A stretch of 38,966 nt of DNA, from assembly GCA_028282145.1 (NCBI GenBank), contig JANQIN010000025.1, positions 1 through 38,966 on the forward strand, read 5' to 3'. Both the position numbers and the translations under genes were made by a program. Within the stretch, counting starts at the first letter, position 1. Every line of letters starts with the position of its first letter. Positions 1 through 38,966 of the stretch are shown in pieces. A model generated the notes under the pieces. That model was not told the origin of the DNA. It saw only the letters and a list, made by a program, of their open reading frames with translations, and did not search any database. Source of the stretch: Thermodesulfobacteriota bacterium (lineage in GTDB: Bacteria; Desulfobacterota; Desulfuromonadia; Desulfuromonadales; Geopsychrobacteraceae).

Positions 1-425
1 TCCTTGTCCACCACCAGTACGATATTTTCCGCCAGGAAATAAAGGGCCCGGTGGCGGTTGTCGGGGTTTTTGACCCAAACGGCGCCGTTTTCCGCCACGG
101 CAAATTCCCCCTGTACCACCGCCAGCTCCACCAGGGCCAGTTCCTGGGGATTGGCGACATTGCAGCCGTCGTCCTCAGAGATGTCGACTCCCGGAACGTT
201 GCAGACGATCTTCTTGGCCTCCGGATAGAGCTCCCGAATTTTCGACGCGGCCTCTTCCCTGTCCTTCAACACCACCAGTTCTCCGCCCACGGCCTCGATC
301 ACGGTCCCCAACTGTTTAGAGAGATCGTCAAAGCTCATCGGTTCGAAGTCGACCTCCGGCAGAGGGGCTGGGTCCGTCGGTTTGTGAGACCGGACCTTTT
401 CCAGAATCTTGTCCCGCGCGCTCAA
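1..425 (-). CDS. lutC: LutC, lactate utilization protein C (LUD domain), 3' part cut off by the window edge
   Basis: The N-terminal 141 or so residues are visible and the reading frame runs open through the left edge. The protein belongs to the LUD (YkgG/LutC) family, the third subunit of the LutABC system that oxidises L-lactate to pyruvate in the cytoplasm. Visible features are a charged N-terminal helix (MSARDKILEKV), a stretch on self/energy-type residues, and the family-like segment around EFAVAENGAVWV. The start is probably TTG at 425, which overlaps the lutB stop codon in TTGA, a typical coupled arrangement. No ATG fits between the lutB end and the conserved region except an internal one about 30 codons later. 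Membership is supported mainly by the lutA-lutB-lutC gene order. The C-terminal half cannot be judged. Confidence 0.85.
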   Translation of the reverse strand, partial: MSARDKILEKVRSHKPTDPAPLPEVDFEPMSFDDLSKQLGTVIEAVGGELVVLKDREEAASKIRELYPEAKKIVCNVPGVDISEDDGCNVANPQELALVELAVVQGEFAVAENGAVWVKNPDNRHRALYFLAENIVLVVDK

Positions 426-1792
426 GACTGGCCCCCCTTCTTTTCCTTGTACAGCTCTTTAAAGCTCTTTTTCGGCATCTCCGGCAGCTCGCGCTCTTCG
501 CCCCAGGGGTTGAACCGGTTGTAGAGCAGGGCACGGGGGAGGCACGGCACCACCTTTCTGGTCAACCTGCCGGTGAAATCCAATAATGCCGGGTGTTTGA
601 AAAGCCAACCGGCCAGGTTAAGCAAACGTTCCTTCGGTGGGTCCAGCAGGCCGGCGTCGACCACCTGCTGCCGGCGGTAGTAGAGTTGCTGGTGTAGATC
701 GACCTTGGCGGGACAGACGTTGGTACAGGAACCGCAGAGGGTACAGGCGTAGGGCATGGTTCTGTGGGCCGCCAGGTCCTTGCCGGGGCCGAGGGTCGAG
801 CCGATAGGGCCGGGGATGATGTAACCGTAACTGTGACCGCCGCTTCGCCGGTAGACCGGGCAGGTGTTGATGCAGGCGCCGCAACGGATACAGTTGAGGG
901 CTTTGCGGAACAGCGGGTCTCCCAACATCTCCGAGCGCCCGTTGTCGACCAGAATGATATGCATCTCTCCCCCCTCCACCGGGCCGTGGTAATGGGAGGT
1001 GTAGGAGGTGATCGGTTGACCGGTCGCACTGCGGGCCAGCAGGCGGGTAAAGACCGCCAGGTCTTTCAGCCGGGGAATCATCTTCTCGATCCCCATGGAG
1101 GCGATGTGCAGCGTTGGCAGGCTGGAACCCAGGTCGGCATTTCCCTCGTTGGTGCAGACGACGACCCCTCCGGTTTCCGCAATACCGAAGTTGACCCCGG
1201 TCAGCCCCGCTTCCGCGGCAAGGAATTTCTCCCGCAGATGAGTCCGCGCGGCTCGGGTCAGATACGTCGGGTCGTTGTTTCCCGCTTCGGTCTGCAGGTG
1301 CTCCTGGAACGTGGTGCTGACATCCTCCTTTTTGAGATGGATCGCCGGCAGGACGATGTGAGAGGGGTGTTCCTGCCGCAGTTGGACGATCCGTTCGCCC
1401 AGGTCGGTGTCGATCACCTCGATGCCGTTCTTTTCGAGGAACGGGTTGAGTTCGCATTCCTCGGTCAGCATCGATTTGGATTTGACCAGCCGGGTCATTT
1501 CCCGATCCTGCAGGATCTGCAACACGATCCGGTTATGAGCTTCGGCGTCTTTGGCCCAGTGAATCTGTATCCCTTTGGCTTTGGCGTTGGTCTCGAACTG
1601 CTCCAGCAGCAGATCAAGATTGGCCATGGTGTGGGATTTGATCTTCTGCGCCTGTTCCCGCAACTGTTCCCATTCGGGAACGGCCTTGATGGCCCGGTCC
1701 CTCTTTTCCCGGACAAACCAGAGGGCCTTATCGTGCCAGTGGGTTCGATCGAGATCGCGGGTGAACTCTTTGGCCTTTTCAGGATGTCCCAT
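422..1792 (-). CDS. lutB: LutB, iron-sulfur subunit of L-lactate oxidation system
   Basis: LutB is the 456-residue LUD-plus-ferredoxin subunit of LutABC, which oxidises L-lactate to pyruvate and passes electrons on through Fe-S clusters. The N-terminal two thirds is the LUD domain. Two CxxCxxCxxxCP cluster motifs follow, CIRCGACINTCP starting near residue 301 and CTLCGSCTNVCP near residue 350. A C-terminal helical DUF3390-like tail ends in a basic segment. The length is normal for the family. The ATG at 1792 is chosen because GGGGAGG lies 6 bases before it; an upstream in-frame ATG at 1807 has no comparable ribosome binding site. The gene overlaps the end of lutA by 14 bases and shares TTGA with lutC, so the three genes are translationally coupled. 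Confidence 0.93.
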   Translation of the reverse strand: MGHPEKAKEFTRDLDRTHWHDKALWFVREKRDRAIKAVPEWEQLREQAQKIKSHTMANLDLLLEQFETNAKAKGIQIHWAKDAEAHNRIVLQILQDREMTRLVKSKSMLTEECELNPFLEKNGIEVIDTDLGERIVQLRQEHPSHIVLPAIHLKKEDVSTTFQEHLQTEAGNNDPTYLTRAARTHLREKFLAAEAGLTGVNFGIAETGGVVVCTNEGNADLGSSLPTLHIASMGIEKMIPRLKDLAVFTRLLARSATGQPITSYTSHYHGPVEGGEMHIILVDNGRSEMLGDPLFRKALNCIRCGACINTCPVYRRSGGHSYGYIIPGPIGSTLGPGKDLAAHRTMPYACTLCGSCTNVCPAKVDLHQQLYYRRQQVVDAGLLDPPKERLLNLAGWLFKHPALLDFTGRLTRKVVPCLPRALLYNRFNPWGEERELPEMPKKSFKELYKEKKGGQS

Positions 1793-2534
1793 GCGGCACC
1801 TCCCCATTGAGAATCTGGGCCATATGCATCACCTTGAGCGGTTTTCCCTGCCGGCGGGCCAGGCCGTCGATATGCATCAGACAGGAAATATCCGCGCCGG
1901 TCATCACCTCGGCGCCGGCGCTGAGATGATCTTCGATCCGGTCGTTACCCATCACCACCGAGACCTCTTTTTCGGCAACGGCGAAGGTACCGCCGAAACC
2001 GCAGCATTCGTCGGGGCGCTTCACCGTCACCAGTTCCAACCCATCGACCTTGAGAAGCAGGTTTTCCAGCTTATTGGTGCAGGGGACGTGGAGTTCCGAG
2101 GGGGTGCCCAGCCCCAGGTCGCGATGCCCGTGGCAACTGTTGTGCAATCCGACCTTGTGGGGGAAAGAGATGTCGAACGTTTCGACCTGAATCACGTCGT
2201 GAAGGAACTCGCACAGTTCAAAGGTCCGTTCTTTCAAACGGTCAAATCCGGGTTCGCCGTCCAGGAACTGGGCGTAGTGGGTTCGCACCATGGCGACACA
2301 GCTGCCGCTGGGGCCGACGATATAGTCGTAGTCCTTGAAAATACGCAAAAACCGTTGGGCCAAGTCCTTCAGGTTCTTGGTGCAGCCGCTGTTGGCCATC
2401 GGCTGGCCGCAGCAGGTCTGCTCCAGCGGATAGTCGACCTCCAGCCCCTGTCGCTCCAGCACTTCGAGCGTCGCCATGGAGGCACCGGGGTAGAGCTCGT
2501 TCATATAACAGGGGATAAACAGGCCGATTCGCAT
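1779..2534 (-). CDS. lutA: LutA, cysteine-rich (CCG domain) subunit of L-lactate oxidation system
   Basis: LutA is a 251-residue protein with two cysteine-rich CCG domains (heterodisulfide reductase subunit B-like), which hold an Fe-S centre in related enzymes. The two motifs are visible as QTCCGQPMAN near residue 40 and DECCGFGGTFAV near residue 190, with additional conserved elements IPCYMN, HNSCHGHRDLG and CLMHIDG. The ATG at 2534 is preferred because AGGAG lies 8 bases upstream; a GTG three codons earlier would leave no spacing. It is the first gene of lutABC and sits 93 bases after the allophanate hydrolase gene on the same strand, so read-through from the guanidine operon is possible, although the functions are unrelated. 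Confidence 0.93.
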   Translation of the reverse strand: MRIGLFIPCYMNELYPGASMATLEVLERQGLEVDYPLEQTCCGQPMANSGCTKNLKDLAQRFLRIFKDYDYIVGPSGSCVAMVRTHYAQFLDGEPGFDRLKERTFELCEFLHDVIQVETFDISFPHKVGLHNSCHGHRDLGLGTPSELHVPCTNKLENLLLKVDGLELVTVKRPDECCGFGGTFAVAEKEVSVVMGNDRIEDHLSAGAEVMTGADISCLMHIDGLARRQGKPLKVMHMAQILNGEVPHGTS

Positions 2535-2567
2535 GGTGTCCACTCCTTGGAAGAGTTGGACTAAAAG

Positions 2568-2596
2568 TCTATCAAAAAGGCCGAGATAATCGACAA
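2568..2596 (-). promoter_or_regulatory. Weak candidate sigma-70 promoter for lutABC
   Basis: On the minus strand TTGTCG (2596-2591) is followed after 17 bases by GATAGA (2573-2568), about 35 bases before the lutA start. Matches to consensus are 4/6 and 3/6. A short imperfect hairpin (GCGTGCGC core) lies at the upstream edge. No convincing operator was seen. The call rests mostly on position in the only gap between the two operons. Confidence 0.22.
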
Positions 2597-2627
2597 GCGC
2601 ACGCTTTGTGATTTCGGGGCAGTCGGT

Positions 2628-4439
2628 TTATCTGCCTGCCAGATAGGATCGCCAACCGCCGAAGTGCGTAATCTCCTCGGCGCCCTCTATCGCCCAAGGT
2701 TCGCAGATAAACCCCTTAACCAGGGTGCCATTATCGAGATGGATATTGCCGATTCCCAAGGGCTCAGGGACTTCGTCGGTGAAGGCGCCAAAAGCTTTTT
2801 GGGAAAGCTGCCAGATCTCGACCTCTACCCCCTCCCCTTGAAAATGAGGGTCGCGCACCAGCCCCGGTTTGGGAGGTGTTGTGCCGGAGAGCGCATAGAG
2901 GCGATAGTCGGCGGCGGTGGTACAAGTCTTCTGCAGCGTTGCTCCGCGGCTGGTCAGCTGGTGATTGAGCGGCTGGCCGCTCAGGTGAGCGCCAACCACC
3001 GCCAGCGAGATCTCTTCTTCTTCCGTCGTTCCAACAGGGACCGAGGTTTCGCACAGGGGGTGATCGGTTCCCCCGGCTTTCGGCTCCCAGCTGGGATGAC
3101 GGTGCAGGCGATCGGCGACCACGGCCAGGTTATCGTCGCAAAAGGCCGGGGCAATCAGAGTGACCCCGAAAGGCAGCCCCGTGGTTGGACGGAAACCGGC
3201 CGGTACGGCCGCAGCACAGCAATCGAGAAGATTGACGAAATTGGTGTAGGTACCCAGGATACTGTTACGCTGAATGGGGTCCTGCAGAACCTGGTCCACC
3301 CGATAGGTGGTGGGAGTCGTCGGCAGCAACATCAGGTCCATTCGGTTCCACTCTTTACGGCAGACCTTTTTTAAGGCCTGTAGGGCGTATTGCCCCCGAA
3401 AGGCATCGACAGCGCTTAGCCCTCCCGAACGTTCAATAATCGTTCGAACGGTCGGGTCCATTTCGTTGGGATGCGTTGTCAGGAAGTCGCCAATTGCGGC
3501 ATAACGTTCGGCGACCCAGGGGCCGGAATACAGCAATGCGGCACTCTCTTTAAACGGCTGGTAATTGAACTCCACGGGCGTTCCGCCCAAAGATGTCAGG
3601 TTGTCGATGCTTTGTTGGTACAGGTCGGCTGCTTCCGTATCTCCAAAGAATTCACGCTGTTCGTTGGGCAGAATTCCAAACCGAAACCTGTCGGTGGGGA
3701 GGACGGCGGGACGATTCGGCCGGGAATACGGATCCGTATCGTCGTTGCCCTGCATCCGTTGGCGTACGAGGTCCGCATCGCCAACGTTGGCGGCAAAGAC
3801 GGTGACACAATCGAGAGAACGGCAGGCCGGGACAACCCCACTGGTGCTGACCAGGCCTTTCGTGGGTTTGACACCCACCAGATTGTTGAAGGCGGCAGGG
3901 ACGCGGCCGGAACCGGCCGTGTCGGTCCCGAGAGAAAAACTCACCAGGCCGGCAGCGACTGCCACTGCAGAACCGGAGCTGGAGCCGCCGGAAATATACG
4001 CGGGATCGAAGACCGAGCGTGGCGCTCCATGGGGAGAACGGACACCGACCAGTCCGGTGGCAAACTGATCCAGGTTGGTTTTACCGATCAGGATCGCTCC
4101 GGCATCGAGAAGACGTTGTACGGCGGTGGCGCTTTTTTCCGGGAGATAGGCAAAAGCCGGGCAGGCCGCTGTGGTCGGCAGACCGGCCACATCGATATTG
4201 TCCTTGACGGCAAAGGGGACGCCGTACAACGGAAGACGTTCTTTCAATCGAGGGTTCTGTGCCAGCTTGCCGGCTTGACGAACGGCCTTGCGTCGATCCA
4301 CCAGGGTGATCCATACCGCGGGGTCAGCGTAGGCCTCAATTCGCTCAAACACCTCTGCAACCACCTCCATCGGTGTAAGGCGGTCCTGATCGTAGGCGTG
4401 ACGGAGAGCGGGGAGCTGCAGGTCGATGGGGTGGCTCAT
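2628..4439 (-). CDS. atzF: Allophanate hydrolase (EC 3.5.1.54)
   Basis: This 603-residue protein hydrolyses allophanate to two ammonia and two CO2, the last step of both urea-carboxylase and guanidine-carboxylase pathways. The N-terminal two thirds is an amidase-signature domain with the Ser-cisSer-Lys triad in the expected places: Lys79 in FAVKDN, Ser153 in GGSSSG and Ser177 in DTAGSGRVPA. The spacings (74 and 24 residues) match those known from the amidase family. The C-terminal ~130 residues, with LYALSGTTPPKPGLVR and FICEPWAIEGA, are the allophanate hydrolase-specific domain, which separates it from ordinary amidases such as GatA. Its start codon overlaps the carboxylase stop in ATGA. It is the last gene of the guanidine operon. 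Confidence 0.95.
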   Translation of the reverse strand: MSHPIDLQLPALRHAYDQDRLTPMEVVAEVFERIEAYADPAVWITLVDRRKAVRQAGKLAQNPRLKERLPLYGVPFAVKDNIDVAGLPTTAACPAFAYLPEKSATAVQRLLDAGAILIGKTNLDQFATGLVGVRSPHGAPRSVFDPAYISGGSSSGSAVAVAAGLVSFSLGTDTAGSGRVPAAFNNLVGVKPTKGLVSTSGVVPACRSLDCVTVFAANVGDADLVRQRMQGNDDTDPYSRPNRPAVLPTDRFRFGILPNEQREFFGDTEAADLYQQSIDNLTSLGGTPVEFNYQPFKESAALLYSGPWVAERYAAIGDFLTTHPNEMDPTVRTIIERSGGLSAVDAFRGQYALQALKKVCRKEWNRMDLMLLPTTPTTYRVDQVLQDPIQRNSILGTYTNFVNLLDCCAAAVPAGFRPTTGLPFGVTLIAPAFCDDNLAVVADRLHRHPSWEPKAGGTDHPLCETSVPVGTTEEEEISLAVVGAHLSGQPLNHQLTSRGATLQKTCTTAADYRLYALSGTTPPKPGLVRDPHFQGEGVEVEIWQLSQKAFGAFTDEVPEPLGIGNIHLDNGTLVKGFICEPWAIEGAEEITHFGGWRSYLAGR

Positions 4440-7400
4440 GAGGTCTCTCCTTTCAGGATCATCATCGGCTGGCCGCCGGCGACGGCAGCCCCCGGTTCAC
4501 AGAGAATGTCGACCACGGTGCCGCTTTTATGGGCCCGGATTTCCAGCTCCATCTTCATCGATTCGATCACCATCAGTGGCTCACCCTTTTCCAGGTGTTG
4601 TCCCGGTTCAACCAGGATCTTCCAGACGTTCCCCGGAACCGACGCTTCGACAAAAAAGCTGCCGGGAGGGAGCTCAACGGCCGACGTGATCTCCTCGGCG
4701 CGGGTGTCGTCCTCCATGTACTGCGCCAGCCCCTGTTCCTCCCATCGCTGCCGCTCTTCGTCGAACGATGCTTGCTGGGTCTTTTTGAAAGAGGCTATCG
4801 ACGTCTCGTTTCGATCCAGAAACTGCTGGTAATCGGCCAATCGGAAGACGGTTTCCTCGGTACGTACGGGGTACCTTCCCTGCGGGAAAGCGTCACGTGC
4901 CTCCCGTAATTCTTCGGCGGAGACGGGGAAGAACTTGATCTGATCAAAAAAGCGCAACAGCCAGGGCTTGTCGTCGATGAAGCTGTCGGTCTGGTGCCAC
5001 GTATTCCATACCTGGATGGTGCGGCCGACGAACTGGTAGCCGCCCGGCCCTTCCATGCCGTAAATGCACATATAGGCACCGCCGATCCCCACGGCGTTTT
5101 CGGGGGTCCATGTGCGGGCCGGGTTGTACTTGGTGGTGACCAGGCGGTGTCGCGGGTCAACCGGTGTGGCGACCGGGGCTCCCAGATAAACATCCCCCAG
5201 CCCCAGGACCATATAGTTGGCGTTAAAGACGATATCTTTGACCGCCTGTTCGTCTTTCAACCCGTTGATCCGGCGAATGAACTCAATGTTCGACGGACAC
5301 CAGGGGGCGTTAGGGCGCACCAGTTCCTGGTATTTTCGGATCGCCAGTCGGGTCTGTTCGTCGTCCCAGGACAAGGGCAGATGGATAATGCGGCTGGGAA
5401 CTTCGATCTGATCGATCGGAGGCAGTTCCTCTTCAGCACGAATCAGTATCTCCATCAACCCTGCCAGCGGCAGAATACGACTGTCGTAATGGATCTGTAG
5501 CGATCGAATCCCCGGTGTGAGGTCGATGATTCCCGTCACCTGTTCCTGCTGAAGCCATTGCATGAGTGTGTGCACCCGGAAGCGAAGCGTCAGATCAAGC
5601 GTCAGGGGGCCGAATTCCACCAACAGATAGTCGTCGCCGGCGCGTCGGTAGCAGAGAGATAGCTCCCCTTCGCCCGTTTGGCGTAAAACAGCGGATTCCC
5701 GAGTCGGTTTCGGAGCGTGATTCGGGGAGGACGGAGCACGAAGCTGTGCCAGTGTCTGATCCTGGGTAGCACGTCGGTCGGCCGCATCTCTGGCCGACCA
5801 GGGTATGAAACGAACCTTGTCGCCCGGGCGCAACTGCCCCATCTTCCACAATTCGGCTTGGGCCAGGGTGACCGGACAGACGAATCCCCCGAGGCTGGGG
5901 CCGTCAGGGCCGAGAATAATCGGCATGTCGCCGGTAAAGTCCACCGTACCCACGGCATAGGCATTGTCGTGGATATTGGAAGGATGCAGTCCCGCTTCAC
6001 CGCCGTCCGGTCGCGCCCAATCCGGCTTGGGGCCGATAAGGCGTACTCCGGTCCGGGCGCTGTTGAAGTGAACTTCGTATTCGGCGCTGAAAAGGGTTTC
6101 GATGTCCGTGTCCGTGAAAAAGTCCGGCGCACCATGGGGGCCGTAGAGGACGCCGATATGCCATTCTCGGGTGAGAGGGGGCAATAGGTTTGCGGGCACT
6201 TCGTCAACCGCCGGATCGATGGCGCCGGTTTCGGAAATCCGAAGAACATCCCCTGTCCGCAGAACACCGACCGAATGACCGCCGAATTTCCCCAGGTTAA
6301 AGGTGGATCGACTCCCCAGATAGCCTGGAACGTCGAAGCCGTGACGGACCGACAGATAGGCACGGTTACCGGCCCCGGTCAAACTTCCGATCTCCAAGAC
6401 TTGCCCTGCCCGGACGGTAACGGGCTTCCAATAGGAAACCGGCTTATCGTCCAGTGTTGCCACCATCGGGGCACCGCCCAGTGCAATCACGGTATCGCAA
6501 TGGAACTTCAACGTGGGACCGTTAAGGGTCATCTCCAGGGCCGGTGCTCCTTCGGGATTACCGACCAGGCGGTTGGCCAGGCGAAAAGAGTAATTGTCCA
6601 TCGGTCCGCTGGGCGGGACACCGACGTCCCAGAAGCCGAGGCGGCCGGGATAGTCCTGCAGACTGCTCTGGGCTCCGGCACTGAGAACCTCTACCGTGGT
6701 CGCTTTGTACGGAAAGGACGCCAGGGCTTTGGTGGAGACCCGACCTTCGGAAAAAAGGGTTGAAGCAGCGATCTGTTGCAGATAGGACAGGTTGGTTTCA
6801 ATACCGTATATTTCACTTTCAATAACGGCTTTTCGCAAGGCTTTGAGGGCGTCGGTGCGATTATCCGCCTTGACAATGATTTTGGCCAACAACGGATCGT
6901 AATAAGGAGAGATTTCCGTACCGGTTTCGACCCAACTGTCCAGTCGGCAGTTCTCGGGGAAGTGGACGCGGGTCAGTACACCGGAGCTGGGTTGAAAGTC
7001 TTTGGCAGGGTCTTCCGCATAGAGGCGCATCTGGATCGAGGCGCCTTGGGGCGCGACCTCCAATGTCCGAAGGGGAGGCAGTTCACCGGCAGCCTGTTGC
7101 ACCATCCACTGAACCAGGTCGATGCCGTAGACCTCTTCGGTGACACCGTGTTCCACCTGTAAACGGGTGTTGACTTCCAGGAAGTAGAAACGATCGTCCG
7201 AGACATCGTAGATAAATTCGACCGTACCTGCCGAAGCATAGTCGACACTTTTACACAGGCACAGTGCGGCCTGATGCAGCGCCTGTCGGGTCTGATCGGC
7301 CAAACCCGGTGCCGGTGTTTCTTCCACCACTTTCTGATTGCGTCGCTGCAGGGAACAATCGCGTTCGCCCAGAGTCATCACCTCGCCGGCACCGTCACCA

Positions 7401-8038
7401 AAAACTTGAACCTCAATGTGCCGGGCGGTTTCAATGAACTTTTCGAGGAAAAGACCGTCGCAGCTGAAGTTGTTCTGACTCAACCGTTTGACGGAGGCGA
7501 ACTTCTCGGTCAGTTCCTCCGGGGTTTGGCAGAGCTGTAAGCCGATACCGCCACCGCCTGCGGTGCTTTTCAGCATCACCGGATAGCCGATACGGTCCGC
7601 GGCTTCCAAAGCCTGTTCTAAGGACTCGAGCAGGTCGGTCCCCGCCAGAAGCGGAGTGTCACATTTTTCGGCCAGGGCCCGGGCGGTATGTTTGAGACCA
7701 AACTGACGGATATGGTCCGGCTTGGGGCCGATAAACACGATGCCGTTCTGTTCAAGGGCTTCGGCAAAGCCGGCATTTTCGCTTAAGAAACCGTATCCGG
7801 GGTGAACGGCGTCGACCTGATTCTCTCGACAGATCCGTACAAGTTTCTCCACGTCGAGATAGCTCTGGGCTGCGGGCGCCTCTCCGACACAGACAGCCTG
7901 ATCGGCCATCTGCACATGTCTGGCATGGCGATCGGGATGGGAATAAACAGCCAGAGCGCGAATTCCCATCTGTTGCAAGGTTCGGATAATGCGGCAGGCG
8001 ATTTCGCCGCGGTTGGCCACAAGAACGGTATTAAACAT
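4436..8038 (-). CDS. Guanidine carboxylase (urea carboxylase family, biotin-dependent)
   Basis: A 1200-residue multidomain enzyme. Residues 1-450 are biotin carboxylase/ATP-grasp (MFNTVLVANRGEIACRI start, glycine loop STAGGGGIG, EVNTRLQVEHGVTE). Next come the carboxyltransferase halves CT_A_B (about 480-760, with GPHGAPDFF) and CT_C_D (about 795-1000). The C-terminus is a biotinyl domain with VIESMKMELEI, biotinylated at Lys1162. Families with this layout use ATP and bicarbonate to carboxylate urea or guanidine. The guanidine-I riboswitch and the two DUF1989 genes of the same operon indicate that guanidine is the true substrate, giving carboxyguanidine. The ATG at 8038 has GGGGGAGA close upstream. 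No in-sequence residue test separating the two substrates was applied, so the substrate assignment is context-based while the family assignment is firm. Confidence 0.93.
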   Translation of the reverse strand: MFNTVLVANRGEIACRIIRTLQQMGIRALAVYSHPDRHARHVQMADQAVCVGEAPAAQSYLDVEKLVRICRENQVDAVHPGYGFLSENAGFAEALEQNGIVFIGPKPDHIRQFGLKHTARALAEKCDTPLLAGTDLLESLEQALEAADRIGYPVMLKSTAGGGGIGLQLCQTPEELTEKFASVKRLSQNNFSCDGLFLEKFIETARHIEVQVFGDGAGEVMTLGERDCSLQRRNQKVVEETPAPGLADQTRQALHQAALCLCKSVDYASAGTVEFIYDVSDDRFYFLEVNTRLQVEHGVTEEVYGIDLVQWMVQQAAGELPPLRTLEVAPQGASIQMRLYAEDPAKDFQPSSGVLTRVHFPENCRLDSWVETGTEISPYYDPLLAKIIVKADNRTDALKALRKAVIESEIYGIETNLSYLQQIAASTLFSEGRVSTKALASFPYKATTVEVLSAGAQSSLQDYPGRLGFWDVGVPPSGPMDNYSFRLANRLVGNPEGAPALEMTLNGPTLKFHCDTVIALGGAPMVATLDDKPVSYWKPVTVRAGQVLEIGSLTGAGNRAYLSVRHGFDVPGYLGSRSTFNLGKFGGHSVGVLRTGDVLRISETGAIDPAVDEVPANLLPPLTREWHIGVLYGPHGAPDFFTDTDIETLFSAEYEVHFNSARTGVRLIGPKPDWARPDGGEAGLHPSNIHDNAYAVGTVDFTGDMPIILGPDGPSLGGFVCPVTLAQAELWKMGQLRPGDKVRFIPWSARDAADRRATQDQTLAQLRAPSSPNHAPKPTRESAVLRQTGEGELSLCYRRAGDDYLLVEFGPLTLDLTLRFRVHTLMQWLQQEQVTGIIDLTPGIRSLQIHYDSRILPLAGLMEILIRAEEELPPIDQIEVPSRIIHLPLSWDDEQTRLAIRKYQELVRPNAPWCPSNIEFIRRINGLKDEQAVKDIVFNANYMVLGLGDVYLGAPVATPVDPRHRLVTTKYNPARTWTPENAVGIGGAYMCIYGMEGPGGYQFVGRTIQVWNTWHQTDSFIDDKPWLLRFFDQIKFFPVSAEELREARDAFPQGRYPVRTEETVFRLADYQQFLDRNETSIASFKKTQQASFDEERQRWEEQGLAQYMEDDTRAEEITSAVELPPGSFFVEASVPGNVWKILVEPGQHLEKGEPLMVIESMKMELEIRAHKSGTVVDILCEPGAAVAGGQPMMILKGETS

Positions 8039-8078
8039 AGCTCTCCCCCAAAGATGTCAAAACAGGACCTTCGCGCCC

Positions 8079-8726
8079 TTAGTCCACCGGATCCCAGACC
8101 AGGACCTCAACCGGTGTCGGATTGTAGGCGTTGCAGGGATTATTGAGCTGCGGACAGTTGGAGATCAGCACAATAACGTCCATTTCAGCGCGCATCTCGA
8201 CATACTTTCCGGCGTCGCTGATGCCGTCTTCAAAGGTCAAACCGCCTTCGGGGGTGATCGGTACGTTCATAAAAAAGTTGATGTTGTGGGTCAGATCGCG
8301 CTTGCTCAAGCCGAACTGCGGATTCTCGGTGACCGCCAATAACCAGGAGTCGCGACAGTTATGCATGGTCTTTTTTCCCAGGGCATAGCGCACTGTATTG
8401 GATTCGGCGGCACAGGCCCCTCCCAGGGTGTCGTGGCGACCGCAGGTGTCGGCTGTAATCTGCAGCATGACATTGCCTTCGGTCGAGATGAGCCTGGTTC
8501 CCGCGGAAAGATAGACATTGCCCTGTTCTCGAATGGTATCGACGGCACTGTAACGCTCGGCCGGATCGCTGGCGCTGTAGAAGAGGGAGTCGGCGGCCTG
8601 ATTGCCCTGTTGGTCGAGGATACGCAGGGTCTGGTCTTTTTTCACCACCTGCATCCAATACTCGCCGGCAGGAACGGTCTGATGAAGAACGGCCTCTTCA
8701 GCCTTCAGGGTGCTTTCTGTAATCAT
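8079..8726 (-). CDS. DUF1989 protein, carboxyguanidine deiminase subunit (urea carboxylase-associated protein)
   Basis: A 215-residue DUF1989 protein, one of two adjacent paralogues in this operon. The pair is known from guanidine-degrading bacteria as CgdA/CgdB, which deiminates carboxyguanidine to allophanate and ammonia; older annotation calls them urea carboxylase-associated proteins 1 and 2. Visible family features are [13 protein letters not shown], an NQAADSLFY segment, [11 protein letters not shown], and a C-terminal [24 protein letters not shown] region. The start is the ATG at 8726 with GAGGAG 6 bases before it; the reading frame extends further upstream but into the preceding gene. 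It lies 17 bases after its paralogue and 40 bases before the carboxylase. Which of the two is CgdA and which CgdB was not decided. Confidence 0.87.
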
Positions 8727-8743
8727 GATCGGCTCCTCGCGGT

Positions 8744-9472
8744 TCAGGCGGTCAGGTTGAAGAGGCGGGTGTTGGCAAACCCCCGCTCGTTTTCCGGGCA
8801 ATGGGTTTTGCACGGATCGTCCTCGGGGACAGCTGCGCCTTTGAACAGTTGGTAAAGGACAGGTTTCCGCGGGTAATCGGATGCCGGGTTGAGCGGGTGG
8901 GGGCAGGTATGCATCAGCACCAAGGTATCCATCTCAAACCGGAGATCAACCGATGCGCCGGCTGCGGCATGGTTCGGATCGAAGTGCATCGCCCCCTCAC
9001 CATCCACCTCGACCTTGGTGAACCAGTTCACATTGGCGGCCAGATCTTTCTTATTGAGCCCGTATTTGGCCCCTTCGACCAGAAAGCTGTCATGCCCGTT
9101 GAGAGTCCAACCGTTGCGATGATCCTGATAGGTTTTCAGACCCCATTTCTCATCGGTCATCTTTCGCGTGGTGGACCCGCAAACGGTGTCGTGCCATCCG
9201 GATTGATCGTCAATAACGGAGCAAAAGATCCGTCCCATGTCGGAGTAGAGACAGTGGCCGCGTGTCAACTTGAAGGTATGTTGGCACTTGAGAGTGTCCG
9301 GTGCGTTATAGCGTTCCAACAGGTTGACCGGGTTGTAAAACAGCATCCCCACATTGGCGCCACCCTCGATATCGGTCAATCGCAGGACGGTGCCGCGCTT
9401 CAACGTCAGCGACCAATGCGTTCCTCCGGGGAGTCGGTCTTCATAGATCAGGGCAGGGTTTGTTTGTGACAT
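8744..9472 (-). CDS. DUF1989 protein, second carboxyguanidine deiminase subunit (urea carboxylase-associated protein)
   Basis: A 242-residue DUF1989 paralogue of the next gene. It shares the same layout: [19 protein letters not shown] near the N-terminus, a [11 protein letters not shown] segment, [10 protein letters not shown] (equivalent to the RHDTLGGAC motif of its partner) and a C-terminal [19 protein letters not shown]. The shared His-Asp-Thr and Cys residues are likely functional, but their role cannot be read from sequence. It has about 30 extra C-terminal residues containing two cysteines (CKTHC). The ATG at 9472 is chosen because GGAGA lies 6 bases upstream; a TTG one codon earlier is less likely. 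With the partner it should convert carboxyguanidine to allophanate. Confidence 0.87.
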
Positions 9473-9528
9473 CAATCGTCTCCATCGAGAGCGAGAAACC
9501 GGGCCGTCCCGGCCATGTCTCCTGAAGT

Positions 9529-10356
9529 CTAAGACTTCGGTGCCGGGTCGTCCCGGCGAGACGGGTTTTGGGTCTCCTGTTGTTGCAGAAGAGTCTGGGG
9601 CGTATCAAACGATTTGGCCTGCTGTTTGAGCGGATCGGAAGATTTCAGAGGCACGTCATACACAATCGTTGCGCCGTAATAACCGATCTCTTCTTCTCTT
9701 TGGCGATAGTGGTCAAAGGTGAGCACCCGGGTACCGAGTAAAAAGGCTTCCCGGAGGTCGTGGGTGACCAGAAAGACGGTCATGCTGCTTTCTTCCCACA
9801 GGCGGAGCATCAGATCGTGCATGTCGGCCCGAATCCCCGGATCCAGGGCGCCGAACGGTTCGTCCAGCAGAAGTATCCGCGGTTTTTTGACCAGCGCCTG
9901 CGCAATGGCCAGCCGCTGTTGCATGCCGCCGGAGAGGGCCGAAGGGAATTTATCCCGTGCATTTTCCAGCCCGACAGCCTTCAGCATCTGCTCCGCGTTT
10001 TCCAGAACGTCCCGTTTGGCAGCCCCAAAGAGTTTGCCGAACCACCGGGACTGCTCAAATTCCAGCCCCAACGCAACGTTCTCAACGACCGACAGGTGAG
10101 GAAATACCGAATACCGTTGAAAGACCACTCCCCGTTCGGAAGAGGGTTCTTCCGCCAAAGGTTGGCCGTCGATCAGAATCGCACCGCGGGACGGCTTTTC
10201 CTGACTGAGCAGCATGCGAAGGAAGGTCGATTTGCCGCAGCCGGAAGGGCCGACGATGGAGACAAAGGAGCGCTCCGCGATCTCCAGATTGATCTGCTCC
10301 AGAACCACCTGCTGGCCGTAGCTTTTCCAGACATTTTTGAAGCTGACGGCACTCAT
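9529..10356 (-). CDS. ABC transporter ATP-binding protein, probable guanidine importer
   Basis: A 275-residue ABC ATPase of the nitrate/sulfonate/taurine (SsuB/TauB-like) family. Walker A is GPSGCGKST (residues 36-44), the signature is LSGGMQQRL (141-149), Walker B is ILLLDEPFGALDP (161-173), and the H-loop is in FLVTHDLREAF. A C-terminal extension of about 50 residues is rich in Gln, Asp and Pro. The start codon overlaps the permease stop (ATGA) and an AGGAGG stands just upstream. In the operon it would energise uptake of the substrate bound by the periplasmic protein. The riboswitch points to guanidine, but the ATPase itself carries no substrate information. Confidence 0.93.
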   Translation of the reverse strand: MSAVSFKNVWKSYGQQVVLEQINLEIAERSFVSIVGPSGCGKSTFLRMLLSQEKPSRGAILIDGQPLAEEPSSERGVVFQRYSVFPHLSVVENVALGLEFEQSRWFGKLFGAAKRDVLENAEQMLKAVGLENARDKFPSALSGGMQQRLAIAQALVKKPRILLLDEPFGALDPGIRADMHDLMLRLWEESSMTVFLVTHDLREAFLLGTRVLTFDHYRQREEEIGYYGATIVYDVPLKSSDPLKQQAKSFDTPQTLLQQQETQNPSRRDDPAPKS

Positions 10357-11177
10357 TCCTGCCTCCTCTCGGCAATAAACCAGGGGAAAAGTTGAATCTG
10401 TAACCGCCTGAGAATGAAATCGAGGACATACGCCAGCAGGGTGATCCAGGCAACATAAGGCAGGATAGCGTCCATCGACAGGTAGCGACGTAAGAGGAAA
10501 ATCCGGTATCCCAGGCCACTTTGCGAGGCGACGGCTTCGGCGGCGATAAGAAACAGCCAGGCCGGTCCCAGAGACAGACGGACGCTGTCGATGAGGCGAG
10601 GCCAGATCTGCGGCAGCACGACCCGCAGGGCGATCTGTCCCGAGTCGGCCCCCAGGGTTTGGGCCTTTATCATCTGTTCGGTCGGCAGCTCTTGAACCCG
10701 CAGAGCCACATCACGGATGAGAAAGGGGGCAATGCCGAAGACGATCAGCACGATCTTGGAGACCTCTCCCAGACCGAAGACAATAAAGAGGATCGGCAAT
10801 ACCGCAAGCGGGGGGACCATCGAGAGAACAGCGACCAGAGGAGCCAGTCCCTGCCGTATCAACGGGATCAAGCCGATGGCAATTCCAAAGAGACCGCCGA
10901 TCAGTGTGGCGATCCCCATACCGGCACCCAAACGGCCGAGGCTGGCCAGAGTGTCGGTCCACAGCAGGTAGTCACCGGTGCGCCGGTCCGGTTGAAAGGC
11001 CAGCCGTTGGATCGCATCGGCAAACTTGGTGAACCCCGGCAGGAGTTTGTCGTTGGGGTTCTCGGCCAAACGGATCTCCGAACCGATCATGTAGGCGATC
11101 AACAGCAGGACAAACGGAAGCAGTGCCAGAAGCGTCCCGAATTGCTTGTCCGGTTTGCGATTTATGAGGCGACCCAT
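10353..11177 (-). CDS. ABC transporter permease, probable guanidine importer
   Basis: A 274-residue inner-membrane permease of the nitrate/sulfonate/bicarbonate (SsuC-like) family. It has an N-terminal membrane segment (LLALLPFVLLLIAYMIG), a block of further hydrophobic helices between about residues 85 and 250, and the ATPase-coupling region around IKAQTLGADSGQIALRVVLP (the EAA-loop equivalent). The ATG at 11177 is preferred because AAAGG lies 6 bases before it; a longer frame reaches back into the binding-protein gene but has no ribosome binding site. The gap to the binding-protein stop is 37 bases. It forms the membrane channel of the importer together with the neighbouring ATPase. Confidence 0.92.
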   Translation of the reverse strand: MGRLINRKPDKQFGTLLALLPFVLLLIAYMIGSEIRLAENPNDKLLPGFTKFADAIQRLAFQPDRRTGDYLLWTDTLASLGRLGAGMGIATLIGGLFGIAIGLIPLIRQGLAPLVAVLSMVPPLAVLPILFIVFGLGEVSKIVLIVFGIAPFLIRDVALRVQELPTEQMIKAQTLGADSGQIALRVVLPQIWPRLIDSVRLSLGPAWLFLIAAEAVASQSGLGYRIFLLRRYLSMDAILPYVAWITLLAYVLDFILRRLQIQLFPWFIAERRQE

Positions 11178-11214
11178 GGCTGACCTTTCTTGTGATAGAC
11201 GGACTCTTGGGGCT

Positions 11215-12288
11215 CTAGAGCTTTCCGGCAGCCGCAAGCCCCATGAAGTCGGTGTCAAAACGGAGCTTTATATTTCCCTGGTCTCCCAAGACCTGGCCGT
11301 CGGGAAAGAGGATCCCGACAACGTCGGCCGAGGGTGCGCCTTCGCCCATCAGACCATGGTCGAACAGAAAGGTGCGAACCGCGTCCATGGTTTTGGGAAG
11401 GGTGGCGCTTGCGGCCAGGGCAACGGCATCGACCGGCTGGAAGAACATCTTGGTCGCAGCCAACTGCCCTTCGTACCCTTTGAGGTCGGTGCCGGAGGCT
11501 TGGCCCATGGCCGCACGGGCCGCTTTGCCGGCTTCGGTGTTTGAGGACATAATCTGCATTGTTTCGTACCAGGCACCGGTCAGGGCTTTGCCGAATGCAG
11601 GGTTGTCTTTGAGGGTTTGTGTGTTGACCACGGTCAGGTCGATGATTTCACCCGGGATATCGCTTGAGTCGAAGACCTTGTTTGCGCCGGGAATAGCCAG
11701 GATTTCCGCCACCAGAGGGTTCCAGGTCACCACCGCCTGGACATCGGAGGTGGTATAGGCGGCGACCATATCCGCGTCAGAGGTATTGATCACCTGGATA
11801 TCTTTTTCACTCAGCCCCAGGGTGTCCAGGCCGCGTGCCAGTAAGTAATGAGAGACAGACAGTTCCACCAGGTTGACAGGGAGGCCTTTGATATCGGCCA
11901 GAGAGGCTTTGTCTTTCAAAATAACGGCATCGTTGCCGTTGGAGAAATCGCCGACGATCAGAGCGGTGGTATCGACCCCTCCGACAGACGGAATCGCCAA
12001 GGTGTCCATATTGGTCGCGGTCACCCCGTCGAAGGCGCCTGCCGTGTACTGATTGATCGATTCGATGTAGTCGTTGAACTGTACGACTTCGATCTCGATA
12101 CCGTATTTATCGGCCCATTTTTTGACAATCCCCTGGTCGGAGGCCCAGCCCCAGGGCATCCAGCCGACATAGATCGACCAGGCAAGTTTGAACTGCTTTT
12201 TTTCTTCGGAAAAAGCTGGAGTGGTTGTGGCGATACAGAGTAGCGTTGCGATGAGAAAGGAGCAAACAGTGCGCGTAAAGAGTTTCAT
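11215..12288 (-). CDS. ABC transporter periplasmic substrate-binding protein, probable guanidine binder
   Basis: A 357-residue periplasmic binding protein of the nitrate/sulfonate/taurine-like group (type 2 fold). It begins with a clear Sec signal peptide (MKLFTRTVCSFLIATLLC, probably cut after PAFS). There is no lipobox, so it should be soluble in the periplasm. The mature part starts with the family strand FKLAWSIYVGWMPWGWA. Repeated aromatic residues (Trp, Tyr) near the start are where this family usually contacts ligand. It is the first gene of the operon; its ATG at 12288 has AGGAG 8 bases upstream and lies about 77 bases after the guanidine-I aptamer. That makes it the gene most directly controlled by the riboswitch. 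Guanidine specificity is inferred from this position. Confidence 0.92.
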   Translation of the reverse strand: MKLFTRTVCSFLIATLLCIATTTPAFSEEKKQFKLAWSIYVGWMPWGWASDQGIVKKWADKYGIEIEVVQFNDYIESINQYTAGAFDGVTATNMDTLAIPSVGGVDTTALIVGDFSNGNDAVILKDKASLADIKGLPVNLVELSVSHYLLARGLDTLGLSEKDIQVINTSDADMVAAYTTSDVQAVVTWNPLVAEILAIPGANKVFDSSDIPGEIIDLTVVNTQTLKDNPAFGKALTGAWYETMQIMSSNTEAGKAARAAMGQASGTDLKGYEGQLAATKMFFQPVDAVALAASATLPKTMDAVRTFLFDHGLMGEGAPSADVVGILFPDGQVLGDQGNIKLRFDTDFMGLAAAGKL

Positions 12289-12365
12289 GACCAGATCTCC
12301 TCGAATCTATGGAGAGCTGGCGGTGGGAGGCAACGAAATGCTGGCTCACGCCAACTCTCAATTGA
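12289..12365 (-). promoter_or_regulatory. Riboswitch expression platform with two exclusive hairpins and a Shine-Dalgarno trap
   Basis: In the mRNA, GAGAGTTGGCG (12359-12349) can pair with CGCCAGCTCTC (12322-12312), 11 pairs with one G-U. The competing hairpin GTTGGC-GTGA-GCCAGC (12355-12340) uses the same 5' arm and has a GNRA-type loop. When the long stem is open, TCTCC (12315-12311) is free to pair with GGAGA (12300-12296), which is the ribosome binding site of the binding-protein gene. No U-run follows either stem, so control of translation looks more likely than termination. The pairings are seen in the sequence; the mechanism is inferred. Confidence 0.5.
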
Positions 12366-12466
12366 ATCTCCCGGGCTTTTATCCCGCCGTGTACCCTACC
12401 GCTGTTTACCGGTAGGGCTGCAGCTCTCGGACCAGTCGCACTTTTGGATGCCGGAACCCTAGCTGC
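12366..12466 (-). promoter_or_regulatory. Guanidine-I riboswitch aptamer (ykkC class)
   Basis: On the minus strand all hallmark blocks of the guanidine-I (ykkC) aptamer appear in order: CTAGGGTTCCGG (12462-12451), CTGGTCCGAGAG (starting near 12435), ACACGG (about 12392-12387), and GGGATAAAAGCCCGGGAGA at the 3' end. The closing stem pairs GCAGCT (12466-12461) with AGCTGC (12425-12420). The variable stem pairs CCCTACCG (12417-12410) with CGGTAGGG (12401-12394). This class binds guanidinium and normally turns gene expression on. It precedes a guanidine import and carboxylation operon, exactly its expected setting. This is the strongest single piece of evidence for the pathway's substrate. Confidence 0.97.
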
Positions 12467-12483
12467 TATCGTTTTCTCAAATC

Positions 12484-12500
12484 TGCAGCAGATATGCCAA
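12484..12500 (-). promoter_or_regulatory. Sigma-54 (-24/-12) promoter for the guanidine operon
   Basis: TTGGCATATCTGCTGCA on the minus strand matches the RpoN consensus: TTGGCA at -24, TGCA at -12, and exactly 10 bases between the GG and GC dinucleotides. The predicted start near 12473 lies about 7-11 bases before the riboswitch aptamer, so the whole aptamer would be transcribed. Sigma-54 promoters need an enhancer-binding activator; NtrC would suit a nitrogen-scavenging operon. No convincing NtrC site was found in the AT-rich region up to 12600, so the activator is not identified. Confidence 0.72.
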
Positions 12501-12609
12501 CAATATAACCTGTTGAAATTATTAGATTTAAAGTTTGAGGGATTTGTGGAAATGCTTATTATTCAGCCAGTAGCGCATATTTTTGCCGCAGGAGAATCGA
12601 TGGAAGAGT

Positions 12610-12648
12610 CATTGCCGGGCAGGCTCAGAAAGAGGCCGCCCGGCAATG
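12610..12648 (-). terminator. Strong hairpin after the cupin gene, probable terminator
   Basis: CATTGCCGGGC (12610-12620) and GCCCGGCAATG (12638-12648) form a perfect 11-bp stem with a 17-base loop, 24 bases past the cupin stop codon. On the minus strand only a short pyrimidine-rich stretch (ACTCTTCC) follows, not a clear U-run, so it may be a weak terminator or an mRNA 3'-end stabiliser. It separates this operon from the guanidine operon promoter. Confidence 0.6.
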
Positions 12649-12671
12649 ATAGATGTTGAGACGTAGACCGT

Positions 12672-13004
12672 TTAATTCCCTTTGATCATCGTCAGAAGCA
12701 TCTTGAACCGTTCTTTGGCCTGCAGTGCATGAGGGATATCTGCCGGCATAATCAGTAGCTCGCCGGCTTTTACGGTCTGGGTTTCTCCGCCGATGGTGAT
12801 CTCTGCGGTTCCGTCAAGAACCTGCACCGCAGCGTCGAACGGGGCGGAATGCTCGCTGAGACCCTGCCCGGCGTCGAACGCAAAGAGGGTGAGGTTGCCG
12901 ATCTCTTTTTTTAACAGGGTTTTGCTGACGACCGAGCCGGTAGCGTAGTCGACAAACTGTTCCAGGTGAAAGGCCTGGCCTTTGGGGGTGTTGGTTTCTG
13001 TCAT
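12672..13004 (-). CDS. Small cupin-domain protein
   Basis: A 110-residue single-cupin protein. The second cupin motif is visible as PADIPHALQAKERFKMLL, and the first as SEHSAPFDAAVQVLDG followed by the turn AEITIGG. The first motif has a reduced set of metal ligands (His in SEHSAP, His in IPHAL), so metal binding is possible but not certain. Related small cupins often sense or bind small molecules; no reaction can be named. The ATG at 13004 has AAAGGA 6 bases upstream; the frame extends further upstream through the ferredoxin gene, but that is coincidental. It is the last gene of a three-gene operon, 11 bases after the ferredoxin. Confidence 0.85.
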   Translation of the reverse strand: MTETNTPKGQAFHLEQFVDYATGSVVSKTLLKKEIGNLTLFAFDAGQGLSEHSAPFDAAVQVLDGTAEITIGGETQTVKAGELLIMPADIPHALQAKERFKMLLTMIKGN

Positions 13005-13015
13005 GGTATGTCCTT

Positions 13016-13207
13016 TCATGTGTCGTTGTGAGAGATGGCGCTGACCGGGCAGCTCCGTTCGGCGTCCAAGGCCGCTTCCTGATCCTCTGCGGGAACAGGA
13101 GAGAGCATCACTTTGGCGTAGCCGTCGACCATCTTGAATACCTTGGGGTAGATATCGGCGCAGCTGCCGCAGCCGATACACAGATCTTCTTCAATCGTCA
13201 TCTTCAT
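13016..13207 (-). CDS. Small [4Fe-4S] ferredoxin
   Basis: A 63-residue ferredoxin of the one-cluster type. The ligands are Cys in CIGCGSC (three) and a remote Cys in RSCPVSAI, the 3+1 pattern of single [4Fe-4S] ferredoxins. The position that often holds a further cysteine (CxxCxxCxxxCP) is Tyr here, as in other one-cluster members. It would carry electrons in the cytoplasm. The ATG at 13207 is preceded by GGGGAAGAG; a second ATG two codons later is possible. It lies between the DUF438/hemerythrin gene (25-base gap) and the cupin (11-base gap), suggesting that it serves the DUF438 protein. Confidence 0.92.
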   Translation of the reverse strand: MKMTIEEDLCIGCGSCADIYPKVFKMVDGYAKVMLSPVPAEDQEAALDAERSCPVSAISHNDT

Positions 13208-13232
13208 CGCTCTTCCCCTTCGGATAGAATCC

Positions 13233-14663
13233 TTAGTTCCAGTTGAGGAGCCGTTGCTCTCCCTCCAGAGCCCGAATGCCGGTGACGTCCTGGCTCACTT
13301 CGAGGCAACCGCGGTAGGCCTTCTTTTCGTCCCGCACTGCGTAGTAGCGGATATGGATAAACTTGCCGCCCAGTTCGAGCCAGAATTCGGCCTCATCCCT
13401 CTCGCCGGAGCGGAAACTGTTCAATATCTCCTCGACGATATGGACCGATTTGGGCGGATGGCAGTTGCGAACCTCGCGACCGATGATGCCGGGGCTGCGG
13501 GGAAAAACCCGTTCCTTCCCCTGGGAAAAGTACAGGACCTTGTCCTCTGCGCTGACCAGGGTCATATCTACCGGCAGGTGTTTCAGCATCAGGTTGATCA
13601 TCTCCCCCGAAAGGATACCGCAATCCAGATTGATCCCGGCCGCGCTTGCCGCGTCGGACAGGCCGGGCGCGGTATCAAGACCGCCTTCAGGCCAGTCGGT
13701 GCCGGGGGTGACCCAGGCGTAACCGATATTTCCTTCCCCCGCCCGGATCGCTTTCCAGTCGTCTTCGGACAGCAGGTCCAGTGCCATCGGCAACAAGATC
13801 AACTCTTCTTTGAGGATCATATCGCCGATCTCGGTCACCAGTTTGGCCGTCGCGCCGATCCGTTCGGCCGGTGTTGCCCCGGTATTACGGGCGCTCTTCA
13901 GTTCTTTGCGAATATCGTCGTGCAGGGCCCACATTACCTGGGCCGGTCCGGAGAGCCCTTTTTTCTCCAGGAAGGGGAAAAGCTGATTCTCCTTGCGCAG
14001 GTAATGTTTATCGATCTCGGCCAGTTCATCGACCATGGCGTTGAACTGACCGGCGAACCAGTTGAAGAGGGTCGGATTGGGGTTGTCCCCTGCCCGTTCA
14101 ACGATCTTGGCGAGCTCATCCAGTCGACCACGGGCTTCTCGGTTTTCGGTCACAAAGGTGGCGACCGGATGGCCTCCGGGAAGTTCCGGCAGAGCGTCCT
14201 CGTCCAACGCCTCGCGGAAGATCTCCAGGTGCAGCGTCGACAGGTTCTTGATCTCTTCCTGCGGAAGGCCATCGTCGATCAGAGATTGTTCCATCTCCGC
14301 GATTTCGGTCGGGCTGACGTGGCACAGGAACCGGCGGAACCGCTCCTTCAGGGCTTCCCGTTCGACTCCGGCATGCAGGTCGCGAATGATCTCCTTCAAC
14401 TGCTCCCGTCGGTCGCCGTCGGCCTCGGCCATAGCCGCCCCGCCTTTACGTCGAATCTCCTCGTTCAATTCATCCACCAGTTGCTGCGGATCGATCCCGC
14501 CCATTTCGGCCGCCTTGGCAACGGTGGCGATCTTGCCCATGGTGGAACGGATCACCGGATTGGTCAGCTTCTTATATTTGGGGGAGCGCCGGATCAGGTA
14601 ATCCTGCAGGTAAGGGTATTTGCTCAGTAGTTCGTTGACGGTGATCGATTCGGTGATTCCCAT
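13233..14663 (-). CDS. DUF1858-DUF438-hemerythrin-PAS sensor protein
   Basis: A 476-residue cytoplasmic protein with four parts: a DUF1858 start (ITVNELLSKYPYLQDYL), DUF438 (about residues 80-150), a hemerythrin-type helical bundle (about 170-310, with GGHPVATF, HYLRKENQLFPFLEKK, HDDIRKEL and KEELILLP supplying His and Glu for a di-iron site), and a C-terminal PAS domain with FPRSPGIIGREVRNCHPPKS. Proteins of this type are suspected to sense oxygen, NO or redox state; the ligand is not established here. The ATG at 14663 has GGAGG 5 bases upstream and is chosen over an ATG four codons earlier, which lacks a site. It leads the operon with ferredoxin and cupin and has a CRP/FNR-type promoter. 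Confidence 0.88.
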   Translation of the reverse strand: MGITESITVNELLSKYPYLQDYLIRRSPKYKKLTNPVIRSTMGKIATVAKAAEMGGIDPQQLVDELNEEIRRKGGAAMAEADGDRREQLKEIIRDLHAGVEREALKERFRRFLCHVSPTEIAEMEQSLIDDGLPQEEIKNLSTLHLEIFREALDEDALPELPGGHPVATFVTENREARGRLDELAKIVERAGDNPNPTLFNWFAGQFNAMVDELAEIDKHYLRKENQLFPFLEKKGLSGPAQVMWALHDDIRKELKSARNTGATPAERIGATAKLVTEIGDMILKEELILLPMALDLLSEDDWKAIRAGEGNIGYAWVTPGTDWPEGGLDTAPGLSDAASAAGINLDCGILSGEMINLMLKHLPVDMTLVSAEDKVLYFSQGKERVFPRSPGIIGREVRNCHPPKSVHIVEEILNSFRSGERDEAEFWLELGGKFIHIRYYAVRDEKKAYRGCLEVSQDVTGIRALEGEQRLLNWN

Positions 14664-14700
14664 TGTGGCCTCCATGGTGTGGTTTCGTTGAGGCCACAAT
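14662..14700. repeat. Inverted repeat spanning the DUF438 gene start
   Basis: ATTGTGGCCT (14662-14671) and AGGCCACAAT (14691-14700) are perfect 10-base inverted repeats separated by 19 bases. The near arm contains the ribosome binding site and the first bases of the start codon of the DUF438 gene. The far arm overlaps the predicted -10 element. It may be a protein-binding operator. If transcription starts upstream of the repeat, it would instead form an mRNA hairpin hiding the start. Confidence 0.55.
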
Positions 14701-14737
14701 ACCCACAATTGATACCGGGAAAATTAACCCAGATCAA
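14689..14737 (-). promoter_or_regulatory. Class II CRP/FNR-type promoter of the DUF438-ferredoxin-cupin operon
   Basis: TTGATCTGGGTTAA (14737-14724, minus strand) matches the FNR/DNR consensus TTGAT-N4-ATCAA (or GTCAA) at 8-9 of 10 positions. Exactly 22 bases later comes TATTGT (14701-14696), a fair -10. That spacing puts the box at -41.5, the class II activation position, with a start near 14689. This predicts induction under low oxygen or by NO, depending on which family member binds. Confidence 0.5.
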
Positions 14738-14760
14738 AAAATGAAAACGTTTTTCATTTT
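14738..14760. promoter_or_regulatory. AT-rich palindrome between divergent operons, possible Fur-like operator
   Basis: A near-perfect 23-base palindrome with arms AAAATGAAAA and TTTTTCATTTT around CG. The core TGAAAAC-G-TTTTTCA has the 7-1-7 symmetry of a Fur box, although only part of the consensus matches. It lies directly upstream of the FNR-like box and about 180 bases before the PilJ gene, so it could act on either side. The rest of 14761-14939 holds only weak promoter candidates for the PilJ gene: TTGAAG-N18-TATTTC at 14822-14851, and GCCGATTA at 14873-14880, which resembles a flagellar sigma-28 -10 element but lacks a good -35. Confidence 0.35.
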
Positions 14761-14939
14761 CTGCGCTATCCGTTCGAACCGGATTTGAAGAAAGAAATAA
14801 AAGTCAAATGATTTCAGTATGTTGAAGTCGAAACTGTTTTGTTTGTATTTCGGTGCTTTACAAACTCGAAGTGCCGATTAGGCTTATTTCATTGTTGAGA
14901 GGTAAAGCGGGGTAACTCTTTGAAAAAAGGAGCCAATTC

Positions 14940-15833
14940 ATGAAGTCTTACAGTACGATCCTGGCCGTTGTCTTCCTGGTTTTTACGACCGTTTTTGTCC
15001 CGGCCAGTGCCCTGTCCGCACCGACAGCCGCCGAATATGGCACCGTGTTGAACCTGTCGGGGAAGCAACGGATGCTGACTCAGAAAATGAGTAAAGAGAT
15101 TCTTCTGGTCGCACTGGAGGTCGACAGTGCCGCTAACCTGGACAATCTGAAAAAGACTGCGGCTCTGTTCGATAAAACACTGAAAGGTCTGAAAGCGGGC
15201 GATGCCGACCTGAAGCTTCCCCCCACCACCAACGGTCGCATTGTTCGCCAACTGGATAAAACCGCGGCTATCTGGGTCGATTTCAACCAGGTGGTGCAGC
15301 AGGTTATCTCAAGCGGAAAAGTCACCCCGGAAAATGTGGCGGTGGTTGCCGAGAAAAACCTCCCCCTGCTGAAGTCGATGAACCGTTGCGTCAAGCTGTA
15401 CGAAAAAGACGCCAGTAAATCGGGCCTGAAATCCGACCCGGGTCTCGCGGTCACGATCAATCTGGCCGGTAAGCAACGGATGTTGACCCAGAAGATGTCC
15501 AAAGAGTTCTATCTGGTGGCTTATGGTCATGCGGTGGAAGACAATCAATTGAACCTTCAGGAAACCACCACCCTGTTTGAGCGGACTCTCAAAGGGCTTC
15601 TTGACGGGGATGCGACGCTGGACCTTCCCGGGACCAAGAATGAAGCGATCCGGGTGCAACTGAAGGTTGTAGAAGGTCTGTGGGGCACGTTCAAACCGCA
15701 GATCCTGACCGGCCTTAAAGGCAAGGATGCGATCGGTGGTGCCCAACTGAAGGAGATCGCCTCGACCAATCTGCCGCTGCTGAAACAGATGAACAAAGCG
15801 GTGGGCATGTACGAGAAGGAAGCGGCGAAGTAG
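14940..15833 (+). CDS. Secreted protein made of two PilJ-type sensor domains
   Basis: A 297-residue exported protein: signal peptide at residues 1-27 (cleavage probably after ALSA), then two PilJ (PF13675-like) helical domains and nothing else. Each repeat begins with the same box, GKQRMLTQKMSKE at 41-53 and again at 177-189, 136 residues apart. Each ends with a similar NLPLLK-M helix. This box resembles the P-box of NarX/NarQ nitrate sensors, to which PilJ domains are related. There is no membrane anchor and no signalling domain, so it must work with a partner. The chemoreceptor gene starts 26 bases downstream in the same operon. AAGGAG lies 7 bases before the ATG. The ligand is unknown. Confidence 0.88.
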   Translation: MKSYSTILAVVFLVFTTVFVPASALSAPTAAEYGTVLNLSGKQRMLTQKMSKEILLVALEVDSAANLDNLKKTAALFDKTLKGLKAGDADLKLPPTTNGRIVRQLDKTAAIWVDFNQVVQQVISSGKVTPENVAVVAEKNLPLLKSMNRCVKLYEKDASKSGLKSDPGLAVTINLAGKQRMLTQKMSKEFYLVAYGHAVEDNQLNLQETTTLFERTLKGLLDGDATLDLPGTKNEAIRVQLKVVEGLWGTFKPQILTGLKGKDAIGGAQLKEIASTNLPLLKQMNKAVGMYEKEAAK

Positions 15834-15859
15834 ATCGACCTGCACAGATGAGGTGAACT

Positions 15860-17611
15860 ATGACGATCAAGTTCAAATTGCTGACCGGCGGTTTGCTTAC
15901 GGCGGCAGCTCTGTTGTTTTTTTTGGGGGTAACTCTGGTTTCTTTTGGCACGCTGCTGTCCGGATTTGAGCAGGTGGCCAAGGAGACCGACAAAGCGGTC
16001 AGCAGTTCTGCCAAGGCGGAACAGATCAGCTCTCAGGCATACGGCAACCTAACCCAGGTTGCCGGCAGTATCGACCAGGTCTCTTCCGATATTGTTCAGG
16101 CGAACCAGTCGGTGCAGATTCTGGAACGGAGAATCTCCAAACTGTCGAAAGACCTGACCGACCTTACCCAGCAGATGGAGGAGGTCTACGAATCGATACC
16201 CGAAGGCGATACACGTTATGCATTACAAGATATCGCTGACGAAATCGTCGATATGCAGGAGGGGATGAAACGGGAAGCGCTGGTCAGCCTCGGGGCAGCC
16301 GTAAAGCAGATGAGTGCTTCCTCCGAAGCCTTGACGAAAGATACAACCATTCTGGGAGAGGTGACACAGGAGATTTCCCAGAGCCGTACCATGGTCAATG
16401 CGGTCAGTCAGAGTAACAACCGGATTCAGCAGCTGACCACTCGTTTCCGGGAGGTGATCGATTCCAAGCGCGGTCTGCTGATCGCTATCCTGGTCGTGGT
16501 TGTCATCCTGATTACAATGGCGGCACTGGTGCTGGCCCGTCAGATCTCCCGGGCGCTCAGCCAAGTCCTGGAGGTGGCAGAAGAGGTTGCGGAAGGAAAC
16601 CTCAACCTGCAGATCCGAACCGAGGGCAGGGATGAGGTCGGCAAACTGAGCCGGTCCATGCAGACGATGCTGCTGAGCCTGCAGGTCAAAGAACAGTTTG
16701 CGGCATCGGTGGCCGACGGGAACCTCCAGGTCAATCTCAAGGATCTGAGTCCCAAAGACCGCCTGGGGTGCTCGATGCAGACCATGGTGGAGAACCTGCG
16801 GCAGATTATCGGAGAGGCAGAGAGCGTTGCTGTTTCGGTCAACGATGGTGCTTCGCAGATCTCCTCGGCCAGCCAGACTCTCTCCGAGAATTCCACCAGT
16901 CAGGCGAGCTCCACCGAGGAGGTCTCCGCCTCTCTGGCCGAAATTACCTCGCGAACGCAGGAAAGCGCGGCCAATGCCAATGAGGCCCAAAAGTCGGTCA
17001 GAGGGACCAAAGAGGCGGCCGATTCGGGTGTGCAGCAGATGAAGCAGACCATGGTGGCCATGCAGGAGATCAATCAGGCCGGGCAGGATATCTCCAAGAT
17101 TATCAAGACGATCGACGAAATTGCCTTTCAGACAAACCTGTTGGCGCTCAACGCGGCCGTCGAAGCGGCTCGGGCCGGCCAACATGGCAAGGGATTCGCC
17201 GTGGTCGCGGAGGAGGTGCGGAATCTGGCTGCCCGATCGGCCAAATCGGCACAGGAAACCGCCGAACTGATCGAAACCTCTGTTTCCAGAGGAGAAAACG
17301 GGATGCAGGTGGCGACACGGACCGAAGAAGCCCTCACTCGCATGCTGGAGGGGATCACCACGGTTTCCAGTCTGGTGAGTGAGATTGCGGATGCTTCCCA
17401 ACAACAGGCTCAGGGGTTGTCCGAAGTCAACACCGGATTAACGCAAGTCGATCATATCACGCAGCAGAATACGGCCGGTGCCGAAGAAAGTGCGGCCGCT
17501 GCGGCGGAACTGTTCAGCCAGTCGCAGCAATTAAGCACCCTTCTTGCGAGATTTCGGGTGGACGGAGATGGGATGACTGATTCATCCGGGCCATTGCAGC
17601 TGGAACAGTAA
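15860..17611 (+). CDS. Methyl-accepting chemotaxis protein
   Basis: A 583-residue chemoreceptor. One membrane helix lies near residues 9-33, then a periplasmic all-helical region of about 170 residues rich in Gln, Ser and Thr, a second membrane helix near 205-226 ([20 protein letters not shown]), a HAMP domain, and a long methyl-accepting signalling domain. The hairpin tip that contacts CheA/CheW is present ([17 protein letters not shown] from residue 424). There is no CheR-tethering pentapeptide at the C-terminus. GAGG lies 6 bases before the ATG. The upstream secreted PilJ protein probably supplies ligand input. The periplasmic domain was not assigned to a named family and may itself be helical-bundle-like. 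Confidence 0.95.
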
Positions 17612-17640
17612 TACCCCGATCACGGAATCGGCAGATCGGT

Positions 17641-17850
17641 CAAGAGGGTCATGAAGGCATGACCCTCTTGAGACTGTTGACAAACAGTCAGCTCGAGCCC
17701 AGGGATGGGCGAGCCACAAAAAGCAGAAAATACGGAACTGCTTTTTGGTGAGTGAAGCAAAACCGCGCTTTTGCGGAACGGGTATGACAAAGACCTCGGA
17801 CGGACTTTGTCATCAAACGGAGGGTCATGAAGGCATGACCCTCTTTTTTT
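17641..17850. repeat. Array of seven consecutive hairpins bounded by two copies of one palindrome
   Basis: Almost every base of this non-coding stretch belongs to a hairpin. (1) 17641-17670, a 13-bp stem, arm GAGGGTCATG, loop AAGG. (2) 17672-17689, GACTGTT/AACAGTC. (3) 17691-17714, GCTC..GCCCA/TGGGC-GAGC. (4) 17717-17747, CAAAAAGCAG/CTGCTTTTTG. (5) 17757-17774, GCAAAA/TTTTGC. (6) 17784-17813, ATGACAAAG/CTTTGTCAT. (7) 17820-17843, the same palindrome as (1), with a T-run. The identical end palindromes suggest a small inserted or duplicated element. No open frame of note lies inside. The remaining non-coding DNA to 18008 is AT-rich, with a possible -10 TACAAT at 17940-17945. Confidence 0.8.
17820..17850 (+). 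terminator. Intrinsic terminator after the chemoreceptor gene
   Basis: GAGGGTCATG, loop AAGG, CATGACCCTC, followed by seven T residues (17844-17850) form a standard rho-independent terminator on the plus strand. It is the distal copy of the palindrome found again at 17642-17669, where the T-run is missing. Confidence 0.88.
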
Positions 17851-18008
17851 ATGCAAGAAAATCGACTGAAGCACCTTCCTGCAACAACAAGATTTTGTGA
17901 AATGAATTCTCTTTTCTGGGCTTTTCAACTGAATTTGTTTACAATTTAAGTAAGAAAATTCATTAAGTTACTGTTGGGAATTGAACTGGCATTTTTTAAG
18001 GAGTGGTT

Positions 18009-20954
18009 ATGGCCTCACCCAAGAAACCGACCAAGCCCAAAACCAAAGCCAAAGCCTCTCAAAAGAAACTCCCTTCCTATTTTGTCGGTATCGGTGCCTC
18101 TGCCGGTGGTTTGGAAGCTCTGCAGAACTTCTTCAGCCATATGCCGACCGACAGCGGCATGGCCTTTATCGTGATCCAACATCTGTCTCCCGACTATAAG
18201 AGTCTGATGGTGGAACTCCTTTCCAAGAGCACCGATATGCTGGTTCGTCGGGTGGAAGACGGGGTCTCCATTGAGGCCAACACCATCTATCTGATTACAC
18301 CCCAGAAGAATATGGTGATTCAGGATGGCAAACTGTTTCTTTCCGAACAACCCCAGCGACCGACCTTGAACCTTCCGATCGATCTTTTCCTGACCTCGCT
18401 GGCAGAAGATCAGGGTGATCACAGTATCGGTGTGGTGCTGTCGGGAACAGGGAGCGACGGTACCCGTGGTATTCGAGCCCTTAAAGAGCAGGGCGGAACG
18501 GTCATGGTGCAGCAGCCTGCTTCGGCCAAATTTGACGGGATGCCCAATAGCGCGATCAGCACGGGGCTTGCCGATTTTATCCTGGCACCGGAGAAGATGC
18601 CGGAGCAGCTCCTCAACTTTATCAATCACCCCTATATTGCCGCCCGCACCCAGAAAGGCGAGGGGGAATACGAAGAGGAGGGCAATAACTTTCATCGGCT
18701 GTTTGCGCTGCTGAACAAACGTTTCAGTATCGATTTCACCCATTACAAGCCGACGACAATTATCCGACGTATTCAACGCCGTATGGGGATTCGGCAGGTA
18801 ACCGAGCTGGACGATTACCTGCGACTTATGCGAAAGGATTCCGAAGAGATCGCGGCACTCTATAAAGATCTGTTGATTGGAGTGACCAAGTTTTTCCGGG
18901 ACCCGGAAACGTTCCAGGTGCTCAAGGAGAAGGTGATCCCGCAACTGTTTGAGCAGGCGTTGAACCGCTCCCAGACAGAGTTGCGGGTTTGGGTTGCCGG
19001 CTGTTCCACCGGCGAGGAAGCCTACAGCCTGGCGATGCTGCTCTCGGAATATCAGCAGACCACGGATTACTCCCTTCCCATAAAGGTCTTTGCCACCGAT
19101 ATCGACAAAAAGGCCATTGAGATTGCCGGTGTAGGGTATTACCCGGAAAGCATCGTTGCCGATGTCGATGTGGAATATCTGAGCAAATATTTCGAAAAGA
19201 GGGCTCCCGGTTATCAGGTGAAACGAAACATTCGCGAGATGGTGGTGTTTGCGATGCAAAACCTGATCAAAGACCCTCCGTTCACCAAGGTCGATTTGAT
19301 CTCCTGCCGAAACCTTCTGATCTATCTGCAACCGGTCTTACAGCAAAAGGTCCTGTCGGTATTCAATTACGCGCTTCAAAAGGAAGGACATTTGCTGCTG
19401 GGTTCCAGCGAGACCATCGGCGATATGGGGGATAAGTTCAATACATTGGAGGCGAAGCATCGGATCTACCAGCATACGGTGGAAGGCACCCTGCCCCTGA
19501 AGGACGAATTTCTCGCTCCGATGGTACGGGATCTCGGTTTACCCACGGAATACCGTTCCATGGTTGTCAGCAAGGATTACGCCCCCCAGCGCCAGACACA
19601 GACCGATGCCTTCTATTACCAGGCGATTGTAAAAACGGTTGTCGATGCCGCCATTGTGATCAACCAGGAGAGGGAGGTGGTCCAGTCTTTCGGAACCGTT
19701 AAAGATTATTTGTCGGTTCCCGAGGGTCCGATGTCCCTCGATATTCTCAGCCTGCTGCCCAAAGACTTGTCAATGGCCGCATCCAGCGGGATACACCGGG
19801 TCCGAAAACACGGGACCCGAATGACGTATAAGGATATTCGTGTCAAAGACGGCGAGAAGATCGATCTGGTCGATTTGACCGTTGATCTTTTGGACGATAT
19901 CCGGAAAGAGGGGCATCCGTCCCCTCTGTTCCTGTTGCAGTTCAAAAAGACAGAATCGGTCCCGGTGCAGAAAAATTCCCAGCCCGAAACCGAAGACGAG
20001 CTGCTGAATCAACGGATGAACGATCTGGAACAGGAGCTTCAATTTACGCGCGAGAACCTTCAGGCCACCATTGAGGAGTTGCAGACCTCCAATGAAGAGT
20101 TGCAGGCGACAAACGAAGAACTTCTGGCGGCTAACGAAGAACTGCAGTCGACCAATGAAGAGCTCCAGTCGGTCAATGAGGAACTCAATACGGTCAATAC
20201 CGAATATCAGGTTAAGAATAGTGAACTGACGGACCTGAACAGCGATATTCGCAATTTGATGGAATCGACCGATATCGGAACCATCTTCCTCGACCAGGAT
20301 CTTTGTATCCGGAAGTTTACACCTGCGGTTCGAAAGTCAATCAATCTGCTGGACCAGGATATCGGTCGGCCGTTAAAAGACCTGGCGATCGCCCATATGG
20401 GACAGTTGGTGGACGAGGCCGCCTCTGTCTTGGAGAAAGGGCTGACAGTTGAACGAATTGCCACTGTATCCGGGGCCTGGTACCTGCTGAAGATTCTGCC
20501 GTTTCTGGATGAAGATGGTCTGATCAGTGGGGTTGTGATCACGATTAATCAGTGCGCACATAATTGCCCCTCTGTTTTTGCCAAGCCGGTGGAGTTGTTT
20601 GAACGCGCCTTGAATGACAGTACGATTCCGCAAATCCTGCTTGATGACGAAGGACGCGTCATTGCACCCAATAAGGCGTGCGAAAAACTGCTCAAAGTGA
20701 CTCGCGAGCAGCTTTTCGGCAAATTTTTCTATGCCCCGGATTTCAATCTGGAACTTGATGGTAAGCCGTTGACCCGCGAGAAGGCCCCTTATGCGCGATG
20801 GAAAGGGACACCCAAACCAACCAAGCTTCTTCCGTTGGTGTTCCGTTCCAAAGGTCGGCGAGCCGTGCGTTTTTCCGCGGTGGCGGTGCCGTTGATCGAT
20901 TCGGACAATAAGGTCGATGGCGCCATTCTCTCTTTCGAAGCCACCGTTTCCTGA
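18009..20954 (+). CDS. CheB-CheR-PAS fusion chemotaxis protein
   Basis: A 981-residue cytoplasmic fusion. Residues 25-210 are a CheB methylesterase catalytic domain with Ser31 (GASAGG), His58 (IQHLSP) and Asp150 (GSDGTRG). CheR methyltransferase follows at about 230-490, with the SAM loop GCSTGEEAY from residue 331 and [13 protein letters not shown]-like segment, then a heptad coiled coil at about 677-737 built of repeated EELQ-TNEEL units, lead to two PAS domains to the end. There is no receiver domain, so CheB is not controlled by CheA phosphorylation in the usual way. The ATG at 18009 has AAGGAG 5 bases upstream. It should adjust methylation of chemoreceptors, probably including the upstream one, in response to a signal sensed by the PAS domains. 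Confidence 0.94.
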
Positions 20955-21013
20955 AATGAGAACCCGATACGCTTGAAACGATGCGTATTCTGCGGGTCAT
21001 GAGGAGTGAAAAC

Positions 21014-22873
21014 ATGAGTCAGAAAAACCTGAAGTTCTGGGAAGGCGAACTCAAAGAGTTGAAGTGCCGTGCCGAACGCCTTCTCGAATCCCTCCAGCCT
21101 GCCGATATCGATCTGGAGATGGATGTCCGGGAACTTCAGCAGGAGCTGAGCACCGTCAATGTCGAACTCGAGATGCAGTGTGAAGAGCTGCAGCGGGCCC
21201 GACAGCAACTCGAACAATCTCAGCAATACCTCGCCGATATCTTCGAACAGACCCCTGTGGGATATCTCATCGTGAATGCAGAAGGTCTGATTCGCAGTTC
21301 AAACCAGGCTGCCGCAGAGTTGTTCGGGATGAAAAAGGAACTCCTGCAAAATCAGAGATTGAGCGCTTTTATTCCTCCGTCTCATATTGAAGCATTTCGG
21401 CGATGTTTCAAGAAGGCAAAGGTCGAGAAATCGTCCCAGACCACGGATGTCTGTTTTCGCATCCGCCATGGCGCAACTCTGGAGGCCCGAATGCACTTCT
21501 TTCACCTTCGTTCCGCTTACGAAAATGAAAATGTGCTGGTCTGTGCACTGATGGACATCGGGGCCGAGTTGACACAACGGCGGCTTGAACAGGAGCGTAA
21601 CCAGAAACTGGAAGAACGGGTGCAGAGCCGTACGCTGGAACTGACCTCCCTCAATGAAACCTTGCGAAAGGAAGTGGAAGCAAAAAGTATCGCGCAGAAT
21701 AAAGCCGAGGCTGCAAGCCGGGTCAAGGCCAAGTTTCTGGCGGCGATGAGCCATGATATTCGTACACCCTTAAGCGGTGTCAGTATGGCTTTCCAGGTGT
21801 TGGAAGAGATGGGATTGAATGAAGAGGCTGCCGAAATTGTCCGGCTGGGAAGTGATTCTACCAACGTGCTGCTGGAACTGATCAACCAGGTTCTCGATTT
21901 CTCCCGTTTGGAGGCGGGGGCCCTCTCTCTTCAGACGACAATTTTCCAGCCGATCGAACATTTCAACGCTGCTGTGGAGATTATTCGTAAGGATGTGGAT
22001 CGCAAAGGCCTTTCCCTGGAGGTTGAGGTCCATCCGGAGGTTCCAAAGGTCCTGGATGGGGATCCCTTGCGCTTTAAACAGATTCTTCTGAACCTGTTGA
22101 GCAATGCGGTGAAATATACGCAAGAAGGGACCGTATTTATTGCACTTCGGAAGGTCAATGAGGACCCGGTCAAGCATCAGGCCTGCCTGGAAATTCTGGT
22201 GAAGGACACGGGTATCGGAATCCCGTCGGAAGAACTTCCGTTTATTTTCGAGGCCTTTCGCCAGGCCCGAGGGGAAGATCGGTCTCATATTGAAGGCAGT
22301 GGCCTGGGATTGGCGATTGTGAAAGAACTGGCAGAGGCTATGGGCGGCAAAGTAACGATTCAGAGTCGTCTTGGACAAGGAACGGAGGTCAGGTGCCAGT
22401 TCTGGATGGACGGAAATTCCAGCTTTCCCCTTCCGGGCAGGGTCCCGGAAGGCAAGGAGGGAACCTCCTCTGCAAAACAACTCTCTGTTCTGCTGGTGGA
22501 GGACAATCGTACCAACGCCAAACTGCTGGAAATGATGTTGGAGAAAGAAGGCTGGGAAACCGTGAATGCCTTTACCGGGCAGGAAGCGCTGGATCTCATA
22601 CGGAGGCGGGATTTCGACCTGATCCTAATGGATATCAATCTGCCTGATATTATGGGCAATGATGTGATGAAGCGGGTCAGGACCGACGAAGCCCTGGAAT
22701 TTAATCAGCTCACCCCCTTTATCGCCCTGACGGCATACGCCATGAAGGACGATAAACAAAATTACCTGCGCCAGGGTTTTGACGGTTATATCAGCAAACC
22801 GGTGGAAAAGGCCCTTTTCTTTAACGAGATTCAGACAGTTCTGGAGACGCGTACATCCACTTTAGTGTCGTAA
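21014..22873 (+). CDS. Hybrid sensor histidine kinase (coiled coil-PAS-HisKA-HATPase-REC)
   Basis: A 619-residue soluble hybrid kinase. An N-terminal coiled coil (ELQQELSTVNVELEMQCEEL) leads to a PAS domain at about 80-190. A second coiled coil follows, then HisKA with His247 in SHDIRTPLSG, the ATPase domain (NLLSNAVKYT, DTGIGIP, GSGLGLAIVK) and a receiver domain with Asp540 in LILMDINLP. No membrane segment is visible. The ATG at 21014 has AGGAG 7 bases upstream and is chosen over two in-frame ATGs further up. It lies 59 bases after the CheB-CheR fusion, with which it shares EELQ-type coiled coils, and probably works with it. No separate output regulator is encoded nearby. Its last 43 bases overlap the convergent oxidoreductase gene. 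Confidence 0.94.
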   Translation: MSQKNLKFWEGELKELKCRAERLLESLQPADIDLEMDVRELQQELSTVNVELEMQCEELQRARQQLEQSQQYLADIFEQTPVGYLIVNAEGLIRSSNQAAAELFGMKKELLQNQRLSAFIPPSHIEAFRRCFKKAKVEKSSQTTDVCFRIRHGATLEARMHFFHLRSAYENENVLVCALMDIGAELTQRRLEQERNQKLEERVQSRTLELTSLNETLRKEVEAKSIAQNKAEAASRVKAKFLAAMSHDIRTPLSGVSMAFQVLEEMGLNEEAAEIVRLGSDSTNVLLELINQVLDFSRLEAGALSLQTTIFQPIEHFNAAVEIIRKDVDRKGLSLEVEVHPEVPKVLDGDPLRFKQILLNLLSNAVKYTQEGTVFIALRKVNEDPVKHQACLEILVKDTGIGIPSEELPFIFEAFRQARGEDRSHIEGSGLGLAIVKELAEAMGGKVTIQSRLGQGTEVRCQFWMDGNSSFPLPGRVPEGKEGTSSAKQLSVLLVEDNRTNAKLLEMMLEKEGWETVNAFTGQEALDLIRRRDFDLILMDINLPDIMGNDVMKRVRTDEALEFNQLTPFIALTAYAMKDDKQNYLRQGFDGYISKPVEKALFFNEIQTVLETRTSTLVS

Positions 22874-24840
22874 AAAGTGCTTCCCCGCCCCATATCGGTC
22901 AGCTTCTGGGAGGTAAGAGCATTGACCCCACGATTCCCGGGGGCGAACTCCAACCACCAGATCCCTTCGGCGACGACTGTCCCGGCGGGAACCCGATCGG
23001 TGACGTCCAGCAGAAAGTCAACCTCGCCCAGAGCATTGAAAGCCATCACCTGCTGATTGTCGACCAGCCCCCGCTCTTCTGCGTCTAAGGGGTTCATTTG
23101 CAGTTTCATCCCGCCCTGCCGCTCGCGCAGGTCTTTCCGCTCATAAAAGGTGCTGTTCAGGGAATGCATTGCAGGGGCAGTCATCAGGTGGAGCGGTTCT
23201 TCCCCTCCATAAGGGGGAAAAAAGTCGGGGAGCTCCGAGTCCAGGGCGGGGTTGAGAAGTTCGATCTTCCCTGACGGGGTGTGAAAGGTACCGTCAAACG
23301 GACCGTTGGGCAATTCTACCGCCTTGCCGGCAGCAAAGGCCGCGTTGTCGATCCCCTGCCTTAAGGGACGCTCCGCGGCCAGCAATTCGTCAATCAAGCC
23401 CTCAGTCGACAGATCAAATACGGGTTCCTCGAACCCCAGAGCCCGGGCCAGCGTGCTGAAAACCTGCCAGTTAGAGCGAGACTGGCCGACAGGCGAAATC
23501 ACGGCCTGAGCCTGCTGAATGCAGTAACTTCCGTAGGCCCGGTAGACATCGGCATGTTCAAGAGAGCTGGTGGCGGGAAGAACGATATCGGCATAACGAG
23601 CGGTGTCGGTCATGAACCGTTCGTGGACGACGGTAAAGAGGTCTTCGCGGGCTAACCCGAGCAGAACCTTATTCTGATCCGGAGCGACGATGGCCGGGTT
23701 GCAAGAATAGACAAAAAGGCCGGCAACCGGCGGATCGTTCAGTTGCGTCAGGGCATCGCCAAGCTGGTTCATGTTGATGGTGCGCGGTTCGCCCTGAATC
23801 AGATCGGGGCGGGTCACCTTGTCCAGAGCAAAGGCGGTGCCGGTGCGGGTTCCGACAAAGCAGCCACCAGAGGGAGAGTCGTAGGCTCCGGTCAGTGCCG
23901 GCAGGCTGACGATGGAACGGACAGTCATCGCCCCGTTGCCATATCGGGAGATGCCACCCCCGATATTGATCTGAGGTGCTTTGGCCTGGCCGAAAAGGGT
24001 GGCCATGCGGATCACGGTTTCTGCCGTTAATCGGGTCTGTTCTCCGACAAACTGCGGTGTGTATCGGGGCAGAACCTCATCCCGCAGGCGATCAAACCCC
24101 TGAACCCGATCGCGGAGAAAGACCTCGTTACACAGGCCCTGTTCCACCAGTTGCTGCATTAACCCCAGTGCCAGGGCCCCGTCGGTGCCCGGTTTCACCA
24201 GAAAGACCTCGTCTGCAACGGTGGTGGTAGGCGTGCGGTAGGTCTCGATCAGCCAGACTTTGGCCCCCTTCTTTTTTGCTTCCTGTACGCCTTTGAGAAA
24301 GTGAACATTGGTGGCGGCCGAATTGATCCCCCACAGCAGGATCAGGTCACTCTCCATGACCGCATCGGGATGGACGGTGGGGGTGCCACCCATGACCGCG
24401 GCCCATCCTTCGCCTTTGGATGCGGAGCAGATCGTGCGCTCCAGCAGGGAGGCGCCCAACCTGTGAAACAGGGCGTGTCCTGCATTGCGCTGGATCAGAC
24501 CCATGCTGCCCGCATAACTGTACGGTAAGATCGCTTCGGGTCCGTGCTGCGCGATGATTCTTCTCCAGCGATGAACAATCTCCTGCGTCGCGTCGTCCCA
24601 GGAGATCGGCTCAAAAACCCCGTGACCTTTGGGGCCGGTTCGGCGAAGGGGGGTGGTCAGGCGATCGGGAGAGTGAACGGTTTCCGGATAACGGTTCATT
24701 TTGCCGCAGAGGGTGCCGCGGCTAAAAGGGTGTTCCGGGTCGCCGGCCACGTGGACAGCCTGGCCGTTTTCAACCTCTACCAACAAGCCGCAGCTATCGG
24801 GACAGTCGTAGGGACAGACAGAGCGATACATTGAGGACAT
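22831..24840 (-). CDS. Cytoplasmic molybdopterin oxidoreductase, catalytic subunit of unknown substrate
   Basis: A 669-residue protein of the DMSO reductase/formate dehydrogenase superfamily. It starts with a [4Fe-4S] site (Cys9, Cys13, Cys17, Cys45; CPYDCPDSCG ... GTLCGKM). The core molybdopterin-binding segments (LLWGINSAATNVH, NIGGGISRYGNG, DIVLPATSSLEHADVYR) and the C-terminal dinucleotide-binding domain follow. There is no twin-arginine signal, so it stays in the cytoplasm. The usual Cys, Sec or Ser molybdenum ligand could not be assigned with confidence; the equivalent region reads YSYAGSMGLIQ. No Fe-S or membrane partner subunit is encoded beside it. The ATG at 24840 has GGGAG 7 bases upstream and begins 2 bases after the yaeQ stop, so the genes are coupled. 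Reaction not known. Confidence 0.9.
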   Translation of the reverse strand: MSSMYRSVCPYDCPDSCGLLVEVENGQAVHVAGDPEHPFSRGTLCGKMNRYPETVHSPDRLTTPLRRTGPKGHGVFEPISWDDATQEIVHRWRRIIAQHGPEAILPYSYAGSMGLIQRNAGHALFHRLGASLLERTICSASKGEGWAAVMGGTPTVHPDAVMESDLILLWGINSAATNVHFLKGVQEAKKKGAKVWLIETYRTPTTTVADEVFLVKPGTDGALALGLMQQLVEQGLCNEVFLRDRVQGFDRLRDEVLPRYTPQFVGEQTRLTAETVIRMATLFGQAKAPQINIGGGISRYGNGAMTVRSIVSLPALTGAYDSPSGGCFVGTRTGTAFALDKVTRPDLIQGEPRTINMNQLGDALTQLNDPPVAGLFVYSCNPAIVAPDQNKVLLGLAREDLFTVVHERFMTDTARYADIVLPATSSLEHADVYRAYGSYCIQQAQAVISPVGQSRSNWQVFSTLARALGFEEPVFDLSTEGLIDELLAAERPLRQGIDNAAFAAGKAVELPNGPFDGTFHTPSGKIELLNPALDSELPDFFPPYGGEEPLHLMTAPAMHSLNSTFYERKDLRERQGGMKLQMNPLDAEERGLVDNQQVMAFNALGEVDFLLDVTDRVPAGTVVAEGIWWLEFAPGNRGVNALTSQKLTDMGRGSTFYDTKVDVRVSRTV

Positions 24841-24842
24841 GA

Positions 24843-25385
24843 TTATTCTCCCAGGGGGATTAAAGGTGTTTCACGCGTTTGGTTGTCAGTGGTCAGGTAG
24901 AGCAGACCCTCGGTACGGGTCAGCTGCCAATGAATCTGGCGAGGCCCCAGTTCGGCAGTCTCCTTTACCCAGCTCCAGTCGAGAGTGAAAAGCTCCAGGC
25001 CCTTGACAGATATCAAGGACGGGAGCTGTTTCTTCTGCCAAGTTCGCCAGGGTCCGTCGGGGCCACTGGCCAGAAGAATCAGGTGCTCGCAGTGGTTTTT
25101 GGCTTTGAGGAGCCGATCGGCATCGGGCAGCCCGACCTCAATTCGAAGTCTGATTTGATCGTCCGAACTCTTCACCCAGAGATCGGGTTCGTCACCGATA
25201 CAGATTCCCCGGGTGAATTCCAGCCCCTCTTCGTACCACAAGGCATAAGCCAGCAGTCGAAGTACCACCCGTTCTGCCGTTTCTGACGGATGGCGTGCCA
25301 GGGTTGTCTGCAGGTTTTGATAGCTTTGACGATCGATGTCGGAGAGTTCGATCGAGGCTTTATAGATCGTGGGGGGTAAGGCCAT
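24843..25385 (-). CDS. yaeQ: YaeQ family protein
   Basis: A 180-residue YaeQ-family protein, matching the family from MALPPTIYKASIELSDIDR through LARHPSETAERVVLRLLAYAL and EPDLWVKS to the C-terminal WQLTRTEGLLYLT. YaeQ has a restriction-endonuclease-like (PD-(D/E)XK) fold with conserved acidic and Lys/Gln positions, but its cellular role is not established; early claims of a role in RfaH-type antitermination were not upheld as far as I know. The ATG has GAGG 8 bases upstream. It precedes the molybdopterin oxidoreductase gene by 2 bases and is divergent from the pyrophosphatase gene. Confidence 0.93.
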   Translation of the reverse strand: MALPPTIYKASIELSDIDRQSYQNLQTTLARHPSETAERVVLRLLAYALWYEEGLEFTRGICIGDEPDLWVKSSDDQIRLRIEVGLPDADRLLKAKNHCEHLILLASGPDGPWRTWQKKQLPSLISVKGLELFTLDWSWVKETAELGPRQIHWQLTRTEGLLYLTTDNQTRETPLIPLGE

Positions 25386-25490
25386 GTGTGTTCCCTCGTC
25401 GGTGTTCGGACATCATGCTAACGGGCCGGGGCAATCCTTTCAAGACCTATTCCGACCCATGACCCTGCCCCCTGAAGGCAGCCGGATTTC

Positions 25491-25499
25491 TGCTACACT
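25491..25499 (+). promoter_or_regulatory. Extended -10 promoter for the pyrophosphatase gene
   Basis: TGCTACACT is a good extended -10 (TGn-TATAAT type) with no clear -35. The start near 25506 would leave a 50-base leader before the GTG start codon at 25556. Confidence 0.45.
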
Positions 25500-25555
25500 T
25501 GGGCGACACTTTGTGGAACGTTGGGGGCTGCCCTGGCATCAAAAAGGAGAACAGT

Positions 25556-27208
25556 GTGACATCTTCACGGACCTATGTGATCGGTCATAAAAACCCCGAT
25601 TCGGACAGTATCTGCAGTGCGATTGCCTATGCCCGGCTGAGGGAAGCCCAGGGGATGGAGGGGGTGCAGCCGGCAAGAGCCGGTACCTTGAACCGACAGA
25701 CCGAATTTGTCCTGGAGGAGCTGGCGGTCAACCCTCCGCAGTTACTTACCGATGTGCACCCACGTGTATGCGACGTTCTCAGCCCCTCTCTGGTGACGGT
25801 TCCTCCCGATGCGCCTCTCTCAAGGGCGCTGGAGTTGTTTCATCTGCATAACATCCGTACCTTGCCGGTGGTTGATGCAGAGCGCCATCCGTTGGGCATG
25901 CTCTATCTGAAGCAGCTTTCAGAGCGATTTCTGGTGCCCAGACAGGCCAGCGAAATTCGTAAGGTTCGCGCCAGTCTCAACGCCATCGCCACCTGTCTTC
26001 AAGGCAGCTTGCTGAATGCTCAGGGGGCGGACCGGATCGAAGATCTGCACCTCTATGTCGGCGCGATGGATTCGGCGACCTTCAAAGACCGGATGAGGGA
26101 GCGGGACGATGTTCGGCAAACCGTCCTGATTACCGGCGATCGGCGGAAGATTCTCGATCAGGCGGTCGAGTTGGGGGTGCGGCTTCTGGTCGTCACCGGC
26201 GATCTGCCGATCCCGGAAGAGGTCGCTGCGATGGCCAGAGAGAACGATGTGTCGATTCTGACGACAGGGTTCGATACGGCTACGGCAACCTGGCTGGCCC
26301 GTCTCTCTACCCCGGTGGAATGCCTTCTCGGTGATACGTTTCCGACCATCGGGGAGCGGGAACGGTTGGAGGACTTACGACTTAAGCTCACCCACAGCGA
26401 GGTCCCCGGTGTGATCGTGCTTGATGGGGACAAGCGGGTTGTCGGTGTTGCGACCAAATCAAATCTGCTGCAACCATCGCCGATCAAGTTGATCCTGGTC
26501 GATCACAATGAGCTGTCTCAATCGGTCAGCGGGGCCGACCGCGTGGAAATTCTGGAAGTGGTGGATCATCACCGCTTGGGGAACTTCCATACCGATCAAC
26601 CGATCCGGTTTATCAACCAACCTCTGGGCAGCACCTGTTCGGTGGTGGCAACTCTGTATCGCCAGGCGCGTCTGACTCCGGATCGTGCAACGGCGGCCTT
26701 GATGCTGGCCGGCCTTCTCTCCGACACCGTTATCCTGAAATCACCCACCACGACCGATATCGACAGGGAGCTGGCCACCTGGCTCAGCGATCTTTCCGGT
26801 TATGGGGTGCAGGAGTTCGGACAGCGGATTTTTGCGGCCGGAAGTTCCCTGGGGGCCTATCCCACAACCCGGGATTTGGTGTTGGCCGACTTCAAGGAGT
26901 TCACCGTGGATGAGGAGAAGATCGGGATCGGTCAGGTCGAGGTGGTTAATTTTACAGAGTTCTATGACCTGAAAAAGGCCATCCATGAGGCGTTGCAAGA
27001 GCTGAAGAAACAGCGGGACCTGATGATGATCGGTCTTCTGGTCACCGATATCGTCAAGGAGACCAGCCTCTTCCTTGCACTGGGGAACAAGGACCTGCCC
27101 TACCGGATGGCTTATCCGCAGCTGGAAGAGAATCTGTACGAACTCAAAGGGGTCCTGTCGCGGAAAAAGCAGTTGGCACCCCATCTGCTGAAGGCCCTTA
27201 AAAACTAA
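25556..27208 (+). CDS. ppaC: Family II (Mn-dependent) inorganic pyrophosphatase with CBS and DRTGG domains
   Basis: A 550-residue regulated pyrophosphatase that hydrolyses PPi to phosphate. The DHH-type metal site is split by an insert: YVIGHKNPDSDSI at residues 8-20, then CBS1 with LPVVDAERHPLGMLYLK, DRTGG and CBS2 (about 75-300), then LILVDHNELSQS and VVDHHRLGNF. The C-terminal DHHA2 domain ends with the substrate-binding LSRKKQLAPHLLKAL. In this subfamily adenine nucleotides bound by the CBS pair tune activity. The GTG at 25556 is chosen because AAGGAG lies 6 bases before it and the conserved N-terminal strand begins 6 codons later. The stop overlaps that of the convergent kinase by 4 bases. 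Confidence 0.93.
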   Translation: MTSSRTYVIGHKNPDSDSICSAIAYARLREAQGMEGVQPARAGTLNRQTEFVLEELAVNPPQLLTDVHPRVCDVLSPSLVTVPPDAPLSRALELFHLHNIRTLPVVDAERHPLGMLYLKQLSERFLVPRQASEIRKVRASLNAIATCLQGSLLNAQGADRIEDLHLYVGAMDSATFKDRMRERDDVRQTVLITGDRRKILDQAVELGVRLLVVTGDLPIPEEVAAMARENDVSILTTGFDTATATWLARLSTPVECLLGDTFPTIGERERLEDLRLKLTHSEVPGVIVLDGDKRVVGVATKSNLLQPSPIKLILVDHNELSQSVSGADRVEILEVVDHHRLGNFHTDQPIRFINQPLGSTCSVVATLYRQARLTPDRATAALMLAGLLSDTVILKSPTTTDIDRELATWLSDLSGYGVQEFGQRIFAAGSSLGAYPTTRDLVLADFKEFTVDEEKIGIGQVEVVNFTEFYDLKKAIHEALQELKKQRDLMMIGLLVTDIVKETSLFLALGNKDLPYRMAYPQLEENLYELKGVLSRKKQLAPHLLKALKN

Positions 27209-28842
27209 CTGTCTGAACCGGGTTCGCGGAGCTCCACCCGAACTGTGCAGCCGCCACCAGGCGTTTGTTCGATCCAGGCTCTTCCCTGGAACAGATCGGC
27301 AATTTTCTGTACGGTCGACAGCCCGATGCCGGTTCCGGTTTTATCCTTTCCGGTCGATCCTCGATAGAAGGCTTCGAAGACCTTCTCCTTCTCTTGTTCC
27401 GGCAGACCCGGGCCGTGGTCCTGCACCCATAGCTGGAGGGATTGTTCGCTCCGCGCTGCACCGACCTCAATCGCCTGAGTGGCCTCGGCGGCATAGCGAA
27501 GGGCGTTGCCGATCAGATTCAGAAAGATCTGTGACAGCTGGGTTGGGGCGATGCGAAATGTCATCTCCCGGGGAAGACTGTTTTTCACCCCGGGTGGGAA
27601 AGAGCGCAGGTCCAATTGGGAGAGGGTGTCGACCAATACAGCATGCAGGTTGCTTGGCTTTTCCGGTGGTTTCAGGGCACCGACGCTGGCAAGCGTCAGC
27701 AGGTCGTCCATGAGGGCCAGCATCCGCTCCCCTTGGGTATGAATATTCTGCAGACACTCCCGTTCGGTCTCATCCAGTTTGTCCGCAGCAATATCCAGCA
27801 GGACCTCACTGAATCCCAATATGGCGGTCAACGGGCTCTTCAGGTCGTGTGACACGGTATGTGCAAACGATTCCAGCTCCCTGTAGGCCTGTTCCAGTCG
27901 CTCTTCGGTACGTTTGAGTTCGGTGATATCCTCCAACACCCCTTCCATGTATTTGAAGGAACCGTCCTCGTTATGTTGGGCGGTGGCATAGACGGCGCAC
28001 CAGATCGGTGTCCCATCCTTTCGCTTCATGGGCAGTTCGTGGCGTCGGACCGAACCCTGGCGAATCAGTTCGCGCAACAGGCCGATACGGTCCGCAGGAT
28101 CCCGGTAGAGATCGGTGATCGGGACCTTCTGCAACTCCTCCGCGGAATCAAAGCCGAACATCTGTACGACGGCCGGATTTACTTGAAGATAACGGCCGGT
28201 GCCGCCTGAAGAGCGATACATGCCGATCGGGCAATGGTCGACAAGCCCCCTGTATCGGGCCTCACTTTCCCGGCAGGCCTCTTCGGCCTGAACCCGTGCG
28301 GTGATATCGGCACACACCTCGACCACGCCACAGACCTCTCCCTCTTTGCCGAAAACCGGATACCCATGAATCAACCAGACCCGGCCATCGGGTGAGCGAA
28401 TCTCCGACTCCTCGGGTTTACGGGTCTGGCGACAGAGGATCACCGGGCACCCCGAGCAAGGGAGTTTTCGCTGATGCCAGATTTCGTGGCAAAGACGCCC
28501 TTGCAACTCCTCCGGGGAAAGATGAACCGACCGACCGGCGGTCTGATTGGCCCAGACCACACGCTGGTCGGCTCCGTAATAGACGATCAATTCGCGGGTG
28601 GTGTCGAGAATCATCCCTTTCAGGGTCCGTTCACGGACCAGGGCCCGACGGGTGCGAATATGGATGACGAGTCCTGTACACAGGGCCAGAACAATCAGAC
28701 CCACCAGGGCGAAATCCACAACTGGAAGGAAGGAGACGTGGGCCGGTTCAAGGGCCCAGGCGGAAGATGGCAAAGCGGTGGTCAGAATCCCCCCGGACAA
28801 AAGATTGAATGCGGCGAAGGACGGTCGCACCTGCACTGCCAT
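27205..28842 (-). CDS. Membrane PAS-PAS sensor histidine kinase
   Basis: A 545-residue sensor kinase. An N-terminal signal-like hydrophobic segment (about 1-30) and a membrane helix near 40-62 leave only a short extracytoplasmic loop. Two PAS domains follow (about 78-185 and 195-310). The first carries a cysteine cluster, Cys118, Cys129, Cys132 and Cys137, in the pattern C-x10-C-x2-C-x4-C. HisKA has His332 in VSHDLKSPL. The ATPase domain shows NLIGNALRYA, DHGPGLP and GTGIGLSTVQ, and a FYRGS segment typical of this kinase group. The ATG at 28842 has GAGG 8 bases upstream; an upstream GTG frame lacks a site. It is single, without a cognate regulator next to it. The input is likely redox or a small intracellular ligand. 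Confidence 0.9.
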   Translation of the reverse strand: MAVQVRPSFAAFNLLSGGILTTALPSSAWALEPAHVSFLPVVDFALVGLIVLALCTGLVIHIRTRRALVRERTLKGMILDTTRELIVYYGADQRVVWANQTAGRSVHLSPEELQGRLCHEIWHQRKLPCSGCPVILCRQTRKPEESEIRSPDGRVWLIHGYPVFGKEGEVCGVVEVCADITARVQAEEACRESEARYRGLVDHCPIGMYRSSGGTGRYLQVNPAVVQMFGFDSAEELQKVPITDLYRDPADRIGLLRELIRQGSVRRHELPMKRKDGTPIWCAVYATAQHNEDGSFKYMEGVLEDITELKRTEERLEQAYRELESFAHTVSHDLKSPLTAILGFSEVLLDIAADKLDETERECLQNIHTQGERMLALMDDLLTLASVGALKPPEKPSNLHAVLVDTLSQLDLRSFPPGVKNSLPREMTFRIAPTQLSQIFLNLIGNALRYAAEATQAIEVGAARSEQSLQLWVQDHGPGLPEQEKEKVFEAFYRGSTGKDKTGTGIGLSTVQKIADLFQGRAWIEQTPGGGCTVRVELREPGSDS

Positions 28843-28977
28843 GGCCAGGGCCTCGCGTATCGGGGTCGATTGAGAATGTGGAATCTTTCGTGACCAGTAT
28901 GTCAAAGAACCCACTGTTGTCCAGAGTCAGCCAGGTGGCCCCCCCAAAGAAAAAGGTGACAGTCTGAGTCAACTTTG

Positions 28978-28986
28978 TGGCACAAT
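28978..28986 (+). promoter_or_regulatory. Extended -10 promoter overlapping the start of the coiled-coil gene
   Basis: TGGCACAAT fits an extended -10, inside the 12-mer TTGTGGCACAAT that recurs at 33356-33367. A possible -35 GTGACA lies 19 bases upstream. The start would fall at about 28993, next to the ATG at 28994, which has no ribosome binding site, so the mRNA could be leaderless. Confidence 0.4.
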
Positions 28987-28993
28987 GCGGGCT

Positions 28994-30991
28994 ATGCGAC
29001 TATTTATTCTTTTGATCGGATCCCTTCTGTTGGTAACCCCTTTGTATGCAGCCAAGCCTAAACCCAAGCCCCTCAATCCGGAGGAGGTTCGAGAACAAAT
29101 TGACCGTCTTCTGGTCAACGACCAGCCCGCCCGTCAGATCCAGAGATGGGATAAGGTTCGTAAAGGGCTGGCCTACAACCAGAAGAAATTTTCCCGTCGT
29201 CTCAGCCAGCAGAAGGTTCGGATCGACCGTGCCAAAGAACAGAAGTCGGTTCTTCAAAAGAGCCTGATGAAACTGGACCGGCAGTTACAGGCGACAACAA
29301 AGACGCCTCATCTGGATACTGCCCGCGTTGCGGCTCTCGAAAAACAGTACCGTCAGACAGAGGCCGACCTCCTGAAGAGGATCGAAGGCATTCGGGTCAA
29401 AGCCGATCAGTTGAAAAAGTACAAAACAACGCGCCAGGGCCGTCAGGTAACCTATCTTCTCAACTTCCACCAACGGCAGTTGCAGAACGTCAAGATGCGT
29501 CAGGATCTCCTTGCGGCCGATCCGACGGTTGCTCAGCGACTGGAAATGGAAGAAAAGCTGCACGCCCTCTTGAAACAGATCTCAGCCTCGGAACGGCAGA
29601 TCTTCCGATTTACGAAAGACAGCCGTAAACTGGTCAGGCAAACTCGGGAACTTTCCCTCCAGGAGGAGGACCTCTGGTCGTCGCGGCTCTCTCAAGTGAA
29701 CGCCCTGTTGCCCGAGTCCGAAGCGCCCCCCTTTCTTCAGACCCTCCGCTATTCCCTCAAAGATGGTACGGCCTGTTATGAAACCAGCTGGGTATCTCGG
29801 AAAGGGGAAGCCGATCTGGCGCCCTGGGAGAAACTGGTCGATCGTCGGGACCGGTTGGTCAAATATCGCAGCCTGGTTCTTCAGGAACAAAAGATCGCCG
29901 AGAGAGATTATCGACAGGCATTGGCGCAGTACAAGAAACTCCAGAAAGACGCGTTGGACCGTCGGTGGTTTGAGCTGGCAACCCGAGTCGGACTCGAGAC
30001 CTATGCGTCCACCTTTGTAGAGACGCCCGGCCTGGGAGCCGATCTGGTGCGGGGATGGCTTTTGTCCCCTGCTGCTCCAACGGGACTGTCGCTCGAGATG
30101 CTGCCCGGCAGCCTTCTTCGTCTCCGCCAAGGGGCCGGAGTCGGTTTGTTTGGTCTTGCCCAGACCGGTGCTCCGGAACTGCCGGTCGGAGACCCCCTTC
30201 TTCGCAGCTGGCAACCTTTCGATGTTGAAGCTCTGGTCCGGATTCTGCAGCCATGGATTCAAAACCAGGCATCCTGGGAGCTCGCCACTGTGCAAACCAA
30301 CGGCAAGCTTGGAGTGCCCGTTTCGCTCCGTCATTCTTGGAAGGCGTTGCGCCAGCGGGTTCAGGGCAAGGCCCGTGCTCGGATAAATCCGGCCCAACTG
30401 GCCGGTCGCGCCCCTGTTGCTGGTACCGACCAGATTATGCTCCGGGAGATGGCACAACGGAAGGCGGATGTTTTTCTGAGGGTGGCAGAGGCCGAGATGG
30501 AGCTGGCTCTGGCAGCCCTGCGACGAGAACTGGTGTCTGCCAAACGCTCCGGGATTCACCAGCTCTTACTTTCTCTGGTTCAGCAAGAGGCGCCAACCAT
30601 CCTTGAGTCTCTGTCCAGGGATTGGGAAAAGGCCCGGGTTCAGAAGACTTCATTGCCTTGGCAGGCACACTGTTCAAATGCCGATACGGGTGTTCTGACG
30701 CTGGGATTCAGTCGGTCGGTCAAACTCGAGGAGGCCCGGATCAACAAGGTCCCGCTGATCTTGACCCGTGGGGGCAACCGCACCCGGCAGTTCCGATTGT
30801 TCCTGCCGCCGCAATGGGATGCCGGTGTGCCCAACAAGGTATCGGTCAAGGCGCGGTTAAAGAAAAGGCTGCTTCCGACACATCAACTGGACACCGATCC
30901 GACCAGCCGAAGCCTACCGTTGTTGAAGCCGGATGGTTCCCTCGCATGGAAAAACTATCAGGCGCAGGAGACCTTTAGCGGCCAGTTTTAA
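28994..30991 (+). CDS. Secreted coiled-coil protein of unknown function
   Basis: I do not recognise this 665-residue protein. It has a clear signal peptide (MRLFILLIGSLLLVTPLYAA), then a Lys/Pro-rich start (KPKPKPLNPEE) and a long charged helical region with coiled-coil character from about residue 35 to 330, rich in Gln, Lys, Arg and Leu. A central segment (about 340-450) is less charged, with GWLLSPAAPTGLSLEMLPG and LLRSWQPFDVEAL. Another helical block spans about 470-560, and a short probable beta domain at 575-645 has NADTGVLTLGFSRSV and NKVSVKARLKKRLLP. There is no membrane segment after the signal, so it is probably periplasmic. The ATG at 28994 is preferred over one three codons earlier because the predicted transcript starts between them. 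It abuts the convergent GGDEF-EAL gene. Confidence 0.75.
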   Translation: MRLFILLIGSLLLVTPLYAAKPKPKPLNPEEVREQIDRLLVNDQPARQIQRWDKVRKGLAYNQKKFSRRLSQQKVRIDRAKEQKSVLQKSLMKLDRQLQATTKTPHLDTARVAALEKQYRQTEADLLKRIEGIRVKADQLKKYKTTRQGRQVTYLLNFHQRQLQNVKMRQDLLAADPTVAQRLEMEEKLHALLKQISASERQIFRFTKDSRKLVRQTRELSLQEEDLWSSRLSQVNALLPESEAPPFLQTLRYSLKDGTACYETSWVSRKGEADLAPWEKLVDRRDRLVKYRSLVLQEQKIAERDYRQALAQYKKLQKDALDRRWFELATRVGLETYASTFVETPGLGADLVRGWLLSPAAPTGLSLEMLPGSLLRLRQGAGVGLFGLAQTGAPELPVGDPLLRSWQPFDVEALVRILQPWIQNQASWELATVQTNGKLGVPVSLRHSWKALRQRVQGKARARINPAQLAGRAPVAGTDQIMLREMAQRKADVFLRVAEAEMELALAALRRELVSAKRSGIHQLLLSLVQQEAPTILESLSRDWEKARVQKTSLPWQAHCSNADTGVLTLGFSRSVKLEEARINKVPLILTRGGNRTRQFRLFLPPQWDAGVPNKVSVKARLKKRLLPTHQLDTDPTSRSLPLLKPDGSLAWKNYQAQETFSGQF

Positions 30992-32623
30992 CTAAAGCGG
31001 ATGGGGACTTTGGGCGTAGCCGAGGGGGATGGCCTCCTGAGGGCCTGCGAGTCCCCGTGCCAGGGAAAGGTCCAGTTGCAACCCTTGCTTGAGGCGCTGG
31101 TTCAGTTCCAGAGCCGGCATGGGGACGGCAAAGTGGAATCCCTGGATGCTCTGGCAGTTGTTGTCGACCAGAAAGTTCAGTTGTTCCTGGGTTTCGACCC
31201 CTTCGGCAAGGACCTCAACTCCCAACTCCCGTCCCATGGCAATGACCCCGCGAACGATCTTTTCGGACTTCTGGCAGGTAGTAAGGTTTCGCACAAAGGA
31301 GCCGTCGATCTTGATCCGGTTGAACCGGTATCGCTGTAGATAGTTCAGGGAAGAAAAGCCGGCCCCAAAGTCGTCGATTGCCAGGGAGACGCCCAGCCGG
31401 CTGAGCTTGGTCAGGGTGGCGGCCATCTTCTCGGGTTCTTTGACCAGTACCGTTTCGGTGATCTCCAGCTCCAGAGCTTTGGCGGGCAGTCGTGTCTTCT
31501 GCAGGATCAGTTGTACGGTCGACGGGAAGTCGCTGTGGAGAATCTGCTTGACGGAGACGTTGACTCCGATTCGAATCCTGGAAAGCCCCGCCTGGATCAG
31601 CTCTCGTCCATAGCGACAAGCCTTCTCCAGCATCAACTCCCCAAAAGGAATAATTAATCCTGAATCCTCTGCCACCGGGATAAATCGATCCGGCGGTATC
31701 AACCCCTCCTGAGGATGATTCCAGCGAGCCAGAGCTTCGATCCCGATGATTCCGCCGTGGCGCAGACTGGCCTGGGGTTGCCAGTGGAAAACGAGCCCTT
31801 TGGGGGCCGTCAGGGCCGATCTCAGATCGCTTTCAATCCGGACCCGATCCATCGCCTCGACGTCGATCTGCTTCTGAAAGTACTGGAACTGATTCCGGCC
31901 CTTATCCTTGGCGCGATACATGGCGGTATCGGCCTTTTTCATCAGGGCTTCGGAGGTGCTTCCGTCGGCAGGATAGAGCGCGATGCCGATGCTGCCGGTG
32001 CAACTGATCTGATGGCCTTTGATTTTAAACGGTTCGTTGAGCAGGTTGATAAACCTTTGGGCAAAAGTAGTGACGTCCTGATGCCGCTTGGCATGGTTCA
32101 GGATCAACAGAAATTCATCACCACCCAATCTTCCCAGGGTATCGCTCTTTCTCACATAAGGTTTCAGCCGCCGGGTTGCTGTCTGTAGCAGGATGTCCCC
32201 GGACGGGTGCCCCAGAGAGTCGTTCACCTTTTTGAACCAGTCAAGGTCCAGGAAGAACACCGCCAGGGTGCGTCGTTCGCGTTTGGCCTGTGCCAGGGCG
32301 TGGTCCAGGCGGTCCAGCAGCAGTGTGCGGTTGGGAAGACCGGTCAATTGGTCGTAATAAGCCAGAGATTGAATCCGGCGCTCCGCTTCAATCTGTGCGG
32401 CAGACTGTTTTTTGAATTGCTGAAAATGACGCAGGGAGAAGAAGGCGGTCAAGGCGATCAGAACGGCCAGAGCGACCAGGGCCTCGAGAATCCGGTTCAG
32501 TGGCAGGTGCTGTGATACTGCGGAGAACAGACCCCACTTGTCCTGTACCCAACAGGCAGCAAAGAAACTGCCGACCCCGAATCCCAAGGTCGAAATTATT
32601 TCCAGACCCAAACGACGAAACAT
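30992..32623 (-). CDS. GGDEF-EAL protein, cyclic di-GMP turnover
   Basis: A 543-residue inner-membrane protein. Two hydrophobic helices (about 8-25 and 46-64) flank a short loop of about 20 residues, too small for an independent sensor. The diguanylate cyclase domain keeps LGGDEF (about 166-171) and the inhibitory RxxD site (RKSD) five residues before it. The phosphodiesterase domain keeps EALARW, NVSV, EITET, IDDFGAGFSS, KIDGSF, AEGVE and QGFHFA, so both activities look intact. The start is uncertain: ATG at 32623 has no strong ribosome binding site, and a GTG five codons upstream (32638) is the alternative. It stands alone, convergent with the coiled-coil gene. Confidence 0.93.
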   Translation of the reverse strand: MFRRLGLEIISTLGFGVGSFFAACWVQDKWGLFSAVSQHLPLNRILEALVALAVLIALTAFFSLRHFQQFKKQSAAQIEAERRIQSLAYYDQLTGLPNRTLLLDRLDHALAQAKRERRTLAVFFLDLDWFKKVNDSLGHPSGDILLQTATRRLKPYVRKSDTLGRLGGDEFLLILNHAKRHQDVTTFAQRFINLLNEPFKIKGHQISCTGSIGIALYPADGSTSEALMKKADTAMYRAKDKGRNQFQYFQKQIDVEAMDRVRIESDLRSALTAPKGLVFHWQPQASLRHGGIIGIEALARWNHPQEGLIPPDRFIPVAEDSGLIIPFGELMLEKACRYGRELIQAGLSRIRIGVNVSVKQILHSDFPSTVQLILQKTRLPAKALELEITETVLVKEPEKMAATLTKLSRLGVSLAIDDFGAGFSSLNYLQRYRFNRIKIDGSFVRNLTTCQKSEKIVRGVIAMGRELGVEVLAEGVETQEQLNFLVDNNCQSIQGFHFAVPMPALELNQRLKQGLQLDLSLARGLAGPQEAIPLGYAQSPHPL

Positions 32624-32669
32624 CTTAAATGAACCCACCCCATTCCGACCCTATTGCGGGCTATTTCAC

Positions 32670-32678
32670 AGTTTAGCA
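32670..32678 (-). promoter_or_regulatory. Candidate extended -10 promoter for the GGDEF-EAL gene
   Basis: TGCTAAACT on the minus strand is an extended -10, placing the start near 32663, about 40 bases before the ATG or 25 before the alternative GTG. No -35 is recognisable in the AT-rich upstream sequence. Confidence 0.35.
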
Positions 32679-32747
32679 AAAATGAGAAAAAATTAATACT
32701 AAAAATGAACGATAAAGGGTCAGATGAACCTCAGGTTGAGGATTGGG

Positions 32748-32773
32748 GCCGGGTGCCAATGAACTTGCCCGGC
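32748..32773 (-). terminator. Weak candidate terminator after the hemerythrin gene
   Basis: GCCGGG (32748-32753) pairs with CCCGGC (32768-32773), extendable by a G-U pair, about 30 bases after the hemerythrin stop codon. There is no U-run on the minus strand. A second small hairpin, CCTCA/TGAGG, follows at about 32729-32741. Confidence 0.25.
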
Positions 32774-32802
32774 AGGGTGAAGCGGAACAGTTTCCGATAC
32801 TT

Positions 32803-33216
32803 CTAGTGATCCGGTCGCGTTTGCGAGTCCAGGAATAGTTTAAAATCCAGATCTTCCCCGGTGGTATGGTCGAGGAACCATTTCACCAGGAATTGAATCA
32901 GATCTTCCGGATCGGGGTCCAGGTGCGCAAGTTTAAGGCTCTGGAGGCGTAGTTGTTCCAGAAGCTTCAAATGGGAAACCGTATGATTAAACAGATCGGG
33001 ATAATGCGCGAACCGCATCATATTTTCTTCACTTTTGAAATGAAACGCAGCGTACTTGATCAGTTCATCGACGGAATCCAGCAGATGAGCCAGTGGAGGG
33101 TCGGAGTGCAACATCTTCTCGAGGCGTTGTATAAGCAAAAGGAAATATTGATGCTGGTGGTCGATCTCCGGTACGCCAATCCGATAGGTGTCCTGCCATT
33201 CGGTGGTCAGTGTCAT
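32803..33216 (-). CDS. Bacteriohemerythrin
   Basis: A 137-residue single-domain hemerythrin. The family's di-iron ligands are visible in order: IDHQHQYFL, HFKSEENMM, HTVSHLKLLEQL and WFLDHTTGEDLDF. The N-terminal WQDTYRIGVPEIDHQH is typical of bacteriohemerythrins. It should bind oxygen reversibly in the cytoplasm, either to carry it, store it or protect oxygen-sensitive enzymes. The ATG at 33216 has GAGG 5 bases before it and is chosen over an upstream TTG. It is divergent from the YgiQ gene across about 157 bases that contain a small inverted repeat, TAAGA/TCTTA, near 33255-33270. Confidence 0.94.
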   Translation of the reverse strand: MTLTTEWQDTYRIGVPEIDHQHQYFLLLIQRLEKMLHSDPPLAHLLDSVDELIKYAAFHFKSEENMMRFAHYPDLFNHTVSHLKLLEQLRLQSLKLAHLDPDPEDLIQFLVKWFLDHTTGEDLDFKLFLDSQTRPDH

Positions 33217-33358
33217 AAGGGCCTCTTCTTTCGTCAAAACAATGAAAATTCAATAAGATCGGTGTCTTAAAAATAACAGGGTCAAGGCATGGGATCAAAC
33301 AGTCTGTTCTCGTCAATCGATGTCGGTACGCTTTTATGCCGGTCTGAAGATGCGCTTG

Positions 33359-33367
33359 TGGCACAAT
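33359..33367 (+). promoter_or_regulatory. Extended -10 promoter of ygiQ, predicted leaderless
   Basis: TGGCACAAT is an extended -10 within TTGTGGCACAAT, identical over 12 bases to the element before the coiled-coil gene. It ends 6 bases before the ATG at 33374, so transcription is predicted to begin at the A of the start codon. No ribosome binding site lies upstream. Confidence 0.42.
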
Positions 33368-33373
33368 AACGCC

Positions 33374-35212
33374 ATGACCGGAGACCGACTCACTCACTTT
33401 ATTCCCACCTGCCGTGCTGAGATGGAGGCTCGGGGCTGGCGTGCCTTGGATGTGCTTTTTGTCACGGGGGATGCCTATGTCGACCATCCGTCTTTCGGAG
33501 TGCCGCTGCTGGCCCGGCTGCTGGAGTCCCGGGGGTATAGGGTGGGAATCCTGGCACAACCGGATTGGAAAAATCCGGATAGCCTCAAGGGGATGGGGCG
33601 GCCCGGGCTTTGTGCCTGTGTCTCCGCCGGAGCCATGGACTCGATGGTCAATCGTTACACCGCGGCCAAAAAAGTGCGGAACGATGATGCGTATACACCC
33701 GGAGGCAAGGCCGGCGCGCGACCGGATCGGGCGACCATCGCCTATACCGGAGCGGTCAAATCCGCCTTTAAGGGGCTGCCGGTGATCATAGGCGGCATTG
33801 AGGCCAGCCTTCGGCGCTGGGCGCATTACGATTACTGGGACAACCGGGTGCGTCGGTCCCTTCTGATTGACAGCAAGGCCGATCTGTTGATCTACGGCAT
33901 GGCGGAAAGAGTCCTCGCCTCAGTGGTCGATCACCTCGCCGGAGGCGGCACCCTGGGAGAATTACCTGAACCCGAGGGAACCGTGCAAACGTCGCGGGCC
34001 CTGCCGGAAGGGGTGGATTCCCTCCCCTCCTTTGAGGGGGTTTCGAAAGACCCTCAGGCTTACAATGAGGCGTTTCGAAGAGCCAGCGAGCAAGCAACCC
34101 CCGAGCGCGCCCGGCCTCTGGCCCAGAAGCATGGCGAACGCTGGGTTCTGGTCCACCCCCCTGCTGAGCCCCTGTCTCCGGAAGAGCTCGATGCCGTTTA
34201 TGCTCTACCCTTCCAGCGGTGTCCGCATCCGTCCTACACCGAGGCCATCCCGGCCTTTGAACAGATTCGTTGGTCGATCACCACCCATCGCGGATGCTAC
34301 GGAGGTTGTTCCTTTTGCGCCATTACCGCACATCAGGGGAAACAGATCGTTTCCCGCAGCCGTCTGTCGATTCTCGAAGAGGTCGAGTCCCTGGTGCAGG
34401 CGGATCACTTTCGGGGGACGGTGAGCGACCTCGGTGGACCGACAGCCAATATGTACGGTACCGGTTGTGGAAATCCGTCGGCCCGCCGACGATGCCGCAG
34501 GCCAAGCTGCTTGTGGCCCAAGATATGCCCTCATTTGGTTACGGATGATCGGGAGGCCACCCATCTGTTGAAAGACGTTCGAAAAATACCGAAAGTGAAG
34601 CATGCGTTTGTCGCTTCCGGGTTGCGGACCGATCTTCTGGACCAGCAGCGTCGGTACTTTGAAGAACTGATCAAACATCACACGGGAGGTCTTCTCAAAG
34701 TGGCGCCCGAGACGACAGTCACCTCGGTAGCCCAGGTGATGCACAAGCCGGGACCTGAGTCGTTCCTGGCCTTTTTGCAGTGGTTCCGTGAGCAGAACCG
34801 AAAGCTGGGGCGGCGACAGGGGGTGGTTCCGTATCTGATTGCCGGGCATCCCGGCTGTACACTGGAAGATATGGTAGACGTAGCCCTGTTTCTCAAAAAA
34901 CATCGATTAAAGGTGGAACAAGTCCAAGAATTCACTCCCACTCCCGGATCTTTGGCGACCTGCCTGTTTCATACCGGTACCAACCCCTTTGATGGTTCTC
35001 CTGTCTATATCCCGAAGCAGGCTGAAGAGCGTCGATTGCAAAAAGCCCTGCTCCTCTATCATCGTCCGGAAATGAAAGCCCAGGTGGAGAAAGCTTGCCG
35101 CCAATCGGGGCGGGCGGATGCTCTCCGGCAGCTTTTGCCTGCAAGGCCCGACAGTGGCTCTGCCTCACGACCCCGGAAGCGGCGACCGGGAGCGCGCGGG
35201 CGAAAACGTTAA
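33374..35212 (+). CDS. ygiQ: YgiQ family radical SAM protein
   Basis: A 612-residue radical SAM protein of the UPF0313/YgiQ family. The N-terminal domain contains LFVTGDAYVDHPSFG, characteristic of the family. The [4Fe-4S]/SAM site is the CxxxCxxC motif in THRGCYGGCSFCAI. A further cysteine-rich stretch (CRRPSCLWPKICPHL) and the family C-terminal domain (FTPTPGSLATCLFHTG, then VYIPK) follow, ending in a very basic tail (RPRKRRPGARGRKR). The reaction is not known. The ATG at 33374 aligns with where relatives begin; the frame remains open upstream to an ATG at 33320 without a ribosome binding site, which would start before the promoter. It is shorter than the E. coli protein, mainly at the C-terminus. 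Confidence 0.93.
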   Translation: MTGDRLTHFIPTCRAEMEARGWRALDVLFVTGDAYVDHPSFGVPLLARLLESRGYRVGILAQPDWKNPDSLKGMGRPGLCACVSAGAMDSMVNRYTAAKKVRNDDAYTPGGKAGARPDRATIAYTGAVKSAFKGLPVIIGGIEASLRRWAHYDYWDNRVRRSLLIDSKADLLIYGMAERVLASVVDHLAGGGTLGELPEPEGTVQTSRALPEGVDSLPSFEGVSKDPQAYNEAFRRASEQATPERARPLAQKHGERWVLVHPPAEPLSPEELDAVYALPFQRCPHPSYTEAIPAFEQIRWSITTHRGCYGGCSFCAITAHQGKQIVSRSRLSILEEVESLVQADHFRGTVSDLGGPTANMYGTGCGNPSARRRCRRPSCLWPKICPHLVTDDREATHLLKDVRKIPKVKHAFVASGLRTDLLDQQRRYFEELIKHHTGGLLKVAPETTVTSVAQVMHKPGPESFLAFLQWFREQNRKLGRRQGVVPYLIAGHPGCTLEDMVDVALFLKKHRLKVEQVQEFTPTPGSLATCLFHTGTNPFDGSPVYIPKQAEERRLQKALLLYHRPEMKAQVEKACRQSGRADALRQLLPARPDSGSASRPRKRRPGARGRKR

Positions 35213-35380
35213 ATTTTAATTTGATTTCTCAATTTTGGCCTGTAGTTTGCTACCGTCTTCCGAGAAGTCCTCATGAAATCTTCGTAGTTGTGATGTCGCA
35301 GGTATTAGGTGACCTAATTGGGTCATCTTGCCGGTGGAATGGCCAAGTCAAACTCAGAAACTGCTCGGGAGGAACGGAAG

Positions 35381-35836
35381 ATGGCGAGTGCGGAATCAAC
35401 ATTCAAGATTTTAAAACGGGGGATGGATGCAGCCGATCGAGGGGAGACGCTGGCAGCACAGATTCATCTGGAAACAGCCTTCAATCAGGGGCGGTCACCT
35501 TTGGCCTGCTCCTATCTCGGCTTTTGCAAAGCCCGGGAAGACGGGACTTTCAAAGAGGCTCTCAAACTCTGCGGTGAAGCTTTGAGTCGAGAACCTTCCA
35601 ACGCTCTTCATTACTACAATCTTGGTCGAATCTATCGGACCATGGGACGTAAGCCCGAAGCGATCGATGCTTTTTTCACCGGCCTGAAGATGCAGCGTCA
35701 CCCGCTGATCCTGACTCAGCTGCGAGAATTGGGCGTTCGTCGCCCGCCGATCTTTCGCTGGCTGGAACGAGGGCATCCGCTCAACCGAATCGTTGGCAAG
35801 GCTGTCGGTTGGATGCGTCCGGCACCGGGGGTTTAG
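35381..35836 (+). CDS. Small tetratricopeptide-repeat protein
   Basis: A 151-residue cytoplasmic protein with TPR-like helices. The clearest repeats are FKEALKLCGEALSREPSNAL and HYYNLGRIYRTMGRKPEAID, together about residues 65-115, preceded by a degenerate one. A basic C-terminus (RRPPIFRWLERGHPLNRIVG) resembles a short helix-turn tail seen in small TPR proteins of deltaproteobacteria. The ATG at 35381 is chosen for GGGAGG 8 bases upstream; in-frame upstream starts lack one. It is preceded by about 165 bases without a clear signal except TGCTACC, a weak extended -10 near 35255, and followed by a terminator. No partner is indicated. Confidence 0.8.
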   Translation: MASAESTFKILKRGMDAADRGETLAAQIHLETAFNQGRSPLACSYLGFCKAREDGTFKEALKLCGEALSREPSNALHYYNLGRIYRTMGRKPEAIDAFFTGLKMQRHPLILTQLRELGVRRPPIFRWLERGHPLNRIVGKAVGWMRPAPGV

Positions 35837-35872
35837 AGTATTTGCCCAACATTCCGAATTTATGGTAATTAA

Positions 35873-35911
35873 GCGGCCGTCTGTTTTATACAGATGGCCG
35901 TTTGCTTTTTT
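35873..35911 (+). terminator. Intrinsic terminator after the TPR gene
   Basis: CGGCCGTCTGT (35874-35884) pairs with ACAGATGGCCG (35890-35900), 11 pairs including one G-U, with a 5-base loop. It is followed by TTTGCTTTTTT. It isolates the TPR gene from aroC. Confidence 0.85.
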
Positions 35912-35947
35912 CCTTTTTTTCGAGGTCAGTTGTTGGGCCGCCTGCTT

Positions 35948-35977
35948 TTGGCCGAAAGCGGCCAACCGTGGTATTCT
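35948..35977 (+). promoter_or_regulatory. Promoter of aroC with an overlapping hairpin
   Basis: TTGGCC (35948-35953), an 18-base spacer, then TATTCT (35972-35977) preceded by TGG (extended -10). The start would be near 35984, giving a 71-base leader. The -35 lies inside the perfect palindrome TTGGCCG-AAAG-CGGCCAA (35948-35965), which may be an operator. Confidence 0.5.
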
Positions 35978-36054
35978 TGCCCGAACTGATCGACGTTAGC
36001 TTGTCTACGGGTGGAGCTGTGCACCCGCTTTTCATGAAACACCAGGAGACCTTT

Positions 36055-37134
36055 ATGTCCAGCACCTTTGGAACCCTCTATCGTGTCACCACCTTCGGCG
36101 AGTCCCATTGCAAAGGGGTCGGAGCGATTGTTGACGGCTGTCCCGCCGGTCTGGAGCTGACCGAGGCGGATATCCAGACTCAGTTGACCCGCCGTCGGCC
36201 GGGACAGAGTACCCTGACAACCCCTCGGGACGAGGCCGACCAGGTGACCATCTATTCCGGCACCGAATTCGGCAAAACTTTGGGAACGCCGATCATGCTT
36301 CTGGTCAACAACAAGGATCAACGCCCGGGTGATTATGGGGAGATGAGCAAGATCCCCCGCCCGTCCCATGCCGATTACACCTACCAGATGAAATATGGCA
36401 ATCGGGCTTCCAGTGGGGGGGGGCGCTCGAGTGCCCGCGAATCGATCGGACGGGTAGCGGCCGGTGCCATTGCCGAGAAGTGGCTGAAGGAAACTTTCGG
36501 TGTCGAGATCGTGGCCTGCGTCAGTTCGGTGGGCGATATTGTGGCGTCGGAAATCGATCCCCTCGGGTTGACCCGCGAACAGGTCGATGCAACCCTGATC
36601 CGTTGCCCGGATCGGGGTCTGGCCGACAAGATGATCGACCGGGTCCATCAGACTCTGGAGAAAAAAGATTCTATCGGTGGTGTAGTGACCTGCGTCTGTC
36701 GCAACGTCCCGGTTGGTTGGGGAGAGCCTGTTTTCGACAAGCTGGAAGCCAAACTGGCTCAGGCCATGATGTCGCTGCCGGCCACCAAGGGGTTCGAGAT
36801 CGGTTCCGGCTTTTCCGGGACCTGTCTCAACGGGAGCCAGCATAACGACGTCTTTGTTCAGAAGGAAGGACGCCTCGGGACCCTGACGAACCATTCCGGC
36901 GGCGTTCAAGGCGGCATCAGCAATGGTGAACCGATCCTGTTCCGGGTTGCATTCAAACCGGTGGCAACAATCGGCCTGGCCCAGGAAACGGTTGACTTTG
37001 ATGGTCATCCCGTGACCTTGGAAGCCAAGGGCCGTCACGATCCCTGCGTGGTTCCCCGGGCGGTGCCGATCGTCGAGACGATGACCGCACTGGCTCTGAT
37101 GGACCTGGCCCTGCGGCAGCAGGCGCGCGGCTAG
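36055..37134 (+). CDS. aroC: Chorismate synthase
   Basis: A 359-residue chorismate synthase (EC 4.2.3.5), which converts EPSP to chorismate with reduced FMN in the cytoplasm, the last step of the shikimate pathway. The signatures are all present: the N-terminal [20 protein letters not shown], the central [18 protein letters not shown], and the C-terminal [18 protein letters not shown] and [15 protein letters not shown]. The ATG at 36055 has AGGAG 6 bases before it, preferred over upstream in-frame ATGs. The VanZ-like gene starts 2 bases after its stop, so the two may be cotranscribed although their roles are unrelated. Confidence 0.98.
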
Positions 37135-37136
37135 CC

Positions 37137-38117
37137 TTGGTTCTTCCCGCAGCCTGGAGCAAGGCGCTCCGATCTCCCGGGGGTACCAACGGCCTTATCG
37201 CCAGCGGTGCTCTTCTGGTGATTACCCCTCTGCTGTTTTTCGGAGGGCCGGATCCGACCTCGCCACGGCTCTTCCTCAGTACCTGGAGCTTGGGGCATCT
37301 GATCCTCTTCGGGGCTTTGGCGGTCTGGGTCGTTCACCGATGCCCGACCGATTGGCCTTGGTACACCCACTGGCTATTCACACTTGGTGTTACGGCCCTT
37401 CTGGGAGGGCTGGCGGAGATCGTACAGGGTATTTTTGGCCGAACTCCCAGCTTTATCGACTGGTCTTGGGACCTCCTGGGAGCTGCTATCGGCCTGGTTT
37501 TTCTACGAATTCTTCCGCGAAACAAACTGGGTGCCCTGGCGCTGAGCTCTGTGGTTCTTCTCTTCCTCGGAACCATCCTGGCACCCCGCTTTCTGATCGC
37601 CATGGATGACGCGATCGCTGCGCGGCAGTTCCCTGACCTGGCGACCCTGGAGTCACCTCTGGAGCTGTCCCGTTGGCGCGGTAGAGACTATCTCCGAATC
37701 ACTTCGGACCATGTACACGACGGGGAGCGCAGCCTGGAAGTCACCCTGCCACCGGGGTTGTACAGCGGGACGACGCTGGCACATTTCCCTCGGGACTGGA
37801 CCGAGTACAAAGGGTTGGAGTTTTATGCTTTCAACCCGGACGCGACAGCCTTGCCGGTAACCGTCAAAATCTACGACAAAATCCACGATACCCTGGGACA
37901 CCATTACTACGATCGTTACAATGGACGGCGGACCTTGCGGCCTGGCTGGACCCGTATCTTTGTGGATCTTCAAGAAGTACGCTATGCGCCCAAGGCGCGG
38001 GAAATGGATATGTCCCAAATTCGGCATGTCCAGATCTTTACCGAGCATCTGAAAACAAAACGCCTTATCTACCTGGATAGCTTTCGTTTGCTGGCCGAAC
38101 GGCCTTCACGGCCTTAA
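37137..38117 (+). CDS. VanZ-like membrane protein with a C-terminal carbohydrate-binding-like domain
   Basis: A 326-residue protein. The N-terminal half is VanZ-like: four or five membrane helices at about 17-36, 50-68, 79-98, 105-124 and 131-150, with the family-like GGLAEIVQGIFGRTPSFIDWSW, where acidic and aromatic residues cluster. The C-terminal ~150 residues (LELSRWRGRDYLRITSDH ... RLIYLDSFRLL) look like a beta-sandwich of the carbohydrate-binding or galactose-binding type, which would sit outside the cytoplasmic membrane. The start is uncertain: TTG at 37137, 2 bases after aroC, has no ribosome binding site, but a later start would shorten the first helix. Function unknown. Confidence 0.78.
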   Translation: MVLPAAWSKALRSPGGTNGLIASGALLVITPLLFFGGPDPTSPRLFLSTWSLGHLILFGALAVWVVHRCPTDWPWYTHWLFTLGVTALLGGLAEIVQGIFGRTPSFIDWSWDLLGAAIGLVFLRILPRNKLGALALSSVVLLFLGTILAPRFLIAMDDAIAARQFPDLATLESPLELSRWRGRDYLRITSDHVHDGERSLEVTLPPGLYSGTTLAHFPRDWTEYKGLEFYAFNPDATALPVTVKIYDKIHDTLGHHYYDRYNGRRTLRPGWTRIFVDLQEVRYAPKAREMDMSQIRHVQIFTEHLKTKRLIYLDSFRLLAERPSRP

Positions 38118-38966
38118 GTCCGTTTTTTTTCCTGTTCCACCGTAAACTGTCCCATCATCCCACGGTCTTCATGTTCCAGGATATGGCAATGGTACATATA
38201 GGGAAGAGATGGGTTCGTATAGCGTTCGAACCGAAGCAACAGACCGACCCGTTCACCGGGATCCACCAGCACGGTATCTTTCCAACCCTGCTCATGAGCC
38301 GGGGGTGTGAGCCCGTTGCGATCGGTAATACGGAACTGCACGTTGTGAATATGGAACGGATGGGGCATGTTCGATCGGTTGTCGATCTCCCATCGTTCCC
38401 AGGTATCGACCGGTACCCGCTCATCGATCCGGTGGAGATTCATCACTTTTCCGTTAATGGTAAATCCCTCCCCCCGCATCATCCGCATTCCCATGGCCAT
38501 CTGCAGGGTAAACCGTCTCACGGGTAACAGCTCCTGGGGTGGAAGGGGAGGCATTTCGAGCAACCGGGCCGGAACACCCCGGGGTTCTCCACGACCCTTG
38601 ACCCGAGGTTGTAACAGGTCAAAGGTGTCAAATCCGCGAACCCGCTGACGGCCGATAAAGAACTCCTCCGGGTAACTTCGAAGGATCAGGTCCTCGCCGG
38701 TACTGCAATCCACCAGAATTTCCACCCGTTCACCGGGGGAAAGCCGGAGCCGTTGCAAGCTGACGGGTCGAGAGAGGAATCCACCGTCACTGGCAATTAC
38801 CAGAAAAGATCGGTTATCGGGAAACCCCAGGGTAAATGTGCGGGCATTGGAGCCGTTGAGGATTCGGAATCGAATTTGTCTCGGGGGAACCTCGATGTAA
38901 GGGGCCAGAGTCCCATTGACGAGAATGTTTCGTCCCCGTTTCCCGCGCATAACATCGTGCATATGC
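38114..38966 (-). CDS. CueO-like multicopper oxidase, 5' part cut off by the window edge
   Basis: The C-terminal 283 residues are visible and the frame stays open past the right edge. Type 1 and type 2/3 copper ligands appear in HPFHIHNVQF and YMYHCHILEHEDRGMMGQF, where HCHxxxHxxxxM places Met as the axial type 1 ligand. The upstream segment FRILNGSNARTFTLGF and VIASDGGFL match the second cupredoxin domain of CueO/FtsP-type enzymes. A methionine-rich stretch (MAMGMRMMRGEG) resembles the Met-rich region of CueO. It probably oxidises Cu(I) or organic substrates with oxygen in the periplasm, but the signal peptide is outside the window. Its stop overlaps that of the VanZ-like gene by 4 bases. 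Confidence 0.93.
   Translation of the reverse strand, partial: HMHDVMRGKRGRNILVNGTLAPYIEVPPRQIRFRILNGSNARTFTLGFPDNRSFLVIASDGGFLSRPVSLQRLRLSPGERVEILVDCSTGEDLILRSYPEEFFIGRQRVRGFDTFDLLQPRVKGRGEPRGVPARLLEMPPLPPQELLPVRRFTLQMAMGMRMMRGEGFTINGKVMNLHRIDERVPVDTWERWEIDNRSNMPHPFHIHNVQFRITDRNGLTPPAHEQGWKDTVLVDPGERVGLLLRFERYTNPSLPYMYHCHILEHEDRGMMGQFTVEQEKKRT

Follow-up and report, generated by a model that had tools for sequence, protein, structure and literature searches.

The 150-bp non-coding segment at 17670-17819 (+ strand) of the window, the whole 38,966-nucleotide stretch analysed here, is almost certainly a non-autonomous insertion sequence (a MITE) with ends of the IS1182 type, which was inserted by shape into the intrinsic terminator of an MCP gene with duplication of the whole stem-loop. 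The dispersed family, the terminal repeats, the stem-loop duplication of variable length, the unoccupied sites and the complete IS1182 elements that obey this insertion rule can each be read directly from the sequences.

Structure of the hairpin stretch

The upstream gene, whose terminator is the target, encodes HAMP and MCP signalling domains according to gene and domain calls (15860-17611, + strand). The hairpin stretch lies between the stop codon of this gene and a CheB-CheR-PAS gene that has the same orientation. As the sequence-only reading had described, seven hairpins adjoin one another at about 17640-17850: a first copy of the terminator stem-loop, P0, P1, P2, P3, P4 and a second copy of the terminator stem-loop. 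The folding energy of 17620-17870 was -107 kcal/mol, against -68 +/- 5 kcal/mol for shuffled sequences (z -8), and none of the 200 shuffles was as good.

The first and last hairpins, already noted as identical, are an exact 26-bp direct repeat, GAGGGTCATGAAGGCATGACCCTCTT, which is itself a stem-loop. The copies lie at 17644-17669 and 17820-17845 (both + strand), 176 bp apart, and the 24 bases noticed earlier are the paired part (hairpin span, 24 of 26 nt). The terminator scan of 17550-18000 found a sole + strand terminator, at 17819-17844, so that the T-run stands on the second copy only, as the same reading had it. The left copy is thus the one without a T-run, and the right copy, followed by the T-run at 17844-17850, is the predicted working terminator.

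The 150 bp between the two bounding copies carry the five further hairpins, P0-P4; the assignment of this segment as a MITE also draws on about 130 matches in the genome and on the alignment of recent copies (A4). No protein-coding gene was assigned over it, and the sole open reading frame there, 17620-17928 on the - strand, is a mechanical 102-aa frame across the hairpins. The left terminal inverted repeat, GAGACTGTTGACAAA (17670-17684, + strand), was compared with the IS1182-family ends CAGACTGTTGACAAA (L300) and CAGATTGTTGACAAA (L297). In the fold, this repeat and its complement form P0 (17672-17689, + strand; GACTGTT-GACA-AACAGTC), of which six more perfect copies are present elsewhere in the genome and others with one to three mismatches. 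The right terminal inverted repeat (17806-17819, - strand) reads TTTGTCATCAAACG on the + strand. Elsewhere in the window, a Guanidine-I riboswitch was found at 12366-12473 on the - strand (Rfam RF00442, 90.3 bits).

Dispersed copies

A BLAST search with 17612-17860 gave 48 matches in the same genome, nearly always to the middle part and not to the flanking stem-loops. The covariance model R1, built from 35 copies (alignment A1), gave 133 matches at E<=0.01 in the 3.24-Mb genome, and matches were obtained in 20 of the 136 genomes of the order. The spread over these genomes is patchy, as expected for a mobile element: among the listed genomes, for example, one of genus g3 has it, as do most of the larger ones in g39. 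The suggestion of a repeat family is therefore borne out by the multicopy middle part; the outcomes that had been named as counting against the first interpretation, a single copy and a lack of covariation, were not found. The phage and plasmid collections contained no close copy of the element. The multicopy elements of Geobacter metallireducens, as described in PMC2700814, do not correspond to it.

Several copies of the element in G000, the draft genome, are located at contig ends (C75, C156, C197, C255 and C275), and the repeat probably breaks the assembly. At L053 (G000 C159:4700-5140) three 150-bp units stand in tandem, each consisting of a terminator stem-loop and an element copy. One copy, at L052 (G000 C81:4800-6500), is flanked by a 42-bp direct repeat, CGGTCGGGAATCGCAGGCGACCGGTGACGGTCGGTAACCGGT, which resembles another repeat family. 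At L231, L232, L239, L240, L241, L254 and L257 an antisense gene stops no more than about 2 bases from the 3' end of the element, and its TGA stop codon may come from GTTTGATG in the right end. In a Mariprofundaceae MAG (L076, JAIPJD010000059.1, 2900-3100), the P3 motif GTAAGTGGAGCAAAACCGCGCTTTTGCG stands beside a AGCCAGGGATGGCT hairpin, and this MAG is a named relative of part of the element.

Duplicated stem-loops and unoccupied sites

For each copy, 85 bases upstream were compared with 55 bases downstream. A stem-loop was present on both sides at 10 loci of this genome, the window included, and at 7 loci in G090. The flanking stem-loops are specific to their locus, and the spacing between their edges and the element hardly varies. 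The top scores between flanks of different loci came from pairs within tandem arrays, shared contig ends, matches internal to the element or generic terminators. The search for copies with the same flanks that had been proposed at the outset thus gave a divided answer: the kind of flank, a duplicated stem-loop, is constant, but its sequence differs at each locus.

In G090, the duplications around recent copies, which are nearly identical, are clean and 17-30 bp long, for example AAGGCCGCTTCTTCGGAAGCGGCCTTC (27 bp), TAAGACCGTAGGTCTTT (17 bp) and AAACGACGGTCATTATTGAGACCGTCGTTT (30 bp). The flanks of five G090 insertions were joined with one stem-loop and searched against the genus. Element-free homologous sites with a single stem-loop were obtained, three in G081 and one in G088; in the latter, the homology covers the left side and continues through the stem-loop. 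At these four sites the alignments of the left and right flanks overlap by 17, 18, 30 and 24 bp, exactly the lengths of the duplications. This demonstrates insertion with duplication, the ancestral state being one stem-loop. Together with the same layout around different stems at many loci, these sites bear out the earlier suggestion that an element entered a terminator and duplicated its stem.

The length of the duplication (17-31 bp) follows the span of the hairpin, with r=0.94 and a mean excess of 1.6 bases over 18 sites (16 MITE sites and two complete ISs). Many of the 3' stem-loop copies are followed by a T-run, but not all. It is therefore the stem-loop that is the target, terminators being the commonest stem-loop targets. 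The second stem-loop is absent at L038, L066, L092 and L132, and most of the older, short copies have no visible duplication in the flank comparison; decay would explain such copies, although this is not proved. At L078 (G009 C1:556900-557018), the duplication extends past the stem-loop and its T-run to include AGGCTGTTGGC from an adjacent end, which may be left over from a second copy.

Element ends and IS1182-family transposases

Recent copies have the left end CAGRCTGTTGACAAA and the right end CAGTTTGATGACAAA, the latter being the family consensus on the - strand in the alignment of copies. These are imperfect terminal inverted repeats, and in G090 and G000 they occur as pairs with a spacing of about 150 bp. 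In the window copy, the left end is the GAGACTGTTGACAAA given above and the right end is one T short of the consensus.

A search of the order for the DUF772 transposase domain yielded complete ISs with matching ends: L297 (CAGATTGTTGACAAAGTCC), L301 (CAGACTGCTGACAAAGTCC) and L302 (GAGGTTGTTGAAAAAG). A truncated IS with matching ends, L300 (CAGACTGTTGACAAAGTCC), is cut by its contig. The transposases of the complete ISs belong to the IS1182 family (NF033551, cut-off 270), scoring 480 bits for L297, 480 for L301 and 434 for L302. An exact stem-loop duplication frames L297 (27 bp) and L302 (31 bp); at L301 the hairpins on the two sides differ. Among plasmid-borne elements, those whose transposases are closest to that of L297 have the ends CAGACTGCTGACAAA or similar, and all nine of those tested lie between exact hairpin copies of 16-25 bp. 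They come from Rhizobium, Aminobacter, Sphingobium, Klebsiella, Brevibacillus and Alkalihalophilus (ISBspe1), that is, from alpha- and gammaproteobacteria and Bacillota. No exact hairpin duplication was found in the distant IS1182 members ISEfa7, ISCfr1, ISShsp2 and one from Sinorhizobium (30-40% identity). We therefore claim the rule for one subgroup of IS1182 only.

Although the sequence-only reading had matched the stretch to no feature type known to it, the element fits a known one. It is short, non-coding and multicopy, with terminal inverted repeats, a target-site duplication and unoccupied sites in relatives, as a MITE is; autonomous partners with the same ends are L300, L301 and L297 in the order and the named plasmid ISs. 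No IS1182 transposase was found in its own draft genome, nor one with the element's ends in G090. The mobiliser is accordingly deduced from the similarity of the terminal repeats and from the target behaviour.

Some other candidates were set aside. Multi-copy ISs in G090 that match the IS1182 profile weakly have different ends (TAGTGTCCATCCGGAAA and TAGTCGATCGTTC) and are not the partner. Unpaired 15-bp end motifs in G090 and G089 lie mostly inside ordinary genes, with no adjacent transposase. The IS1202 family, with its long duplications, was also dropped; the outer ends of that family are TGT/ACA (PMC10132070). An IS with TAGTCGTCCCTGAAAAA ends at L313 (G115 C1:816697) has TCGCCCCCCGCACGGGGGCGT repeats on both sides and probably sits in a CRISPR array.

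The covarying core

The four internal hairpins, all on the + strand, covary. P1 (17697-17710; GCCCA-GGGA-TGGGC) has a conserved loop, and 94% of its alignment cells are paired. P2 (17715-17750) is variable in sequence, with changes on both sides in 9 of 11 pairs. P3 (17752-17779), in which an inner stem GCAAAA/TTTTGC encloses CCGCGC, has such changes in 7 of 11 pairs. In P4 (17784-17813), which has a GGA loop and a 3' arm overlapping the right terminal repeat, they occur in all 12 pairs, and 93% of cells are paired. The loops of P1, P3 and P4 are conserved. The covariation check proposed with the first description was thus positive: both-side changes were found in 30 of 39 pairs and in 146 cells, against 43 in shuffled alignments, with controls that do not remove shared ancestry. 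The core covariation score, to which the same limit applies, was 0.308 against 0.110 in shuffles.

When the covariance model was run against the complete ISs, no convincing match was obtained (best 14.6 bits). The MITE therefore does not seem to have arisen by simple deletion from such an IS. A sister type of MITE was found at L135-L141 (G002) and L144 (G093). It has homologous P0-P4, but its ends are of the IS5 type (CAGGCTGTTGAAAAA / CAGGATGTTGAAAAA), and its duplications are of about 4 bp, CTAG-, CTAA- or TTAA-like, with no stem-loop duplication. The IS5-family elements L298 and L299 have ends that match this sister MITE and CTAG duplications like it. The stems could stay paired through a constraint at the level of mobilisation or through repair between the hairpin arms. 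It is also conceivable, though we think it rather doubtful, that P1-P4 form a functional module under a constraint of its own, an RNA or single-stranded DNA to which a factor of the host or of transposition binds, and that two transposase families carry this module, with IS1182-type ends and stem-loop duplication in G000 and G090 and with IS5-type ends and CTAG duplication in G002 and G093. If so, the core would be a structured passenger that switches its mobiliser through small changes of the ends.

Alternative explanations

The covariation, strong as it is, would also be expected of a cis-acting RNA in the 3' UTR, such as a decoy that binds CsrA/RsmA through ANGGAN loops in P1 and P4 and has been spread by selection in mRNAs. 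The loops of P1 and P4 are ANGGAN-like, in 84 of 95 copies a GGA lies close to the position of the P4 loop, the P1 loop CAGGGAUG agrees with both the CsrA consensus RUACARGGAUGU and the ANGGAN hexaloop (PMC7652899), and CsrA is encoded in 9 of the 10 genomes tested, this one included. In the model-fitted alignment, moreover, G-U pairs outnumber A-C mismatches (126 against 64). This excess, however, disappears in the unfitted alignment (32 against 29) and nearly so in an alignment-free count (82 against 70). There is also no bias for the sense orientation: between tandem genes, with gene calls that are simple predictions, 15 copies are sense and 22 antisense, a distribution that speaks against a cis-acting RNA, and a random orientation is what palindromic targets would give. 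Nor did Rfam give a match at 17640-17850, either to a CsrB/RsmZ-type sRNA or to another known RNA family. From these comparisons such a decoy appears unlikely. Of the structured RNA suggested earlier, what stands is the covariation of the internal hairpins; the even use of the two orientations and the Rfam search speak against the rest.

Less likely still is ordinary tandem duplication or recombination of the terminator, with a middle part unrelated to transposition. The array at L053 demonstrates that amplification of this kind occurs, but at many loci this middle part is enclosed by stem-loops that differ from one locus to the next, and the clean unoccupied sites with a single stem in sister genomes refute it. 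Similarly, we give very little weight to a REP/REPIN origin, in which a RAYT (Y1) transposase would have moved the element by acting on hairpins in single-stranded form. The hairpins near both ends, the intergenic position and the many copies found here would suit such an element. Against this, no Y1_Tnp (PF01797) match was found in the draft genome G000, although the domain is present in 117 of the 136 genomes of the order, and the element ends in terminal inverted repeats and is flanked by a true target duplication. To our knowledge, the REP/REPIN class makes no such duplication.

Proposed mechanism and relation to known systems

Insertion of an IS1182-end MITE by shape would proceed as follows. 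An IS1182-family transposase, encoded elsewhere or formerly present, would mobilise the element in trans. The target, here the terminator stem-loop, would be chosen by its shape, possibly as an extruded cruciform. At the 5' feet of the stem-loop, the 3' ends of the element would be joined to both strands; repair of the gaps would then leave one complete stem-loop on each side. The upstream stem-loop, severed from the T-run, would be read through in vivo. The downstream one, with its T-run, would still terminate, and the insertion would be nearly harmless, with a longer 3' UTR. Since the T-run stays with the downstream copy, termination should shift by about 176 bases downstream.

IS1272, of the same family, targets stem-loops, often terminators, and removes its target (PMC5678879, PMC4923244). 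One further pathway drawn in the model of PMC5678879 has the 3' ends joining at the 5' feet of the stem-loop, with duplication of the entire stem-loop. The present data match this pathway; its chemistry we infer. In the open-access literature, the targeting of palindromes by IS1182 was known before, and whole duplication only as a proposed pathway.

The restored complete terminator explains how the element can fill terminators without abolishing termination. The rule was found in every close IS1182 relative tested, named plasmids included, so that a biochemical test can use known elements, and the roughly 130 copies in one genome offer a natural data set already at hand. In most DDE transposons the target duplication has a fixed length. 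A duplication as long as the target hairpin, from 16 to 31 bp, points to choice by DNA shape, that is, by the feet of a cruciform.

The ISs of the IS1182 family with CAGRCTGYTGAxAAA ends (ISBspe1 and relatives, L297 and L302) have the same terminal repeats as the element and, like it, duplicate an entire stem-loop exactly, the length varying and the site often being a terminator. They encode a DDE transposase of 460-490 aa, whereas the window element is a non-coding 150 bp, and the model did not find its hairpin core in them. IS1272 and TnSha1 (IS1182 family, staphylococci) are similar to the element in recognising stem-loops by shape, often at terminators (PMC5678879, PMC4923244). In IS1272, however, the stem-loop is replaced or deleted with no duplication, while here it is retained and doubled, unlike a replacement of the IS1272 type. 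With bacterial MITEs the element shares its small size, lack of coding capacity, terminal inverted repeats, many copies and target duplication. It differs from other bacterial MITEs in that its target is a DNA shape and the length of its duplication, rather than being fixed, tracks the hairpin.
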